A stretch of DNA of 64,000 nt from Flavobacterium sp. SLB02 (GTDB lineage Bacteria > Bacteroidota > Bacteroidia > Flavobacteriales > Flavobacteriaceae). Of this stretch, positions 1 to 64,000 are shown one piece after another. Location of the stretch: NCBI RefSeq assembly GCF_009664855.1, contig NZ_CP045928.1:2883755-2947754 (forward strand), written 5' to 3'. Under the pieces are notes generated by a model. It was not told the DNA's origin. It did not search any database and saw only the letters and a list, made by a program, of their open reading frames with translations. The position numbers and the translations under genes are program-made. Every line of letters begins with the position of its first letter. The first letter of the stretch is position 1.

Positions 1-675
1 ACTTTTGACTATATCATTAAAAAATATCAAATTAGCGATCCCGCAATTTTAATAATGTCCCGGATTGTCCGAGGTGCCGATACAGACCGACATGATATTG
101 CCAAAGAATCTGCCGGGCTTTGGGCAATTTCTGCCGGACTTTCGCACAATATTACAGACGATTCTGAATTATTAAAAAACGGAATGATTCTTTACGATGC
201 GCTTTACAGCTGGGCGACGCATCTTTACAAACAAAAGCATTTACAAAATAGTCCTTTCGAAAGTTTACTTCATGAGGTTTATAACAAGTTTTTAAACGAA
301 AAAAAATCAAACAAAAAGATACCTTCATGGGTCAAAGATTTAAAAGAGATTATTCAGGATCAAATAGACGCTCAGTTTACTTTTGATTTAAAGAAAATCT
401 CCAGCGATTTAGAACTAAACCCTTCTTATTTATCACGTGAATTTTCGAAATATTTTGAAGATCTAAATTTTGGTGAATACGTTCGGAAATTACGAATTGA
501 AAAAGCCATAAATCTAATTCAAAACTCAAATTATACACTTACCGAAATTGCCTACATGACGGGATTTTCAGACCAAAGTCACTTTACCAGAATTTTCAAA
601 TTGCATACGGGTAAAAATCCGTCTTCGTATCGGAAAAATGCCTTAAAAAGTAATCCAGATACAAAAGGTAAATAG
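1..675 (+). CDS. AraC-family transcriptional regulator, 5' end outside the window
   Basis: The reading frame is open from base 1, so the true start lies to the left; the ATG at 55 is internal. The last ~100 residues form a typical AraC/XylS DNA-binding domain with two helix-turn-helix units: one around LKKISSDLELNPSYLSREFSKY and a second around the signature TEIAYMTGFSDQSHFTRIFK followed by GKNPSSYR. The N-terminal part shows no recognisable ligand domain in the visible stretch. It is followed 58 bases later by a small exported protein on the same strand, and the SDR and flavoprotein genes beyond are plausible targets, but no operator is visible. Family is certain, target unknown. Confidence 0.88.
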   Translation, partial: TFDYIIKKYQISDPAILIMSRIVRGADTDRHDIAKESAGLWAISAGLSHNITDDSELLKNGMILYDALYSWATHLYKQKHLQNSPFESLLHEVYNKFLNEKKSNKKIPSWVKDLKEIIQDQIDAQFTFDLKKISSDLELNPSYLSREFSKYFEDLNFGEYVRKLRIEKAINLIQNSNYTLTEIAYMTGFSDQSHFTRIFKLHTGKNPSSYRKNALKSNPDTKGK

Positions 676-733
676 CATTCTATTTATCAATATAAAGTCG
701 TGATAGTTTTGTTTTTTCTAAAACCAAACTATT

Positions 734-1234
734 ATGAATTCATTGAAATACCTTTTTATTTTAATTCTAATTGCATCAAAATCAGCGGCATTTGCTCAAA
801 CTACTTATCCCAAAATTACCGGCTATTTTGGCATCCTTCACCCTATTGTAATGATTAGTAATGAACAAACCAACTTGAATTTCAGGGATTATTATGCGGT
901 AGGTTTCCCAACAGGAATAAACATTTGGAAAAGCTCTAAAATAGGGTTTTCGTTTGAAATTGTTCCCAATATAAAAGCCGAAGACGGTCATGATAAAGTG
1001 ACCAACATATTATTTCATCCGGGCGTTTTGGTCGCTTTGGGAAAAGGCTACACTTTTGCAGGAAGGGCTGCTTTTGAAAGCGGAGGAAGATATGGCTTTA
1101 CGCCTGTTATAAATAAAACGGTTATAAAAAGTGAGAATTGCAGCTATTTTGTAGCGGTTCCTTTTCCAGTTCGATTTGGAAACGATCATCCCGCAACTTT
1201 TACAGTAGGTTTTCAATTCGGAATTGCTTTTTAA
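734..1234 (+). CDS. Small exported (probably outer-membrane) protein of unknown function
   Basis: 166 residues. The N-terminus is a clear Sec signal peptide (positively charged start, leucine/isoleucine core, cleavage probably after AFA before QTTYP). The mature part alternates polar and hydrophobic residues with many glycines and aromatics and ends in FGIAF, a terminal phenylalanine as in outer-membrane beta-barrels. At ~145 mature residues it would be a small barrel. I do not recognise a named family. It follows the AraC regulator closely and may be co-transcribed or controlled by it. Confidence 0.7.
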   Translation: MNSLKYLFILILIASKSAAFAQTTYPKITGYFGILHPIVMISNEQTNLNFRDYYAVGFPTGINIWKSSKIGFSFEIVPNIKAEDGHDKVTNILFHPGVLVALGKGYTFAGRAAFESGGRYGFTPVINKTVIKSENCSYFVAVPFPVRFGNDHPATFTVGFQFGIAF

Positions 1235-1404
1235 ACATCACTAAGTCAACTGATTAATCATCAAAAAAAAGACAAACTCACTTCCGTAATAAAATATAAT
1301 TCCTTATATTTCAAACACTTAAAAAAGACAAACAATTACTTATAATACAGGAGTAATTGCGAAGTCTACGTAGTTCTTTTGAAACATAACTAATTTTTTA
1401 TTCT

Positions 1405-2811
1405 ATGGAAACAAAGTTTGATATCATTGTTATTGGTTCCGGACCTGGCGGTTACGCATCGGCCATCAGATGTTCGCAATTGGGTTATAAAACAGCTATC
1501 GTCGAAAAATACAAAGCCTTAGGCGGCACTTGCACCAATGTAGGATGCATACCCACAAAAGCGCTTCTTGACAGTACAGAACATTATCATGAAGCGGCCA
1601 CCAAATTTGCCACTCACGGAATCATAACAGGAAAATTAAGTCTGGACTTTCCGCAATTCATCAAAAGAAAATCAGAAGTTGTCGAGCAAAATATTGCCGG
1701 ACTGAACTTTTTGATGAAGAAGAATAAGATCGAGGTTTTTGAAGGATTTGCTTCTTTTTTAAACGATAAAGAAATCAGCGTAAAAGCAACAGACGGTTCT
1801 TCCTCTACCATTTCCGCCACTTATTACATTATTGCAACGGGCTCAAAACCCGCTACAATTCCCGGAGTCGAAATCGATAAAAAACGAATCATAACTTCGA
1901 CAGAAGCACTTTCGCTTCCGGACAAACCCAAAACAATGGTCATTATTGGTGGTGGCGTTATTGGTGTAGAAATGGCTTCGATTTATGCCCGAATTGGTGC
2001 TGAAGTTACTATAATCGAATATTTCGACAGCCTGATCCCAACAATGGATAAAGAACTTGGCAAAGAACTCAAAAAAATATTTACCAAACAAAATATCAAA
2101 ATTTTACTCAGCCATAAAGTACAATCGGCAAAAAATAATGGCAAAAATGCAACCGTTACTTTTCTTGATACTGCAAATGCTACACAAGAAATTACTGCCG
2201 ATTATTGCCTGGTTGCCGTGGGTAGAAAACCGTATACAGAAGGTTTAGGATTAGAAAACACCAAAGTAGAAGTAGATTCGAAAGGCCGAATCGTAACGAA
2301 TGAAAAGCTGCAAACCAAATCCGAAAATATTTATGCTATTGGCGATGTTGTTGCCGGAGCCATGCTCGCCCATAAAGCTGAGGAAGAAGGAATATTTGTT
2401 GCCGAAACGATCAACGGGCAAAAACCGCACATCAATTACAAATTAATTCCCGGAGTGGTTTATACCTGGCCGGAAGTCGCTTCTGTAGGCTATACCGAAG
2501 AGGAACTGAAAGAAAAAGGGATCGAATATCGTGTGGGGAAATTTCCGTTTTCGGCAAGTGCCAGAGCAAGAGCAGCATTAGAAAAAGATGGTTTCTCGAA
2601 AGTACTTTCAGATCCTAAATACGGCGAACTTTTAGGCATGCACATCATTGGCCCACGAGCCGCAGATCTGATTGCACAAGGCGTAATAGGAATGGAATAT
2701 GAAGTGACTGACGAAGATATGTTTAGAATTTCATACGCCCACCCCACTTACTCTGAAACCCTGAAAGAAGCTTATATGATTGCATCGGGGCAAGGGGCGA
2801 TTAATATTTAA
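1405..2811 (+). CDS. lpdA: Dihydrolipoyl dehydrogenase (E3)
   Basis: 468 residues, the usual length of E3. It reoxidises dihydrolipoamide of 2-oxoacid dehydrogenase or glycine cleavage complexes with NAD. Seen in order: FAD-binding GSGPGG (12-17); redox-active disulfide in GGTCTNVGCIP (Cys43 and Cys48); NAD-binding GGGVIGVE near 183; second FAD motif YAIGD near 312; C-terminal dimer domain with the catalytic His446 and Glu451 in HPTYSE. No E1, E2 or glycine-cleavage gene is adjacent, so it is a stand-alone E3 and the complex it serves cannot be told from context. A second lpd copy elsewhere in the genome is likely. Confidence 0.95.
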   Translation: METKFDIIVIGSGPGGYASAIRCSQLGYKTAIVEKYKALGGTCTNVGCIPTKALLDSTEHYHEAATKFATHGIITGKLSLDFPQFIKRKSEVVEQNIAGLNFLMKKNKIEVFEGFASFLNDKEISVKATDGSSSTISATYYIIATGSKPATIPGVEIDKKRIITSTEALSLPDKPKTMVIIGGGVIGVEMASIYARIGAEVTIIEYFDSLIPTMDKELGKELKKIFTKQNIKILLSHKVQSAKNNGKNATVTFLDTANATQEITADYCLVAVGRKPYTEGLGLENTKVEVDSKGRIVTNEKLQTKSENIYAIGDVVAGAMLAHKAEEEGIFVAETINGQKPHINYKLIPGVVYTWPEVASVGYTEEELKEKGIEYRVGKFPFSASARARAALEKDGFSKVLSDPKYGELLGMHIIGPRAADLIAQGVIGMEYEVTDEDMFRISYAHPTYSETLKEAYMIASGQGAINI

Positions 2812-2865
2812 ATTACAATTTTAAAATTACAATAGGATTCTCAAATGAAAATTATGATTTGAATT

Positions 2866-2946
2866 AGGAGCTATCCTGCTATTCACTTGTATCTTTTGTG
2901 GCGAACACCGCCACAAAAGGATACCGCTTCTATCAGGGCTAGGGCT
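2866..2946. repeat. Dispersed imperfect-palindrome element (copy 1)
   Basis: Between lpdA and the SDR gene. The core is a hairpin: left arm 2890-2903 and right arm 2909-2923 pair over about 14 positions with one bulge, around a 5-base loop (core arms TTTTGTGGCG and CGCCACAAAA). It is flanked by GGAGCTATCCTGC on the left and ACCGCTTCTATCAGGG on the right. Read on the minus strand it has the same order of blocks as the element at 40942-41016 (CCCGATAGAA, GTATCC, hairpin, AAGATA, AGC/ACGGGA). It lacks a T-run, so it is a poor terminator by itself. Confidence 0.7.
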
Positions 2947-3010
2947 CTCGTTTTCAAAATAAATTTTAAGTAAAAACATTTTATATTTCACAAAACACCT
3001 CTTACGAAAA

Positions 3011-3766
3011 ATGAAAACTTCAAACAACACTATTCTAATTACTGGCGGCGGATCAGGAATTGGATACGAAATTGCAAAACTATTTTCTGCTGATAACAAA
3101 ATAATTATTACAGGAAGAAATGCCGAAAAACTGGAAAAAGCGGTTTTGAGTTTAAAAAATGTAACCGGAATCGTTTCAGACATTAACAATGAAGCCGATG
3201 TGACTAAATTAACCAAACAATTAAATGAAGATTTTCCTAACCTTAATATAGTCATCAACAATGCCGGTTTAGCCCACTATTTTAAACTAACGGATGAAAA
3301 TGCCAATGCATTCGAAAAAGCCAGCGAAGAAATCCTGACCAATTATCTTTCGATAGTAAGACTGACCGAAAAATTGCTTCCTTTGCTTCAAAAACAGCCC
3401 GAAGCTGCTTTTGTAAATGTTTCGTCTATTGCTGCCTTTTCTCCCGGATATACACTACCGGGTTATGCGATAAGCAAAGCGGCGCTTCACTCCTATTCTC
3501 AGGTATTAAGAGTTTCACTTGAAAAACATGAGAAACGACCACTTGTAAAAGTTTTTGAATTGATGCCTCCTTTAGTAAATACCGAATTTTCTAAATCAAT
3601 TGGTGGCGAAAATGGCATAAGCCCGGAACAAGTCGCTTTAGATCTTAAAAAAGGATTCGAAAATGAAACCTACGAAATTCACGTTGGCGCAACAGCTGAT
3701 TTTTATAAACTGTATCTTTCTTCTCCGGAAGATGCCTTACAGGCGATAAATGCGAATCGAAAATAA
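3011..3766 (+). CDS. Short-chain dehydrogenase/reductase (DltE-like SDR)
   Basis: 251 residues, a classical SDR. Seen: dinucleotide-binding TGGGSGIG at 11-18, NNAG at 83-86, catalytic Ser in NVSS near 138, and YAISK with Tyr152 and Lys156. The closest family I can name from the pattern is the DltE-type (COG3967) oxidoreductases, whose physiological substrates are mostly unknown. Cytosolic, NAD(P)-dependent. It stands alone on the plus strand after a palindromic element; the AraC regulator 2.3 kb upstream may control it, which is inference only. Confidence 0.9.
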   Translation: MKTSNNTILITGGGSGIGYEIAKLFSADNKIIITGRNAEKLEKAVLSLKNVTGIVSDINNEADVTKLTKQLNEDFPNLNIVINNAGLAHYFKLTDENANAFEKASEEILTNYLSIVRLTEKLLPLLQKQPEAAFVNVSSIAAFSPGYTLPGYAISKAALHSYSQVLRVSLEKHEKRPLVKVFELMPPLVNTEFSKSIGGENGISPEQVALDLKKGFENETYEIHVGATADFYKLYLSSPEDALQAINANRK

Positions 3767-3918
3767 TTTTTGAGGTTTTAGGTTTTCCCAACCTTTGTCA
3801 AAGTTTTACACATAGAGTATAAGGAACTTTTGTGAAATCCGAATTTTAAAGTTGGTATACGCATTTTTGTCATTTCATAAATGACTAAGTTGTCACCTAA
3901 TTTAATTTCTATCTTCAA

Positions 3919-4000
3919 ACATAGCCCGTGGTTTCAACCACAGGAGCGCAATACGAGGCGCGATAATATGCCACCCCGTGGTTGAAACCACGGGCTATGT
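3919..4000. repeat. REP-like element: pair of inverted hairpins
   Basis: Two 23-base arms, 3919-3941 and 3978-4000, are perfect reverse complements separated by 36 bases. Each arm contains its own small hairpin, GTGGTT-TC-AACCAC, flanked by CCC/GGG. This two-hairpin layout is that of REP/BIME elements mobilised by REP-associated tyrosine transposases; no such transposase gene is in the window. The remainder of the 3767-4087 gap shows no gene. Confidence 0.85.
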
Positions 4001-4087
4001 CTGACAAGTTTACAAGTAAAAACTTTAACAAAAATGCGCAAACAAACTTGAAACGTGAAACAAAAAAACTGAAATAATCCAATCCTT

Positions 4088-4561
4088 TTATATCTTAATC
4101 TCAAAAATCCTGACGAAATTACGCTCTAACTTTTTTCTCTTTCTTTCTTCTTTCCATCTTGAATAAAAAATAAGAATAAGAAGAAACAAACTCACAATTG
4201 TAGTGGCTCTTCTAAGACCTCTTCCAAAAAAAAGGAAAAATACATTAATAATTATTAAAAAAACTACCGGAGAAAATCTTGTCCAGATCAACTGGAACTT
4301 ACTGTTGGGTTCAACGATATAACTTACGTTAACCCTATTATTGATATTCTTGTAATTTCCTCTTATAATAAAATAAGTTGGTGAAGTTCTCGAATTTAGA
4401 GTCAATCGAAAACTTTTCTCATCAAAAAGTCCGTAGAAAGGCTTTGTACCTCCAAATCTGGGAAATATTATAAAGAGACTTAAGTTTGCTTTTAGAGAAC
4501 CAATTTCTGTGTTAGTTTGTAATCTAGTTCTAAATTCAGCCAGACTGAGTTTTGATTCCAT
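4088..4561 (-). CDS. Hypothetical protein with two C-terminal membrane segments
   Basis: 157 residues, no family recognised. The first ~95 residues are soluble and rich in beta-type sequence; then two hydrophobic helices follow (around 96-113 and 119-133), separated by GRGLRRATT, and the tail is strongly basic (WKEERKRKKLER), suggesting a cytoplasmic C-terminus. Start is the ATG at 4561. It lies 22 bases after the LprI-like gene on the same strand, so the two are probably co-transcribed with the TlpA-like gene upstream. Confidence 0.55.
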   Translation of the reverse strand: MESKLSLAEFRTRLQTNTEIGSLKANLSLFIIFPRFGGTKPFYGLFDEKSFRLTLNSRTSPTYFIIRGNYKNINNRVNVSYIVEPNSKFQLIWTRFSPVVFLIIINVFFLFFGRGLRRATTIVSLFLLILIFYSRWKEERKRKKLERNFVRIFEIKI

Positions 4562-4583
4562 TTAAGCTATTTATTTAAAGCAA

Positions 4584-4988
4584 CTATATTCTTTTTATAA
4601 GTTCTTTGACTCTCGCGAAAACGTAATTTGCTTTTTCATCAAAAACTACCATATCAAAATCACTGCTTCCTTCTATAAAATGACCTTCTTTTTTGGTATC
4701 AGAATATACTTTCTCAAAATACAGATCGCGTTTCTTTATCCAGTCTAATTGTTCTTTTTTTAATTTTGATTGTTCTTTAGAACTCAATTTAAGTTTTAAA
4801 TTCTTGTACACCACATTCAATAAACTATCCGATTGATTGTAATATTCAATTGCACAATTTTTCATACCGCTACCGTTGTTTAAACAACTTTGATAGGAGG
4901 TTTTCACTTTATTAACGGTTTCCATTGTTTGTGCATTACTCTGAAACACAACCAAAATAAAGAATAGTAGTGCTGATTTTTGAATCAT
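4584..4988 (-). CDS. Exported LprI/DUF1311-type protein
   Basis: 134 residues from the ATG at 4988. I prefer this start to the in-frame ATG at 5015 because it puts a normal signal peptide (MIQKSALLFFILVVFQSNAQ) at the N-terminus. The mature part carries two spaced cysteines (QSCLNNGSGMKNCAIEYYNQSD) followed by LKLSSKEQSKLKKEQLDWIKKRD, the pattern of the LprI N-terminal (DUF1311) family. Some members inhibit lysozyme; whether this one does is unknown. Periplasmic. Neighbours are small exported proteins. Confidence 0.72.
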   Translation of the reverse strand: MIQKSALLFFILVVFQSNAQTMETVNKVKTSYQSCLNNGSGMKNCAIEYYNQSDSLLNVVYKNLKLKLSSKEQSKLKKEQLDWIKKRDLYFEKVYSDTKKEGHFIEGSSDFDMVVFDEKANYVFARVKELIKRI

Positions 4989-5064
4989 GATTATATCGTC
5001 ATTTATTGTTATCACTTTTTTTGAAATAGCAATATACTCAAAGTTTTGATTACTTGCAGTTTTT

Positions 5065-5559
5065 TTACTGCGCTGTCAACAAACTTTTAAGCATCTCTTC
5101 CAAAGCTTTTCCGTGAATATTTTTAGCCAGAATAATTCCGTTTTTGTCTATTAAAAAGTTCAATGGTACAGATTGAAGCATATAATCGCCCACAACAGGA
5201 GAATTCCAGTATTTCAAATCACTTACTTGTGTCCATGTCAATTTTTGCTTTGCGATAGCGGCCAGCCAAAGCGGCTTTTTAGTATCCATAGAAACGCTGT
5301 AAATAGAAAACTTGCCCGCATAGATATTGTTCAATTTTATTAATTGCGGCTGTTCTTTGATACAAGGCCCGCACCATGATGCCCAAAAGTCTACTAAAAC
5401 CAAATCTCCTCTTAAAGAGGAAAGTGCCACATTATTTCCTTTTGTATCCGGAAGATCGATTTCAGGAGCAATATCTCCAACATCTGTTCCTACTACCTGA
5501 GCTTTTGACGTCGTTGTGATACACAATAAAAGTCCTAGAATAAGTAAAATTTTCTTCAT
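5065..5559 (-). CDS. TlpA/ResA-like periplasmic thioredoxin
   Basis: 164 residues. Signal peptide at 1-20 (MKKILLILGLLLC..., cleaved near SKA-QV). The mature protein is an AhpC/TSA-Redoxin thioredoxin fold with LVDFWASWCGPCIKEQP; the redox pair is Cys62 and Cys65 of WCGPC. The cis-proline region appears as QSVPLNFLIDKNG. Such proteins reduce disulfides on exported proteins or apocytochromes; this one is probably a periplasmic disulfide reductase. First gene of a likely three-gene minus-strand unit. Confidence 0.9.
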   Translation of the reverse strand: MKKILLILGLLLCITTTSKAQVVGTDVGDIAPEIDLPDTKGNNVALSSLRGDLVLVDFWASWCGPCIKEQPQLIKLNNIYAGKFSIYSVSMDTKKPLWLAAIAKQKLTWTQVSDLKYWNSPVVGDYMLQSVPLNFLIDKNGIILAKNIHGKALEEMLKSLLTAQ

Positions 5560-5789
5560 AGTTTGATTAAGTTATTTATTTGGGGATTTGTTTTTTTTTA
5601 TCTCGCAATTTTCTCATTTGCAGAATCACGCGTGTGATTTCTATCCCATCGAAATGACAAGTTTGTGGTTAGCCTTTGTGAGATTAATTTTCACAAGCAA
5701 ATATAATTTTTCTTTATTAAAATCCTCCACTGTTTCATACAACTTCCTTTTCTCCATCTTAATTTTTTGCTAAATAATTATCTCCTTAA

Positions 5790-5819
5790 TTGGTATATCG
5801 GGAAAAGTCGATATATTTG
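5790..5819 (+). promoter_or_regulatory. Promoter with overlapping palindromic operator for the arsR-type/OYE operon
   Basis: TTG at 5790-5792, 19-base spacer, TATATTTG at 5812-5819: a good Bacteroidota promoter. The inverted repeat TATATCG (5794-5800) / CGATATA (5809-5815) covers the spacer and the -7 box, the expected place for an autoregulatory ArsR operator. The ATG at 5824 is only 5 bases beyond the -7 element, so the transcript would have almost no 5' leader. Confidence 0.72.
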
Positions 5820-5823
5820 CGCC

Positions 5824-6126
5824 ATGGAACCAATAGAAATCTTTAAAGCGCTCTCCAACAAATCCAGATTGCAAATGCTGGAATGGTTAAAAGAGCCTGA
5901 AATCAATTTTCCGGATCAGCTCCAGCATGCTGGATTTGAGCACGGAGTTTGCGTTGGACAAATACAAGCCAAGGCTGGGCTAACGCAATCGACTGTTTCT
6001 GAATATCTCTCTATTTTACAACGCGCCGGATTTATAGAATCTAAACGTGTTGGACAATGGACTTACTATAAACGCAACGAAGGTGCCTTTGAAGCACTCA
6101 GTAACTTAATTCAATCTAATTTGTAA
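5824..6126 (+). CDS. ArsR-family winged-helix repressor
   Basis: 100 residues from the ATG at 5824; the open frame extends upstream through the promoter, but MEPIEIFKALSNKSRLQML is the standard ArsR N-terminus. The recognition helix is in AKAGLTQSTVSEYLSILQRAGFI, followed by the beta-wing (KRVGQWTYYKRN). The cysteine in HGVCVGQIQ is at the usual start of the helix before the recognition helix, but the metal pair CxC of ArsR/SmtB proteins is absent, so it more likely senses a redox or organic signal. It overlaps its own operator region and lies 6 bases ahead of the Old Yellow Enzyme gene, which it probably represses. Confidence 0.88.
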   Translation: MEPIEIFKALSNKSRLQMLEWLKEPEINFPDQLQHAGFEHGVCVGQIQAKAGLTQSTVSEYLSILQRAGFIESKRVGQWTYYKRNEGAFEALSNLIQSNL

Positions 6127-6132
6127 ATTACT

Positions 6133-7239
6133 ATGAGTACAAACAACCTGTTTTCGCCATTTAACTTAAAAACGTTAAATCTTAAAAATAGAATCGTAAT
6201 GGCGCCAATGACGCGCTCATTTTCTCCAAACGGAGTTCCAACTGACGAAGTAGCTTCTTACTACCAAAAAAGAGCCGAAGGCGAAGTTGGTTTAATATTA
6301 TCTGAAGGAACTGTTATCAACAGAGCTTCATCATCTAATGATGCTAATGTGCCGCATTTTCATGGGGACTTAGCTTTAAACGGATGGAAAAAAGTGATCG
6401 ACGAAGTTCACGCTGCCGGAGGTGCTATGGGACCACAAATTTGGCATATGGGAATTATGGACAATCACCATTCTGGATGGGTGCCACCGGTTCCTTTTGA
6501 AGGTCCGTCGGGATTAAACCGTCCTGATTTTAGAAATGGTGTTTCCATGACTGAAAAAGATATCGAAGATACCATTCTTGCTTTTGGTCAGGCTGCAGCC
6601 GATGCTAAAAGATTAGGTTTTGATACGATCGAAATTCACGGAGCTCACGGTTATTTGATCGATCAGTTCTTTAGAGCCGAAACGAATTTACGTGAGGATA
6701 TTTACGGTGGAAAAACACTTCCGGAACGTAACCGTTTTGCTATTGAAGTAGTAAAAGAAATCAGAAAACAAGTAGGGAATGATTTTGCTGTAATCATGCG
6801 TTTTTCTCAATTTAAACCTTCTGATTATAATTATAAACTGGCTAAAAATCCACAGGAATTAGAAGCATGGTTAACACCTTTTGTTGATGCTGGTGTTGAT
6901 ATTTTACATTGTTCTCAACGTCGTTTCTGGGAACCTGAATTCGAAGAATCTGATTTGAACTTTGCGGGCTGGGCTAAAAAAGTAACCGGAGCGCCAACTA
7001 TTACAGTAGGTTCTGTTGGTCTTTCTGGTGATTTCTTTGGTGCATTTGCAGGAGAAAGTTCTCAACCAACTTCTCTGGAGGAATTAAACAGACGTTTCGA
7101 CAGAGGCGATTTTGATTTAGTTGCTGTAGGAAGACCTCTTTTATCTGACCCGAATTGGGTGGCTAAAATCAAAGCGGGTAAAACGGATGAATTGAAAGGT
7201 TTTAGCAAAGAAGCTTTGGGAGCTTTGGTTTTAGAATAA
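6133..7239 (+). CDS. Old Yellow Enzyme-family NADH:flavin oxidoreductase (alkene reductase)
   Basis: 368 residues, FMN-binding TIM barrel. Seen: N-terminal LKNRIVMAPMTRS, FMN/substrate region QIWHMG, the signature IEIHGAHGYLIDQFF with the substrate-binding His pair, NLREDIYGG, and the C-terminal phosphate site VAVGRPLLSDPNW. Enzymes of this family reduce activated C=C bonds (enones, quinones, nitro compounds) with NAD(P)H. It forms a two-gene operon with the ArsR regulator, which suggests induction by electrophilic or redox-active compounds. Confidence 0.93.
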   Translation: MSTNNLFSPFNLKTLNLKNRIVMAPMTRSFSPNGVPTDEVASYYQKRAEGEVGLILSEGTVINRASSSNDANVPHFHGDLALNGWKKVIDEVHAAGGAMGPQIWHMGIMDNHHSGWVPPVPFEGPSGLNRPDFRNGVSMTEKDIEDTILAFGQAAADAKRLGFDTIEIHGAHGYLIDQFFRAETNLREDIYGGKTLPERNRFAIEVVKEIRKQVGNDFAVIMRFSQFKPSDYNYKLAKNPQELEAWLTPFVDAGVDILHCSQRRFWEPEFEESDLNFAGWAKKVTGAPTITVGSVGLSGDFFGAFAGESSQPTSLEELNRRFDRGDFDLVAVGRPLLSDPNWVAKIKAGKTDELKGFSKEALGALVLE

Positions 7240-7311
7240 GTTTTTTAAAAAAAAGGGACAAAGGTTCAAAGGCTCAGAGGGACAAAGTTTTTCTAGAGTG
7301 GTCTAAATACA

Positions 7312-7343
7312 AAAGGGATGAAACTTTAAAGTTTCATCCCTTT
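7312..7343. terminator. Terminator after the OYE gene
   Basis: A perfect 32-base palindrome, arms AAAGGGATGAAACTTT and its complement, followed by TTTT. It lies 72 bases past the OYE stop codon. Confidence 0.8.
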
Positions 7344-7474
7344 TTTTATATCTATAAGATAATTAAAATTTGGAGATGCAAAAATACAAACATTCAAACG
7401 ACAAAATTTTTCGTGTTTAGGACTTTCCCCTTTGAACCTTTGTAACTTTGAACCTATGTCCCTTTAAAAAAAAC

Positions 7475-7508
7475 AAAGGGATGAAAACATGAAATTCCAT
7501 CCCTTTTT
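7475..7508 (-). terminator. Terminator after the acyltransferase gene
   Basis: AAAGGGATG and CATCCCTTT pair around a loop, and on the minus strand a run of T follows. The arms share GGGATGAAA with the palindrome at 7312, so the convergent genes end in related hairpins. The rest of 7240-7633 is filled by the 'ttcaaaggttcaaagggacaaag' type of degenerate repeat and holds no gene. Confidence 0.65.
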
Positions 7509-7633
7509 TGAATATCTATAACTAACAAAATTAAGAAATTCAAGATCTTTATACAGGTTCAGAGTTACAAGGTTCAAAGTAGTAAAGTTTCCCCTTTGTC
7601 CCTCTAAGCCTTTGAACCTTTGTCCCTTCTCTA

Positions 7634-8767
7634 TTAAGAAACTTTTCTTTTTTGAAATTTATTCTGAAGCCAATTGCGTACGGGTTCATCGTAGAATTTC
7701 AAACATAAAATGGCAATTACAATGCTTGAAACCAAAACTCCGATTCCCACCATATAACCGTTTTTCAAAGAAACTTTATTATCTATTACCCAGGCAGTAT
7801 ACCAGTAAATTAAAGGATAATGTATAATATAAATTGGATATGAAATATCGCCAAGAGCTTTGCATATTTTAATAGAAATTGCATTTTTGATCTGTCCTCC
7901 TGCTCCAATAGCAACAATTAAAGGAAAGAAAAGAATAATAACAACTGATTCGTATAAACCATTCATCCATAAAGTATTTTCATCGCCAATTCTTGGTATC
8001 GAAAAAATAACCACAATTAGAATACTGCAAATCCAGAAAGCGCCTTTTAAGTGAATTAACTTTCCTAATCTTGAAAGTAAAACTCCGGCAAAAAACGGAT
8101 ATAATAAACGGGTAAAACCAACATTCATTTGCTGCAGATTTAAAGACCAGCCTCCAATTACATCTCCATTTGGTCCAAAAACAGTATAGTTAATTAGCAT
8201 TGCTGCGAATATAAAAACCAAGATTCCCAGGACTTTATTCGAAAATTTACGAAATAATACAGCATATAAAATATTGGCAATATATTCGAAGAATAATGAC
8301 CATGCCGGCCCGTTAAGCGGATGCATTTCGCCCCAGCCTCTAATTTCTAATGATGGCGGAATTGGAAGTAATGTAAACCCAATTACCATGGTTAGGATCA
8401 CTTTCCAAACTTCCATTCCGGCAATTAACGGAAAAAGATTGGATGCCTGAAAATAGTAGAAAATAGCTCCAATGATCATTCCCATAATAACCATAGGTTG
8501 TAAACGAATTAAACGTCGCTTATAAAATTCCCATTGGGTCATTTTTCCCCAACGATCGTCGTAAGCATATGCTACAACAAATCCTGATAAAAGGAAAAAG
8601 AAATCTACGGCGAGATAACCGTGATTGATAATTTGTGCAAAGCGGCTCCCTCCGTTATGGGCTTCAAAAATGTGAAAAATCACTACTAAAATCGCTGCAA
8701 CCCCTCGCAAGCCGTCCAGAATTTCATAATGTTTTTTAGGTTTAATATCAATAGAAACTGAGCTCAT
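7634..8767 (-). CDS. Membrane acyltransferase 3 family protein (OafA/YrhL type)
   Basis: 377 residues with about ten hydrophobic segments. The family signature is at the N-terminus: YEILDGLRGVAAILVVIFHI, with the catalytic histidine in FH, followed by the membrane motif LAVDFFFLLSGFVVAYAY and the Arg-rich FYKRRLIRLQP. Members O-acylate sugars of cell-surface polysaccharides, antibiotics or exported glycans using acyl-CoA. There is no glycan operon next to it, so the substrate is unknown. Single gene, convergent with the OYE operon. Confidence 0.9.
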   Translation of the reverse strand: MSSVSIDIKPKKHYEILDGLRGVAAILVVIFHIFEAHNGGSRFAQIINHGYLAVDFFFLLSGFVVAYAYDDRWGKMTQWEFYKRRLIRLQPMVIMGMIIGAIFYYFQASNLFPLIAGMEVWKVILTMVIGFTLLPIPPSLEIRGWGEMHPLNGPAWSLFFEYIANILYAVLFRKFSNKVLGILVFIFAAMLINYTVFGPNGDVIGGWSLNLQQMNVGFTRLLYPFFAGVLLSRLGKLIHLKGAFWICSILIVVIFSIPRIGDENTLWMNGLYESVVIILFFPLIVAIGAGGQIKNAISIKICKALGDISYPIYIIHYPLIYWYTAWVIDNKVSLKNGYMVGIGVLVSSIVIAILCLKFYDEPVRNWLQNKFQKRKVS

Positions 8768-9034
8768 AAAAATATTTTGGTGGTTAAAGGTTAGTTCTTA
8801 TTTTTTGGTGTAAGCTAAAATAATATTTTTTCTAAACAGTCATAGTTTTCTTTAAATAGATAATCGAAAAGTTCTCAAAGTTTATCGCAGGGCAAACAAA
8901 GAAGAGTTTAATTCCACAATACATATTACACACATTACTTAATTTCCTTAATAGTAAAACTTAAAAGTTCCGTAAAGCTTAATTTTCTTACTATCTTAAT
9001 GGTAAAACTCTCAAACGGTGAAATCATTTTAAAA

Positions 9035-9068
9035 GTAAAGCTGCAAATTTTTACACTTGCAGCTTTAC
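9035..9068 (-). terminator. Terminator after the GH3 gene
   Basis: Perfect 12-base arms GTAAAGCTGCAA (9035-9046) and TTGCAGCTTTAC (9057-9068). On the minus strand it is followed by TTTTAAAA. The rest of 8768-9094 is AT-rich with two loosely similar tracts (TTAATAGTAAAACT near 8949 and TTAATGGTAAAACT near 8996) and no gene. Confidence 0.75.
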
Positions 9069-9094
9069 AACCAACCAATTTAGAAATAATGAAA

Positions 9095-11311
9095 TTATTG
9101 AAGTGAGAATCCCACTTTAGATTTTATATCTGTAGAAGAAGCTCCAACGATTGCTTCAAAAGCTCCCGGTTCAGCAACCCAGTCGTGTTTTTTATCATCA
9201 AAAAAGCTTAAAGCTGTTTTGTCTACTGTAAAAGTTACTGTTTTTTCTTCTCCCGCTTTAAGCGAAATTTTCTCAAATCCTTTTAATTCTTTAATTGGAC
9301 GTGGCAATGAAGATTTTAAATCGCTGATATAAAGCTGAACAACCTCAGAACCTTCTCTTGATCCTGTATTTTTTACATTAACTGAGAATGTAATCTTGTC
9401 GCTGCTTGACATTTGTTTTTTATCTGCTGTTACTTTTCCGTATGCAAAAGTCGTGTAGCTTAAACCGTGACCAAAAGAGAATAATGGTTTCGCTTTTTGT
9501 TTATCTGCCCAGCGGTAACCTACAAAAATGCTTTCATTATATTTTACTTCGTCTCCACCAGGAAATTCTCCTAAAGCATGAGCGCCGTTATCCGCTAATT
9601 TTACAGGGAAAGTAAAAGATAATTTTCCTGAAGGGTTTACATCTCCAACCAAAACATTAGCCAGTGCATTTCCTGCTTCTGTACCTAAAAACCATCCTTG
9701 TACAATTCCCGGAACTTCTTTTACCCACGGCATTGCCACAGCGTTTCCTGAAATATTTACAAAAACCACATTTTTATTTACTTTAACCAATTCAGTAATT
9801 AATTTATCCTGACCATATGGTAAGCCTAATTCTTTACGATCATGTCCTTCTGCATCCTGATTGTCACTTTTGTTTAATCCTCCAATAAAAAGAACGATAT
9901 CAGCATCTTTAGCTACTTTAACAGCCTCAGCAGTCAATTCTGCCGGAGAACGTTTGTCTTCCAGACTTACTTTTGCTACTACTCCGTTATATTCACTTTT
10001 GGGATCTCCAACATAACCACGCGCATAAACGATTTCAGCCTGGTTTCCAATTCTTTTCTTTAATCCTTCAAGAGGTGTAATTTCGTATCTTGCTTTAAGC
10101 GAAGAACTTCCTCCACCTACAGTCATCATTTTGATCGCATTTTCTCCAACAACCACAATTTTCTTTGTGTTAGAAAGATTGATTGGTAAAATGTTATTAT
10201 TGTTTTGAAGCAATACAATTCCTTCTTCGGCAATTTTACGACCTGCATCTGCGTGCTCTTGTGTTCCAAAAGATCCAAACGGACGGTTTCTATCCATTGT
10301 AGTAAGGAAAGATAAACGTAAAATACGACGTATTTTTTCGTCTAATTCTTTAGTTCCAACTTCCCCTTTTCTAATCATTTCAGAATATGGTTTCGCTAAG
10401 AAATAGTTATCGTATGCATTACTGGTTCCCCATGAAAGTCCGTTAGTCCAAGAACCAAACTCCATATCAAGACCATTAAAAATAGATTGTTTGGTATCGT
10501 TAACTCCACCCCAATCTGAAACTACAACACCTTTGAATCCCCATTCTCCGCGAAGAATATCATTCAATAAAAATTCATTATGACAACATTGCTGTCCTTT
10601 GTATTTATTATAAGATCCCATAATGGCCCAGGCATCACCTTCCTGAACTGCAGCTTTAAAAGCAGGTAAATAGATTTCGTATAAAGCACGGTCATCAACC
10701 ACTACGTTTACTGAGTTACGTTTTGTTTCCTGATTGTTTAAAGCGAAGTGTTTTACACAGGCTGCAACTCCGTTTGCTTGTACACCTTTAATATAAGGAA
10801 CAACCATCTTGGCAGCAAGAAAAGGATCTTCTCCCATATATTCGAAGTTACGACCGTTTAGTGGCGTTCTGTAGATATTTACTCCAGGTCCTAACAATAC
10901 ATTTTTATTACGGTAACGCGCTTCTTCTCCTATCGATTTACCATATAAAGAAGACAACTCTTTGTTCCAGGTTGCAGAAAGTGCTGTAAGAGCCGGAAAT
11001 GCAATACAAGAATCGTTTGTCCAGCCTGCCTGATCCCATTCGTCCCATTTTACTTCGGTACGAATTCCGTGAGGTCCGTCAGTCATCCAGTTTTCCGGAA
11101 TTCCTAAACGTGGTACTCCTGGCGAACTGAATTTTGACTGCGCATGAATCATGGCAATTTTTTCTTCTGTGGTCATTCTTTTAAGAGCGTCTTCTACACG
11201 CTCATTAATTGGCTTTTTATCATCTAGATAAACCGGAATTTTACTCTGTGCGTTTACACCGATAGAGCTCAACAAAAGTAAAACAACAATTGTTTTAACG
11301 TTTTTAAACAT
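9095..11311 (-). CDS. Secreted glycoside hydrolase family 3 beta-glucosidase
   Basis: 738 residues from the ATG at 11311, chosen because it begins a clean signal peptide (MFKNVKTIVVLLLLSS...NAQ). Domains: GH3 N-terminal barrel with the catalytic nucleophile Asp266 in VVSDWGG and the substrate-binding KH (187-188) in CVKHFALNNQE; GH3 C-terminal alpha/beta domain with IVLLQNN; fibronectin III-like domain at the end (VNVKNTGSREGSEVVQLY). This architecture is that of BglX-like beta-glucosidases, which release glucose or xylose from the non-reducing ends of beta-glucans or hemicellulose oligosaccharides in the periplasm. The next gene upstream is a DUF6377 regulator that may control it. Confidence 0.93.
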   Translation of the reverse strand: MFKNVKTIVVLLLLSSIGVNAQSKIPVYLDDKKPINERVEDALKRMTTEEKIAMIHAQSKFSSPGVPRLGIPENWMTDGPHGIRTEVKWDEWDQAGWTNDSCIAFPALTALSATWNKELSSLYGKSIGEEARYRNKNVLLGPGVNIYRTPLNGRNFEYMGEDPFLAAKMVVPYIKGVQANGVAACVKHFALNNQETKRNSVNVVVDDRALYEIYLPAFKAAVQEGDAWAIMGSYNKYKGQQCCHNEFLLNDILRGEWGFKGVVVSDWGGVNDTKQSIFNGLDMEFGSWTNGLSWGTSNAYDNYFLAKPYSEMIRKGEVGTKELDEKIRRILRLSFLTTMDRNRPFGSFGTQEHADAGRKIAEEGIVLLQNNNNILPINLSNTKKIVVVGENAIKMMTVGGGSSSLKARYEITPLEGLKKRIGNQAEIVYARGYVGDPKSEYNGVVAKVSLEDKRSPAELTAEAVKVAKDADIVLFIGGLNKSDNQDAEGHDRKELGLPYGQDKLITELVKVNKNVVFVNISGNAVAMPWVKEVPGIVQGWFLGTEAGNALANVLVGDVNPSGKLSFTFPVKLADNGAHALGEFPGGDEVKYNESIFVGYRWADKQKAKPLFSFGHGLSYTTFAYGKVTADKKQMSSSDKITFSVNVKNTGSREGSEVVQLYISDLKSSLPRPIKELKGFEKISLKAGEEKTVTFTVDKTALSFFDDKKHDWVAEPGAFEAIVGASSTDIKSKVGFSLQ

Positions 11312-11523
11312 AACTATTAATTTATTAAAGCATTTAATGTACAATCTAAAAGGCAGTAATAAGGTCATTATTACCTTTTAATAATATTGTAAAGCTAAAA
11401 CGTTATAGTTCGTTTTTAATTTTCAAATGAAAAAAAGTAGTGAAACAAAAAAATAAATATTTGATTTACAAATACTTGTACAAAAACACCCCCTAAAAAA
11501 AGTAGTGGTTTTAAAATAAATAA

Positions 11524-13167
11524 TTATACTTTCAATGAAATTAAACCAATTTTCATGACCATTTCTTCAAAATCATTTCGCGAAACTGCCGCTTTATTTC
11601 GAGCTCTGGTTCGATAATTATAAATTGTGCTTAAAGAGTAACGAAGGAATGCTGCAATTTTTACACTGTCGGTAATTCCTAAACGAATTAGTGCAAAAAT
11701 GCGAAGTTCAGTATTCAGCAATTCTCCTTGTTTTAAAACGATTTGTTCTTCCTTAATCAAAAGTGCGTTGAAATCTTTCACGAAAGTGGGATACAAATTC
11801 AGGAAGATGATATCGAAATTCTTGTACAATTCCTCCAGTTCATTATCAACAAGAGTCGTTGATTTTAGCATTTTATAAATCTCATCAAACTGTTTGGCTG
11901 TGGCTTTTTTGTTGAGTATAATGCGATAATTTTCTAATTTATTGATGTAAGTCGAGCAAAGACTGAAAAAATGCGCGATATATTCCTCTTTAATATGATT
12001 CGATTCTGATAACTGTGCATTACGTTCCTGCAACTGATTATTGGTTTCTGTAATATCTTTGTTTAATTCGGCTAATTTTTGACTCGTTTCATAAAGTTCT
12101 CCACGTATTCTGGATACTTTTTTCATTTGTTTGTAAACGTAAATAACGGCTACAATCAAAAATGCCGAAAGCAAACTGATGCATAACAAATACAGCTGCA
12201 GTTCGGTTTTTCTCTTGGCTTCTTTCTCTAAATAAACGGTATTGATAATCGAATAAACTTCTGACATTAAAAGCGTACGAAACTGAACATTGCAATAAAG
12301 TGCGTCTTCGATAGCCGATTGTGTGAGTTTATATGCCATATCTACATCGCCAATTTCATAAAAAACCAATGCCAATTCCTGAAGTGATGCATTGTCTTTA
12401 TTGGCGTTTTTCAGATCCGAAGTAGCCGAAAGCGCATAAAACTTTTTTCTTGGTTCTAACCGATGTCTTGCCTCATAAATACTGCCTAAAAGATAGGTAA
12501 TCATGGCATATTGAGGATTATCTTCCTTAATATTTGCAAATAATTGCAGTAACTGTTGTTCTGCCACTTTTAGCTTTTTTTGGGACATCCCCTGCTGAAT
12601 TTTATTGATCTGATAATTTAATGTATTAGGATCTAAAACAGCAACTAAAGAATCACGGTACTCCCGTATTTTCTGAATGTATTTGATATCATAACTATTG
12701 GCAGCATAATGCTCAAAAAACTCACGATAAGCAATATAATAGGTTTGAAGTAACGATTTTGAAAGCGTTTTTTTGTCAATGCTTTTTAAGATAGCTTCGG
12801 ATTCGCGGTATTTTCCTGAGGAAGAATAAAGGGTTACCAATTGCAGATTGGCTAAGTTCAGCAACTCGTTATTTTGAAGATCGCTGGCAATTTTGAGATT
12901 CTTTTTGATATAAAAAATAGCCGAATCTGAGTTGAATTTTTGGTATTCTGTATATAAAGTTTTGTTGTAATTGTATTCTTGTTCCTTAGTTAAATCATCA
13001 GATTTTATTTTTTTAAAGTTCAGAATACGCTCTTCTTTGAGCCTCACATAGTGTGCTTTATTTTTTAAAGCCTCATTTAGCTTTGCTAAAATAGTATCGG
13101 TGCTGTCTGATGAATAAACAGGGCTACTTAAAAGAACGGAAACAAAAAACAACAGATAATTTTTCAA
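11524..13167 (-). CDS. DUF6377-type membrane-anchored regulator
   Basis: 547 residues. Order: signal peptide 1-19; helical TPR-like sensor region about 25-310 facing the periplasm; one transmembrane helix about 324-346; coiled coil about 350-395; a cytoplasmic helical domain ending in a LuxR-like helix-turn-helix at about 495-522 (RLGITDSVKIAAFLRYSLST). This matches the DUF6377 proteins found only in Bacteroidota, which join a periplasmic TPR sensor to a DNA-binding tail. It lies upstream of the GH3 gene on the same strand with a 212-base gap; control of that gene is inference. Confidence 0.82.
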   Translation of the reverse strand: MKNYLLFFVSVLLSSPVYSSDSTDTILAKLNEALKNKAHYVRLKEERILNFKKIKSDDLTKEQEYNYNKTLYTEYQKFNSDSAIFYIKKNLKIASDLQNNELLNLANLQLVTLYSSSGKYRESEAILKSIDKKTLSKSLLQTYYIAYREFFEHYAANSYDIKYIQKIREYRDSLVAVLDPNTLNYQINKIQQGMSQKKLKVAEQQLLQLFANIKEDNPQYAMITYLLGSIYEARHRLEPRKKFYALSATSDLKNANKDNASLQELALVFYEIGDVDMAYKLTQSAIEDALYCNVQFRTLLMSEVYSIINTVYLEKEAKRKTELQLYLLCISLLSAFLIVAVIYVYKQMKKVSRIRGELYETSQKLAELNKDITETNNQLQERNAQLSESNHIKEEYIAHFFSLCSTYINKLENYRIILNKKATAKQFDEIYKMLKSTTLVDNELEELYKNFDIIFLNLYPTFVKDFNALLIKEEQIVLKQGELLNTELRIFALIRLGITDSVKIAAFLRYSLSTIYNYRTRARNKAAVSRNDFEEMVMKIGLISLKV

Positions 13168-13329
13168 ACCAATTACAGCTATAATGAACTACAAATATAA
13201 GAAAGTGCAGATACAAAAATGAATTATTTAGTAAGTCATAAATTTTGAGTTTTGTAACACCAAATCCTGTAAAAACTTAGCAAAGAATATTTAACCTACA
13301 GAAACATAATTATCTCAAAAGGATTTTTG

Positions 13330-13337
13330 TAAATTTG
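13330..13337 (+). promoter_or_regulatory. Candidate -7 promoter box for the CHMI-like gene
   Basis: TAAATTTG matches TAnnTTTG, 37 bases upstream of the ATG at 13375. No convincing TTG is found at the -33 position, so the call is weak. Confidence 0.4.
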
Positions 13338-13374
13338 GTTGAAGTCTATTTTTCTAATCTAAAACCACACACAA

Positions 13375-13719
13375 ATGCCTCATTTTATTATTGATTGCTC
13401 AGAAAACGTTATACGGTTAAAGTCTGCAGACGAAATTATGCAGGATGTTTTTAATGCAGCATTATCAACTGGTCTTTTTGATGAATCTGAAATTAAGGTT
13501 CGTATTAATCCGTTTTCGTATTATAACAACGGAAAATCCCTAAAAGATTTTATTCATGTTTTTGGATATATCATGGAAGGTCGAAATACAGAACAAAAAG
13601 CAAATCTTTCGAAAGTAATTGTTTCTAAACTCAATAGAGTACTTCCTGAAGTTTCAGTAATTTCTATCAATATAAAAGATTTTGAGAAGGCAAGTTATTT
13701 TAATAAAACGATGCTGTAG
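13375..13719 (+). CDS. 5-carboxymethyl-2-hydroxymuconate isomerase-like protein (tautomerase superfamily)
   Basis: 114 residues, the usual size for HpaF/CHMI. The N-terminal proline after Met (MPHFIIDCSENV) is the catalytic base of the tautomerase superfamily, and the C-terminal part (LNRVLPEVSVISINIKDFE) fits the family's second beta-alpha-beta unit. CHMI acts in homoprotocatechuate breakdown, but no other hpa gene is here, so the physiological substrate is uncertain. Stand-alone gene divergent from the DUF6377 regulator. Confidence 0.8.
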   Translation: MPHFIIDCSENVIRLKSADEIMQDVFNAALSTGLFDESEIKVRINPFSYYNNGKSLKDFIHVFGYIMEGRNTEQKANLSKVIVSKLNRVLPEVSVISINIKDFEKASYFNKTML

Positions 13720-13852
13720 TTATAATTTATTTTATTAATGATATAAAAATACTTATATCATTTTGTGGTTTTGCTTTTTTTTGCCACAAATTAAAAAGGA
13801 TTAGAAAGGATTTTTTTTCTGGTTTGAAAATGAGCAAAATCATTGGCATGCC

Positions 13853-13935
13853 TAGGAACGAGAGATCTCCACAAGTAACTCTTCATGCAAAATACTTATC
13901 TTTGTAGAGCTGCTTGCGGAGATCCCTCGTTCCTC
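13853..13935. repeat. Long imperfect inverted repeat in the gap before the tandem array
   Basis: Arms of 30 bases, 13853-13882 and 13906-13935, agree at 25 of 30 positions when one is reverse-complemented; the core is GGAACGAGNGATCTCC. The 23-base loop is AT-rich. It shows no T-run. I believe related 'GGAACGAG...ATCTCC' palindromes are common in Bacteroidota genomes, from memory only. Confidence 0.75.
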
Positions 13936-13991
13936 GGGATGACAAAATGCCTCCATAAACTTTGTCAAAGTTCCCGCAAAGATCTATTCTC

Positions 13992-14082
13992 TTTACTCTT
14001 TACTCTTTACTCTTTACTCTTTACTCTTTACTCTTTACTCTTTACTCTTTACTCTTTACTTTTTACTTTTTACTCTTTACTT
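13992..14082. repeat. Heptanucleotide tandem repeat, 13 units of TTTACTC
   Basis: Thirteen head-to-tail 7-base units. The first nine are identical TTTACTC; the last four are TTTACTT, TTTACTT, TTTACTC, TTTACTT. The array stops one base before the stop codon of the minus-strand acyl-CoA oxidase-like gene. Because 7 is not a multiple of 3, all three plus-strand frames read the same stop-free heptapeptide, which explains the long low-complexity open frames there; I do not regard these as genes. Confidence 0.95.
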
Positions 14083-14083
14083 T

Positions 14084-16345
14084 TTATCGAACAGCAATTG
14101 GCGCCGCCAAACAACTTTCCGGAATATCAAAAGCATTGACCAATGAAACGGCATCCGGACGAATATCCCAACACAACTGATTGACTATCTTACGGATTGC
14201 TTTGGTTTTCACGGCTTCCATATAACCGTCTTCAAGATACCAGCCTTTGTTTTTTTCTATTTGTGAAAGCGCGTATAACTGATTCAGTTTGGTTAGTATT
14301 TCTTTTGTTTTAATGTCTTTTACGTCTTTTATAGCGAGTTGAAATTGTTCTAAAACCACTCTTTCTAAATACGCCTGAGCGACATCTATCATTTGATGTT
14401 GTACAACATTAAAAGCATCATAAGGCTCTAAACCTCCGTCGACTAATTTTTTGATGCGTCGCGCTGCCGAAGCCAAAATTGTTTTTTCTCTATGAATAAA
14501 AGCCTGTAAATGAAATTCAGAATCCAGTAAATGTTCATCATCTGTTCTTCGGGTTGCAATTGGATTTTTCTCTGTTAATGCCGTTTTTGCATTTTCGTAT
14601 ACATAATTAATGATTCCCAAAGAACCCATTTCGCCAAACGATTTTCTGAATTCAGCTAAACGGTTTTTAGCCACCAATTGCATCAAAACAGTATTATCAC
14701 CTTCGAAAGTAGTATAGATTTCGGTGTCATTTTTTAAGGCATCGATTCGGTTTTCAGACAAATATCCTTTTCCTCCAATGGCTTCACGGCATTCCTGCAG
14801 AATATCTCTTGTACTCCAGGTCGAATAGGATTTCATTCCTGCTGCAAGAGCTTCGATTTCCTGCATTTCGGCTTCGGTTTTATTCAGGAAGCGATTCGTA
14901 AGGTATTGCAAAGCAAAATGAACAGCGTAAGTTTTAGCCAAAGGCGGAATCATTCTTCGCTGATGCATTCTGTAATTTAAAATCGGAACTTCTGATCCGC
15001 CTTCTGGTCCAAATTGTCGGCGTTGATCGCTGTAGCGAATGGCAATGGTTAATCCGGATTTGGCTGAAGCCAAAGCAGAACGCGGAATCCCTATTCGGCC
15101 TCCAACCAAAGTACCTAACATCGTAAAAAAACGTCTGTTATCACTCGGAATTGGGCTTTCGAATTCGCCTTTGTCATTTACAGAAGCAAAACGATCCAGC
15201 ATATTTTCTTTCGGAATCACTACATTGTCAAAACTAATTGTTCCGTTATCGACTCCGTTTAATCCCATTTTGTGTCCACAATCGCCAATGGTAATTCCGT
15301 TTAAGATATTTCCGTTGGTGTCTCTTAGCGGAACCACAAAAGCATTTACGCCATAATCATGTCCGTCAATAATTAGTTTAGCGAAAACAGTGGCCATTTG
15401 GCCGTGAACTGCTGCGTTACCAATATATTCTTTTTGGGCATTTTTATTAGGCGTATGAATCGTAAAAGTTTGGTCGTTATGATTATAGGTTGCTGTAGTT
15501 TCAAGACCTTTTACATTCGAACCGTGATGTGTTTCGGTCATCGCGAAACAACCTGGAATTTTTAAAGTTCCAATATCTTTTAAGTATTTAGCGTAATGTT
15601 TATCGGTCCCTAACGACTGAACGCTCATTCCCCAGAGTCCAAACTGAACGCCAAATTTGATTACTAAACTCAAATCGTGGTAACTTAGCGTTTCCATAAT
15701 CGCAAAATAATCGGCTATGTTTTCTCCTCCTCCATATTGTTTTGGATAGGCCATATTTCCAAGATTTTCATCGGCCAGGATTTTACACCAATTGTATACG
15801 GTTTGGCGGTATACATTGATATCTGTAGAAGTTTCATAAGCAAATTCAGGCCTTGAAATCACCGATTTTACTTTATTGATAATAGCCGCTTCTTTACCAT
15901 TTAAAATGTCCGTTATTTTCTGAATATCGAAATCGGCATTGGTTTGGGAATTAGCGGTAAATGAACCTGATTTTATTTTAAAGTTCTGAAGTGCTTCTTC
16001 GCCCAGAATTCCGAGATCGTTCTCTAATTTTATAAAATCAGATTGCAGCTTCGAAATATCTACATCTTTTTCTGAAAGGGCCACTGCAATGTCAAAAATG
16101 GATTTTATATCGGCTTTATTCTGGATGCTGTTTTCGATATCCAGTTTCCATTGGGTGAGTTCATTTCGCGAAGGCGGATTCGAAATATCTAATCTTGAGA
16201 CTAATTGTTGTTTTTCTTCGGGCGAAAGCCAGGTCAGGTCGTTGATAAATTTCTGAATCGTAGTAAACTCTTTTTGAGTCAGTAAATCATCAGACCACAC
16301 TAAATAAAATAACGGAATAAAGGCTTGGAGTTTGGTATTTTTCAT
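14084..16345 (-). CDS. Acyl-CoA dehydrogenase/oxidase-like flavoprotein
   Basis: 753 residues from the ATG at 16345; the frame continues upstream but MKNTKLQAFIPLFYLVW is the better start. It is longer than ordinary acyl-CoA dehydrogenases (~380) and resembles peroxisomal-type acyl-CoA oxidases: helical N-terminal extension of ~190 residues, FAD-binding MTETHHGSNVKGLETTA, the beta-domain, and GGKGYLSENR with the catalytic-base region TFEGDNTVLMQ. It oxidises acyl-CoA to trans-2-enoyl-CoA with FAD, either passing electrons to ETF or to oxygen; the sequence alone does not settle which. Single gene, no other beta-oxidation genes nearby. Confidence 0.85.
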   Translation of the reverse strand: MKNTKLQAFIPLFYLVWSDDLLTQKEFTTIQKFINDLTWLSPEEKQQLVSRLDISNPPSRNELTQWKLDIENSIQNKADIKSIFDIAVALSEKDVDISKLQSDFIKLENDLGILGEEALQNFKIKSGSFTANSQTNADFDIQKITDILNGKEAAIINKVKSVISRPEFAYETSTDINVYRQTVYNWCKILADENLGNMAYPKQYGGGENIADYFAIMETLSYHDLSLVIKFGVQFGLWGMSVQSLGTDKHYAKYLKDIGTLKIPGCFAMTETHHGSNVKGLETTATYNHNDQTFTIHTPNKNAQKEYIGNAAVHGQMATVFAKLIIDGHDYGVNAFVVPLRDTNGNILNGITIGDCGHKMGLNGVDNGTISFDNVVIPKENMLDRFASVNDKGEFESPIPSDNRRFFTMLGTLVGGRIGIPRSALASAKSGLTIAIRYSDQRRQFGPEGGSEVPILNYRMHQRRMIPPLAKTYAVHFALQYLTNRFLNKTEAEMQEIEALAAGMKSYSTWSTRDILQECREAIGGKGYLSENRIDALKNDTEIYTTFEGDNTVLMQLVAKNRLAEFRKSFGEMGSLGIINYVYENAKTALTEKNPIATRRTDDEHLLDSEFHLQAFIHREKTILASAARRIKKLVDGGLEPYDAFNVVQHQMIDVAQAYLERVVLEQFQLAIKDVKDIKTKEILTKLNQLYALSQIEKNKGWYLEDGYMEAVKTKAIRKIVNQLCWDIRPDAVSLVNAFDIPESCLAAPIAVR

Positions 16346-16379
16346 ATAAATAGTTTGTTCAGTTTGTATTTGTTTTTTT

Positions 16380-16545
16380 GCCACAGATTTCACAGATTAA
16401 AAAGTTTTTTTTTAGCCACGAATTCACAATGATTGCGTAAATGGATTTAAAAAAATGTGAATTGCTTCGCCTGTTCGCTATCGCTCGCCTCGTGGCTATT
16501 TTTAAGACACAGAAACTAATCCTTTTAATCTGTGAAATCTGTGGC
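16380..16545. repeat. Nested inverted repeat of the 'ccacagatt' family
   Basis: The outer arms, 16380-16402 and 16523-16545, are perfect 23-base reverse complements beginning GCCACAGATTTCACAG. Inside sits a second pair, AGCCACGAATTCACA (16414-16428) against TGTGAATT (16456-16463) and CGTGGCT (16491-16497). A 28-base segment inside it (16460-16487) recurs exactly at 54707-54734. Confidence 0.88.
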
Positions 16546-16576
16546 ATTTTTTTTTATCCATTTTATTGCATAAAAA

Positions 16577-16605
16577 AACAGGAATGAAAATAGTCATTCC
16601 TGTTT
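16577..16605 (-). terminator. Terminator after the EamA transporter gene
   Basis: Perfect arms AAACAGGAATGA and TCATTCCTGTTT with a 5-base loop; the minus strand continues into a T-run. Confidence 0.8.
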
Positions 16606-16665
16606 AAACATCCTGTTAAGATTCTGGTAATTTATATTTTAAACCAATAAAAAATATAAAAAACC

Positions 16666-17589
16666 TCACGTTATTTTAGAATCTTTGGATATTGTGACAA
16701 ACTTTTGCTTCATGGCAAAAATATGATGTGAATTGAAAACCAAAACGGCCAGAAAAACAATTCCGTACGCTATAATCTGTATTAATCCGAACTGTTCTTT
16801 GTACAGAAACATAGCCAATAGAAAAGCAATCATGGGGTTAATATTTAAAAGCATTCCTACGGTTGAAGAATTAATCCCTGAAAGTGCATATAAATTAAGA
16901 AATAGCGGAAAAATCGTGAATAAAATCGCAATGGTTTCTATACAGAAATAGAATTTAAACTCGGTTGGAACGGGCCCGCTGTAAATTGGGTAAAAAGGCA
17001 ATAAAAACAATGCCGCCAAAGTAATATGAAATGTTAGAATTATAAATTTATCAAAACCTTTATTAACTCTTTGACTTACCAGATAAGATGCATATGTAGA
17101 ACCTATAATAATGCTAAAAAGCATATCCATAATGTTGGCATATGATAAAAGTAAACAACCAGAAATACTCAATCCAACAGCAATCCATTGGGTTTTGCTT
17201 AATTTTTCATGTAAAATAAAATAAGCCAATAAAGTGGTTAAAATAGGACAAACCAAATATGCTAAAGAGGTCGCTTTTACGCTAACGTGGTTCATAACAT
17301 AAATAAATGTAAACCAATTTGCCATTAGAAATACGCTTCCGCCAATATTTAATAATAATGTTTTTCGTTTCTCATATTTTGGCATTAATTTAAAAGTTTC
17401 GACTGCTTCTTTTATTTTTTTTCTTTTAAAAACAAAAGCAATCAACAACATTAGAATACTACAGCTAAAAACACGATAGAATAAAATGTCCAACGAGGCA
17501 TAGTCATGTATTGGCTTTAAAACCAAACTAAAAAATCCCCAGATTACAAAACAAGTAATGGCAGCTATGTAGTATTTTGTTGTTTTCAC
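16666..17589 (-). CDS. EamA/RarD-like drug/metabolite exporter
   Basis: 307 residues from a GTG at 17589. The frame extends to 17811, but that extension has no typical protein character and crosses a palindromic repeat, whereas KTTKYYIAAITCFVIWGFFSLVLKP is the usual N-terminus of RarD-like proteins. About ten hydrophobic helices in two EamA halves are visible (for example SGCLLLSYANIMDML and NINPMIAFLLAMFLYKEQFG). Such proteins export amino acids or other metabolites. It is divergent from a MocR-type regulator, a common pairing for PLP- or amino-acid-responsive export. Confidence 0.85.
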   Translation of the reverse strand: MKTTKYYIAAITCFVIWGFFSLVLKPIHDYASLDILFYRVFSCSILMLLIAFVFKRKKIKEAVETFKLMPKYEKRKTLLLNIGGSVFLMANWFTFIYVMNHVSVKATSLAYLVCPILTTLLAYFILHEKLSKTQWIAVGLSISGCLLLSYANIMDMLFSIIIGSTYASYLVSQRVNKGFDKFIILTFHITLAALFLLPFYPIYSGPVPTEFKFYFCIETIAILFTIFPLFLNLYALSGINSSTVGMLLNINPMIAFLLAMFLYKEQFGLIQIIAYGIVFLAVLVFNSHHIFAMKQKFVTISKDSKIT

Positions 17590-17789
17590 GAAGTTCTTTT
17601 TGTTTAATTTTCTATTAAAGCAAATTTCTAAAAAATAAAACAGCAATACAGATACAGTTTTTGTAAATTGCACCATAACAGTTTTTTTTTCATGAAATTG
17701 TTTTGAGCGGCCAATCACGGGGGATGAAAGCCTGTAATTCATTCCGTTAAGCACTAAATATTGATAGAAATTAGTTTCGGAATACCTTG

Positions 17790-17892
17790 GCGTGCCGTAG
17801 GTATGCAACAAAATGATAACTATTGCGTACCTACGGCACGCTAAAATTATTCTTAATTCTGTTTTCTACCAACATATAGTGCCTAACGGCAC
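17790..17892. repeat. REP-like palindromes between the EamA and MocR genes
   Basis: Arms GCGTGCCGTAGGTATGCAA (17790-17808) and its complement (17823-17841) pair at 18 of 19 positions around a 14-base loop. A second, smaller hairpin, GTGCC-TAAC-GGCAC, is at 17879-17892. Both contain G+C-rich blocks unlike the AT-rich surroundings. The rest of 17590-17979 shows no gene; the divergent promoters must lie in it but I cannot place them. Confidence 0.82.
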
Positions 17893-17979
17893 ATCCAACT
17901 CTTGATTCGCATTTGATACTAAATAAACTGAAATGAAGAATACCATATTCCGCTAAAAAACAAATATTATCATCTGCTA

Positions 17980-19398
17980 ATGAAAAATTCAAATTACTTA
18001 TACATGCAATATGCGGACCGTATTGAGAAGCAAATAAAATCCGGCGTTTTGAATGTTGGTGACAAACTCCCATCGATACGCGAAGTCTGCGCCGAAACAG
18101 GTTACAGCATGAGCACAGTAAGTAAAGCGTATTACGAAATCGAAAGCAGATCGTTGATTGAATCGCGACCGCAATCCGGTTATTATGTGAGCAATATTTC
18201 CGCCAGAGCGATTCCTGAGCCTTCACCAAGCAGTCCTATTTTAAAATGTGTCAATGTTGACCGCGAAGATTTAATCGATCAGGTGTATGGTAATATGACG
18301 GATCCTGATATTACGATGCTTTCTTTGGGTTTTCCGTCGAATGAGCTTCTTCCTATTGCGAAGTTAAATAAGGGAATGGTTCAGGCAATGCGACAACTTC
18401 CTAATAGCGGCACTAGTTACGAACAGGTAAAAGGTAATCCGAATTTAAGACGGGAAATTGCTCGATGGTCTTTTACCTGGGGCGGATCATTATCTGAAGA
18501 AGATATTATTACCATGCCGGGATGCACAAGTGCGATTTCGCATTGTTTGATGACACTGACCCAACCTGGAGATACCATTATTACTGAAAGTCCTGCTTAT
18601 TTTGGTATTTTGCAACTGGCCAAATCATTAGGATTGTACATTATGGAATTACCTACCAATATGACAACCGGAATAGAACTGGAAGCATTGAAAAAAGCGC
18701 TTTCATCTAAAAAAGTGAAGCTTTGTCTATTAATGAGTAATTTTAGTAATCCGTCAGGGAGTATGATGCCGGCGGAACATAAAATAGAAGTCGTTAAGTT
18801 GATGGAGTTTTATAATATTCCCCTAATCGAAGATGATATTCACGGCGATTTGTACTTTGGCACAAGCCGACCAACGAATTGTAAAACCTATGACGAAAGT
18901 GGTATTGTACTTTGCTGCAGTTCGGTTTCTAAAACGCTGGCGCCGGGTTATCGTGTGGGCTGGGTTTCGCCGGGAAAATTTAAAAAAGAAATATTACGCA
19001 ACAAAATTTACCATACGCTCTCCTCTCCTACTATTACGCATCAGGTTGTGGGGGATTTTCTGAAAAATGGACGTTATGAAAACCATCTTCGTAAAATACG
19101 TCAGATCCTGAATCATAATTGTAATAATTATATCAATACGGTTTTGGAATCTTTCCCGAAAGGAACCAAGGTGAGTCAGCCACAAGGGGGATTTTTTCTT
19201 TGGATCGAGTTGGATAAAAGTGTTGATACGGCGGCTTTTTATCATTTGGCGATGCAACACAAGATTAGTATCGCACCGGGAAGAATTTTCTCTTTTCAGG
19301 ATCAATTTTCGAATTGTATGCGATTGAGTTTCGGATTGGTGTGGACTTATGAATTGAGAGAATCTATACAAATTTTAGGAAGACTGCTTCATCGATGA
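17980..19398 (+). CDS. MocR-type regulator (GntR helix-turn-helix fused to an aminotransferase-like domain)
   Basis: 472 residues. Residues ~10-75 form a GntR winged helix (GDKLPSIREVCAETGYSMSTVSKAYYEIESRSLIESRPQSGYYV). The rest is a fold-type I aminotransferase domain with the PLP lysine in SSVSKTLAPGYRVGW, the NPSG motif (SNPSGSMMP), and the Arg of LRLSFG-type tail (MRLSFGLVW). MocR/PdxR/GabR proteins bind PLP or an amino-acid adduct and control PLP synthesis, GABA use or transport. The divergent EamA exporter is its likely target. Confidence 0.9.
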   Translation: MKNSNYLYMQYADRIEKQIKSGVLNVGDKLPSIREVCAETGYSMSTVSKAYYEIESRSLIESRPQSGYYVSNISARAIPEPSPSSPILKCVNVDREDLIDQVYGNMTDPDITMLSLGFPSNELLPIAKLNKGMVQAMRQLPNSGTSYEQVKGNPNLRREIARWSFTWGGSLSEEDIITMPGCTSAISHCLMTLTQPGDTIITESPAYFGILQLAKSLGLYIMELPTNMTTGIELEALKKALSSKKVKLCLLMSNFSNPSGSMMPAEHKIEVVKLMEFYNIPLIEDDIHGDLYFGTSRPTNCKTYDESGIVLCCSSVSKTLAPGYRVGWVSPGKFKKEILRNKIYHTLSSPTITHQVVGDFLKNGRYENHLRKIRQILNHNCNNYINTVLESFPKGTKVSQPQGGFFLWIELDKSVDTAAFYHLAMQHKISIAPGRIFSFQDQFSNCMRLSFGLVWTYELRESIQILGRLLHR

Positions 19399-19560
19399 TA
19401 ATAAACTACACGAAACTCGACAATCTTTGTGATGGTACACTGATTGCAAGGATTTGCTTCGCAAAAACACAGATCTACACAGATTTTTTGTTTTGTTATC
19501 CTCAACGAAGGATCATACAAGAAGTTTAGTTTAAAGAAATCCAAATACCCCATAAAAAAA

Positions 19561-19591
19561 GCCGGACAACGGGTATGAAACGTTGTCCAGC
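19561..19591 (-). terminator. Terminator after the bestrophin-like gene
   Basis: GCCGGACAACG and CGTTGTCCAGC pair with one mismatch (G-U on the minus-strand RNA); the minus strand runs on into seven T. It could also serve the convergent MocR gene less well. Confidence 0.8.
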
Positions 19592-19622
19592 TAACAAATT
19601 GAGAAACCAAAATCAATTTTAA

Positions 19623-20570
19623 TTATAAAACAAAATAAGCGTTGTTTTCCGCTTTTTTAGGCTCAGGCTGAAGATGAAACTCGTTGATAATATCAAATTC
19701 GCTTTGGTATTCATTCATCATCTGAGTTATATTTCTTTCAATAGTATTGGCAATAGTGGTTACAGGGGTATCTGTAGCTCTGTTTTCGAATGGATCCTGC
19801 AAATGAATCGCCATTCTTTCGATCAAAAAGAAAGCGGCTGCGATAGCTGTAATTAACGGAATTGCAAACCAGCTCAATACACTAATTAATCCAAAAGGCA
19901 GTAATAAAATAAACAAACACAATGTCAATCTGATGTACATGCTGTAAGTCGTTGGGAAAATGGTGTTTTTGATCCTCTCGCATTTCCCCATTTCATCACA
20001 TAATCTTGACAAAGTATTATCAATTTCCACCTGCTGATACATATTGATACGTTTATCATTTTTTGCATTTCGAAGATCTCTTGCGTGCAACAATAAAATG
20101 GCATTAGGTATGTTTTGATGGTTCTTTACAAAGCGCAATTCTTCGTCGCTTATCAAACCTTCAAGCGGTTTTATGGCATCTTTATTTCGTAAAGACTCGC
20201 CTAAACTATAACACCATGCGATTTGTCGTTTGGCAAAATTTTCTTTGAACTCATTTGCTTCTACAGAAAAATTAGGGTCTTTATAAAAGGTCAGTACTTG
20301 CCTGATCAATGTTCTGGAATCATTTACAATCGCTCCCCAAACAATTCGGGCTTCCCACCATCTGTCATAAGCCTGATTCGACTTGAAAGCCAATAATAAG
20401 GATATAATGGTTCCAATCATTGTTGGAATTGCAATTGGGATATCTACAGGAAGGTTGATGAAATAATTGTGAAAAACTTCAAATAGTATGGTATAAGCCA
20501 ATACTAAACTAATTTCTACTTTAATTTTCCCGAGAACGTACTTCATTGGTATTCTTTTCTTTAATAACAT
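19623..20570 (-). CDS. Bestrophin-like (UPF0187/YneE) ion channel
   Basis: 315 residues. N-terminal MLLKKRIPMKYVLGKIKVE followed by hydrophobic segments (about 16-36, 42-60, 210-250), the conserved FKSNQAYDRWWEARIVWGAIVNDSRTLIRQ and the RQIAWCYSLGESLR region are characteristic of the bacterial bestrophin/UPF0187 family. Structurally studied members are pentameric inner-membrane channels; bacterial homologues conduct cations or anions. It follows the universal stress protein gene by 48 bases on the same strand and is probably co-transcribed. Confidence 0.87.
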   Translation of the reverse strand: MLLKKRIPMKYVLGKIKVEISLVLAYTILFEVFHNYFINLPVDIPIAIPTMIGTIISLLLAFKSNQAYDRWWEARIVWGAIVNDSRTLIRQVLTFYKDPNFSVEANEFKENFAKRQIAWCYSLGESLRNKDAIKPLEGLISDEELRFVKNHQNIPNAILLLHARDLRNAKNDKRINMYQQVEIDNTLSRLCDEMGKCERIKNTIFPTTYSMYIRLTLCLFILLLPFGLISVLSWFAIPLITAIAAAFFLIERMAIHLQDPFENRATDTPVTTIANTIERNITQMMNEYQSEFDIINEFHLQPEPKKAENNAYFVL

Positions 20571-20618
20571 ATTTTCGGTTTTAAATTAAACTTATATATT
20601 TTTCGACGGCAATTGGTC

Positions 20619-21341
20619 TTACGCCATTTCTTCGTAAAGAGATAAAACCGGAAGTCCTAATCTCTCGTTCATATCTTCTTTTTTTACTTTTTTGAATTTG
20701 ATTTTCTCTCCTTTACGGGTTTCTACCAGCAAATCGATATCGTATTTTGAGATTGCTTCGGATAAATAAGGAGCGAATTTTTCGTAGTTGTCATCGAAGT
20801 TGGCTGTCTGGCTTACAATTTCAAATGAAAAGTTCTCATTCAAAAATTGCTGAACATCTTTTACATGCATATTGGCACGGGCATTTTCGATATAAAGCGC
20901 TTTATTAAAGTCTTCTTTGTATTGCTCTGTTCCTAAATGCAATATTGGACATTTTTGGTTGGCTGCCAACTGAATCAAATATTGGTGAATTCGTTTTGTT
21001 TCTTGTTTATAAGAGTGTGTAAGAATGACCAATTTTACAGAGAAAACATCTATAATGCGTTTGAAAATTGGAGATGAAAGGCCGTACTGGTTTTGTACTT
21101 TTATTTTACAATTTGGAGTATGCTCGATAATATAGCGACAAGTATCAAGTACTATTTCCTGACTAGGTGTAAGTCCGGTACGCATTTCGCGCAAATAGCC
21201 TGAAGAAGAAAAAGTATCCGGGGCATCAGCAACCATCATTAAAATGATTTCGCAACCTGATGATTTTGCCTGGCTTACTGCTGATTTTACAGCGCAAATA
21301 GTATCATCTTTTAAAGTCGTAGGTATAAGGAAATTTTTCAT
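20619..21341 (-). CDS. Universal stress protein-like protein
   Basis: 240 residues, alpha/beta. The N-terminus MKNFLIPTTLKDDTICAVKSAVSQAKSSGCEIILMMV fits a UspA first strand and helix; the second half is a degenerate repeat. The ATP-binding GxxGxxG(S/T) motif of nucleotide-binding UspA members is not seen, so it is probably a non-nucleotide-binding type. It lies between a two-component system and a bestrophin-like channel, all read leftward, hinting at a membrane-stress or ion-homeostasis unit. Confidence 0.72.
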   Translation of the reverse strand: MKNFLIPTTLKDDTICAVKSAVSQAKSSGCEIILMMVADAPDTFSSSGYLREMRTGLTPSQEIVLDTCRYIIEHTPNCKIKVQNQYGLSSPIFKRIIDVFSVKLVILTHSYKQETKRIHQYLIQLAANQKCPILHLGTEQYKEDFNKALYIENARANMHVKDVQQFLNENFSFEIVSQTANFDDNYEKFAPYLSEAISKYDIDLLVETRKGEKIKFKKVKKEDMNERLGLPVLSLYEEMA

Positions 21342-21418
21342 AAGTATAATCGTTTAGTTTATACATACAAAATAACTTCCCTAAAATTAGAAAGGACTTA
21401 ATATAAAATTAGAACTTT

Positions 21419-22822
21419 CTAAGATTCAACATTAGAATTTTTAATGTTGTTCTTTTTGATTTTTGATTTATTAAAAACAATAGTTACAATAGTCCCTTTA
21501 TTTTGTTCTGACTGTACTTGTATTTCACCATCGTGCATGCGAATGATTTTTGAGGCCAAAGGAAGCCCTAAACCATACCCTATATATTTAGTGGCTATTT
21601 TTCCTCTAAAGAAAGGCTCATACAAATGCGGAATATCTTCGGGAGGAATACCAATACCAATATCGTTAATCGCTATTTTAATCATTTCCTGATTGGCAGA
21701 AAGCGTTACAAAGACTTCATTATTATCAGAATACTTCACGCCATTGGTAACAATATTATTAATTGCCAGTTCTAAAAGAGGTTTATTGCACGGAATTAAT
21801 AATAGATTAGAATCGTTTGGAGCGAAATTAAATTTCATACTCACACGATTATCAGGATAAATTTTATCTAAATCTGATTTTACATCCATTAATAATTCGT
21901 CGATTCTCGCGATATCCAATACTTGCTTTTTACCGTCGTAACCGGTTTGAGTAAGTTTTAGCAGGCTTTCTGTAAGGTTTCCTAATTTTGAAGCCTGGCT
22001 GTAAATATTTTCTAATGACTGAATATATTCTGATACTTCGCGTTCTTTAAGAAGCATAATTTCAGACTCAGCAATAATGGTGGTTATTGGCGTTTTTAAT
22101 TCGTGCGAAGCGTTGTTGATAAAATTGGCCTGAATCTCAAAAGAGGTTTCTAAACGGTCCAGCATATCATTGAATGTTTCAGTAAGATCTGAGATTTCGT
22201 CTGAGTTTTTTACTTCCGGCAATCGGTTATGAAGATTAGAAGCACTAATTCTATTTACTTCTTTGGTAATTCTTGCTACGGGATTAATTACTCGTTTTGC
22301 AAGAAAGCGCCCTAAGAAAAAAGCCAGAAATATAAATCCGATACCGCCAAAAAGCATGATTTTTACAATATAAATTGTCGTTGTAGGGCCTTTTTGATCC
22401 CTTGCTCCCACAATTACAATGTATCTTTGACTTCTTTCTGTAAAAACCTGTCCTAAATAATATTTGTTATCTTTTTCAAAATAATCTTCTCCTGATTTTA
22501 GAACATTGGTATAAAATTCATTGGGTAAATTTAAGTTGGTATTGTAATCAAAACTATTGGCGCTGTTTATTTTAAGAACAAATTCTTCTTCTTCTATAAG
22601 TTCTTCCAGTCCGTCTTTTTTCAGGTTTTTATAATACTTGATTTTTTCAGGATCATTTTGAAAATGAATTGAAGCTACAATTTTGGCCCTGTCTTCTAAT
22701 CGTTTTAAGAAATGATAACGATTGTTATCCTGAAACAAGACAAAGACAATAATACACAACAATAGTGTACTAAAGCTGGAAAGAGCTACATAAGTAAAAG
22801 TAATTTTTTTTCTTATATCCAT
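21419..22822 (-). CDS. Sensor histidine kinase
   Basis: 467 residues. TM1 about 8-30, periplasmic sensor about 31-150, TM2 about 152-171, HAMP about 172-225, HisKA with phospho-acceptor His240 in NNASHELKTPI, and HATPase_c with N box (NNIVTNGVKYS), G1 DIGIGIPPED and G2 GYGLGLPLA. Inner-membrane kinase of the EnvZ/PhoR class. Its gene follows the response regulator with a one-base gap, so they form an operon. The sensor domain is not a recognised ligand fold; stimulus unknown. Confidence 0.93.
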   Translation of the reverse strand: MDIRKKITFTYVALSSFSTLLLCIIVFVLFQDNNRYHFLKRLEDRAKIVASIHFQNDPEKIKYYKNLKKDGLEELIEEEEFVLKINSANSFDYNTNLNLPNEFYTNVLKSGEDYFEKDNKYYLGQVFTERSQRYIVIVGARDQKGPTTTIYIVKIMLFGGIGFIFLAFFLGRFLAKRVINPVARITKEVNRISASNLHNRLPEVKNSDEISDLTETFNDMLDRLETSFEIQANFINNASHELKTPITTIIAESEIMLLKEREVSEYIQSLENIYSQASKLGNLTESLLKLTQTGYDGKKQVLDIARIDELLMDVKSDLDKIYPDNRVSMKFNFAPNDSNLLLIPCNKPLLELAINNIVTNGVKYSDNNEVFVTLSANQEMIKIAINDIGIGIPPEDIPHLYEPFFRGKIATKYIGYGLGLPLASKIIRMHDGEIQVQSEQNKGTIVTIVFNKSKIKKNNIKNSNVES

Positions 22823-22823
22823 T

Positions 22824-23498
22824 TTATGGTTTTATAACATAACCCAAACCTTTCATGGTATGAATAAGTTTGGTGGCAAAAGGTTTATCTATTTTTTTGC
22901 GCAGATAGGTAATATACACGTCAACAACATTGGTATTCATATCAAAATTAATATCCCAGACATTATCTAAGATTTGATCACGCGAAACAATCTGACCGCT
23001 ATTTTTAGCTAAATAATACAGTAATTTAAACTCTTTGGCAGTTAAAACAATAGATTCTCCCTCTCTTTTTACCGTTTTAGCGCGGGCATTTATTTCTAAA
23101 TCGCCTACCGTAATACTGTCGATCCTTTCTGTTTCCTGATGTGCTCTTCTGTGCAATGCATTTACCCTTGCGTCAAGTTCCCCAAATTTAAAAGGCTTAA
23201 CCAAATAATCATCGGCACCGGCGTTAAGTCCGGTTACAATATTTTCTGAAGTTCCAAGAGCTGTTAAAAGCAAAACAGGCACAAAATTCTTGCTGGCACG
23301 CAGTCGTCTGCAAATTTCAATTCCGTTAATATCCGGTAACATTACGTCTAAGATTACAACATCAAAATTATAATTATGAAGCATTTCCAGGGCTGTTTTC
23401 CCATCCATTGCGACACTAACTTCGTTGTTGTTTTCAGCAAATCCTTTACGTAAAATAGATAAAAGATTTGGTTCGTCTTCGACTATAAGTAATTTCAT
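22824..23498 (-). CDS. OmpR/PhoB-family response regulator
   Basis: 224 residues from the ATG at 23498 (MKLLIVEDEPNLL); an upstream in-frame ATG would add eight unlikely residues. Receiver domain 1-~115 with acidic pocket Glu7-Asp8, phospho-acceptor Asp51 in VVILDVMLPD and Lys in LVKPF; C-terminal winged helix ending LIHTMKGLGYVIKP. It is the cognate regulator of the kinase immediately downstream. Targets may include the neighbouring stress-protein and channel genes. Confidence 0.94.
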   Translation of the reverse strand: MKLLIVEDEPNLLSILRKGFAENNNEVSVAMDGKTALEMLHNYNFDVVILDVMLPDINGIEICRRLRASKNFVPVLLLTALGTSENIVTGLNAGADDYLVKPFKFGELDARVNALHRRAHQETERIDSITVGDLEINARAKTVKREGESIVLTAKEFKLLYYLAKNSGQIVSRDQILDNVWDINFDMNTNVVDVYITYLRKKIDKPFATKLIHTMKGLGYVIKP

Positions 23499-23607
23499 AT
23501 TATTAAGTGGTATGAAAAACAAAAATAGGGATTGAGTTTAAAAATATAAATCACAATAGTTATAAATTATGATTTAATTATGAACAATAGCTTTTAGCAA
23601 CCATAAA

Positions 23608-23636
23608 AAAAGCACTCACAAATAGTGAATGCTTTT
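23608..23636 (-). terminator. Terminator after the decayed outer-membrane protein gene
   Basis: AAAAGCACTCAC and GTGAATGCTTTT pair with one G-U on the minus-strand RNA and are followed by a T-run. It shows the broken gene still has its own transcription unit ending. Confidence 0.75.
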
Positions 23637-23669
23637 ATATTTTTAAGGATGATTTATAGGGGGATTAAA

Positions 23670-24289
23670 TTAGTTTTTAAAGTTAAAACTCAACACAGCA
23701 CCTAAACCAAACTGATATGTACTTACATGATCCTGAACTGCAACCGGACCAAAATAATAGGACCAATAGTAACTATCTCCAACGGCTGCTGACATCGATT
23801 GTAAATAAGCATTGATATTTACAGAAACTGATTAAGCAGTTTTGATTTTTACGCCACCTTTTATATCCCAGGCAAAATAAGTTCCACTGCCGCTCTGAGG
23901 CGTTTCGAGAATACTAACCCTGGCACCAGCCCCCAGATAAGGCAATAAATTTGATCCTGTATCAAAATAATGGGTGAAATCTGCAAGGATAAAGTTAAAT
24001 GCTCCTTTGTCTTTACCTGCATTTAACTGATTTCCTAAGGGGTCATCTAATGGTATTTTGACATCTGTTCTTAAATACTTTAACTCAACTGAGTTATTTG
24101 TCGAACAGAAATACTCAAATCCTGCACCGTATTGAAAACCATCTTCAATCGTTGCAGAATAACCGTCATAATCTAACTTATCTGAAAAGTTATAACCACC
24201 ATACAAATTAAGAGAAAAAGACCTTGCATATTGTGCGTTCGCTCCTATCACCGACGGGAAAAGAACCAAAAAAAAACGTACTGTTTCAT
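23670..24289 (-). pseudogene. Decayed outer-membrane beta-barrel protein gene, two lesions
   Basis: The best start is the ATG at 24289 (MKQYVFF...), which begins a signal peptide, but a run of nine T at 24268-24276 is one base short: ten would join it in frame to LVLFPSVIGANAQ and the barrel. With nine, translation stops after 13 codons. Later an in-frame TAA at 23832-23834 interrupts the barrel; beyond it the same frame continues for 53 codons (SVSVNINAYLQS...) and ends FGLGAVLSFNFKN, a normal barrel C-terminus. The middle part (residues YARSFSLNLYGGYNFSDKLDY onward) is OmpW/OmpA-barrel-like. Two independent lesions argue for decay rather than one sequencing error. Confidence 0.82.
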
Positions 24290-24416
24290 AATGTTTGTTT
24301 TTGAAAGTTAAATGAATTCCAAATTTAAGTTTTTCCCTTATAAAAATTAATGTTTTTTTTTAAGATAAAATTCGTACATAGAACTCACAACAATGTAACA
24401 TACATCAATTTACAAT

Positions 24417-25682
24417 TTAAAATGTTTCGCCAGCATTTAGATAAAATCCTTTTGAATTATTCCCCCAGGCATAATCTACAATCAAATTGGTTCGTGTTTT
24501 TTTATCGATCAAAATGCGCAAGCCAAGACCCGCCGCTGGCTGAATTGACTTGAATAAGGAAATATTATTATCTACATTACTTGCCGTAACAAAGTTGGTA
24601 AAAACGGTACCGCTTATCATCTGGTCACAGGTAATTGGAAACCTGAATTCGGTTGAAAGATAGACTAAACCGTTTCCTCGAAATAATCCTTGTGTATAAC
24701 CTTCTCCGCTTCGACTTCGCTGATCCCAGCCTATTGCAGGCAAATTCAGGTACGGAACTTTTCCTCTGGTTATAAATTGTCCGTAAGCCCAAAGTGCTAA
24801 AATGTATCTTTCATTTTTGCTCGAAAGGGGTATGAAATGGCGATATTCAGCGTATAAAACATTACTATATTCCTGATTATTAAACAAAACAGGATTAAAA
24901 CGATAATTGATATTAGCAAACCAACCGCGGGTAGAATTTACCTGATTGTCTCTGGAATCGTATACTAAATTGAGGCTCACACCACTTAAAAAATATTCTA
25001 AATCATTAAATCCGTGTTTTTGACTGTAATTATAATGATAAGTATATTTTCCATTTTCTACATCCAGATCTTTATCTTTTATACTGGCATACCAGTCGAG
25101 ATTTATTCCTCCGCCTACATAAAAATTTTTATACACTTCAAAAGAAACGGTTTGGTGAAACTTAAAATAATCATAATCCATAGGCTGCGCTAGCGAATCG
25201 ATGCTAAAATTGTTCTCCTTGCTGTGGTGTGGGATTATATCTGTTCCTAGCCCGTAATTTGGCTGAGAAAAAATATATAGACGATAATCTCCGCTTAAAA
25301 AAATCTTGTTGTTATTGAGCAAGATATTATTCTTGACATTTACCAGCCATTGTTTCTTTGTGGTATAGGTTATCCCCAGATTTGCGATGGAGTATTTATC
25401 TGATTCTAGTTTTCCTTTGAAAGTATATTGCGCTACTGCACCAAAAAAAAATCCGGTTGCAGGCTGAGAGCCAATTGCCGGAATAACAAGAAAAAAGTTG
25501 TTTTTTGAAGGTTTAGCTACAGATGCAGAATCTTTCTTTTTGAAGATTTCTAAAATGGTTCTTGTGGGACATAATTTCGGATTAACATTTTCTGTTTGTG
25601 CTATCGTTTTAAATGAAATAAAAAAGACTAACCCTAAGATTTTATAATGATGAAAATAATTATTTTTTAAAAATTTTATCAT
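24417..25682 (-). CDS. BamA/TamA-type outer-membrane barrel without POTRA domains
   Basis: 421 residues. Signal peptide up to about TIAQ. The mature protein starts with a short linker (KKKDSASVAKPSKNNF) and goes straight into a 16-strand-type barrel of the bacterial surface antigen (D15) family; motifs include VYDSRDNQVNSTRGWFANINYRF and a C-terminal NAGETF ending in phenylalanine. POTRA repeats of true BamA are absent, so it is not the assembly machine; short members of this family in Bacteroidota have unknown transport or surface roles. Single gene. Confidence 0.85.
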   Translation of the reverse strand: MIKFLKNNYFHHYKILGLVFFISFKTIAQTENVNPKLCPTRTILEIFKKKDSASVAKPSKNNFFLVIPAIGSQPATGFFFGAVAQYTFKGKLESDKYSIANLGITYTTKKQWLVNVKNNILLNNNKIFLSGDYRLYIFSQPNYGLGTDIIPHHSKENNFSIDSLAQPMDYDYFKFHQTVSFEVYKNFYVGGGINLDWYASIKDKDLDVENGKYTYHYNYSQKHGFNDLEYFLSGVSLNLVYDSRDNQVNSTRGWFANINYRFNPVLFNNQEYSNVLYAEYRHFIPLSSKNERYILALWAYGQFITRGKVPYLNLPAIGWDQRSRSGEGYTQGLFRGNGLVYLSTEFRFPITCDQMISGTVFTNFVTASNVDNNISLFKSIQPAAGLGLRILIDKKTRTNLIVDYAWGNNSKGFYLNAGETF

Positions 25683-25794
25683 CTGAAAGTTTTAATTTTT
25701 CGAAATAACATTCAATCCTCACGTAAATATACATCTTATTTCCAACGTTTTACAATTCAATTTTAATAAAAAACAAAATTCTAAAACATAAAAA

Positions 25795-25820
25795 AAGCCG
25801 TCAATACAATTGACAGCCTT
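25795..25820 (-). terminator. Terminator after aspA
   Basis: AGCCGTCAAT and ATTGACAGCCT pair, with a G-U on the minus-strand RNA; followed on that strand by a T-run. Confidence 0.78.
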
Positions 25821-25842
25821 ATAAACTTATAAGTCTTTTTTC

Positions 25843-27252
25843 TTATTTCGTGATAAATTTTGGATTGATAAGGTTATCTAGTGAGTAAATTTCATCCCAT
25901 TTTTCCTGTGTGATTAGTTTTCTCTCTACTACAACAATGTCATGAACACTTTTATTCATTTTTAAAGCTTCTCCCGCGATACTGGCACTTACTTCGTAAC
26001 CTAAAATTGGATTCAATTGTGTTACAATCCCAATGCTGTTCATTACCAAATTGTAACAATGATCTGTATTTGCGGTAATTCCAATGATACATTTATCAAT
26101 CAAAGTCTGAATCGCGTTCGAAAGATAATCTAATGAAGTAAACATCGCAAAAGCGATTACAGGCTCCATTACGTTCAACTGCAATTGTCCCGCTTCAGCC
26201 GCCATAGTAACCGTTAAATCCTGACCTATTACATAAAAACAAGTCTGGTTTACTACCTCTGGAATTACAGGATTTACTTTTCCCGGCATGATAGAAGATC
26301 CTGGCTGACGTGCAGGCAAATTGATTTCGTTGAAACCTGTTCTTGGTCCCGAGCTCAATAATCGTAAATCGTTGCAGATTTTAGAAATTTTTACTGCTGT
26401 TCTTTTTAATGTTCCCATAATTTGAACGTAAGCTCCTGTATCTACTGTAGCTTCGATTAAATCAGGAGAAAGTGTCAACGGAATACCAACTTCTTTGGCT
26501 AAATAGTTCACGCAAATTTCAGGATATCCTTCAGGTGCGTTTACTCTTGTACCAATTGCGGTTGCTCCCATATTGATTTCGAGAACCAAACTCTGAGCTT
26601 CTTTTAATCTTCTAACATCTTCGCCTATTGTAGTGGCATACGATTTAAATTCTTGCCCTAAAGTCATCGGAACTGCATCTTGCAATTGGGTTCTTCCCAT
26701 TTTAAGAACGCTTTTAAATTCTTGTCCTTTTGCAGCAAAAGCAACTTCTAAACCTTCTAATGTTTTAATAAAGCTTTCCATTTTCATATAAAGCGCAATT
26801 CTAAATGCCGATGGATAAGCATCGTTTGTAGATTGGGAACAATTGACATGATTATTGGGGTGCAAAAAATTGTAATCTCCTTTTTTATGTCCCAGATATT
26901 CCAGACCAATATTGGCAATTACCTCATTTACATTCATATTTACCGAGGTTCCTGCGCCACCCTGAATTAAATCGCTCACAAATTCCTGATCGAATTTACC
27001 AGCAATAACCTGATCACTTCCGTAACAGATGGCTTCGGCAATTTTTGGATCAAGTGCACCACAATCTTTATTAGCCAAAGCTGCTGCTTTTTTTACATAG
27101 CCTAAAGCTTTAATAAATAAAGGTTCTTTCGAAATTGGAATTCCTGTAATATTAAAATTCTCTACAGCCCTGAAAGTTTGGATACCATAATACAAATGAT
27201 TCGGAATATCTAATTCTCCTAAAAAATCATGTTCTTTTCTTGTTGATCCCAT
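25843..27252 (-). CDS. aspA: Aspartate ammonia-lyase
   Basis: 469 residues, the usual length. Converts L-aspartate to fumarate and ammonia. Seen: N-terminal TRKEHDFLGELDIPNHLYYGIQTFRA, the substrate loop HPNNHVNCSQSTNDAYPSA, and the superfamily signature GSSIMPGKVNP. It belongs to the fumarase/aspartase superfamily; the combination of IPNHLYYGIQT and length fits aspartase rather than fumarase C. Cytosolic. Single gene with its own terminator; the 332-base upstream gap (27253-27584) is very AT-rich and I see no other gene in it. Confidence 0.92.
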   Translation of the reverse strand: MGSTRKEHDFLGELDIPNHLYYGIQTFRAVENFNITGIPISKEPLFIKALGYVKKAAALANKDCGALDPKIAEAICYGSDQVIAGKFDQEFVSDLIQGGAGTSVNMNVNEVIANIGLEYLGHKKGDYNFLHPNNHVNCSQSTNDAYPSAFRIALYMKMESFIKTLEGLEVAFAAKGQEFKSVLKMGRTQLQDAVPMTLGQEFKSYATTIGEDVRRLKEAQSLVLEINMGATAIGTRVNAPEGYPEICVNYLAKEVGIPLTLSPDLIEATVDTGAYVQIMGTLKRTAVKISKICNDLRLLSSGPRTGFNEINLPARQPGSSIMPGKVNPVIPEVVNQTCFYVIGQDLTVTMAAEAGQLQLNVMEPVIAFAMFTSLDYLSNAIQTLIDKCIIGITANTDHCYNLVMNSIGIVTQLNPILGYEVSASIAGEALKMNKSVHDIVVVERKLITQEKWDEIYSLDNLINPKFITK

Positions 27253-27584
27253 ATAATATATGTGTTACGTTTTAACTTAAAAAATCACTGTAAAGCTACT
27301 GCGAAATACTATTATAATAAAACATTTCAAATTAAAAATCAATAATTTTTTACAAAAATAAAACCTTAAAATTAAACACTTATCATTTTAAATCCTTAAA
27401 AATATCATATTCATAAAAAAACCATGAGTAAAAACCGTCTTAATTTAGAACAAATACAATCTTAACCGGCCTGTTTTCCTGAAAAAAATTCCTCTTTAAA
27501 ACTAAAAAATTAACACCATTTTGTAGATAATTAATGCAACGTAATTATTATCTTTTCACCCTCAAATAATCATCAAAAATTACC

Positions 27585-28163
27585 TTGAAAAAAGAGTCTG
27601 AATATTTCCTTGATAAAGAATACGATACCATTACTTATGGTAGAGATGATGTGAATTTTAAGGATTTTGAATGTTGCGTTTTCAATAATTGTAATTTTTC
27701 GGCCTGTACTTTTTTAGCCGTTACTTTTATTGATTGTGTTTTTAACGATTGTATTTTTAATGAGGCTAAAATAAATTATGTCTCTTTTAGAACAGCAACT
27801 TTTAACCGATGCGAAATCAAAGAAGTGAATTTTGCCATGTGCGACAAACTCATTTTTGAAGTTCATTTTTATGATTGCATTCTGGATTTTTCGAAGTTTT
27901 ATACCTTAAAGATCAAAGGAACTACGTTTACCAATTGTAGCTTAATTGCAGTGGATTTTATGGCTACAGATCTTACAAGCGTTTTTTTTGATCATTGCGA
28001 TTTATACCGCTCAGAATTTGATAAAGCCATCGCTAACAAAGCCGATTTTAAAACGAGTTATAACTACACCATTGATCCATCAAAAACTAAACTAAAAAAA
28101 GCTGTTTTTGCTTTGAAAGAATTAAAAGGTTTACTGTTTAAGCATGATGTGATTGTGAGTTAA
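27585..28163 (+). CDS. Pentapeptide-repeat protein
   Basis: 192 residues from a TTG start at 27585; no ATG lies upstream in frame and the next ATG would remove most of the repeats. About 20 consecutive A(D/N)LXX-type units run from ~22 to ~165, many with Cys at a fixed phase (DFECCVFNNCNFSACTF, FIDCVFNDCIF, FDHCDLYRSEF). They should form a right-handed quadrilateral beta-helix like Qnr/MfpA DNA-mimic proteins; the last ~30 residues are a charged helical cap. Whether it binds gyrase is unknown. Single gene. Confidence 0.85.
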   Translation: MKKESEYFLDKEYDTITYGRDDVNFKDFECCVFNNCNFSACTFLAVTFIDCVFNDCIFNEAKINYVSFRTATFNRCEIKEVNFAMCDKLIFEVHFYDCILDFSKFYTLKIKGTTFTNCSLIAVDFMATDLTSVFFDHCDLYRSEFDKAIANKADFKTSYNYTIDPSKTKLKKAVFALKELKGLLFKHDVIVS

Positions 28164-28240
28164 AAAAATAAAAAAAGCCAGTTATAAAACTGACTCTTGA
28201 TTAATATTTTTTACTTGGGAAATTTATCCTATTTATTGTA

Positions 28241-29215
28241 CTATTTTATCTTTATACTTTCAGCGATTTTTGTGTACTCACTAAAATGAGTATATTTTTT
28301 TGATATGTCAGTTCCTAAAAATTGAATTATACCTTTTGGTGTTTGCTTTATATACTGATACATTTTTAATTCTTTTCCTTCAAAAACCCCAGACATTTCA
28401 ACTTTTATAATTTCATTTACACCTTCTTTACATTTTTCTTCAGAGATCACCTTTATTTTAATATTTTTCTCTTTATAAATATTATTTCCATATTTATATA
28501 TCAATTTATCACTGTAAGTTTTTAAATCAAAGCCATTAAGATTATTGGGTAAAACTCCAATTAAAAAATTATTTATGTAGATCCCATTACCAACTAATTG
28601 TTCTTTACCAATAGTATATGTACCAAAATTACTCATGACATTTAATAACTCAAATTCTGATTTTTTTAAATCAACATCATAAAATAAATTATCACTAATA
28701 TTTACTTTGATATTCTTATCATAATATGTACTTAAAACTAAATCTGTTATTTCCTTTCTTTCTTTTTCATCATTTGGAAAAACTCCCATAACTAAAACTG
28801 AAAAAGAAGTATCTCCAAAGGCAAGAATTATTTGCTCTGAATCATTATTTTGAGGAGCAAGAACAAAATAAGCATCATAAAGTCCTAATTTTAATTCTTT
28901 CTTTACTCTTGTTCTTCCGCCTTGCTTTTCTAGCTCATCAATTTTATTACTTATTTTAATAACAGACTTATGATAGTCTTGGTTTGGAATTTCAATAACT
29001 TGAAAATAATTTTTCGAATCTTTTTGAAATCTTTTTAACTCATTATAATATATATAATCTTTAGATTCATTTATCAATATTTTTGTGCCTTTTACATTTA
29101 CTTTATTTTCAATGTTTGAAACTTTAATTTGATCAGGAATATTTATTGATTGCGCTGAACTTTCACAACTAAAAATTGAAATTATGAACAAAAATACTAT
29201 TGCGATATACCTCAT
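28241..29215 (-). CDS. Lipoprotein of unknown function
   Basis: 324 residues. Signal peptide II: MRYIAIVFLFIISIFSC, lipobox IFSC with Cys17. The mature part is rich in Lys, Asp, Glu and Asn and appears mixed alpha/beta; a central stretch (QIILAFGDTSFSVLVMGVFP) looks like a hydrophobic core. I do not recognise a family. Codon use is more AT-rich than its neighbours, and it stands alone between the pentapeptide gene (convergent) and a GNAT gene. Confidence 0.7.
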   Translation of the reverse strand: MRYIAIVFLFIISIFSCESSAQSINIPDQIKVSNIENKVNVKGTKILINESKDYIYYNELKRFQKDSKNYFQVIEIPNQDYHKSVIKISNKIDELEKQGGRTRVKKELKLGLYDAYFVLAPQNNDSEQIILAFGDTSFSVLVMGVFPNDEKERKEITDLVLSTYYDKNIKVNISDNLFYDVDLKKSEFELLNVMSNFGTYTIGKEQLVGNGIYINNFLIGVLPNNLNGFDLKTYSDKLIYKYGNNIYKEKNIKIKVISEEKCKEGVNEIIKVEMSGVFEGKELKMYQYIKQTPKGIIQFLGTDISKKYTHFSEYTKIAESIKIK

Positions 29216-29297
29216 TTATTTTGTATTTATTTTTAACTTTTTAAATCTATTCAACGCCAAATCTACAAACGAATCGAACACATAAAAAATTAAAAAA

Positions 29298-29795
29298 TCA
29301 CAGCTTTTTCTTCATTACATAATCTTCCATCAAATAACCATTTCCAATATTGATATTTACTTCATCAATGATTTCAAAGCCTATTTTTTTATAAAAACCC
29401 AGAGCCGAATTAAATCGATTTACATTTAAGAATAAGGCTGTTGAATTATTTTCCAAAGCTAATTTTCCAATTTTGTCAATAACTTTTTTACCAATTCCTT
29501 TTCCTTGTGTTTCCGGCAAAAGATATATTTTATGGATTTTAGTTATTGCTTCTTCGTTATAATGATGTTCAATTCCGACAAAACCTATATTAGTTTCATC
29601 TTCATCAATCATATAAAATAATTGTATTTTTTTATTGTATTGTTCGTTTAAAGCTTCAGTAGAATAAAAAAGACCCAACATATAATCCAATTGTTCTTTT
29701 GATAGGATTTCACCGTAAGTAATTGGCCATGTAATATTTACTATATTCTGAATTTGCTTAATATCGTTTATGGTTGCTGCTGTAATCGTAATCAT
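29298..29795 (-). CDS. GNAT-family N-acetyltransferase
   Basis: 165 residues. Standard GNAT fold with the acetyl-CoA pyrophosphate loop in LPETQGKGIGKKVIDKI (motif Q/RxxGxG/A) and a following beta-bulge region ALFLNVNRFNSALGFYKKIGFE, typical of PhnO/YhbS-like small-molecule or peptide acetyltransferases. Substrate unknown. It lies 23 bases downstream of guaC on the same strand and may share its transcript. Confidence 0.88.
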   Translation of the reverse strand: MITITAATINDIKQIQNIVNITWPITYGEILSKEQLDYMLGLFYSTEALNEQYNKKIQLFYMIDEDETNIGFVGIEHHYNEEAITKIHKIYLLPETQGKGIGKKVIDKIGKLALENNSTALFLNVNRFNSALGFYKKIGFEIIDEVNINIGNGYLMEDYVMKKKL

Positions 29796-29818
29796 AATTC
29801 TATGTAAAATGCTTTTTA

Positions 29819-30859
29819 TTATTTAGTAAAAATTTGATTTTCCTGTTCGCTTACGCGGATAAAAGTCGTTCGTTTTGTCAATTCTTTTAATCTCGAAGCG
29901 CCTACATAAGTACATGTGCTTCGTAAACCTCCTAAAATGTCTAAAACTGTATTAATAGCCTGACCTTTATAAGGAACCTGAACTGTTTTTCCTTCGCTGG
30001 CTCTGTATTCTGCAACTCCTCCAACATATTTATCCATTGCCGTTGTAGAACTCATTCCGTAAAATTGTTTGAATTTTTCGCCGTTTATTTCGATCAGTTC
30101 TCCTCCACTTTCAGTATGCCCTGCAAGCATTCCGCCCAACATAACAAAATCTGAGCCTGCACCAAAAGCTTTAGCAACATCTCCGGGAGTTTTACATCCG
30201 CCATCGCTTATAATATGTCCGCCTAATCCATGCGCAGCATCGGCGCATTCTATAATCGCCGAAAGTTGCGGATATCCTACGCCTGTTTTTACACGCGTTG
30301 TACAAACTGAACCAGGACCAATTCCCACTTTTACGATATCGGCTCCAGCCAATAATAGTTCTTCGACCATTTCCCCTGTCACAACATTTCCGGCAATAAT
30401 GACTTTATCAGGAAATTGTTTTCGGGTTTGTTTTAAAAACTGAACAAAATGTTCTGAATAACCGTTTGCTACATCAATACAAATAAATTTAAGCAAAGGA
30501 TTTGCAGTTATAATTTGGCTGATTTTAGCAAAATCTTCTTTTCCTGTTCCTGTACTAATAGCGATATAATCGTAAAAATCAGGTGTGACATTTTTCAGGA
30601 AATCATTCCATTCTTCTAATGAATAATGCTTATGAATTGCTGTAAAAAGCTTTTCTTTAGCCAGAACCTGTGCCATTTCAAAAGTCCCCACCGTATCCAT
30701 ATTGGCTGCTATAATAGGAATTCCTGTCCAGATTGTGGTAGAATGCAAAAATTTAAAATTTCGCTCCAGCGAGACTTCAGATCTGCTTTTTAGTGTAGAT
30801 CTTTTTGGTCGAATCATTACATCTTTAAACCCTAATTTCAGATCTGTTTCAATTCTCAT
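29819..30859 (-). CDS. guaC: GMP reductase
   Basis: 346 residues. Deaminates GMP to IMP with NADPH in purine salvage. It is an IMPDH-fold barrel without the CBS insert: after [10 protein letters not shown] the chain goes straight on to [10 protein letters not shown], the GMPR pattern. The catalytic cysteine is Cys186 in [11 protein letters not shown], at the same number as in E. coli GuaC; the flap [16 protein letters not shown] is also seen. Cytosolic. Confidence 0.95.
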
Positions 30860-31112
30860 GGCTTTAAGTTTTGGTTACTCTCAAATATAAGGAATTTTAG
30901 ATTGCTGATTTTGGATTTTAGATTATTAAAACTTTGCGCTTAATTTTGGCCACGGATAACACGGATTCGCTATCGCGAAAACACGGATTGATACGGATTT
31001 TTATTTCCTCTACTTTTTTATTTCACAGAGATTCACCGAGAATGCACTGAGATTCACAAAGCTTTCTTTAATTTTGGAATTTGGAATTTTAAAAATTGGA
31101 ATTTTAATTTCA

Positions 31113-31706
31113 CTATCCATGAATCGTTTCTCCTTTTCCGTAATTGGTAATGATCGATTCTTCATAGGCTAACCATTCTCTCCAACGTTTTTCAACATCG
31201 ATTCCTACTCCGTATTTTCTGGCGTAAGTGATGAAAGTAGTGTAATGTCCTGCTTCGCTTTCCATTAATTCTCTATAAAAAACAGCTAATTCTTCGTCCT
31301 GAATATTTTCAGATAAAACTTTGAAACGTTCGCAGCTTCTGGCTTCGATCATTGCTGAAAAGAGTAATCTTTCGACTAAACCTGAGACTCTGCTGCCATC
31401 TCCGCTTTTCTTCATATATAAATACAATTCATTTACATAATCGTCTTTGCGTTCGCGGCCTAGTTTTAATCCTCTTTTGATGATGATATTGTGAACCTGC
31501 TCAAAATGATCGATTTCTTCTTTGGCTAAAGCCAATAAATCTTTTACCAAATCCTGATGTTCAGAGTTATTGGTAATAATAGTAATCGCGTTTGTTGCTG
31601 CTTTTTGTTCGCACCAAGCGTGATCTGTCAGTATTTCTTCAATATTTTTTTCTACTATATTTACCCATCTTGGGTCTGTTGGCAATTGTAATCTTAATAC
31701 GCCCAT
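31113..31706 (-). CDS. miaE: tRNA-(ms2io6A)-hydroxylase
   Basis: 197 residues, ferritin-like di-iron fold. Metal ligands are expected in ILTDHAWCEQKAA, LAKEEIDHFEQVH, IEARSCERFKVL and ESEAGHYTTF, i.e. the four-helix E...ExxH...E...ExxH spacing of MiaE. It hydroxylates the isopentenyl group of ms2i6A37 in tRNA. The 253-base upstream gap has 'cacggatt' phrases of the dispersed intergenic family at 30949-31005 but no gene. Confidence 0.9.
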   Translation of the reverse strand: MGVLRLQLPTDPRWVNIVEKNIEEILTDHAWCEQKAATNAITIITNNSEHQDLVKDLLALAKEEIDHFEQVHNIIIKRGLKLGRERKDDYVNELYLYMKKSGDGSRVSGLVERLLFSAMIEARSCERFKVLSENIQDEELAVFYRELMESEAGHYTTFITYARKYGVGIDVEKRWREWLAYEESIITNYGKGETIHG

Positions 31707-31746
31707 TTCTAAAGTTATGAGTTAAAAGTTATGAGTTATAAAAGCA

Positions 31747-31786
31747 AAAATCGAAAGTCAAAATAAGACTTTTGACTTTCGATTTT
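31747..31786 (-). terminator. Terminator after glyA
   Basis: Perfect 17-base arms, AAAATCGAAAGTCAAAA (31747-31763) and its complement (31770-31786), 6-base loop; lies 23 bases past the glyA stop. Confidence 0.82.
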
Positions 31787-31808
31787 AAAACTTTAAGACT
31801 TATCTTAA

Positions 31809-33083
31809 TTAATATACGAAAATCGGTCTTTCGCTCATCATTTCGTTTACTTCGTTAGCTACTTCTTCAATAACTGCTTCATTTGTATGATCAGCTAATA
31901 CTTTATCGATAAGTGCTACGATAGTTTCCATGTCTTCTTCAACTAAACCACGAGTTGTGATTGCAGCTGTTCCTACACGAATTCCTGAAGTTACAAATGG
32001 TGATTTATCATCAAATGGAACCATATTTTTATTTACAGTGATTTCTGCTTTTACTAATGCATTTTCAGCTTCTTTACCAGAAATATTTTTATTTCTTAAG
32101 TCAATAAGCATCATATGGTTATCAGTTCCGCCAGAAATAATTTGGTATCCTCTTTTTACAAAAGCATCTGCCATAGCGTTTGCATTTTTTTGCAATTGCA
32201 TAGCATAAGTAAAGAACTCATCTTTTAATGCTTCACCAAAAGCAACCGCTTTAGCAGCGATAATGTGCATTAAAGGTCCTCCTTGGTTTCCAGGGAAAAC
32301 AGCAAGATCTAATAAAGATGACATCATTCTGATTTCTCCTTTTGGAGTTTTTAATCCTTGTGGGTTTTCGAAATCTTTACCCATCAAGATCAAACCTCCA
32401 CGTGGTCCGCGCAAAGTTTTATGAGTTGTTGTAGAAACAATATGACAATGAGGAATTGGGTCATTCATTAATCCTTTCGCAATAAGACCTGCAGGATGTG
32501 AAATATCAGCAAACAAAATAGCTCCAACGCTGTCAGCAATTACTCTGAAACGCTCAAAATCCATATCACGAGAATACGCTGATGCTCCTGCGATGATTAA
32601 TTTTGGCTGCTCTTTAGTTGCAATTTCCTGAATTTTATCGTAGTCTAAACGACCAGTCTCAGCATCTACACCATAAAAAACTGGACGGTATAAACGACCT
32701 GAAAAGTTTACAGGAGAACCGTGAGTCAGGTGACCACCGTGAGATAAGTCGAAACCTAATATAGTATCACCAGGATTTAAACACGCATGGTAAACTGCTG
32801 TATTGGCCTGAGATCCTGAGTGAGGCTGAACGTTTGCATATTCAGCACCAAATAATTCTTTAGCTCTGTCGATTGCAATTTGCTCAATAACGTCAACTAC
32901 TTCACAACCTCCGTAGTATCTTTTGCCAGGATATCCTTCGGCATATTTGTTAGTTAAAACAGAACCAGCTGCTTCCATTACCTCATCACTTACAAAATTC
33001 TCTGAAGCGATAAGTTCTAATCCGTGAATTTGTCTGTCTTGTTCCTCTAGTATAAGGTCAAAAATTTGTTCGTCGCGTTGCAT
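31809..33083 (-). CDS. glyA: Serine hydroxymethyltransferase
   Basis: 424 residues from the ATG at 33083 ([11 protein letters not shown]); the frame extends 17 codons upstream but across the promoter. PLP enzyme interconverting serine and glycine with tetrahydrofolate. Seen: [25 protein letters not shown], and the PLP lysine in [15 protein letters not shown]. Length and motifs are standard. Divergent from fumarylacetoacetase, with overlapping promoters. Confidence 0.97.
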
Positions 33084-33108
33084 TTTTTCGTTTTTCGTTA
33101 ATTTCCTG

Positions 33109-33134
33109 CAAAAATACAAAAAAACGTTTGTCAA
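33109..33134 (-). promoter_or_regulatory. Promoter of glyA
   Basis: On the minus strand, TATTTTTG (33116-33109) preceded by TTG (33134-33132) at a 15-base spacing, slightly short. The start codon is 25 bases further on. Confidence 0.55.
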
Positions 33135-33157
33135 ACTGCTAGATTATGATATATTTG
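33128..33157 (+). promoter_or_regulatory. Promoter of the fumarylacetoacetase gene
   Basis: TTG at 33128-33130, 19-base spacer, TATATTTG at 33150-33157, then 34 bases to the ATG at 33192. Its -33 region overlaps that of the divergent glyA promoter, so the two genes may compete for polymerase. Confidence 0.68.
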
Positions 33158-33191
33158 ACATAGAATTTTTCAACAAATAATTAACATTCAC

Positions 33192-34475
33192 ATGCCAATA
33201 ACCGCTAACGATACCAAAAGAAAATCATGGTTAGAAGTGCCAGAAAATAGCGACTTCCCTATTCAAAATATTCCTTTCGGTGTATTTCTTACCAAAGAAA
33301 ATGTCGTTACAGTAGGAACACGAATTGGCGACCACGCTATAGATTTAGGGGCTCTACAACAATTAAACTATTTTTCAGGAATAGATTTAACTGATGATAT
33401 GTTCATGCAGGATACGCTTAATGATTTTATTTCTGACGGAAAAAAGACATGGCGTTTAGTTCGAAATCGCATTGCTGATATTTTCGACGAAACTAATCCA
33501 CAACTAAGAGATTCAACAAAAGATCGCGATATTGTTATTTTTAAAATCGACGATGTAGAGATGCAATTACCTGTATTAATAGGTGATTATACGGACTTTT
33601 ACTCTAGTAAAGAACACGCTACGAACGTTGGAAAAATGTTCCGCGATCCTGAAAATGCTTTATTACCAAACTGGTTGCATATACCTGTAGGTTATCACGG
33701 TAGAAGTTCTACTATTGTTCCGTCCGGGATTCCGGTTCACCGACCAATGGGACAAACTTTACCGGCCGGAGAAAAATATCCTGTTTTTGGACCTTCTCGA
33801 TTGGTAGATTTTGAATTGGAAACTGCTTTTATTACAACCGATGTGAATATAATGGGAGAAAATATCCCAACTTACGAAGCCGAGGATTATATCTTTGGGA
33901 TGGTTTTACTGAATGACTGGAGCGCACGCGATATCCAGAAATGGGAATATGTGCCGCTAGGACCATTCTTAGCTAAAAACTTCGCAACATCAATATCTCC
34001 GTGGATTGTAACAATGGATGCTCTTGAACCTTTTAGAACCAAAGGCCCTAAACAAGATCCTTCGCCATTACCTTATTTACAGACTAAAGGGAAAAAAGCT
34101 TTTGATATTCATCTTGAAGTTTCTATTAAACCTGAAGATGCAGAAGAAACGGTAGTTTCTAAATCAAACTTTAAATATTTATACTGGTCCATGAGCCAAC
34201 AATTAGCACATCATACTTCTAATGGGTGTCGTGTGAATTCTGGTGATATGATGGGTTCAGGTACTATATCTGGTCCAACTCCGGATAGTTTTGGTTCTAT
34301 GCTGGAATTAACCTGGGGAGGAAAAAATCCTTTGAAATTAAATGACGGAAGCGAACGTAAATTTATCGAAGATAATGATACGGTAATTATCAGAGGTTTT
34401 TGCGAAAATGCCGAAGTACGTCTTGGTTTTGGAGAAGTTGCCAGCCAACTTTTACCACCATTTATCAGACCATGA
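33192..34475 (+). CDS. fahA: Fumarylacetoacetase
   Basis: 427 residues, the full-length FAH type with an SH3-like N-terminal domain (to ~120) and the catalytic domain. Seen: YTDFYSSKEHATNVGKMFR, the conserved HIPVGYHGRSST with the catalytic His, the metal-binding DFELETAF and VLLNDWSARDIQ, and SGDMMGSGTISG. It cleaves fumarylacetoacetate to fumarate and acetoacetate, the last step of tyrosine/phenylalanine breakdown. Other genes of that pathway (hppD, hmgA) are not in the window. Confidence 0.95.
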   Translation: MPITANDTKRKSWLEVPENSDFPIQNIPFGVFLTKENVVTVGTRIGDHAIDLGALQQLNYFSGIDLTDDMFMQDTLNDFISDGKKTWRLVRNRIADIFDETNPQLRDSTKDRDIVIFKIDDVEMQLPVLIGDYTDFYSSKEHATNVGKMFRDPENALLPNWLHIPVGYHGRSSTIVPSGIPVHRPMGQTLPAGEKYPVFGPSRLVDFELETAFITTDVNIMGENIPTYEAEDYIFGMVLLNDWSARDIQKWEYVPLGPFLAKNFATSISPWIVTMDALEPFRTKGPKQDPSPLPYLQTKGKKAFDIHLEVSIKPEDAEETVVSKSNFKYLYWSMSQQLAHHTSNGCRVNSGDMMGSGTISGPTPDSFGSMLELTWGGKNPLKLNDGSERKFIEDNDTVIIRGFCENAEVRLGFGEVASQLLPPFIRP

Positions 34476-34502
34476 AGAGCAGATAAAATAGCTGAATAAT
34501 AC

Positions 34503-34530
34503 AAAACCTCGAAATCACTTTCGAGGTTTT
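34503..34530 (+). terminator. Terminator after the fumarylacetoacetase gene
   Basis: Arms AAAACCTCGAAA and TTTCGAGGTTTT around TCAC, followed by a T-rich run. Confidence 0.85.
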
Positions 34531-34676
34531 TTGTTTTTTTTTTGCCACAGATTAAAAGGATTAAAATGATTTTTTCTCATTTTTGGATCCTACAATCCTG
34601 GTAGTTATTGGGAACCAATTCGCAAAGTTTTATTTGAATTGCTTCATTTTAGCTGGAGCATAATTTTAAGTATAAA

Positions 34677-34750
34677 AAGGCTTTAGCCAAATTCTTATTT
34701 GGCTAAAGCCTTGCAGATTGACTTTACTTTCCTCCAGTTAAGACTGGAGG
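34677..34750. repeat. REP-like element with two hairpins
   Basis: First hairpin: perfect 16-base arms AAGGCTTTAGCCAAAT (34677-34692) and complement (34697-34712), loop TCTT. Second: CCTCCAGT-TAAG-ACTGGAGG (34731-34750). An AGCTGGAG near 34651 repeats the second motif. Two unlike hairpins in tandem resemble REP/BIME elements. The rest of 34476-34852 has a 'ccacagatt' phrase near 34545 and 'cctttgcgcc'-type text near 34771, but no gene. Confidence 0.82.
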
Positions 34751-34852
34751 CTATTTAATAAATTTTAAAACTTTGCACCTCTGCGACTTTGCCGAGATTA
34801 TTTTTTACGCAAAACAAAAAAACTTAGTGTCTTTGTGCCTTCGCGGCTAAAC

Positions 34853-35893
34853 CTATGCCGGGATCTGCTGACTCAAACAATGTAAAGTTCCAAATCCCCA
34901 GATAAAATCGATACAACTAATACCGATTACTTCTCTGTCAGGGAAACATTCTGATAATATGTTTAGTGCAGCTCTGTCGTTGCTGTCATTAAATGTTGGT
35001 ACTAAAACACAATTATTCAAAATTAAGAAGTTTGCATAACTTGCCGGTAATCTTAAATCTTCAAAATCTACACGTTTTGGCATTGGCAATGCTACAATTG
35101 TTGGAGATTTCCCGTCTTCTAATTTTGCATTTTGCAAACGTTTCAGATTATCTTGTAATGGTTTATAATTAGCGTCATTTTTATCCGTTTCAACAATCGT
35201 TACAATTGTATCTTCATTTACAAATCGGCATAAATCGTCAATGTGTCCGTGAGTATCATCTCCTTCTATTCCGTCTCCAAGCCAGATTACGTTGGTAACT
35301 CCAAGATATTCTTTAAATACCGCTTCGTAATCTTCTTTGGTGAAATTTTTATTTCGAACCTGAATAGATGGATGCATCAAACATTCTTCAGAAGTCAACA
35401 AAGTTCCTCTTCCATTTACATCAATTGCACCGCCTTCTACTATTACCGGTTTTCCTTTATAGATCACCTGAGTTAACGGAACATCTATAAAATCGGCAAT
35501 TTTACCTGGAACAAATTTATCTAACTGATAGTTTTTGTATTTCGCCCAACCATTAAAATTAAAATTCAACGCTTCTCTTTTCGAACCATTTTTTACTACA
35601 ATTGGCCCTGAATCACGCATCCAGCTTCTGTTGGTTTTATGAATGATGAAAGATACATTGGCAATATTTACACGCGCTCTTTCAAGCATTTCAGCTACTT
35701 TTTCTTTTAGTTTTTCGTCGGCTACGACCAAAAAAACAGTTTCAAAAGTGGCTACTTTTTTAATAAATTCTACAAAAGCCCATTGAACAGCTTCGTATTT
35801 TCCTGGCCAGTCGTTACCATTATGTGGAAAACACAATACGATTCCTTGTTGTTTTTCCCATTCTGCTGGAAATCTTCTATTATTTGTTGACAT
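34853..35893 (-). CDS. aguA: Agmatine deiminase
   Basis: 346 residues, peptidylarginine-deiminase/amidinotransferase fold. Hydrolyses agmatine to N-carbamoylputrescine and ammonia. Seen: FPAEWEKQQGIVLCFPHNGNDW, SWMRDSGP with a substrate-binding Asp, GDGIEGDDTHGHIDDLCRF with the catalytic His/Asp pair, and the nucleophile Cys339 in GTLHCLSQQIPA. The following pathway enzyme, N-carbamoylputrescine amidase, is 3.3 kb away on the same strand. Confidence 0.93.
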   Translation of the reverse strand: MSTNNRRFPAEWEKQQGIVLCFPHNGNDWPGKYEAVQWAFVEFIKKVATFETVFLVVADEKLKEKVAEMLERARVNIANVSFIIHKTNRSWMRDSGPIVVKNGSKREALNFNFNGWAKYKNYQLDKFVPGKIADFIDVPLTQVIYKGKPVIVEGGAIDVNGRGTLLTSEECLMHPSIQVRNKNFTKEDYEAVFKEYLGVTNVIWLGDGIEGDDTHGHIDDLCRFVNEDTIVTIVETDKNDANYKPLQDNLKRLQNAKLEDGKSPTIVALPMPKRVDFEDLRLPASYANFLILNNCVLVPTFNDSNDRAALNILSECFPDREVIGISCIDFIWGFGTLHCLSQQIPA

Positions 35894-36050
35894 AAAGAGG
35901 TTCTAATTTTGAAAGTGTACAAAGATAAGCATTCGGAAGGATTATAAAATAGCAGACGCAAAATGATATTAATTTTAGATAAATTACCTGATAAAAATTA
36001 AGTTAAAGATTAAATAATACAGCCTTAATATACGACCAATATCTGCTAAT

Positions 36051-36058
36051 TACATTTG
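36051..36058 (+). promoter_or_regulatory. Candidate -7 promoter box of the choice-of-anchor lipoprotein gene
   Basis: TACATTTG matches TAnnTTTG, 22 bases before the ATG at 36080; no clear TTG at -33. Confidence 0.42.
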
Positions 36059-36079
36059 GCAAAACTAAAAAACACAAAA

Positions 36080-37606
36080 ATGAAGAAACTAAGTATTACA
36101 TTATTAGCCGCTTTATCTATAATGGTGAGCTGTAATAATAATGATGAGAATTCAAGCAACCCGGAACCTGAAGTTGTTGTAAATGAAAATCCGGCATCTT
36201 TTAAAGAAATAGGCTCTATCACTATTGGCGGCGAAGGAGCTGCAGAGATTACAGCTTTCGATGAAAAAACAAAAAAACTTTTTACAGTAAATAATAGCGG
36301 AACCAACCAAATTGATGTAATTGATTTATCTGATCCGACAAAACCAACTAAAATTGGAAAAATCGACTTAACTCCTTATGAAGGCGCTTCTAATAGTGTT
36401 GCTGTATTTGACGGAAAATTAGCCGTGGCCTTAGAATCTACAGTAAACAAACAAGGAAACGGAAAGGTTGTTGTTTTTAATACTACTGATTATAGTTTAA
36501 TCAAACAAATCACTGTTGGCGCATTGCCGGATATGATTACTTTTTCACCTGACGGAAAATATATTATGACCGCTAATGAAGGTGAACCAAGTACAGATTA
36601 TTTGCAAGATCCAAACGGAACGATTTCTATTATCGAAATTGCTAATAATTATGCCGTTACAACTTTAGATTTTGCCTCTTTTGCCAGTCAGTCTGCTGCT
36701 TTGCAAAAAGAAGGTTTTAGAGTTTCTAAATTCGCTAAAAGTTTTGCTCAGGATATTGAACCTGAATATGTAACCATTTCTGATGATTCTAAAACTGCAT
36801 GGGTAACATTGCAGGAAAATAATGGTGTAGCAAAAGTAGATTTAACTTCTAAAACTATTACAGCTATTTATCCTTTAGGTTTTAAAGATTTTAATACTGC
36901 AGAAAATGCTATTGCTGTAAGTGACAAAAATGAAACAGCTGTTTTTAGTCCATGGAAAGTAAAAGGTATGTATATGCCAGACGGAATTAGTCATTTTTCT
37001 GCCAATAACGTCCCTTATTTTGTTACAGCAAACGAAGGTGATGCCAGAGAATATACAGCTTATAGTGATATTAAAAGAATGAAAGACATGAAGCTTGATC
37101 CAACTGTTTTTCCTGATGCTGCAACTTTAAAACTAGAAACCAATTTAGGAAGATTAAATCTAATTACCGATACGGGTGATACTGATGGCGACGGAGATCT
37201 TGACGAAATGGTAGCTTTTGGAGCGCGTTCTTTCTCGATCTGGAACGGAAATACCGGAAAAATTGTTTACGACAGTAAAAATGATCTTGATAAAAAATCA
37301 AATGATTTTGGAACTTATGACAATAAACGCAGTGATGATAAAGGCTCAGAACCGGAAGCTGTCGTAGCAGTTAAGATGGGAAGTCAGAATATTCTGTTTG
37401 TTGGCTTAGAAAGATCAGATGTTTTCATGACTTATGATGTAACCAATCCTGCGTCGCCACAATATTTGCAAACAGTAAAAACAGGTGATGCTCCTGAAGG
37501 AATATTATTCATTCCGGCTTCTAAAAGTCCAAATAAGAGAAGTTTGTTAGTCGTTAGTAGTGAGGGAGATGGAACGGTAAAAATCTACCAGCCAGCATTA
37601 AAATAA
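36080..37606 (+). CDS. Surface lipoprotein with choice-of-anchor I (beta-propeller) domain
   Basis: 508 residues from the ATG at 36080, which begins a type II signal peptide; lipobox SIMVSC with Cys16, followed by NNNDEN, an acidic stretch like those that direct Bacteroidota lipoproteins to the surface. The rest is a repetitive beta-propeller with blades such as KIGKIDLTPYEGASNSVAV, TFSPDGKYIMTANEGEPS and YFVTANEGDAREY; this is the choice-of-anchor I family, often annotated as alkaline-phosphatase-like. A calcium-type loop (TDTGDTDGDGDLDE) is visible near 375. Function unknown; possibly mineral or phosphate related. Confidence 0.85.
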   Translation: MKKLSITLLAALSIMVSCNNNDENSSNPEPEVVVNENPASFKEIGSITIGGEGAAEITAFDEKTKKLFTVNNSGTNQIDVIDLSDPTKPTKIGKIDLTPYEGASNSVAVFDGKLAVALESTVNKQGNGKVVVFNTTDYSLIKQITVGALPDMITFSPDGKYIMTANEGEPSTDYLQDPNGTISIIEIANNYAVTTLDFASFASQSAALQKEGFRVSKFAKSFAQDIEPEYVTISDDSKTAWVTLQENNGVAKVDLTSKTITAIYPLGFKDFNTAENAIAVSDKNETAVFSPWKVKGMYMPDGISHFSANNVPYFVTANEGDAREYTAYSDIKRMKDMKLDPTVFPDAATLKLETNLGRLNLITDTGDTDGDGDLDEMVAFGARSFSIWNGNTGKIVYDSKNDLDKKSNDFGTYDNKRSDDKGSEPEAVVAVKMGSQNILFVGLERSDVFMTYDVTNPASPQYLQTVKTGDAPEGILFIPASKSPNKRSLLVVSSEGDGTVKIYQPALK

Positions 37607-37631
37607 CTTTCACATTTACAATTTTAAAAGG

Positions 37632-37653
37632 GAGCTAAATTTATATTTAGCTC
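37632..37653 (+). terminator. Terminator after the choice-of-anchor lipoprotein gene
   Basis: GAGCTAAAT-TTAT-ATTTAGCTC followed by a T-run. Confidence 0.85.
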
Positions 37654-37760
37654 TTTTTTTTGCCCCAAATTTTTGTTTCTTTTAACGTATTTACATAAAT
37701 AAAACCCAAAAGGTGGGAATTATGTAAGACCAAATAGAACACATTCTAGAACTCGTAGTA

Positions 37761-37768
37761 TAATTTTG
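37761..37768 (+). promoter_or_regulatory. Candidate -7 box of the OmpA-family gene
   Basis: TAATTTTG matches TAnnTTTG and lies 56 bases ahead of the ATG at 37825, leaving a moderate leader. The -33 box is not clear. Confidence 0.4.
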
Positions 37769-37824
37769 TCCTGAGTTTAAAAAGAAAAACTTATAATAAT
37801 CAATTAAATTAAAATTTGGATATC

Positions 37825-39090
37825 ATGAAAAAGAAATTAGCTTCAGTATCACTTTTACTACTAACATTTGCTGCGGGTGCACAAAATATGGCAACGACAT
37901 CAGCTCAACCTACAATTGAAAAACCTGCTTACAATAAATGGTCTTTAGAATTAAATGGTGGTTTAAACAAACCTCTTAGAGCAATAACTCCTGGTTACTC
38001 TACAGAAACTGCTAGTCCGTTTCACGCAGATTTAGGTGTAAGATATATGTTTAATCCTAAATTTGGTTTGAAACTGGATGTTGGATATGATCAATTTCAG
38101 GAACGCGACAACACGCCTGAATTCGATAGCAAATATTACAGAGCAAGTTTACAAGGGGTAATTAACCTTGGTAGAGCTTTAAACTTTGAAACCTGGACAA
38201 ACACTTTTGGTTTATTAGCACATGGTGGTTTTGGTGTTTCTCAATTAAGCAATGATGACGGTTTTGACGGAAAAGATTACATGGCTCATGGAATCATGGG
38301 ATTAACTGGACAAGTTAGATTAAGTAACAGAATCGCTTTGACAGGAGATCTTACAGGTATTGTTAACGGAAGACAAAATCACAATTTTGATGGTCACGGA
38401 GTTCCAACTACTGGTTCATTAGATGGTGTATTATTAAATGCTTCTGTTGGTTTGACTTTCTACTTAGGTAAAAACGAAAAACATGCTGACTGGTATTCTG
38501 AAGAAAATGAAAGATTAAACCAATTAGAAAACAGAGTTACTACAATCGAAACTGGTCTTATTGATACTGATAAAGATGGTGTTGCAGATCTATACGATTT
38601 AGAGCCTAATACTGTTTCCGGAGTTGCTGTAAATACTAAAGGACAATCTATTGATACTAACCAAAATGGTGTTCCGGATGAATTAGAAAGTTACTTAGAC
38701 AAAACTTATGTTAGACAAGGTAGCCAAACTGCAACAAACAATACTGTTGAAGAATTGATCAATGGAGGATATGTTAATGTTTATTTTGACTTTAACTCTT
38801 CTAAACCAACAAATGCTTCTTTATCTGGTGTTGACTTCTTAGTGAAATACTTGAAAAACAATCCAGGAAAATCTGCTGATATCGTAGGATATGCTGACGA
38901 AATTGGAAGTTCAAGCTACAACACTGAATTATCAAGAAAAAGAGCTGAAGCTGTGAAAAAAGTAGCTCAAAATGCTGGAATTGATGCATCAAGATTAAAT
39001 GTAATTGCTAACGGTGAAGATACTTCTGTGAACAAAGATTCTAAAGAAGCTCGTCAAATCGTAAGAAGAGTTACTTTTAAAGTAAAATAA
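37825..39090 (+). CDS. OmpA-family outer-membrane protein with thrombospondin type 3 repeats
   Basis: 421 residues from the ATG at 37825. Signal peptide to about AAGAQN. An eight-strand barrel occupies about 25-215 (WSLELNGGLNKPLRA ... LNASVGLTFYLGK); then a coiled linker NERLNQLENRVTTIE; calcium-binding TSP3 repeats (DTDKDGVADLYD, DTNQNGVPDELE); and the OmpA peptidoglycan-binding domain with VYFDFNSSKPT and ELSRKRAEAVKKV. It is an abundant-type porin-like protein tying the outer membrane to the cell wall. Third-position codons are biased toward T/A, consistent with high expression. Confidence 0.94.
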   Translation: MKKKLASVSLLLLTFAAGAQNMATTSAQPTIEKPAYNKWSLELNGGLNKPLRAITPGYSTETASPFHADLGVRYMFNPKFGLKLDVGYDQFQERDNTPEFDSKYYRASLQGVINLGRALNFETWTNTFGLLAHGGFGVSQLSNDDGFDGKDYMAHGIMGLTGQVRLSNRIALTGDLTGIVNGRQNHNFDGHGVPTTGSLDGVLLNASVGLTFYLGKNEKHADWYSEENERLNQLENRVTTIETGLIDTDKDGVADLYDLEPNTVSGVAVNTKGQSIDTNQNGVPDELESYLDKTYVRQGSQTATNNTVEELINGGYVNVYFDFNSSKPTNASLSGVDFLVKYLKNNPGKSADIVGYADEIGSSSYNTELSRKRAEAVKKVAQNAGIDASRLNVIANGEDTSVNKDSKEARQIVRRVTFKVK

Positions 39091-39111
39091 TCTTAATTAT
39101 ATATTTCTAAA

Positions 39112-39194
39112 AAATCTGCTTGGGAAATTTCTCAAGCGGATTTTTTTTTGCTTTAAGAATAAAAAAAAGGACGAAATGTAGATTTCGTCCTTTT
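39112..39194. terminator. Back-to-back terminators of the OmpA-family and aguB genes
   Basis: Two hairpins. At 39112-39143 AAATCTGCTTG pairs CAAGCGGATTT and runs into T9, serving the OmpA gene. At 39165-39194 AAAAGGACGAAAT and ATTTCGTCCTTTT pair around GTAG, serving aguB on the minus strand. Confidence 0.87.
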
Positions 39195-39222
39195 CTGTTT
39201 TTTTTATAAAGATCACTCTTAA

Positions 39223-40110
39223 TTAGTCAATCGCTCTTTTTGTGATATCACCAAAAGCATCGATTCTTCTGTCTCTGAAAAATGGCCAGTTCTGACGTAC
39301 ATTTTCCTGTAGATCCAAATCAACCTCAGCAATTAGAATTTCTTCCTGATCGTGAGAAGCCTGTGCTAAAATTTCACCTTGTGGCCCTGCAATAAATGAA
39401 GCTCCCCAAAACTGAATTCCTTCTGTTCCTTCGATATATTTTTCTAAACCAATTCTGTTTGCAGCGGCAACAAAAACTCCGTTTGCTACAGCGTGACCTT
39501 TCATTACGTTCATCCAGGCACCGTATTGGTTTTCTCCATATTGTTCTTTTTCTTTTGGATGCCATCCAATTGCAGTTGGGTAAAACAATACCTCTGCTCC
39601 TTTTAATGCTGTAATACGTGCTGCTTCCGGATACCATTGATCCCAACAAATAAGGGTTCCAATTTTTCCTTTTTTAGTTTCGATTGCCTGAAAACCTAAA
39701 TCACCCGGAGTAAAATAGAATTTCTCATAGAAATGAGGATCATCCGGAATATGCATTTTACGGTATAGTCCAGCTTCTGTTCCATCAGTATCAATGATAT
39801 AGGCACTATTGTGGTAAATTCCAGCCATTCTTTTTTCGAAGAAAGGAACGATGATCACTACTCCTAATTCTTTTGCCAATTCGCTAAAAGCAATAAAGGA
39901 AGTGCTGTAAAGTGGCTCTGCTAATGCAAAATTGTCTACATCTTCGCTTTGGCAAAAATAATGACTGCTATATAATTCAGGCAACAAGATTACTTCTGCT
40001 CCTTTACTGGCAGCATCTTTTACCCAGCTGATACATTTTTTAAGATTATTTTCAGCAACGTCGTTAAGATTTAACTGAATAACGGCGATTTTATATTTTC
40101 TTTTCGGCAT
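39223..40110 (-). CDS. aguB: N-carbamoylputrescine amidase
   Basis: 295 residues from the ATG at 40110 (MPKRKYKIAVIQL). Nitrilase superfamily with the Glu-Lys-Cys triad: Glu45 in LLPELYSS, Lys118 in YRKMHIPDDPHFYEKFYF and Cys155 in LICWDQWYPEA. The long, well-conserved FYEKFYFTPGD and HPKEKEQYGENQYGAW stretches are typical of AguB. It hydrolyses N-carbamoylputrescine to putrescine, CO2 and ammonia, continuing from the agmatine deiminase at 34853-35893. A -7 box TATTTTTG lies about 25 bases upstream. Confidence 0.93.
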   Translation of the reverse strand: MPKRKYKIAVIQLNLNDVAENNLKKCISWVKDAASKGAEVILLPELYSSHYFCQSEDVDNFALAEPLYSTSFIAFSELAKELGVVIIVPFFEKRMAGIYHNSAYIIDTDGTEAGLYRKMHIPDDPHFYEKFYFTPGDLGFQAIETKKGKIGTLICWDQWYPEAARITALKGAEVLFYPTAIGWHPKEKEQYGENQYGAWMNVMKGHAVANGVFVAAANRIGLEKYIEGTEGIQFWGASFIAGPQGEILAQASHDQEEILIAEVDLDLQENVRQNWPFFRDRRIDAFGDITKRAID

Positions 40111-40290
40111 GACATAAAATTTAGAGTGCAAAAATAGTAATTTTTAAAGGAATGGCAAAGGGTTGTTATTAACCGAAAAGTTTGCCAAAGAATGAGTCCC
40201 GATGTTTGCTTCGTAATTCATAAAATTTATTACTTCTTAATTTCACCCGATTTATATTATCAATCATAACGAGACTTTCATAAATAAAAA

Positions 40291-40322
40291 AAACCATTTT
40301 ACAAATATTTGTAAAATGGTTT
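40291..40322. terminator. Terminator after the small lipoprotein gene
   Basis: A perfect 32-base palindrome with arms AAACCATTTTACAAAT; A-run before and T-rich after. Confidence 0.8.
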
Positions 40323-40353
40323 CTAACCAAAAATTTATCTCTAAATAGCCTAA

Positions 40354-40767
40354 TTATTCGATAACCACTTTTTTAGTTACGAATTCCTTATCTGATTTTT
40401 TGAATTTAAATTCAAAAGTTCCTTTTACTGCTGATTTGAATTTGTAAACAGTTTTCTTAGGATTCGGAACTTGTAGTGTGCAAACTTCCGACGGGTCCTT
40501 TACCTCAACTTGTAATCCTTTTACATCATTTATGTATGTCTCACTAAATTTACTGAATTCTGCGCAAGCATTGTCTGCTACAAAAGTGATATCATAACTC
40601 AATTCTTCGTTTATTTTTCCAGTTGCAGGACCGGTTATTTCTGTTACAGATGCTACTTTTACAACCGGGTTAGGTCCGCTTGGTTTATCATCATCATTAC
40701 TGCAAGATATCAATACTGTTGCTAGAAATAATACTACAAATACTGATTTGAATTTAAAATTTTTCAT
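40354..40767 (-). CDS. Small surface lipoprotein of unknown function
   Basis: 137 residues. Type II signal peptide with lipobox VLISC, Cys22, then SNDDDKPSG: the acidic run after the cysteine is the lipoprotein export signal seen in Flavobacteria and suggests surface display. The mature ~115 residues look like one beta-sandwich (VASVTEITGPATGKINEELSYDITFVAD; GTFEFKFKKSDKEFVTKKVVIE). Two further cysteines (in DNACAEFS and SEVCTLQ) may form a disulfide. Similar small lipoproteins are common in Flavobacterium; no function known. Confidence 0.72.
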   Translation of the reverse strand: MKNFKFKSVFVVLFLATVLISCSNDDDKPSGPNPVVKVASVTEITGPATGKINEELSYDITFVADNACAEFSKFSETYINDVKGLQVEVKDPSEVCTLQVPNPKKTVYKFKSAVKGTFEFKFKKSDKEFVTKKVVIE

Positions 40768-40941
40768 ATAAAATAATAATTAATTGTTAATTACTATGAA
40801 GATGCAAAAGAGTTGCATTGGTTGCTTTAGTAATTTGTTAAATAATTACATAAAAATAATAAACAATTAAATATCAAAAACTTAACAGAATAAAAAAATT
40901 CACAAAACAACAGTTATTTCTGATGAAAATTAAATTTCCGG

Positions 40942-41016
40942 GTATAACCCCGATAGAAAAGGTATCCTTTTTATCCGTTTTTTAACGGCTAAAAAGATAT
41001 AGTGTATAACGGGACA
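40942..41016. repeat. Dispersed imperfect-palindrome element (copy 2)
   Basis: Block order on the plus strand: AACCCCGATAGAA, GGTATCCTTTTTATCCGTT, AACGGCTAAAAAGATATAG, AACGGGA. It matches the reverse complement of the element at 2866-2946 block by block, with a degenerate hairpin (TCCTTTTTA..CCGTT against AACGG.TAAAAAGA). The rest of 40768-41121 is AT-rich without a gene, apart from the terminator at 41067. Confidence 0.65.
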
Positions 41017-41050
41017 AGTGGTGTTTTTAAAATAATTATTTTTTGCTTCT

Positions 41051-41098
41051 AAAAAAAAAAAAAAAAAAAACACCATTCGCCGCGACGAATAGTGTTTT
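41051..41098 (-). terminator. Terminator of the DUF808 gene with a 20-base T-tract
   Basis: On the minus strand, AAAACAC-ATTCG pairs CGAAT-GTGTTTT around a 6-base loop (41067-41098) and runs directly into 20 consecutive T (A at 41051-41070). The tract is much longer than needed for termination and is a slippage site. Confidence 0.85.
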
Positions 41099-41121
41099 GA
41101 TATTTATATATTTAGGAGCTG

Positions 41122-42009
41122 TTATGCGATTTCTTTCTTTTTAAATATTTTTTTGAGTAGGTTTACAAATCCTAAAACTACAATTCCTAATGCCAGACCA
41201 ATTACAAACTCTTTTATAATAGAAGGAATATTAATTTTTGGCATTAAATGATGAAAAAATGGGATATAATGCACAAAGATTCCGCCTGCTACCAGAATTA
41301 AAGCTATGGTACCAATTACAGATAAACTTTTAATGACTATTGGAAGGGCTTTTACTAATATATTACCAATAAAATTTGATATACTTTTTTCGCTTTTACT
41401 AAATTTAATTAGTCTATAACCTGCTTCATCCATTCTAACAATAAGAGCAACAATACCATATACACCAATAGTTGCAATTAAGGCAATTATCGATGTTACA
41501 ATGATTTGCTGTATAAGCGGCTCCTCAATTACTGTACCCAGGGCAATAATTACAATCTCTACAGATAAAATAAAATCGGTAATGATAGCTGATTTTACTT
41601 TTCCTTTTTCTGCTTCCAGAATTTCTTCTTCGGTTAAAGTTTCGGCTGTTATACCTGCTGATTCTTCATGGCTGTGCGGAAATATGAATTCATAGATTTT
41701 TTCGGCTCCTTCATAGGCCAAAAATAATCCTCCAAGTACAAGAATGACAATGATTGCAACTGGCAAAAATGCACTTAATAAAAAGGCTATTGGTAAAATA
41801 ATTATTTTATTAAGGAGCGAACCTTTACTGATTGCCCACAATACCGGAAGCTCTCGTGATGAGGCAAAGCCAGAAGCTTTTTCAGCATTTACTGCCAAAT
41901 CATCACCTAAAATTCCGGCCGTTTTTTTTGCTGCAATTTTACTCATTACTGCAACATCATCCATAATTGCTGCAATATCATCTAATAGTACGAAAAAACC
42001 TGATGCCAT
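41122..42009 (-). CDS. DUF808 (YedI-like) inner-membrane protein
   Basis: 295 residues. The N-terminal MASGFFVLLDDIAAIMDDVAVMSKIAAKKTAGILGDDLAVNAEKA is diagnostic of DUF808. Six or so membrane helices follow (about 70-97, 145-165, 168-190, 215-245, 262-285), with an acidic, His-containing loop HSHEESAG between the second and third. Function is unknown; the family is sometimes noted next to stress or ion genes. Single gene with its own strong terminator. Confidence 0.88.
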   Translation of the reverse strand: MASGFFVLLDDIAAIMDDVAVMSKIAAKKTAGILGDDLAVNAEKASGFASSRELPVLWAISKGSLLNKIIILPIAFLLSAFLPVAIIVILVLGGLFLAYEGAEKIYEFIFPHSHEESAGITAETLTEEEILEAEKGKVKSAIITDFILSVEIVIIALGTVIEEPLIQQIIVTSIIALIATIGVYGIVALIVRMDEAGYRLIKFSKSEKSISNFIGNILVKALPIVIKSLSVIGTIALILVAGGIFVHYIPFFHHLMPKINIPSIIKEFVIGLALGIVVLGFVNLLKKIFKKKEIA

Positions 42010-42132
42010 TATATTTTATTTGGTTTTAAAAACTGTGTAATTCATTGACATTGAGTATTCAATTTAATGCACACGTTTGGTTATTTATAGGCGCTAATCT
42101 AAGACTTTTTTTGTTTATTTTTTAGTCTAAAA

Positions 42133-42252
42133 TTAACTACATTGCCCTAAAAGCACCCAAATAATTATAAAAACGAAAATAGTACCAAAACATCCTCCGC
42201 CTAATTTTTTTGCTCCGTAACCTGCTAGTAATCCTCTGAAAATATTGTTCAT
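42133..42252 (-). CDS. 39-residue single-span membrane peptide
   Basis: ATG at 42252, TAA at 42133. Sequence features: MNNIFRGLLAGYGAKKLGGG, then CFGTIFVFIIIWVLLGQCS. A short amphipathic, basic, glycine-rich N-terminus (AKKLGGG) leads into one hydrophobic span of about 16 residues, with Cys21 and Cys38. I believe very similar short proteins (AKKLGGGCFxTI) recur in Flavobacteria, from memory. It lies between the DUF808 gene and clpB, on the same strand, with its own leader. Confidence 0.6.
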   Translation of the reverse strand: MNNIFRGLLAGYGAKKLGGGCFGTIFVFIIIWVLLGQCS

Positions 42253-42380
42253 AGTGTTTATTTTTTTATGATTTGTAAATAAATTTGCGAACGTAAAGTT
42301 CTCACTTTAATCCCTGAATCTATTTATATGACTTTAAAAAAAAGTTTCATGATTTACGGATTTGATATTTTTATAAAAAA

Positions 42381-42406
42381 AAGCACCAGTCTTTCGACTG
42401 ATGCTT
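42381..42406 (-). terminator. Terminator after clpB
   Basis: Minus-strand RNA AAGCAUCAGUC-GAAA-GACUGGUGCUU, a GNRA-capped hairpin followed by a U-run. Confidence 0.85.
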
Positions 42407-42433
42407 TTTCAAAAATATTAAAATCAAAAAACA

Positions 42434-45037
42434 TTATTTTTCAACATGGGTTTGGTTTCTAAAGACCAATTGCCCATCGAAAGCATCTAATAAAATAATG
42501 CTGTCTGTAGTGATGTTTCCTGCCAAAATTTCTTTCGACAATTGATTCAGCACTTCTCTTTGCACGACACGTTTTACTGGTCTTGCACCAAACTGCGGGT
42601 CGTAACCTTTATCAGATAAATACTTAATCGCTTCCGGAGTTGCATCCATAGCAATACCTTGTAAAGCCAACATTTTTGTAACGCTCTTAAGCTGTAAACT
42701 CACAATTTTAGAAATATTCTCTACTGTTAGAGGTGTAAACATTACGATTTCGTCGATACGGTTTATAAACTCCGGACGAACGGTTTGTTTCAACAATCCT
42801 AAGACTTCTGTTTTTGCAGCTTCTGTAGCCGCTTCAACACCACCTTTTAAGTTCTCAAATTTCTCTTGTATGATATGACTTCCCATATTGGATGTCATGA
42901 TGATAATTGTATTTTTAAAATCAGCCAGACGTCCTTTGTTATCTGTTAAACGACCTTCATCTAAAACTTGCAATAGAATATTAAACGTATCCGGATGCGC
43001 TTTTTCGATCTCGTCTAACAAAATTACAGAATATGGTTTTCTACGTACGGCTTCCGTCAACTGACCACCTTCGTCATAACCTACATATCCTGGAGGCGCA
43101 CCTACCAAACGACTCACGCTGTGACGCTCCTGATATTCACTCATATCGATACGCGTCATGGCGTTTTCATCATCAAAAAGATATTCGGCCAGGGCTTTTG
43201 CAAGCTCGGTTTTACCCACTCCGGTTGTTCCTAAAAATAAGAAAGTTCCAACTGGTTTTTTCATGTCCTGTAAACCTGCACGGCTTCTACGAACGGCATC
43301 ACTCACGGCTTCAATGGCCTCTTCCTGCCCTACTACACGTTTATGTAATTCGTCTTCAAGATGCAATAGTTTTTCGCGTTCTGTCTGAAGCATTTTCATC
43401 ACAGGAATTCCTGTCCATTTTGCTACCACTTCTGCGATATCTTCGCGGGTTACTTCTTCTTTAATCAAAGAAGTTCCGGATTGATATTCCTGCAATTGTT
43501 TTTGTAAAACATCAAGACGTTCTTGCGCTTCTTTAATTTTTCCGTAACGAATTTCAGCTACTTTTCCGTAATCACCCTCACGTTCTGCACGTTCAGCTTC
43601 GTATTTAAAGTCTTCTATTTCCTGTTTTACAGTTTGAATTCCGTCAACAACATCTTTTTCTGATTTCCATTTTGCATAAATTTCGTTGCGTTCTTCTTTC
43701 AAGTTCGCCAAATCCATGCGCAGGATTTTAAGTTTGCTTTCTTCTTTTTCACGTTTAATGGCTTCGATCTCAATTTCAAGCTGCATGATTTTACGATCCA
43801 AAACATCTAATTCCTCCGGTTTTGAATTGATTTCCATACGCAGTTTAGAAGCTGCTTCGTCCATTAAATCGATGGCTTTGTCCGGTAAGAAACGGTTCGT
43901 AATATAACGTTGCGAAAGTTCAACTGCTGCAATAATCGCCTCATCCTTAATTTGAACTTTATGATGCGTTTCGTACTTTTCTTTGATTCCACGTAAAATA
44001 GAAATCGCACTTTCAGTATCCGGTTCATCAATTAAGATTTTTTGAAAACGACGCTCCAGCGCTTTATCTTTCTCAAAATATTTTTGATATTCGTCTAATG
44101 TTGTTGCACCAATCGCTCTTAACTCTCCACGAGCCAAAGCTGGTTTAAGGATATTGGCCGCATCCATTGCTCCTTCTCCTCCACCGGCGCCTACAAGCGT
44201 ATGAATCTCATCGATAAATAAAACGATATCACCTTCGGCGGCTGTAACCTCTTTTACAACGGCTTTTAATCGTTCTTCGAATTCTCCTTTAAATTTAGCT
44301 CCGGCAATCAGCGCTCCCATATCCAGTGAGAAAACGATTTTATCTTTTAAGTTTTCAGGCACGTCACCATCAACGATTCGGTGTGCCAATCCTTCAGCAA
44401 TAGCAGTTTTACCAACTCCTGGCTCTCCTATTAGCATTGGGTTATTTTTTGTTCTACGCGTTAAAATCTGTAATACACGACGGATTTCTTCGTCACGGCC
44501 AATAACCGGATCCAGTTTTCCGTTACGTGCTAATTCGTTTAGGTTTTTAGCGTATTTATTTAAGGAATTATAGTTCTCTTCGGCCGAAGCAGATGTCACC
44601 CTTTCTCCTTTACGAAGTTCTTCAATCGCTGCTTTAAGACCTTTTCCTGTAACTCCCTGATCTTTTAAAATCTGAGAAACTTTGCTTTTTGAGTCGAAAA
44701 TTGCCAAAATCAAATGCTCAATAGAAACATACTCATCGTTCATTTTTTGAGCGATAATCTCCGCTTCATTCAAGGCTTTATTAGCATCTCTGGAAAGCAA
44801 AATATCACCTCCTGAAACCTTTGGAAAGCTCTGAATCGTACTATCTAATATTTGTAAAAACAACGGAACATTTACATTGAGTTTCTTCAAAATAAACGGC
44901 GCTACATTTTCGTCTACTTCAAAAATAGCTTTAAAAATGTGTTCGTTTTCTATTTGCTGCTGTCCGTTGCGTTGTGCCAATTGTTGCGATAACTGTATGG
45001 CTTCCTGCGACTTAATTGTAAATTTATTTATGTTCAT
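42434..45037 (-). CDS. clpB: ATP-dependent disaggregase ClpB
   Basis: 867 residues, standard. N-domain (KFTIKSQEAIQLSQQLAQRNG), first AAA+ module with Walker A GEPGVGKTAIAEG and Walker B ILFIDEIHTL-type VLFIDEIHT, the coiled-coil middle domain at about 410-520 (RKIMQLEIEIEAIKREKEESKLKI), second AAA+ module with GTTGVGKTELAKA and VILLDEIEKAHPD. With DnaK it solubilises aggregated proteins after heat stress. No CIRCE-type or sigma-32 site is visible upstream. Cytosolic hexamer. Confidence 0.97.
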   Translation of the reverse strand: MNINKFTIKSQEAIQLSQQLAQRNGQQQIENEHIFKAIFEVDENVAPFILKKLNVNVPLFLQILDSTIQSFPKVSGGDILLSRDANKALNEAEIIAQKMNDEYVSIEHLILAIFDSKSKVSQILKDQGVTGKGLKAAIEELRKGERVTSASAEENYNSLNKYAKNLNELARNGKLDPVIGRDEEIRRVLQILTRRTKNNPMLIGEPGVGKTAIAEGLAHRIVDGDVPENLKDKIVFSLDMGALIAGAKFKGEFEERLKAVVKEVTAAEGDIVLFIDEIHTLVGAGGGEGAMDAANILKPALARGELRAIGATTLDEYQKYFEKDKALERRFQKILIDEPDTESAISILRGIKEKYETHHKVQIKDEAIIAAVELSQRYITNRFLPDKAIDLMDEAASKLRMEINSKPEELDVLDRKIMQLEIEIEAIKREKEESKLKILRMDLANLKEERNEIYAKWKSEKDVVDGIQTVKQEIEDFKYEAERAEREGDYGKVAEIRYGKIKEAQERLDVLQKQLQEYQSGTSLIKEEVTREDIAEVVAKWTGIPVMKMLQTEREKLLHLEDELHKRVVGQEEAIEAVSDAVRRSRAGLQDMKKPVGTFLFLGTTGVGKTELAKALAEYLFDDENAMTRIDMSEYQERHSVSRLVGAPPGYVGYDEGGQLTEAVRRKPYSVILLDEIEKAHPDTFNILLQVLDEGRLTDNKGRLADFKNTIIIMTSNMGSHIIQEKFENLKGGVEAATEAAKTEVLGLLKQTVRPEFINRIDEIVMFTPLTVENISKIVSLQLKSVTKMLALQGIAMDATPEAIKYLSDKGYDPQFGARPVKRVVQREVLNQLSKEILAGNITTDSIILLDAFDGQLVFRNQTHVEK

Positions 45038-45244
45038 ATGTATACGTTTTAGGTTTGATTTTTAGTTATAAAGTTCGATACCATTAAAATTACAATTTAT
45101 TGGATTACATTTTTAACTTTAAATGATATAACTTTGCTTTGGATCATTCAAAATATATTCCATACTAAAAATACAGACAAAATGACATTAAAAAACTGAT
45201 TTTTATCATTTTTAAACGTCAAAAAGTCATAAAACACGTCAAAT

Positions 45245-45634
45245 ATGAGTTTTTTAAATTCAATCTTCGGAAGTTCAGAGAATACAGACTCTCCAAAAAG
45301 TAATGTAAACTGGATAGAATTAACCGATATAGCACAATTATTAGAAGTAACAGCGATCTCGAACGAGAAGCCTGTTGTGATTTTTAAACACAGTACAAGA
45401 TGCAGCATTAGCCGTATGGCTTTGAAACAATTTGAACGAGAATACGATTTAAATGATAGCGTTGATGCTTATTTTTTAGATCTAATTGCGCATAGAGATA
45501 TCTCTAATGAAATTGCCAGCAGGTATAATGTCTATCACGAATCTCCGCAATTAATCTTAATCAAAAACGGAAAAGCTGTTTATGATGTTTCTCACAGCGA
45601 TATTGATGCTGTTGCTTTGAAAGCTAAGGTGTAA
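45245..45634 (+). CDS. ytxJ: Bacilliredoxin-like protein YtxJ
   Basis: 129 residues, thioredoxin fold. The active site is monothiol: KHSTRCSISRMALKQFE, single cysteine in CSIS. The rest (VDAYFLDLIAHRDISNEIASRYNVYHESPQLILIKNGKAVYDVSHSDID) matches the YtxJ family, which removes bacillithiol mixed disulfides; it therefore suggests that this organism makes bacillithiol. Divergent from clpB. Confidence 0.92.
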   Translation: MSFLNSIFGSSENTDSPKSNVNWIELTDIAQLLEVTAISNEKPVVIFKHSTRCSISRMALKQFEREYDLNDSVDAYFLDLIAHRDISNEIASRYNVYHESPQLILIKNGKAVYDVSHSDIDAVALKAKV

Positions 45635-45640
45635 TATTTT

Positions 45641-45703
45641 TTGCCACAGATTAAAATGATTTTATAGATTTTTTAATCAATTTAATCTTTTAATCTGTGG
45701 CAA
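45641..45703. repeat. 'ccacagatt' palindrome acting as a shared terminator
   Basis: Arms TTGCCACAGATTAAAA (45641-45656) and perfect complement (45688-45703). It fills the 75-base gap between the convergent ytxJ and DUF4401-like genes and has T- and A-rich flanks, so it can end both transcripts. Confidence 0.8.
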
Positions 45704-45709
45704 CTTAAT

Positions 45710-46885
45710 TTAAAAAGTTCCTTCTGAACCTCCTCCACTAAAACCTCCTCCTCCAAAATCCATTGGGGAATCCGGAACTTTTGCTTCTGGTTTCATTCCA
45801 AAAGTTGAGGCCACTATTAAAGCTTCGGCATTTAAAATCGCATTTGAATTATTGATTCTATCCGGTTTAAACGTCAATCCAACTTCATTATCTTTTAGTT
45901 TTTTAATCGAAAAATAGACTATTGCAAATAACATTAATCCACCAAGAGTTAGCGCTATTTCTATTGGTAAAACTGAATAGTAGAATCTTATCGTATAAAT
46001 TGAAAATCCGATAGTTAAAAAGCTAATCCAAAGCATAATCCTATCTTTTGTTCTTAAGGCCTGAACCAAATAAACAACAGGAATGATAAAAGTAAAAGCA
46101 TAAAAGAAAATTGCAAACGGAATATCCTCTGCTGGTATTACTTCGTTACCTAAAAGCGCTACAGAAAGTTCTCTAACTACCAAATAATTACATGAAAGGT
46201 AGAACAATACCAAACAAAAGCTATTGGCTAATAATAAACCATTATAGTAATAACGTATGGTGAGTTTATTAAGCATTCTTTTAGTAAAAAAGTAAAATGC
46301 TGCTGAAGCTAACATGGCTATAAATGGCAAAATCGATTTTCCGGTATCGCCAAACTCAAACATTCCATAAAACAAAACTGCCGAAGCTGCCAAACAGAAA
46401 ACCAACAATGATAATAAGTGCAAATACCTCCTGTACATAAAAAAAGAAGCTACTGCTACAAAAATCGCGATTTGTATTTCATAGGCTTCAGTTGTTATGG
46501 CAATAGCAAATCCTATATTTAAAATTGCCCCTAAAATAAAAGCATCGTCTAAACCGTGTCCGTAATACTTTTGATTGGCCAAAAATTCTGCTCCTGCAAA
46601 ACCGATTGCTGCAAAAATATAACAGCAAATATTAAAAAAAGTACGTTCAGAATTAGAGCCGGTCAATCCCATTAATGCAATTACGCCACATAAAGACAAA
46701 TACAAAAAAGCTCCTAACAAAAAGAATCCCAAACGGACCAAAATATTACTTTGCCTTTTAAAAGCTGGTAATTCTTTTTTAATTAAATTCTTTTGCTCTT
46801 TACTAATAAATCCAGCAAATTCAAGTGAATTAGCTTCTTCGACCAATGCTAAATTGTTTAATAAATTTTTATCGTATACTATCAT
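45710..46885 (-). CDS. Polytopic membrane protein, DUF4401-like, with glycine-rich tail
   Basis: 391 residues with about ten transmembrane helices from ~50 to ~330. The N-terminal ~45 residues are soluble (EANSLEFAGFISKEQKNLIKKEL). The C-terminus is cytoplasmic or periplasmic and ends in MDFGGGGFSGGGSEGTF, a glycine-rich tail like that of YgcG/TPM-type proteins. It overlaps the end of the upstream DUF2157 gene by four bases (ATGA), so translation is coupled. The pair recurs in many Gram-negative genomes; function unknown. Confidence 0.75.
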   Translation of the reverse strand: MIVYDKNLLNNLALVEEANSLEFAGFISKEQKNLIKKELPAFKRQSNILVRLGFFLLGAFLYLSLCGVIALMGLTGSNSERTFFNICCYIFAAIGFAGAEFLANQKYYGHGLDDAFILGAILNIGFAIAITTEAYEIQIAIFVAVASFFMYRRYLHLLSLLVFCLAASAVLFYGMFEFGDTGKSILPFIAMLASAAFYFFTKRMLNKLTIRYYYNGLLLANSFCLVLFYLSCNYLVVRELSVALLGNEVIPAEDIPFAIFFYAFTFIIPVVYLVQALRTKDRIMLWISFLTIGFSIYTIRFYYSVLPIEIALTLGGLMLFAIVYFSIKKLKDNEVGLTFKPDRINNSNAILNAEALIVASTFGMKPEAKVPDSPMDFGGGGFSGGGSEGTF

Positions 46886-47883
46886 GCTGCAATTTCTTTA
46901 TTGAAGGTTTTAATCAATTTTATAAACAGTATTATCGATCCTATAAAATATATTGGAAGAATCATAATTAATAACACCCAAACATCTGAAAAATTAATTT
47001 TATCCAAAATTCTAATCAGAAATATATTTACACCAATATAAGCGTAAATAATCATAAAAACATATAATGAAATCGCCTTAAGTTCATGGCTAATCTTATA
47101 AAAATAAAAAGAAGAAGCCGCCAAAACAACAAGAAAAAGAAACCAAATTCCGTTTTCAAAATAATCCAGTAAACTACTAATTGTCGCAATACTTATAATA
47201 TGCAAAGCAAATGTGAAATAGATGATACTGAAATGCGTTTTCAATTGGATTCTTTTACTGTAAATTGTCCACAAGATCAATAAAACACCTAAAGTAATTG
47301 CTGAATAACTTAAGGTTTGATCTTGGTGAAAATTAATATTATTTAATAAATCCTGAGGTGTTACTGAAAGCCCCACATAAGCCGCCAAACCTGTAATGGC
47401 AATTGTTAAGACACTTTTGTTATCGAAATAATATGCACAAAAGAAACTCACAACTGTTGGTATTAATGTAGCTAGTCCGTGGTGAGTGCCGAAAGGTTTG
47501 TACTGAAATTGTAGGTACCCTATAAAAATACAAGTCAAAATACTGGCAGCTAAAGCCAGATACTCCACAACTGGATGTTCAAAAGTAGTTTCCTGTTTTT
47601 GGAATCCTTTTGAATTTTTAAAACAGTAATAAAAACAAACTCCAATAACAATTAATAATAATGAAAGGATCGCAATATGACCTATACTGTCTATATTGTT
47701 ATAAATTAAAATTCCGATTCCTGAAGTGAATAATAAAACAGATAAATAGAGAAACAATTTTAGCTCTGCATTTAGCGAGAAAATATTCAAATTGCGATAC
47801 GCACTAATTTCCTGATATTGATTCTCGGTTATTAGATTTTTATCCAAAAGTGATTTTGTAGCCTGGTCATCAAACTTATTCAT
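46882..47883 (-). CDS. DUF2157 membrane protein
   Basis: 333 residues. N-terminal soluble segment DDQATKSLLDKNLITENQYQEISAY (the DUF2157 start pattern), then about nine transmembrane helices. Fused in concept to the downstream DUF4401-like protein by a four-base overlap. Two-gene operon; no promoter recognised. Role unknown. Confidence 0.82.
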   Translation of the reverse strand: MNKFDDQATKSLLDKNLITENQYQEISAYRNLNIFSLNAELKLFLYLSVLLFTSGIGILIYNNIDSIGHIAILSLLLIVIGVCFYYCFKNSKGFQKQETTFEHPVVEYLALAASILTCIFIGYLQFQYKPFGTHHGLATLIPTVVSFFCAYYFDNKSVLTIAITGLAAYVGLSVTPQDLLNNINFHQDQTLSYSAITLGVLLILWTIYSKRIQLKTHFSIIYFTFALHIISIATISSLLDYFENGIWFLFLVVLAASSFYFYKISHELKAISLYVFMIIYAYIGVNIFLIRILDKINFSDVWVLLIMILPIYFIGSIILFIKLIKTFNKEIAA

Positions 47884-48089
47884 AATTTACTTTTATACAT
47901 ACCAATCAAAAATAGTCTTTTTGATTGAATATTTAGTTAGTAAAAAAATACTTATAAATTTTAAATAATCTAAATCGTTAATATTTTCCGTAAAATAGTT
48001 AATCATAAAGATTAATCATTTAAATCTGTATAATCGATTACATTTAACAAGTCAATTAAAGAAACCACAAATAAAAACATCATTATAAA

Positions 48090-49151
48090 ATGAAACAAAA
48101 TCTGCTTTTACTCTTTTTCTTATTGAGTATGTCTTCTCTTTTTGCACAAAAATATTATATGGAATCTCCTGAAGGATTTGGTGCCTCCACTACAGGAGGC
48201 GGAAACTCTACTCCTGTTACAGTAACGACTTATAATGAATTATTATCAAAAATTAAATCAAAATCTCCGGCAGTGATTTTAGTTTCAGGAGTAATTACTA
48301 TTCCCAGTGGTAAACCTATCCATGAAGTTGTAACGAACAAAACATTAATAGGGCTTCCAGGCGCAAAACTTGTAAACGAAACCCAATCGAACCCCGGAGC
48401 AGGTATTTTAAATTTAAAACCCGGATCTAATGATGTAATAATCAGAAATCTTGTTTTCATTGGTCCAGGCGCTTATGATATTGATGGTCAGGATAATTTG
48501 ACTGCCGATTGCACCAATCTTTGGATAGATCATTGTGAATTTCAGGACGGTCAGGACGGAAATTATGATAATAAAGGAAAAACAGATAACGTCACGATTT
48601 CGTGGTGCAAATTTACTTATCTAAAAGCACCAAAATCAGGCGGTTCAGGTGGAGCTGATGATCATAGGTTTAGTAATCTTATTGGTTCGAACAAAAATGA
48701 TTCTCCTGCTGACGGACATTATAGTATAACTTTTAAGAATTGTTATTGGGCTGAAGGCTGTAAACAGCGTATGCCTCGTGGCAGAAATGCCGAACTTCAT
48801 ATCCTGAATTGTTATTACAGCACATCAGAATCTGGTCCTTTGGCTATTGGTTTAGGTGGAGGAATTAAAAACTCAACTTGTTATGTTGAAGGAACTGATT
48901 TTGCAAAAGTAGAAAAAGTTTTTAAAGAGTACATAAGCACAGATGGCGGAACAGTTGGGATTGTATTTGATCGTTGTCGCAAAGGACCAATGGATTTTGG
49001 CACTAAAGTGAGTAAACCTTCTTATTCTTACACTACGATTCCTCTTGGAAAAGTGGAACAATATGTAACGAACAAAACATGTGGTGCCGGAGCAACGCTT
49101 CAGATAACTTCAGGGGGAGTAATCTCTACAACTTGCACTAATAAAAGCTAA
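48090..49151 (+). CDS. Secreted pectate lyase (polysaccharide lyase family 1)
   Basis: 353 residues. Signal peptide to about SLFAQ. Right-handed beta-helix with the PL1 landmarks: NVIIRNL-type strand DVIIRNLVFIG, calcium-binding NLWIDHCEFQDGQDGNYDNKGKTDNVTISWCKF, and the catalytic-arginine region CKQRMPRGRNAELHILNCYY. It cleaves polygalacturonate by beta-elimination. The catalytic Arg sits in QRMPRGR. Mature length is typical, with no carbohydrate-binding or T9SS sorting domain at the C-terminus, so it is probably periplasmic or Sec-secreted only. Single gene; no SusCD pair nearby. Confidence 0.92.
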   Translation: MKQNLLLLFFLLSMSSLFAQKYYMESPEGFGASTTGGGNSTPVTVTTYNELLSKIKSKSPAVILVSGVITIPSGKPIHEVVTNKTLIGLPGAKLVNETQSNPGAGILNLKPGSNDVIIRNLVFIGPGAYDIDGQDNLTADCTNLWIDHCEFQDGQDGNYDNKGKTDNVTISWCKFTYLKAPKSGGSGGADDHRFSNLIGSNKNDSPADGHYSITFKNCYWAEGCKQRMPRGRNAELHILNCYYSTSESGPLAIGLGGGIKNSTCYVEGTDFAKVEKVFKEYISTDGGTVGIVFDRCRKGPMDFGTKVSKPSYSYTTIPLGKVEQYVTNKTCGAGATLQITSGGVISTTCTNKS

Positions 49152-49165
49152 TCAAAATATTAAAT

Positions 49166-49204
49166 AAAAAAGCCGATTTGTATTGGATACAAATCGGCTT
49201 TTTT
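49166..49204. terminator. Terminator between pectate lyase and argH
   Basis: AAAAAGCCGATTTGTAT-TGG-ATACAAATCGGCTTTTT, near-perfect and bidirectional between convergent genes. Confidence 0.9.
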
Positions 49205-49219
49205 TATTGGAAGAAAGTT

Positions 49220-50500
49220 TTAAAAAGCGGCTTTCATTTTATCTTTAATCGCTTCCAGACATAAATTATTGATACTGCCTTCGTGCGTGTGTTTTGTTTC
49301 TTTTGGAGATTGATACGTTCCTGCTTCTAATTGTTCAGCAACGGCTTTGTATGCATCTCTGAAAGGCATTCCTTCAACCACCATTTCGTTTAAAGTATCT
49401 ACTGTAAACAGATAATCGTATTTTTTATCTTTTAAAATATTGTCTTTTACTGTAATGTCTTTTACAGAGAAAATCGCAATATCTAAACATGCTTTTAGGT
49501 TTTGAAGCGCCGGGAACAAACCTTCTTTTAAAAGCTGTAAATCTCTGTGATATCCGCTTGGTAAATTATTAGTGATTAAGGTGATTTCGTACGGAAGTGC
49601 CTGAATCTTGTTGCATTTTCCTCTGATTAATTCGAATACATCCGGATTTTTCTTGTGAGGCATAATGCTCGATCCTGTTGTAAGATGCGCCGGAAGACCA
49701 ATAAAGTCAAAGTTTTGACTCATGTACAAACAAACATCCATAGCGAATTTTGATAAAGTCCCCGCAACACTTGCCATCGCAAAGGCAACGGTTTTCTCTG
49801 CTTTACCACGGCTCATTTGGGCTGCAACAGCGTTGAATTTTAAAGTTTCAAATCCTAATTCCTGTGTTGTAAATGTTCTGTTGATTGGGAACGAGCTTCC
49901 ATAACCTGCAGCAGATCCTAACGGGTTTTGATCAACGATTTTTGAAGCTGCATTTAACATCGTAATATCGTCAATAAAACTTTCGGCGTAAGCAGAAAAC
50001 CACATTCCGAATGAGGATGGCATGGCGATTTGCAAATGCGTATATCCTGGCAATAAAACATTTTGGTGTTTTTCTGCCGATTCCATTAACAAATCAAACA
50101 ATGTTTTTACCTGTTCTTTTAAGGCTTTTAGTTCGTCTTTCAGATACAAATGAACATCTACCAAAACCTGATCGTTACGAGAACGTGCCGTATGGATTTT
50201 CTTTCCGGCATCGCCCAATTTTACGGTCAATAAATATTCTATTTTAGAATGTACGTCTTCGAAACTGTCTTCGATTTCGAAATTACCTATTACAACATCT
50301 GCAATGATTTCGTTTAAGGCATCAACTAAAGATGTGGTTTCTTCCTGAGTTAATAACCCTATTTGCCCAAGCATTTTGGCATGTGCAATAGAACCTAAAG
50401 CATCGTATTTTGCGAGAACCAAATCAAGTTCACGATCGTTTCCTACTGTGAAATGTTCGATTTGTTTGTCTGTTGGTATTCCTTTTTCCCAAAGTTTCAT
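49220..50500 (-). CDS. argH: Argininosuccinate lyase
   Basis: 426 residues from the ATG at 50500 (MKLWEKGIPTDKQIEHFTVGND). Last arginine step: argininosuccinate to arginine and fumarate. Seen: HTARSRNDQV, LLPGYTHLQ, and the superfamily signature GSSIMPHKKNPDVFELIRGK. Length is slightly shorter than the ~460 of proteobacterial ArgH, as in other Bacteroidota. Last gene of the leftward arg cluster, ending at a strong terminator. Confidence 0.96.
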   Translation of the reverse strand: MKLWEKGIPTDKQIEHFTVGNDRELDLVLAKYDALGSIAHAKMLGQIGLLTQEETTSLVDALNEIIADVVIGNFEIEDSFEDVHSKIEYLLTVKLGDAGKKIHTARSRNDQVLVDVHLYLKDELKALKEQVKTLFDLLMESAEKHQNVLLPGYTHLQIAMPSSFGMWFSAYAESFIDDITMLNAASKIVDQNPLGSAAGYGSSFPINRTFTTQELGFETLKFNAVAAQMSRGKAEKTVAFAMASVAGTLSKFAMDVCLYMSQNFDFIGLPAHLTTGSSIMPHKKNPDVFELIRGKCNKIQALPYEITLITNNLPSGYHRDLQLLKEGLFPALQNLKACLDIAIFSVKDITVKDNILKDKKYDYLFTVDTLNEMVVEGMPFRDAYKAVAEQLEAGTYQSPKETKHTHEGSINNLCLEAIKDKMKAAF

Positions 50501-50515
50501 AGATGATATTTTTTT

Positions 50516-50578
50516 CGCCACGAATTCACGAATTATTTTTGATAATCTTTGAAGATATAAATTCGTGAATTCGTGGCG
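50516..50578. repeat. Intraoperonic palindrome between argE and argH
   Basis: Perfect 19-base arms CGCCACGAATTCACGAATT (50516-50534) and complement (50560-50578), 25-base loop. Same family as the inner pair at 16414. In the mRNA it would form a stable stem just ahead of argH. Confidence 0.85.
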
Positions 50579-50589
50579 GTTTTTCTTTT

Positions 50590-51660
50590 TTATAATTTAA
50601 AGAAATCGGTTAGTATTTTGATATACAAATCGACTCCCTCTTCGATTTCGTTGATGAAAATAAATTCGTCTGCTGAATGTGAACGTAACGTTTCTCCTGG
50701 CCCTAATTTTAATGACTGACAGCTTAGAACAGATTGATCTGAAAGTGTTGGCGAACCATAAGTGGTTCTTCCTAAAGCGATTCCGGCTTGTACTAAACCG
50801 TGTGAGACTGGAATCGATGAAGCATTTAAATGCATTGATCTTGGTGTTACTTCGGCATTTACATTTGCTTTTACTGTTTCTAGAATCTCTGCATTTGTAT
50901 AACGATCGGTTACCCGAATGTCAACCACTAAATCACATTCTGACGGCACGACATTGTGCTGTTTTCCTGCACTGATTTGCGTTACGGTCATTTTTACGGG
51001 ACCTAAAACATCAGAGATCTTATCGAATTTATAGTTTTTAAACCATTCCATTACCGGAATTGATTTGTATAATGAGTTATCGTCGTTTTGATGTGCGGCG
51101 TGGCTTGCGGTTCCTTTTACTTTTACATCAAGAACCAACAAACCTTTCTCAGCTACAGCCAATTGCATTAAAGTTGGTTCGCCCACAATGGCGCAATCCA
51201 GCTCTGGCAAATGCTTTAAAACGCTGTTTAAACCATTTTTTCCACTGCTTTCTTCTTCGGCCGAAGCTACGATTACAAGATTATGAGATAAATTTTGATT
51301 CTGATAAAAATGAACAAAAGTTGCTAATAACGAAACCAGACATCCTCCAGCGTCATTACTTCCTAAACCAAATAATTTGCCATCTTTTTCGATGGCCTTA
51401 AATGGATCGTTGGTATAAGCTTGGTTTGGCTTTACAGTATCGTGGTGTGAATTCAGTAAAAGTGTTGGTTTGTTTTCGTCGAAATATTTATTGAAAGCCC
51501 AAACATTATTATTTTCTCTTTTAAAGGGAATCTCGTTTTGATTGAACCAATTTTCTATTAAAAGTGCCGTTTTATCTTCTTCGCTTGAAAAAGAAGGGGT
51601 TTCGATAAGGCTTTTTAATAAATTAATTGCTTCCTTGGTAAGCGTTGCAATATTTTTCAT
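50590..51660 (-). CDS. argE: M20-family N-acyl-citrulline/ornithine deacylase of the arginine cluster
   Basis: 356 residues. Dinuclear zinc hydrolase: first ligand LLNSHHDTVKP (His-x-Asp), bridging Asp in SNDAGG, general base EEESSGKNG, then the dimerisation domain and final His in LRSHSADEFI. In organisms with an ArgF'-type carbamoyltransferase the enzyme removes the acyl group from N-acyl-citrulline, not from N-acyl-ornithine. Since ArgF' here looks succinyl-specific, its substrate is probably N-succinyl-citrulline; this is inference. Confidence 0.9.
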   Translation of the reverse strand: MKNIATLTKEAINLLKSLIETPSFSSEEDKTALLIENWFNQNEIPFKRENNNVWAFNKYFDENKPTLLLNSHHDTVKPNQAYTNDPFKAIEKDGKLFGLGSNDAGGCLVSLLATFVHFYQNQNLSHNLVIVASAEEESSGKNGLNSVLKHLPELDCAIVGEPTLMQLAVAEKGLLVLDVKVKGTASHAAHQNDDNSLYKSIPVMEWFKNYKFDKISDVLGPVKMTVTQISAGKQHNVVPSECDLVVDIRVTDRYTNAEILETVKANVNAEVTPRSMHLNASSIPVSHGLVQAGIALGRTTYGSPTLSDQSVLSCQSLKLGPGETLRSHSADEFIFINEIEEGVDLYIKILTDFFKL

Positions 51661-51937
51661 AGTTATGTTTTCTTTGCCGTTATCCCGATAACTATCGGGA
51701 CAAAGTCACGAAGTTTTAATTAAATCTGTGACATTTTTAATTTGCGCAAATTTCTTAAATTAAAATTTAAAAGTACTGTGAAGCTCTGTTTTTTTGCCAC
51801 TAATTACACTGATTTTCACAAATTATCTTTTTGCCACACATTTAAAATCAAAATAAACTTTTTTCTGTACGTCTAAAATTATTTTGTCTTTAAACAGAAA
51901 AAATTAGTGTCAATTTGTGTAGTGCGTGGCAATCTAT
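51661..51937. other. Argb-argE spacer made of repeat fragments
   Basis: 277 bases, no gene. It contains a small palindrome TCCCGATA-AC-TATCGGGA at 51683-51700 (the CCCGATAG/CTATCGGG words recur in the terminator at 60714) and two degenerate 'ttgccac...acact' arms near 51795-51850 and 51885-51931. This is by far the widest gap within the cluster; a separate promoter for argE-argH could lie here, though I see no clear one. Confidence 0.6.
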
Positions 51938-52714
51938 TTATAAAGTAATCGTTGTATGCACAACGTCAGGATTTTGAAGCATTTTATGATGTCCAATTTT
52001 GATTTTCTGAACGCCTCTTGATAAACTATTGAAGCAATTATCCAGTTTTGGAATCATTCCGGAATGGATTACTTTTTCTTCTTTTAGTTTATTGTATAAT
52101 ACCTCGTTGATTGCTGTAATTACAGAATTATCATCTTCTGAATCTTGCAAAACACCTTGTTTTTCAAAACAATAAGTAAGTGTAACATCAAAAACTTCAG
52201 ACAATGCAATTGATAATTCACTTGCAATCGTATCAGCGTTTGTGTTTAACAATTGTCCGTTTTTGTCGTGTGTAATAGCGCAGAAAACAGGAACGATTCC
52301 GGCTTCAAGTAGAGTTGCCAATAACTTTGTATTGACTTGGTTTACATCGCCTACAAAACCATAATCAATTGTGGGGTGATTTCGTTTTGTGGACTGAATC
52401 AAATTTCCGTCAGCTCCTGAAAAACCAATTGCGTTATTATTTTTGGCCTGTAATTGCGCTACTATATGTTTATTGATTTGTCCTGCGTAAATCATTACGA
52501 CAACATCAAGCATTGGCGCATCAGTAATTCTGCGTCCGTCAATCATTTGAGGAACTAAACCAATACTTTGAGCCATTTTTGTAGCCGATTTTCCTCCTCC
52601 GTGAACTAAAACTTTATGTCCTTCGATTTTAGAAAAATCGGTTAAGAATTGTTCTAACTCGGTTGGGTTGTCAATGATGTTTCCACCTATTTTTATTACT
52701 GTAACTTTTTTCAT
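51938..52714 (-). CDS. argB: N-acylglutamate kinase
   Basis: 258 residues from the ATG at 52714 (MKKVTVIKIGGNII). Amino-acid kinase fold: KIGGN phosphate loop, VHGGGKSATKMAQSIG, and the nucleotide region NTNADTIASELSIALS. It phosphorylates the gamma-carboxylate of N-acetyl- (or here perhaps N-succinyl-) glutamate. The length is normal and no N-terminal arginine-binding helix of the feedback-inhibited hexameric type is present, so arginine control by this enzyme is unlikely. Confidence 0.94.
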   Translation of the reverse strand: MKKVTVIKIGGNIIDNPTELEQFLTDFSKIEGHKVLVHGGGKSATKMAQSIGLVPQMIDGRRITDAPMLDVVVMIYAGQINKHIVAQLQAKNNNAIGFSGADGNLIQSTKRNHPTIDYGFVGDVNQVNTKLLATLLEAGIVPVFCAITHDKNGQLLNTNADTIASELSIALSEVFDVTLTYCFEKQGVLQDSEDDNSVITAINEVLYNKLKEEKVIHSGMIPKLDNCFNSLSRGVQKIKIGHHKMLQNPDVVHTTITL

Positions 52715-52716
52715 GA

Positions 52717-52802
52717 GGTTCAATGTTCAGAGGAACAAAGGGACAAAGTTTAGATTCAGTGTGTAAAAACCTCTGAACCTTTGCAACTTTGTGCCTTTGT
52801 AC
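52717..52802. repeat. Degenerate 'ttcagagg...acaaagg' palindrome between argF' and argB
   Basis: The left part reads TTCAGAGGAACAAAGGGAC and the right part is its approximate complement (CCTCTGAACCTTTGCAACT). The same text, in either orientation, occurs at 7255-7290, 7430-7470 and 7556-7627. Confidence 0.6.
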
Positions 52803-52808
52803 CTTAAT

Positions 52809-53756
52809 TTACAATTTCTTCAAAATCTTTTGTAAAACTAATTGTGCCGAATACGTTCTGTTATTCGCTTGCTGAATTACAATTGAATTCTCGCTGTCGA
52901 TTACTTCGTCAGTGACAATTACGTTACGACGAACTGGTAAACAGTGCATGAATTTTCCGTTATTGGTCAATGCCATTTTTTCGGCTGTAACCGTCCAATT
53001 TGGATCTAGATTGGTTACTTTTCCGTAATCATTGAAGTTACTCCAGTTTTTTACGTAAACGAAATCGGCATTTTCAAACGCTTTGTTTTGGTCGTATTCG
53101 ATTTTGCAATCTTTTGTAATTTCAGGGCTTAATTCGTAACCTTCCGGATGTGTAATTACAAAATCCATATCTTTTTGCATTTGCATCATTTCTACAAACG
53201 AGTTTGCAACTGCCTGAGGCAACGCTTTTGGGTGCGGTGCCCAGGACAAAACTACTTTTGGTTTGTGTTTTGTTTTGTATTCTTCCATCGTAATAGCATC
53301 TGCCAAAGACTGCATTGGGTGACGCACAGCGCTTTCCATGTTTACAATTGGCACAGTAGCATGTTTCAAAAATCCTGAAATTACAGTTTCAGCATAGTCC
53401 TTTTCTTTGTCAACCAAGCCTGCAAAGGCACGGATTGCGATAATATCACAATATTGAGACACTACCTCTGCCGCTTCTTTAATATGTTCTGAAGCACCTG
53501 AATTCATAATAGCTCCGTCTTCGAATTCTAATGTCCAGCCTTCGTTGGTAAAATTCATCACCATAACGTTCATTCCTAGGTTTATAGCAGCTTTTTGAGT
53601 ACTCAAACGCGTTCTTAAACTTGGGTTGAAGAATAACATTCCTAAGGTTTTATTTTTACCTAAGTCTTGATTTTTAAGTGGGTTCTTTTTGATTTTTAAC
53701 GCACTTTTTACCCATTTTGATAATGAGTCGATATCTTGTATTGAAATATAGTTCAT
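52809..53756 (-). CDS. argF': N-acyl-ornithine carbamoyltransferase (probably N-succinyl-type)
   Basis: 315 residues. Carbamoyl-phosphate site FFNPSLRTRLSTQ, second-domain MESAVRHPMQSLADAI with HPxQ, and MHCLPVRRN. These set it in the ArgF' family that works on N-acylated ornithine rather than ornithine. At the position that decides the acyl group (Glu92 in the Xanthomonas acetyl enzyme, Pro90 in the Bacteroides succinyl enzyme, in the motif xxxxEH) it has Ser89 in NSGASEHIKEA. Non-Glu residues there are expected to favour N-succinyl-ornithine. Fourth from the end of the leftward cluster. Confidence 0.93.
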   Translation of the reverse strand: MNYISIQDIDSLSKWVKSALKIKKNPLKNQDLGKNKTLGMLFFNPSLRTRLSTQKAAINLGMNVMVMNFTNEGWTLEFEDGAIMNSGASEHIKEAAEVVSQYCDIIAIRAFAGLVDKEKDYAETVISGFLKHATVPIVNMESAVRHPMQSLADAITMEEYKTKHKPKVVLSWAPHPKALPQAVANSFVEMMQMQKDMDFVITHPEGYELSPEITKDCKIEYDQNKAFENADFVYVKNWSNFNDYGKVTNLDPNWTVTAEKMALTNNGKFMHCLPVRRNVIVTDEVIDSENSIVIQQANNRTYSAQLVLQKILKKL

Positions 53757-53765
53757 GTCTTTTTC

Positions 53766-53833
53766 TTGTTTAATCGTTAATTTGTTTAACTATTTATTTG
53801 CCCGATCGATTAACCGAATTAACGATTAAACAA
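53766..53833. repeat. AT-rich intraoperonic palindrome, copy A (argF'-proB)
   Basis: Perfect 17-base arms TTGTTTAATCGTTAATT (53766-53782) and complement (53817-53833); the loop contains GATCGATTAACCG. Related to copies at 56059 and 57284. Confidence 0.85.
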
Positions 53834-53843
53834 ATAAACATTT

Positions 53844-54605
53844 CTACACAATTTTCGTAAAAGGAATTTCTCCTTCTAATGCTTTTAGAATAAAATTATC
53901 ATTTAATCCGTTGACGATCCAGGTTTCTATGTTGGCGGCTTTTGCAATTCCCGCTGCTTCTATTTTAGATTGCATTCCGCCTGTTCCGTGTGATGATTTT
54001 GATTCTCCGATTTCCTTTTCTAATACTTTTAAATCTTTTACTAATTGAATCGTTTCAGGATTTTCATCGTGAATGGAATCTTTCGTATAAATTCCGTTTG
54101 TATTCGTCGCAATTATCAGAATATCAACATTTAAAAGGACCGCTGTTAGCGCCGCTAATTTATCATTATCTCCAAACCGAATCTCATCTGTAGCAACGGT
54201 ATCATTTTCATTAATAATCGGAATGTAATTATTCTCGACCAAAACATTAATCGTATTGACAATGTTTACTTTTGACTGGTCTTTTTCGAAATCTGAATAA
54301 GACAATAAACACTGTGATGTCAATAATCCTAAATCGCTGAAATTCTCATGGAAAATCCGCATTAAATGGGGTTGCCCAATTGAGGCCAAAGCTTGTTTTA
54401 ATGCAATTTCTTTGCCTTTGCTCTCGAGCTTTACAAATTGCTTGGCTGCGGCAATGGCTCCTGAACTTACGATTACAAATTCGTAATCTTTGTTAAGAGC
54501 GGCGATTTGCATACCAATATCTTCGATCTTTCCTCGCGAAATATGATTGGTTTCTTTGGTTAAAGTATTACTTCCTATTTTTAATAAAATCCGCTTTTTT
54601 GACAT
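53844..54605 (-). CDS. proB: Glutamate 5-kinase, short form without PUA domain
   Basis: 253 residues from the ATG at 54605 (MSKKRILLKIGSNTLT); the longer in-frame start at 54689 would add a run of residues not seen in the family. Amino-acid kinase domain with KIGSNTLT, VSSGAIAAAKQ, and NENDTVATDEIRFGDND. The C-terminal PUA domain of E. coli ProB is absent, as usual in this phylum. First step of proline synthesis from glutamate; placed with proA inside the arginine cluster. Confidence 0.93.
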   Translation of the reverse strand: MSKKRILLKIGSNTLTKETNHISRGKIEDIGMQIAALNKDYEFVIVSSGAIAAAKQFVKLESKGKEIALKQALASIGQPHLMRIFHENFSDLGLLTSQCLLSYSDFEKDQSKVNIVNTINVLVENNYIPIINENDTVATDEIRFGDNDKLAALTAVLLNVDILIIATNTNGIYTKDSIHDENPETIQLVKDLKVLEKEIGESKSSHGTGGMQSKIEAAGIAKAANIETWIVNGLNDNFILKALEGEIPFTKIV

Positions 54606-54617
54606 GCTGTATTTTTT

Positions 54618-54734
54618 TTCCGCAAAGGGCGCAAGGTTTTTTATTCTGTTTGTGTTTACAAACGCTAAGCTCGCAAGGTTATCTTTCAATAAATTCCAAT
54701 TTTTTAAATTGCTTCGCCTGTTCGCTATCGCTCG
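54618..54734. other. proA-proB spacer with fragments of dispersed repeats
   Basis: No gene. 'CGCAAAGGGCGCAAGG' at about 54621 and GCTAAGCTCGCAAGG at about 54664 are related words; 54707-54734 is an exact 28-base copy of 16460-16487. Rest of the gap to 54839 is AT-rich with 'aatctgaaatcaacaatctaaaatt' type text. Confidence 0.6.
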
Positions 54735-54839
54735 AGTCCAAATTCTAATTCCTACTTTGTGAGTAATAAAAATTCAAAAAATCTGAAATCAGAACTCGTT
54801 AATCCTCAATCTAAAATCTGAAATCAACAATCTAAAATT

Positions 54840-56033
54840 CTATCGAATCTGTCCATCCCCGTATACATACCATTTGTTTGTTACAAGATGCTGTAAGCCA
54901 ATTGGTCCTCTTTGATGTAATTTATCGGTGCTTATCGCTAATTCTCCTCCTAAACCAAATTGTCCTCCGTCAGTAAAACGTGTTGAGGCGTTTTGATAAA
55001 CGGCTGCTGTATCAACGGCATCCATAAATTTTTGTGCTGCTTTGTCATCTTTGGTAATGATTACCGCAGAATGGCCTCCACAATATTTATTTATTTTTTC
55101 GATTGCATTTTCCTCAGAATCAATAGTTCCGATGACAATTTTATAATCTAAAAACTCTTCGTACCAGATATCTTCGTTTTGAAGTGTTTCTGTATCTTCG
55201 AAGCTTTTTAAAGATTCATCGACAATTACTTCTACATTCGATTCTTTTAATGTTTCGATTAAAATAGCTGTAAAACCTTCAAAATTTGGCAATTTAGAAT
55301 CTATCAAAACTTTATCAACTGCGTTACAAGCTGAGATTTTAGAAGTTTTGGCATTTAAAATTACTTTTAAGGCCAAATCTGTATCTGCATATTGATGAAC
55401 GTAAACAAAATTATTTCCACGTCCGCTTACAATTACTGGGCAAGTCGCGTGTTGCTTGACAAACTCAATTAATTTTTCTCCTCCTCTTGGAACAATTAAA
55501 TCTACTTTTTGAGTTGGTTTTTCTAAAAAAGCCTGAGTTTCTGACCGATTATAATTTAAATACTCTACCCAATCTTTTGAAACTCCGTTTTCTTCTAAAG
55601 CCTGATGCCATAGATCAACAATTTTTAAATTGGATTTTAAAGCTTCTTTTCCTCCTTTTAATAAAATCTTATTTCCGGATTTAAAAGCAATTCCTCCTGC
55701 TTCAATGGTAACGTCAGGACGAGATTCGTAAATGATTAAAATCGTACCAAAAGCTGCTGTTTTATTAATGACTCTTATTCCATTATCATGAGTAAAATGA
55801 AAACGCTCTACTCCAACCGGATCTTCTTGTGAAGCTAGTTGATTCAAAGATAAAATCATCTCGTCGACTTTTTTACCATCTACTTTTAGGCGTTCTTCCA
55901 TCGCTAAATCAGAGCCATCGTAAGCTAATAAATCCTCCTGATTGGTGAGTATTATTTGACTCCGCTCTTGCTCGACCAGCTTTGCCATGGAGCGCAAAAC
56001 CAGATTGCGTTTTTCAATTGATAATGGATTCAT
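54840..56033 (-). CDS. proA: Gamma-glutamyl phosphate reductase
   Basis: 397 residues, ALDH-like fold. Reduces gamma-glutamyl phosphate to glutamate 5-semialdehyde with NADPH. Seen: IYESRPDVTIEAGGIAFKSGNKILLKGGKEA, LIVPRGGEKLIEFVK and the catalytic cysteine in ISACNAVDKVLI. Standard length. Pairs with ProB downstream in the operon. Confidence 0.95.
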   Translation of the reverse strand: MNPLSIEKRNLVLRSMAKLVEQERSQIILTNQEDLLAYDGSDLAMEERLKVDGKKVDEMILSLNQLASQEDPVGVERFHFTHDNGIRVINKTAAFGTILIIYESRPDVTIEAGGIAFKSGNKILLKGGKEALKSNLKIVDLWHQALEENGVSKDWVEYLNYNRSETQAFLEKPTQKVDLIVPRGGEKLIEFVKQHATCPVIVSGRGNNFVYVHQYADTDLALKVILNAKTSKISACNAVDKVLIDSKLPNFEGFTAILIETLKESNVEVIVDESLKSFEDTETLQNEDIWYEEFLDYKIVIGTIDSEENAIEKINKYCGGHSAVIITKDDKAAQKFMDAVDTAAVYQNASTRFTDGGQFGLGGELAISTDKLHQRGPIGLQHLVTNKWYVYGDGQIR

Positions 56034-56058
56034 TTTTTTTTGTTTTAATTGGTTAATC

Positions 56059-56106
56059 GTTAATTCGTTTAATCGATTAACCAGTTAAACGATTAAACGA
56101 ATTAAC
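56059..56106. repeat. AT-rich intraoperonic palindrome, copy B (proA-argD)
   Basis: Perfect 17-base arms GTTAATTCGTTTAATCG (56059-56075) and complement (56090-56106) with a 14-base loop ATTAACCAGTTAAA. Confidence 0.87.
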
Positions 56107-56119
56107 AGTTATAGGCAAA

Positions 56120-57259
56120 CTAATTATTAAGCTCTTCTAAACTTTCTTTTAAAGCTACAATAAACGTATCTATATCTGATTTTTTCACCGTTAATGGCGG
56201 TAAAATTCTTAACAGATTTTTGTTGTTAGCACTTCCTGTAAAAATATGTTTTTCGATGATTAATTTCTTTCTTAAAGCAGCTACATCAAAATCGAATTCA
56301 ACGCCAAGCATTAATCCTTTTCCTTTTACTTGCTTGATTCCTGGAACTTCTCTGATTTTTTCTAAGAAATACTCATATACTTCATTTACATTCTTCTGTA
56401 AATCAAGTTTTTCAATTACATCCAGAACCGCGATTCCTGCAGCACAAGACAAGTGGCTTCCACCGAAAGTAGTTCCTAATAATCCGAAACTCGCTTCAAA
56501 TTTTGGAGAAATTAAAATAGCTCCAACCGGAAATCCATTCCCCATTCCTTTTGCAACTGAAATAATATCAGCATTGATTGCGTGGTGTTGGAATGCGAAA
56601 AACTTACCGCTTCTTCCGTATCCTGATTGTACTTCGTCTAAAATTAAAACCACATCGTGTTTTTTACATGCTTTTTCTAGAGCCTGAAAAAACTCGGTTG
56701 TTCCTTCGTCTAAACCTCCCACTCCCTGAATTCCTTCGATAATTACAGCCGAAACATCACCTTTTGCCAGTTCTGCTTCAACTAATTCGATTTGATTTAA
56801 AGGTAAAAAAGTAACTACTTGTTGTGCATTGATTGGTGCTACTATTTTCTTATTATCTGTAACAGCAACGGCCGCAGAAGTTCTTCCGTGAAAAGAATTA
56901 TGAAAAGCTACAACTCTTGATTTTCCGTTATGGAAAGAGGCTAATTTTAAAGCATTTTCGTTTGCTTCAGCTCCCGAACTGCATAAAAACAATTCATAAT
57001 CTTCTAATCCTGAAAGTTTTCCTAATTTTTGAGCCAATTCTACCTGCAAAGGATTTTGAATAGCATTTGAATAAAATCCTAAATGATCTAATTGATTTTT
57101 TAGTTTTTCAACATAATCTGGTTGTGTATGGCCAATTGAGATTACACCATGTCCGCTATATAAGTCTAAATATTCCACTCCGTTCTTATCTGTAATTGTG
57201 CAGTCTAGCGCTTTTACAGGAGTGATATCATAAAGTGGGTATACGTTAAATAAATTCAT
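56120..57259 (-). CDS. argD: N-acyl-ornithine aminotransferase
   Basis: 379 residues, class III aminotransferase. Seen: LDLYSGHGVISIGHTQPDYV, CSSGAEANENALKLA, VVLILDEVQSGYGRSGKFFAFQH and the PLP lysine in ISVAKGMGNGFPVGAI. It converts N-acyl-glutamate semialdehyde to N-acyl-ornithine with glutamate as donor. Acetyl or succinyl specificity cannot be read from it alone. Confidence 0.94.
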   Translation of the reverse strand: MNLFNVYPLYDITPVKALDCTITDKNGVEYLDLYSGHGVISIGHTQPDYVEKLKNQLDHLGFYSNAIQNPLQVELAQKLGKLSGLEDYELFLCSSGAEANENALKLASFHNGKSRVVAFHNSFHGRTSAAVAVTDNKKIVAPINAQQVVTFLPLNQIELVEAELAKGDVSAVIIEGIQGVGGLDEGTTEFFQALEKACKKHDVVLILDEVQSGYGRSGKFFAFQHHAINADIISVAKGMGNGFPVGAILISPKFEASFGLLGTTFGGSHLSCAAGIAVLDVIEKLDLQKNVNEVYEYFLEKIREVPGIKQVKGKGLMLGVEFDFDVAALRKKLIIEKHIFTGSANNKNLLRILPPLTVKKSDIDTFIVALKESLEELNN

Positions 57260-57283
57260 TTTCTTGCTGTTTAATTGTTTAAC

Positions 57284-57317
57284 CGTTCATTTGTTTAATC
57301 GATTAACCGAATAAACG
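57284..57317. repeat. AT-rich intraoperonic palindrome, copy C (argD-argC)
   Basis: Centred on ATCGAT at 57298-57303. Arms of 18 bases, CGTTCATTTGTTTAATCG and CGATTAACCGAATAAACG, pair at 15 positions. Same words as copies A and B, more degenerate. Confidence 0.75.
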
Positions 57318-57338
57318 ATTAACCGTTTTGACAACAAT

Positions 57339-58316
57339 TTAAAATCCGCTTGGTTTCAAATGTAAACCTGTAGTTTCTTCTAATCCGAACATTAAATTCA
57401 TGTTTTGAATCGCTTGTCCTGAAGCACCTTTGGTTAAGTTATCAATGATTGAAGTAATTAAAATCCGGTTTCCTTTTTTCAATAAACTGATGATACATTT
57501 GTTGGTTTGAACGACTTGTTTCATGTTGATGTTTGTCGTTGTAACCGTTACAAAAGGTTCATTTTTATAGAAATCCTTGTATTTAGCAACTAAATCTTCT
57601 AAGCTTTCATCAGAATCTGTATATAATGTTGCAAAAATTCCTCTTGTAAAATCGCCTCTATTCGGAACAAAAATTAATTCATCTGAGTAATCAGCCTGCA
57701 ATTGATTTACGCTTTGGTTGATTTCTCCCAAATGCTGGTGTTCAAAAGCTTTATAATGCGACATATTATTGTTTCTCCAACTAAAATGAGAAGTTTCGGC
57801 AAGACTTACGCCTGCACCTGTACTTCCTGTAGTTGCATTAATATGAACATCATTTTTAAGCAGATTATTTTTAGCTAATGGTAATAAAGCCAATTGAATC
57901 GCTGTAGCAAAACAACCTGGATTTGCAATAAAATTTGCTTTTTTAATTGCAGCTTTATTCAATTCAGGCAATCCGTAAACGAATTCTTTTCCGTCAAAAT
58001 TAGCGTCTTTCGTTAATCTGAAATCATTTCCTAAATCGATGATTTTAGTGTGACCAGCGAACTTATTTTCTTGTAAAAATGAAATCGATTTACCGTGGCC
58101 CAGACATAAAAAAACAACATTTACGTCAGGATTTACAACATCAGTAAAATTCATTTCAATATCTCCCATCAAATCGTGGTGTGCCACAGAAAGTGGTTTT
58201 CCAGCATTTGTCGTACTGTAAACAAAGTCAATGTTTACATTGGGATGATACATCAAGATTCTGATAAGTTCTCCGGCTGTATAACCCGAACCACCAATTA
58301 TTCCGATATTAATCAT
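57339..58316 (-). CDS. argC: N-acyl-gamma-glutamyl-phosphate reductase
   Basis: 325 residues. NADP-binding GIIGGSGYTAGELIRIL, catalytic cysteine in ANPGCFATAIQLALLPL and the His of HQHLGEI-type loop FEHQHLGEINQ. Reduces N-acyl-glutamyl phosphate to the semialdehyde. It begins 8 bases inside the end of argG, which indicates translational coupling. Confidence 0.95.
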   Translation of the reverse strand: MINIGIIGGSGYTAGELIRILMYHPNVNIDFVYSTTNAGKPLSVAHHDLMGDIEMNFTDVVNPDVNVVFLCLGHGKSISFLQENKFAGHTKIIDLGNDFRLTKDANFDGKEFVYGLPELNKAAIKKANFIANPGCFATAIQLALLPLAKNNLLKNDVHINATTGSTGAGVSLAETSHFSWRNNNMSHYKAFEHQHLGEINQSVNQLQADYSDELIFVPNRGDFTRGIFATLYTDSDESLEDLVAKYKDFYKNEPFVTVTTTNINMKQVVQTNKCIISLLKKGNRILITSIIDNLTKGASGQAIQNMNLMFGLEETTGLHLKPSGF

Positions 58317-59502
58317 GATCTAAATGATTTACAGATGAAAATATGTTTTGTGCATTTCCTAAAATCTTAATAAACCCTTTTGCATCGTCAGATGTCCATG
58401 CGTTGTTCATTTCTCCGTACTGACCAAAACCTGTATTCATCAAATCATTATCTGATTCAATTCCGTCAAGCGAAAAATGATATGGTTTTAAAGAAACGGT
58501 TACAACACCATTTACTGTTTTTTGTGTGTCTTGCAAGAATGTTTCGATGTTTCTCATAACCGGATCTAAAAACTGACCTTCATGAAATAACATTCCGTAC
58601 CAGTTTCCTAATTGTTCTTTCCAGTATTGTTGCCATTTACCAAGAGTATGTTTCTCTAATAAATGGTGTGCTTTAATGATGATTAATGGCGCAGCAGCTT
58701 CAAAACCAACTCTTCCTTTAATTCCGATAATTGTATCACCTACGTGAATATCTCTACCAATTGCAAAAGCATTTGCCAGTTTTTCAAGGGCTACAATATT
58801 ATTTGATGGTTTATCTAATTGACCATTTATTCCAACTAATTCTCCTTGTTCAAAATGCAATCTTACTTTTTCTTCTCCTTCTTTTTTCAATTGTGAAGGA
58901 TAAGCGTCACCTGGCAATGGCTGGCTTGAAGTCAGCGTTTCTTTTCCTCCAACGCTTGTTCCCCAAAGTCCTTTATTGATCGAATATTGTGCTTTTTCCC
59001 AAGAATAGTGAACTCCATTTTTAGATAAATAATCAACTTCTTCTTGTCTTGATAATTTTAAATCTCTAATTGGTGTAATGATTTCAATTTCAGGAGCGAT
59101 GGTTTGGAAAATCAAATCAAAACGAATCTGGTCATTTCCTGCACCTGTGCTTCCGTGTGCGATGGCGCTTGCTCCAACTTTTTTAGCATATTTAATGGCT
59201 TCAATTGCCTGAAAAACACGCTCTGCACTTACTGATAATGGATATGTATTGTTTTTTAATACGTTTCCAAAAATCAAATATTTAATAGCTTTATCATAAT
59301 ATTTATCTACGATGGTTAGGTTGGCGTGTTGCGCGCTTCCTAATTCGTAAGCTCTTTTTTCGATTGCCGATAATTCTTCAGCATCAAATCCTCCTGTATC
59401 TACAAGTACGGTGTGAACTTCGTATCCTTTTTCATTTTTTAAATATTTCAAACAATACGAGGTATCTAATCCTCCACTATAAGCTAATACAACTTTTTTC
59501 AT
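58309..59502 (-). CDS. argG: Argininosuccinate synthase
   Basis: 397 residues. ATP pyrophosphatase loop AYSGGLDTSYCL, citrulline/aspartate region AHGSTGAGNDQIRFD. It joins citrulline and aspartate with ATP. Overlaps argC by 8 bases. Second gene of the cluster after the GNAT. The length is a little short for the family but all motifs are present. Confidence 0.95.
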   Translation of the reverse strand: MKKVVLAYSGGLDTSYCLKYLKNEKGYEVHTVLVDTGGFDAEELSAIEKRAYELGSAQHANLTIVDKYYDKAIKYLIFGNVLKNNTYPLSVSAERVFQAIEAIKYAKKVGASAIAHGSTGAGNDQIRFDLIFQTIAPEIEIITPIRDLKLSRQEEVDYLSKNGVHYSWEKAQYSINKGLWGTSVGGKETLTSSQPLPGDAYPSQLKKEGEEKVRLHFEQGELVGINGQLDKPSNNIVALEKLANAFAIGRDIHVGDTIIGIKGRVGFEAAAPLIIIKAHHLLEKHTLGKWQQYWKEQLGNWYGMLFHEGQFLDPVMRNIETFLQDTQKTVNGVVTVSLKPYHFSLDGIESDNDLMNTGFGQYGEMNNAWTSDDAKGFIKILGNAQNIFSSVNHLDHD

Positions 59503-59567
59503 TTTTTATAATTTAGGCTAATACTTTCGTATGTAGCAAGTTTGAGATTTCTTTTTTAATTTAATTC

Positions 59568-60209
59568 TTAAGATAAAAAACCGAAAGACAGTATTTTATT
59601 CAGGAATAAAGCTTGTTTTATTTTTTTTAATCTGCTTAGAACAGCCTCATTAAAAGGATGTCTTGGCGGATCTTTTTGTTTTTCTTTTGGGTCGTACAGC
59701 ATTCCGGTACAAAGGCACATCTTGTTTTCTTTGCTTTTCAGAATTTCATAGTTGGTACAGGTTTTACATCCTGACCAAAAACTTGGATCTGTTGTAAGTT
59801 CAGAGAAAGGAACTGGTTTATAACCTAAATCAGAGTTGATTTTCATTACAGCCAAGCCGGTTGTAATACCAAATATCTTAGCGTCAGGGTATCTTTTTAG
59901 AGAATAATCAAATACTTTTGATTTGATTTTTTTCGCCAAACCTAAACTTCTGTAATCCGGATGTACAATTAAACCAGAATGTGCCACGAATTTTCCGTGT
60001 TGCCAACTTTCGATATAACAAAAACCTGCAAATTTTCCGTCTGCCAGAGCAATCATCGCATCACCGTTCGACATTTTTTTCTGAATGTATTCAGGAGTTC
60101 TTTTAGCAATCCCTGTACCTCTTAACAAGGCAGATGATTCTATTGTATCGCAAATTTCCTGTGCGAATTTGAAGTGTTCTTCCTGAGTAACAACAATAGA
60201 GATTTTCAT
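59568..60209 (-). CDS. GNAT acyltransferase leading the arginine cluster; candidate acyl-glutamate synthase
   Basis: 213 residues. GNAT domain about 1-145 with the acyl-CoA loop in HPDYRSLGLAKKIKSK. After it there is a four-cysteine knuckle, Cys148-x2-Cys151 ... Cys165-x-Cys167, that could bind a metal. The C-terminus is basic. The cluster has every enzyme from acyl-glutamate to arginine except the one that makes acyl-glutamate; no argA, argJ or kinase-fused synthase is present, and this gene is first in line. It is therefore the best candidate for N-succinyl- or N-acetyl-glutamate synthase. The role is inferred from position, the fold from sequence. Confidence 0.78.
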   Translation of the reverse strand: MKISIVVTQEEHFKFAQEICDTIESSALLRGTGIAKRTPEYIQKKMSNGDAMIALADGKFAGFCYIESWQHGKFVAHSGLIVHPDYRSLGLAKKIKSKVFDYSLKRYPDAKIFGITTGLAVMKINSDLGYKPVPFSELTTDPSFWSGCKTCTNYEILKSKENKMCLCTGMLYDPKEKQKDPPRHPFNEAVLSRLKKIKQALFLNKILSFGFLS

Positions 60210-60365
60210 TTCAATAGTTGAAGTTAGAGTTAAAAATTAAAACGTGTTGTTTAGTTTGAAATCCAGAAATCGATCCAACAAAAATAGACATAACAGAAGT
60301 AACATTCTCAAAATCAAAAACTTGATTAAGAAAATTTAAAAAATTAAATATATTTTTAGGATATG

Positions 60366-60502
60366 TTTGTCCAATGGACAAATTGTGTGATTTCAAAATG
60401 AAAAATGAATATAAATAAATATGCGGCGAAAAACTCTGTGAATACTATAGAGATAGTATCCGTACTTCGGGAGAAGTTACAGGTGAGTTTGTCCGTGACA
60501 AA
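60366..60502 (-). ncRNA. Candidate structured leader RNA of the arginine cluster
   Basis: Read on the minus strand between a promoter at 60537 and the GNAT start at 60209. Pairings (plus coordinates): P1 60431-60436 with 60485-60490, extended by 60437-60439 with 60479-60481; P2 60442-60448 with 60453-60459, loop 4; P3 60464-60468 with 60473-60477, loop GGGA. Together a three-way junction. Two hairpins flank it with the same arms: TTTGTC-N3-GACAAA at 60488-60502 and TTTGTCC-N3-GGACAAA at 60366-60382. The first shares three bases with P1, so the two cannot coexist. It matches no riboswitch class I can recall. Structure is by eye only. Confidence 0.45.
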
Positions 60503-60536
60503 GAAGTTATATGTAAACTTATTTTATTCATCGGTG

Positions 60537-60564
60537 CAAAAATACACTATTTTTTTATTTCCAA
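60537..60564 (-). promoter_or_regulatory. Promoter upstream of the arginine-cluster leader
   Basis: Minus strand TTG (60564-60562), 17-base spacer, TATTTTTG (60544-60537). Predicted start near 60531, giving ~320 bases of leader. A second TATTTTTG-like box lies near 60280, which would give a much shorter leader, so both could be used. Confidence 0.6.
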
Positions 60565-60713
60565 AACAAAAAATCAAAATTCTAACATTTTTTTAATGAA
60601 ATGTTATTTTTATAAGATGCTAGAATTCTAAGTTACTAAGGTTCTGAATCTTTGCTAAAATGATGATCTAAACAAAACTTGGTGAGCTTACAACTGGAAA
60701 TCAAAACCAAAAG

Positions 60714-60746
60714 AAAACCCGATAGCTACTGTAACTATCGGGTTTT
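60714..60746 (-). terminator. Terminator after the M1 peptidase gene
   Basis: AAAACCCGATAG and CTATCGGGTTTT, perfect 12-base arms, 9-base loop. The rest of 60565-60772 shows no gene. Confidence 0.83.
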
Positions 60747-60772
60747 AAGAATTTTATAATTTTATTTTATTT

Positions 60773-63043
60773 TTATTTTTTAGTAAACGGAATTGTTTCT
60801 CCGTTACCTAAAATAATCATATCGAAACCTGTTTTAGCTTCATTAAACTTAAATTTTAATCCGGCACTTGTAGATTGAAATGTGTCTTTTTCGTTTTCTA
60901 CAGGAGCTACAGTAAACTTAGGAAAGTTTGTAATTTCAACATTTAATGTGCTGTTCTTTTCGGTAAAATCAATTTTCAAAGGTGCTCTTGAAGTTGAATA
61001 TGTTCCTAAATAACCATCTAAAATTACATCTTTCTCTATTTTACCGTTTCCCGATGTCCACACGTTGTTTGCTTCGTTATTATCCGGAAAAACATGATCA
61101 GGATCAAGAGTAATACTTTCGATTTCTTCTGTAGAATTATGTTTAAAAGACCATACAGTATTACGTTGCCAAATTTCTACAGGCAATTTAACTCTTGTAA
61201 CCTTCCCGCTTTTTGTTTTCACATCTAAAATAATCGGCATTGGCATTTTATCAAAATTCTCTACTGTAATTATAACTCCTTTTGACGGATCATTTTTTAC
61301 ATATTTTATTGAATTAATTCCCTGATCAAAACGCCAGTTGTTTACGTACCAGCTTCTCCAGAACCAGCTTAAATCTTCACCAGCTACATTTTCCATAGAT
61401 CTGAAAAAGTCATCCGGTTGAGGATGTTTGTAAGCCCAACGCTCTATATAAGTACGGAAAGCATTATCAAAACGCTCTTTTCCTAATATTTGTTCTCTTA
61501 AAATAACCAATCCAGAACTTGGTTTAAAATAGCATAACATACCAATATTAGCTTCCTTCATATTATCAGGCGAACTCATTATAGTTTCTAAGCTAGGTCT
61601 GGTAAAAGATTCTGCAGCTTTATGTAAATCTGTTGGTGCTTCTACATATTCACCTTTATTAAATTCCGCAGTGCTTAACGAATTGATAAAAGTATTAAAA
61701 CCTTCATCCATCCAGGCAAACAATCTTTCATTTGAACCAACAATCATAGGAAACCAGATATGACCAAATTCATGATCTGTAACTCCCCATAAATCCTGGC
61801 CTTTTGATTCCCAGCTGCAAAAAACGATTCCAGGATATTCCATTCCGCCTTCATTTCCTGCTACGTTTGTCGCTGCAGGATAAGGATATTCAAACCATGT
61901 TTTAGAGTAATGCTCTATCGCTGCTTTTACATATTCTGTAGAACGGCCATAAGCTCCCTGTCCTGCACTTTCTACCGGATAAGCAGATAAGGCCAACGAT
62001 TTTTTACCACTTGGCAAATTAATTTTTGCTCCGTCCAAAACAAAAGCAGGAGATGACGCCCAAGAAAAATCACGAGCATTTTTGATCTGATAATGCCATG
62101 TTTTTTCACCAGTAGCATTTGTATTTGCTGTTGCAGCAACTTCTTCGGCAGAACGAATTGTAACTGTTTTATCGCTTTGACCAGCTTCTTTATAACGTTT
62201 AAAAACCTCCGCAGGCAATACTTCTGCCCCGTTTATCAATTCTCCTGAACCTACAACATAATGATTGGCAGGAACGGTAAGTTTTACATCAAAATTACCG
62301 TATTCTAAGTAAAACTCAGAAGCTCCTAAATACGGATGCGTGTTCCAGCCTCTTACATCATCATACACACACATACGGGGATACCATTGTGCAATGGTGA
62401 AAATTTTACCATTTTTAGTTTCTAAAACTCCCATTCTGTCTGATCCTTCAAAAGGAGCTGTGAACGCAAATTCGATTTTAATTTTTACTGTACCTCCTTT
62501 TGATGCTAATTCTTCAGGAAGAAATATTTGCATTCTGGTGTCTGTAATTACATATTTTGCTTCAACATCAGTTTTTTTCTTTCCAACAGAAATTACTTTA
62601 ACTGATTTAATTTTATTTCCTCCATCAAAAACCTGCCCCTGAGCACCGTTACGGCTTCCCGTTAAAGGCACAACTGCATTTCCTCTTGAATCTTCTTTGA
62701 ATAAATTCTGATCTAAATTCAACCATACAAATCCTAATTTATCAGGACTATTATTGGTATACGTGATTTCATCTGTACCAATAATTTCATTTGTAGTCGC
62801 ATTTAATTTTGCCGTTATCTGATAATCGGCCCTGTTTTGCCAATATTCAACTCCCGGCTGACCACTTGCAGAACGAGTCGAAGTCCCGTTTTTTGTATAA
62901 AAATTGGGCGAAAACGCATCATGATAACTATAATTATTAACTGGAGTTACTACTGCTGTTGCAGGCTTTTGTTGTGCCCAAACAGAAGAAATCCCAACAA
63001 ACAAAGCCATGGTTAATAAGGCTCTCGAAGATTGTATTTTCAT
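60773..63043 (-). CDS. Secreted M1-family metallopeptidase
   Basis: 756 residues from the ATG at 63043, which starts a signal peptide (to about VWAQ). Gluzincin domain: exopeptidase-like GGMEYPG, zinc motif HEFGH followed 18 residues on by the third ligand in DEGFNTF. Upstream is the M1 beta-domain ([20 protein letters not shown]); downstream a helical region and a small C-terminal beta-domain. The usual GAMEN is GGMEY here, as in many Bacteroidota enzymes, so the peptidase may not be a strict aminopeptidase. Periplasmic or outer-membrane associated. Single gene. Confidence 0.92.
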
Positions 63044-63229
63044 ATTTTTTAGCTGTTTATGTAGCAAATTAATGAAAAAAAAAGCTATTTACAGAGAAAG
63101 CATGAAGCTTAAATTGAATTTTAGCAAAATTTTATCAAAAAAATAATTTGAAGCATTTTCCTAAAAAACTAAAATTTATAAAATATATTTACATCAATAT
63201 AAATTTCATTCATTTCAACACTAAACACT

Positions 63230-64000
63230 TTGAATACAACTATTTCAAATTCAACAATAAGTGCCTCTATAAAACATGCCGGAGCCGAATTATTTTCATT
63301 AAAAAGCAATCAAAACAAAGAGTACATCTGGGAAGGCAATCCTGATTTTTGGGGAAAGCACTCTCCTGTTCTTTTTCCTATTGTAGGAACTTTAAAAAAC
63401 AATACTTATACAATTGAAGGAAAAGAATATCAATTACCAAGACATGGTTTTGCACGTGATATGGAGTTTCAATTGATTCATAAAACCGAAAACAGTGCTA
63501 CTTTTTCGTTAGAATCGACAACAGAAACACTTACAAAATATCCTTTTGAATTTGAACTACAGCTTATTTATACACTTAAAGAAGCTTCATTACATATAGG
63601 ATATAAAGTCATTAATAAAAGTGGTAAAAAATTGCCTTTCTCTATTGGGGCTCATCCGGCAATAGCATTACCTAAAAATTTTGAAAACTATGCTTTTGAA
63701 TTCGAAAAAAAAGAAGTTTTAAAATATCATCTTTTAGAAAATGATTTAATTTCTAACAAAACAAAAGTTTTAGAAACCACTAACAATATTGTTCCTTTAA
63801 ATTATAAATTATTCGAGAACGATGCCTTGATTTTTAAAACATTAGAATCAAAATCATTAAGTATTCTTGAAAATTCAAAGCCTTATATAAAAGTTGCTTT
63901 TGAAGATTTTCCAAGCTTAGGACTTTGGACTAAAGATCAGGCGCCTTTTATCTGTGTTGAACCCTGGCTAGGTTATTCAGATACTGCTGAAAACTCTGGA
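63230..64000 (+). CDS. Aldose 1-epimerase family protein, 3' end outside the window
   Basis: 257 codons are visible with no stop, running off the right edge. Start is a TTG at 63230; a TAA lies in frame at 63200 and no ATG is between them. Seen: NEYIWEGNPDFWGKHSPVLFPIVGTL near the N-terminus, HGFARDMEFQL with the catalytic His, and SIGAHPAIALP with the second conserved His, all typical of the YihR/LacX-like galactose mutarotase branch. It interconverts anomers of aldoses or aldose phosphates. Divergent from the M1 peptidase. Confidence 0.85.
   Translation, partial: MNTTISNSTISASIKHAGAELFSLKSNQNKEYIWEGNPDFWGKHSPVLFPIVGTLKNNTYTIEGKEYQLPRHGFARDMEFQLIHKTENSATFSLESTTETLTKYPFEFELQLIYTLKEASLHIGYKVINKSGKKLPFSIGAHPAIALPKNFENYAFEFEKKEVLKYHLLENDLISNKTKVLETTNNIVPLNYKLFENDALIFKTLESKSLSILENSKPYIKVAFEDFPSLGLWTKDQAPFICVEPWLGYSDTAENSG

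Follow-up and report, generated by a model that had tools for sequence, protein, structure and literature searches.

A candidate arginine attenuator with sensor codons at a three-way junction, upstream of the arginine operon of Flavobacterium sp. SLB02

Results and Discussion

The arginine operon and its promoter

We have analyzed the region upstream of the arginine operon in Flavobacterium sp. SLB02. The window studied is a stretch of 64,000 nucleotides (contig NZ_CP045928.1, positions 2,883,755 to 2,947,754), and all coordinates given here are positions within it. A summary of the features is presented in Table 1. The first gene of the operon encodes a protein that we take to be a GNAT-like acetyltransferase; it gave no match in an NCBIfam search at E <= 1e-10, and may be the N-acylglutamate synthase that is missing from the arginine pathway. 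Among the genes that follow, argG, argD and the deacylase gene were named by best match, with scores under NCBIfam's own cut-offs.

The promoter proposed in an earlier, sequence-only reading of this DNA is present on the minus strand, and its TTG-17-TATTTTTG form is presumably of the Bacteroidetes type. A TAnnTTTG motif lies 4 to 8 bases before the start of the leader in the window and in all but one (L062) of the 80 loci described below (80 of 81). The same reading had counted about 320 bases between this promoter and the first start codon. That distance has to be revised, since an ATG at 60531, 5 bases past the box, opens a conserved ORF. On the upstream side, a terminator-like site of 15 pairs (60746-60714, minus strand) lies 3' of the preceding gene (60773-63067, minus strand) and sets the arginine promoter apart.

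Textbook arginine operons are under ArgR control. The earlier observation that no ArgR-type gene is in view can be extended from the window to the whole SLB02 genome, in which ArgR (PF01316) was not found. The search in relatives covered 75 genomes and omitted 20 more; none of the 75 scored above the cut-off, and one gave a weak match under it. In the controls ArgR was found in 9 of 14.

Table 1. Features of the arginine operon leader in the window, in the order of transcription.
Feature	Position	Strand	Remarks
Promoter, TTG-17-TATTTTTG	60537..60564	-	TTG at 60564, 17-base spacer, TATTTTTG at 60544-60537
Leader 1 ORF, 28 codons, MNKISLHITSLSRTNSPVTSPEVRILSL-stop	60445..60531	-	ATG 5 bases after the -7 box
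First palindrome, TTTGTC-ACG-GACAAA	60488..60502	-	Surrounds the first CGG; overlaps P1
Putative first sensor codon, CGG (Arg 13)	60493..60495	-	5' foot of P1; paired at the base of P1 in the minimum-energy fold of the window
P1 5' strand, AAACTC	60485..60490	-	From fold, own-versus-cross duplex test and model-fitted alignment
P2 hairpin, ACTTC-TCCC-GAAGT	60464..60477	-	99.5% of cells paired, few changes
Putative second sensor codon, CGG (Arg 24)	60460..60462	-	5' foot of P3
P3 hairpin, GGATACTAT-loop-ATAGTATTC	60440..60461	-	Contains the leader stop codon TAG
P1 3' strand with run of T, GAGTTTTTCG	60427..60436	-	From duplex test and folds
Possible leader 2, TTG-start frame, 61 codons	60211..60396	-	Without Arg; TGA one base before the GNAT ATG
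Second palindrome, TTTGTCC-ATT-GGACAAA	60366..60382	-	120 bases further on; inside the leader 2 frame
GNAT-like acetyltransferase, operon gene 1	59568..60209	-	argG adjoins in 40 of 40 genus loci
argG, argC, argD, proA, proB, N-acetylornithine carbamoyltransferase type, argB, ArgE/DapE-type deacylase, argH	49220..59502	-	Rest of the operon

A conserved reading frame with two rare arginine codons

Relatives of the locus were searched with the GNAT protein, and the best 80 of at least 522 candidates were retained, 77 of which are titled Flavobacterium. The upstream regions of these 80 loci align over about 330 bases. Strain CI04 of F. johnsoniae, a laboratory species, is among them (L031) and shows the same leader as the window. 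Together with the window and 11 further genus loci picked for the core pattern they make up a set of 92 sequences. The order of elements in the conserved core is the box, the ATG, 39 bases to the end of TCACGG, 15 bases, ACTTCNCCCGAAGT, ACGGA and P3.

In 90 of 91 sequences a single frame connects the start codon of leader 1 with both CGG codons; L048, with CCT for CCC, was missed by the pattern used in this test. The single exception, L065, is a MAG with one extra base within a run of A, and in L125 the ATG lies one codon later, which amounts to an in-frame deletion of 3 bases. The pattern itself contains the first CGG, and the invariance of the codons was therefore taken from a separate count, in which the window and the 80 loci were located by P2 alone and CGG was not demanded. 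CGG occupies both sites in all 81 of these, with the first exactly 15 nt before P2 in 80. The codon is otherwise rare: 36 long ORFs, called mechanically in the window, contain 474 arginine codons, of which 9 are CGG. The 15 nt that separate the first CGG from P2 change fast, with 149 inferred changes in codons 14-18, yet their number is constant in 90 of 91 sequences (L065 again excepted). The stop codon, with the frame counted from the second CGG, falls inside the P3 hairpin in 92 of 92.

A conserved peptide was considered and ruled out by the changes in codons 2-12, which number 44, 54 and 55 at positions 1, 2 and 3 and show no third-position bias. Some bias of this kind is seen in codons 19-24 (6, 2 and 13 changes). 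Judged from this pattern of substitution, what is preserved in leader 1 is the frame and the two CGG codons rather than a protein. Codons 2-12 give no positive coding signal, and their lack of amino acid conservation is compatible with codon sensing.

A three-way junction inside the reading frame

Leader 1 passes through a three-way junction, so that the conserved structure sits inside the kept frame. The three helices, P1, P2 and P3, had been drawn by eye in the sequence-only reading; they are found at those places and recur in relatives. The core of the window folds as P1/P2/P3 with -18.6 kcal/mol (z -2.8), and none of 200 shuffles folded as well. Five chosen relatives give the same fold with z between -1.1 and -4.1. 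Among 70 distinct cores the minimum-energy fold contains P1 (with at least 4 pairs), P2 and P3 in 68, and the remaining two, L030 and L078, have 3 pairs in P1. The proviso that the pairing might be due to chance can thus be set aside.

The letters and the register of P1 shift among species, and the two strands still fit each other. The mean duplex energy of each 5' strand with its own partner is -5.5, against -3.5 (sd 0.22) with exchanged partners, and none of 2000 permutations was as good; the test used 47 non-redundant pairs, with duplicates merged and L037 and L048 left out, and its permutation ignores relatedness. In an alignment not fitted to the structure, double changes were found in 4 of 14 pairs of P2 and P3 (shuffles 2.0; 4 of 500 as high), divided as 1 of 5 pairs in P2 and 3 of 9 in P3. 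A model-fitted alignment of 93 matches (78 distinct rows), which leans towards the structure, has double changes in 14 of 23 pairs (shuffles 9.5; 0 of 500), and in it the lower P1 pairs are 73.9% paired and the upper ones 47.0%. RNAalifold applied to a MAFFT alignment missed P1, as this helix slides between species. Covariation in homologous leaders, which the earlier reading had put forward as a check, is thus seen in P1 and P3, while P2 is so nearly invariant that it can show little of its own. Within 30 nt past P3 some 8-base window holds 5-7 T in all 70 cores, a count made without control against an AT-rich background.

Arginine-rich leaders in the genus and the family

A match was present in 113 of 199 genus genomes. 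From these we chose a second sample of 40 loci, divergent for the most part. By reading, 11 of these have the core of the window type, 18 have another leader with clustered arginine codons, 10 have none and one (L121) is cut by a contig end. The 18 divergent leaders encode other peptides in which the arginine codons, mostly CGG, are clustered, for example those ending in SILRTFPAQTLRVVRS-stop or SRSSRSRA-stop; the ORF with most arginine was picked at each locus, so that this count is no test.

Outside the genus, argG was found in 172 of 239 family genomes, and 60 loci were taken, 57 of them with GNAT just upstream. An ORF with at least 3 arginines in its last 8 residues is present within 350 bases upstream of GNAT in 54 of these 57. 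The reverse strand has one in 5 of 57, and dinucleotide-shuffled sequences in about 1.5 of 57; the ORFs were picked by rule, and a few of them may not be the leader. Typical ORFs end in RRRRP-stop or RRRP-stop. In other families of the class a similar rule, applied without control, found an arginine-rich ORF in 10 of 20 loci.

Leader 2 and tandem leaders

The leader 2 frame (62 codons with the stop included) is open over the same length in 47 of 81 sequences, 12 of which have one or two arginines in it. As a conserved protein it was rejected, since the changes by codon position (212, 203 and 200) carry no coding signal. In L115-L119 the frame from the matching TTG ends in RP-stop and, by its sequence, looks like a second arginine leader. 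Tandem arginine ORFs are present in several genera; in L204, for example, MNSKKNKIRTFSPGLRLRNRRR-stop is followed by an ORF ending in HRIFVRRP-stop. A leader 2 pattern is matched by 49 of the 57 family loci. In 47 of the 49 (the exceptions are L172 and L183) it ends in Arg-Pro-stop, and a hairpin such as CGCCC-GTAA-GGGTG carries the stop in its loop; a conserved AGGTGAGTCC hairpin lies 3' of this family leader 2.

Just 3' of the second arginine leader in L155-L214, about 90-120 bases before GNAT, is an element of the form CGCCCGTAAGGGTG ... GGAA-AGGTGAGTCC-TTCC (for example L165:715-819). The element is nearly invariant in 49 loci and corresponded to no Rfam family in the loci tested; its GGAA-AGGTGAGTCC-TTCC part has no obvious T run.

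A tentative scenario, to which we give well under even odds, is that the junction of the window clade is a branched terminator with two built-in sensors, and that this clade belongs to a tandem-leader lineage in which it would have kept leader 1 as the sensor, while leader 2 would have become an arginine-poor frame with a single base between its end and the first gene.

A model for arginine attenuation

The region upstream of the arg operon combines a short conserved ORF near the predicted start of the transcript, codons for an end product of the operon at a conserved place within that ORF, and an RNA structure that a stalled ribosome could alter. We therefore propose, with a probability of about 0.75, that it is a ribosome-mediated arginine attenuator with a codon-sensing leader peptide. 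Transcription would start immediately 5' of the 60531 ATG, and translation of the leader peptide would follow without delay. As long as charged Arg-tRNA is abundant, the ribosome would clear both CGG codons, reach the stop codon in P3 and leave; the P1/P2/P3 junction with its T-rich 3' strand could then close, and transcription of the operon would be stopped early. When arginine is short, the ribosome would wait at one of the two codons, CGG13 or CGG24. If CGG13 occupies the A site, about 13 bases (60495-60483) would be covered, including the P1 5' strand (60490-60485); if CGG24 does, the covered stretch would be 60462-60450, which is the 5' arm of P3. A stall at either codon would break the junction and allow RNA polymerase to enter GNAT-argG and the rest of the operon. 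Each sensor codon would thus be placed where a stall opens one helix, because the covered bases hold either the P1 5' strand or the P3 5' arm. We infer both the translation of the leader with stalling at CGG and the ending of transcription by the closed junction, rather than by Rho or a block of translation.

Several observations do not fit the model well. Classical attenuators carry runs of sensor codons, whereas leader 1 has only two, and these are separated. The junction is no canonical terminator, and none was scored here or in six relatives. Ten of the 40 sampled Flavobacterium loci are without such a leader. Finally, L065 has its extra base within the ORF, and codons 2-12 are without coding signal.

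Comparison with known systems

In leader-peptide attenuators of the his, trp, leu and ilv type, the transcript begins with a short ORF that is rich in codons for what the operon makes, and a hairpin follows. SLB02 itself has a leader of this type upstream of hisG (L215), MISIQLHHHHFHYCSQAMC-stop, which contains HHHHFH and precedes a long hairpin that has a T run (read by eye). This His leader and its hairpin suggest that the organism probably uses attenuation elsewhere in its genome. The arginine leader shares with these systems the short early ORF with codons for the operon's product and the hairpin after it; it differs in the amino acid, in having two separated rare CGG codons at the feet of a junction and in that no separate downstream terminator was seen.

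Rare arginine codons are known in leaders of other genes. According to the available parts of the report on the Salmonella orf34-speF leader, ribosome pausing at rare arginine codons (AGG, CGG) refolds the mRNA according to the supply of arginine (PMC6386406). The likeness to the present case lies in the rare arginine codons of the leader ORF and the arginine-dependent mRNA fold, which is a prediction here. Unlike the operon described here, the target in that account is ornithine decarboxylase, controlled through Rho, RNase G and the ribosome-binding site, in another phylum (PMC6386406). In Staphylococcus aureus, the portion available of the rbfL study describes rare arginine codons in a small upstream ORF that sense arginine shortage, with toeprints at +13 of the arginine codons (PMC13009471); the cover of about 13 bases downstream of an A-site CGG assumed in the model is taken from these toeprints. 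There, in contrast to our model, the stalled ribosome blocks translation of a biofilm regulator and so represses under shortage, and the target is not an arginine operon (PMC13009471).

Closer to SLB02, excerpts of a study of structured 5' elements in F. psychrophilum, a member of the same genus, report strong clues for leader-peptide attenuation before amino acid biosynthesis operons; pheA, hisG and others are named in these excerpts, and arginine is not (PMC9723704). For Pseudomonas carA, the part consulted of PMC4997734 describes a P. aeruginosa leader peptide upstream of a gene common to arginine and pyrimidine synthesis, with attenuation predicted or hypothesised for P. syringae; this is another gene in another phylum. 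The accessible sections of PMC8632094 contain no Flavobacterium element. We found no description of an arginine leader peptide for an arginine biosynthetic operon of Bacteroidetes in the open-access literature searched, supplements aside. Arginine-codon leaders are described for speF and rbf.

As a candidate case in which an arginine biosynthetic operon would itself be attenuated by arginine, the leader has an unusual geometry: its putative sensor codons stand at the feet of a three-way junction. The operon downstream of it makes both arginine and proline. Members of the family without detected ArgR appear to sense arginine via leader peptides, in tandem in some genera.

Alternative explanations

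The strongest alternative leaves the arginine-codon leader peptide in place and has it act through Rho-dependent termination or through control of GNAT translation instead of a junction terminator. We consider this a serious possibility, if one falling somewhat short of even odds. In its favour, a terminator scanner scored no canonical terminator on the minus strand between the leader and GNAT, nor did it score one where the leader ORF ends in the six relatives L139-L144. In these six the last arginine codon and the stop overlap a hairpin that is followed by a T run when read by eye, which speaks against this alternative, as does the T-rich run directly after P1 in the window clade. The leader-end hairpins, however, are weak when folded alone (z -0.2 for L139 and -0.9 for L144). 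The scanner also gave no score to the His-leader hairpin before hisG, and the clear terminators that had been read by eye at the L139-L144 leader ends and before hisG were accordingly given up. The branched junction with its T run is a possible device for the off state; no canonical terminator was scored in the window or at the leader end in L139-L144. In other genera the second leader is followed by the GGAA-AGGTGAGTCC-TTCC element, again without an obvious T run, and in the window clade a single base separates the end of the second frame from the start of GNAT, both of which would suit Rho or a translational control. Salmonella speF offers a precedent, in the parts of that report available, for arginine codons paired with Rho (PMC6386406).

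A ligand-binding riboswitch, in which the junction would be the aptamer for arginine or a pathway metabolite and the ORF incidental, is in our view very improbable. The earlier reading had suggested an arginine-responsive leader of a new class. A structured and probably arginine-responsive leader is supported by the present results; a new class that binds arginine itself is not favoured by them, since the structure lies in a kept frame and distant relatives retain an arginine-clustered ORF, which is also why we see in it the signature of attenuation. The near invariance of CACGGA, CCC and ACGGA, in the three-way junction and next to it, would suit an aptamer, but the frame is maintained even in stretches that tolerate substitution. 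The Rfam search that had been proposed yielded no family above threshold and only sub-threshold matches in positions 50000-64000 of the window and in the loci of eight relatives. Within the window's own genome an RNA model of the element, R1, matches no other place. Arginine-rich ORFs are widespread in the family, yet R1 gave 3 matches over 397 family genomes, all in the genus; with its strict filters and 9 candidates scored per genome this is a weak negative. Attenuation is the best explanation of these observations and is favoured over the riboswitch.

Sensing of free arginine by arrest of the nascent peptide, as in the fungal arginine attenuator peptide, would account for the near invariance of SPEVR in the window clade. 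Against it, the peptides of sister lineages differ while the arginine codons stay, codons 2-12 lack conservation, and the codons of SPEVR also build the P2 helix and the foot of P3. Because the peptide as such is not conserved, we rate this mechanism lower still.

The two palindromes had been read as hairpins with nearly identical arms, of which the first would exclude P1 as in a regulatory switch. The first does overlap P1, and the second is present 120 bases further on (60382-60366), though in nearer relatives only. Of the 92 sequences, 66 have at least 4 contiguous pairs in the first palindrome and the other 26 have 0-1, which rules out a switch between palindrome and P1 as a general part of the system. 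That these near-identical dyads, 120 bases apart, are operators of a DNA-binding regulator and the RNA irrelevant is the least probable reading of all, as the first dyad is missing in those 26, the second is limited to nearer relatives and the junction covaries as RNA.

The ten genus loci without a leader (L135-L137, L145 and L148-L153) have a promoter-like box 26-44 bases before GNAT. Nine of them carry a GATA-N3-TATC palindrome close to the promoter, in the last 250 bases before GNAT. Because ArgR was not found in those genomes, the palindrome is perhaps, to judge from its sequence and position, an operator of another regulator. Three copies are present in L148, L149 and L151.
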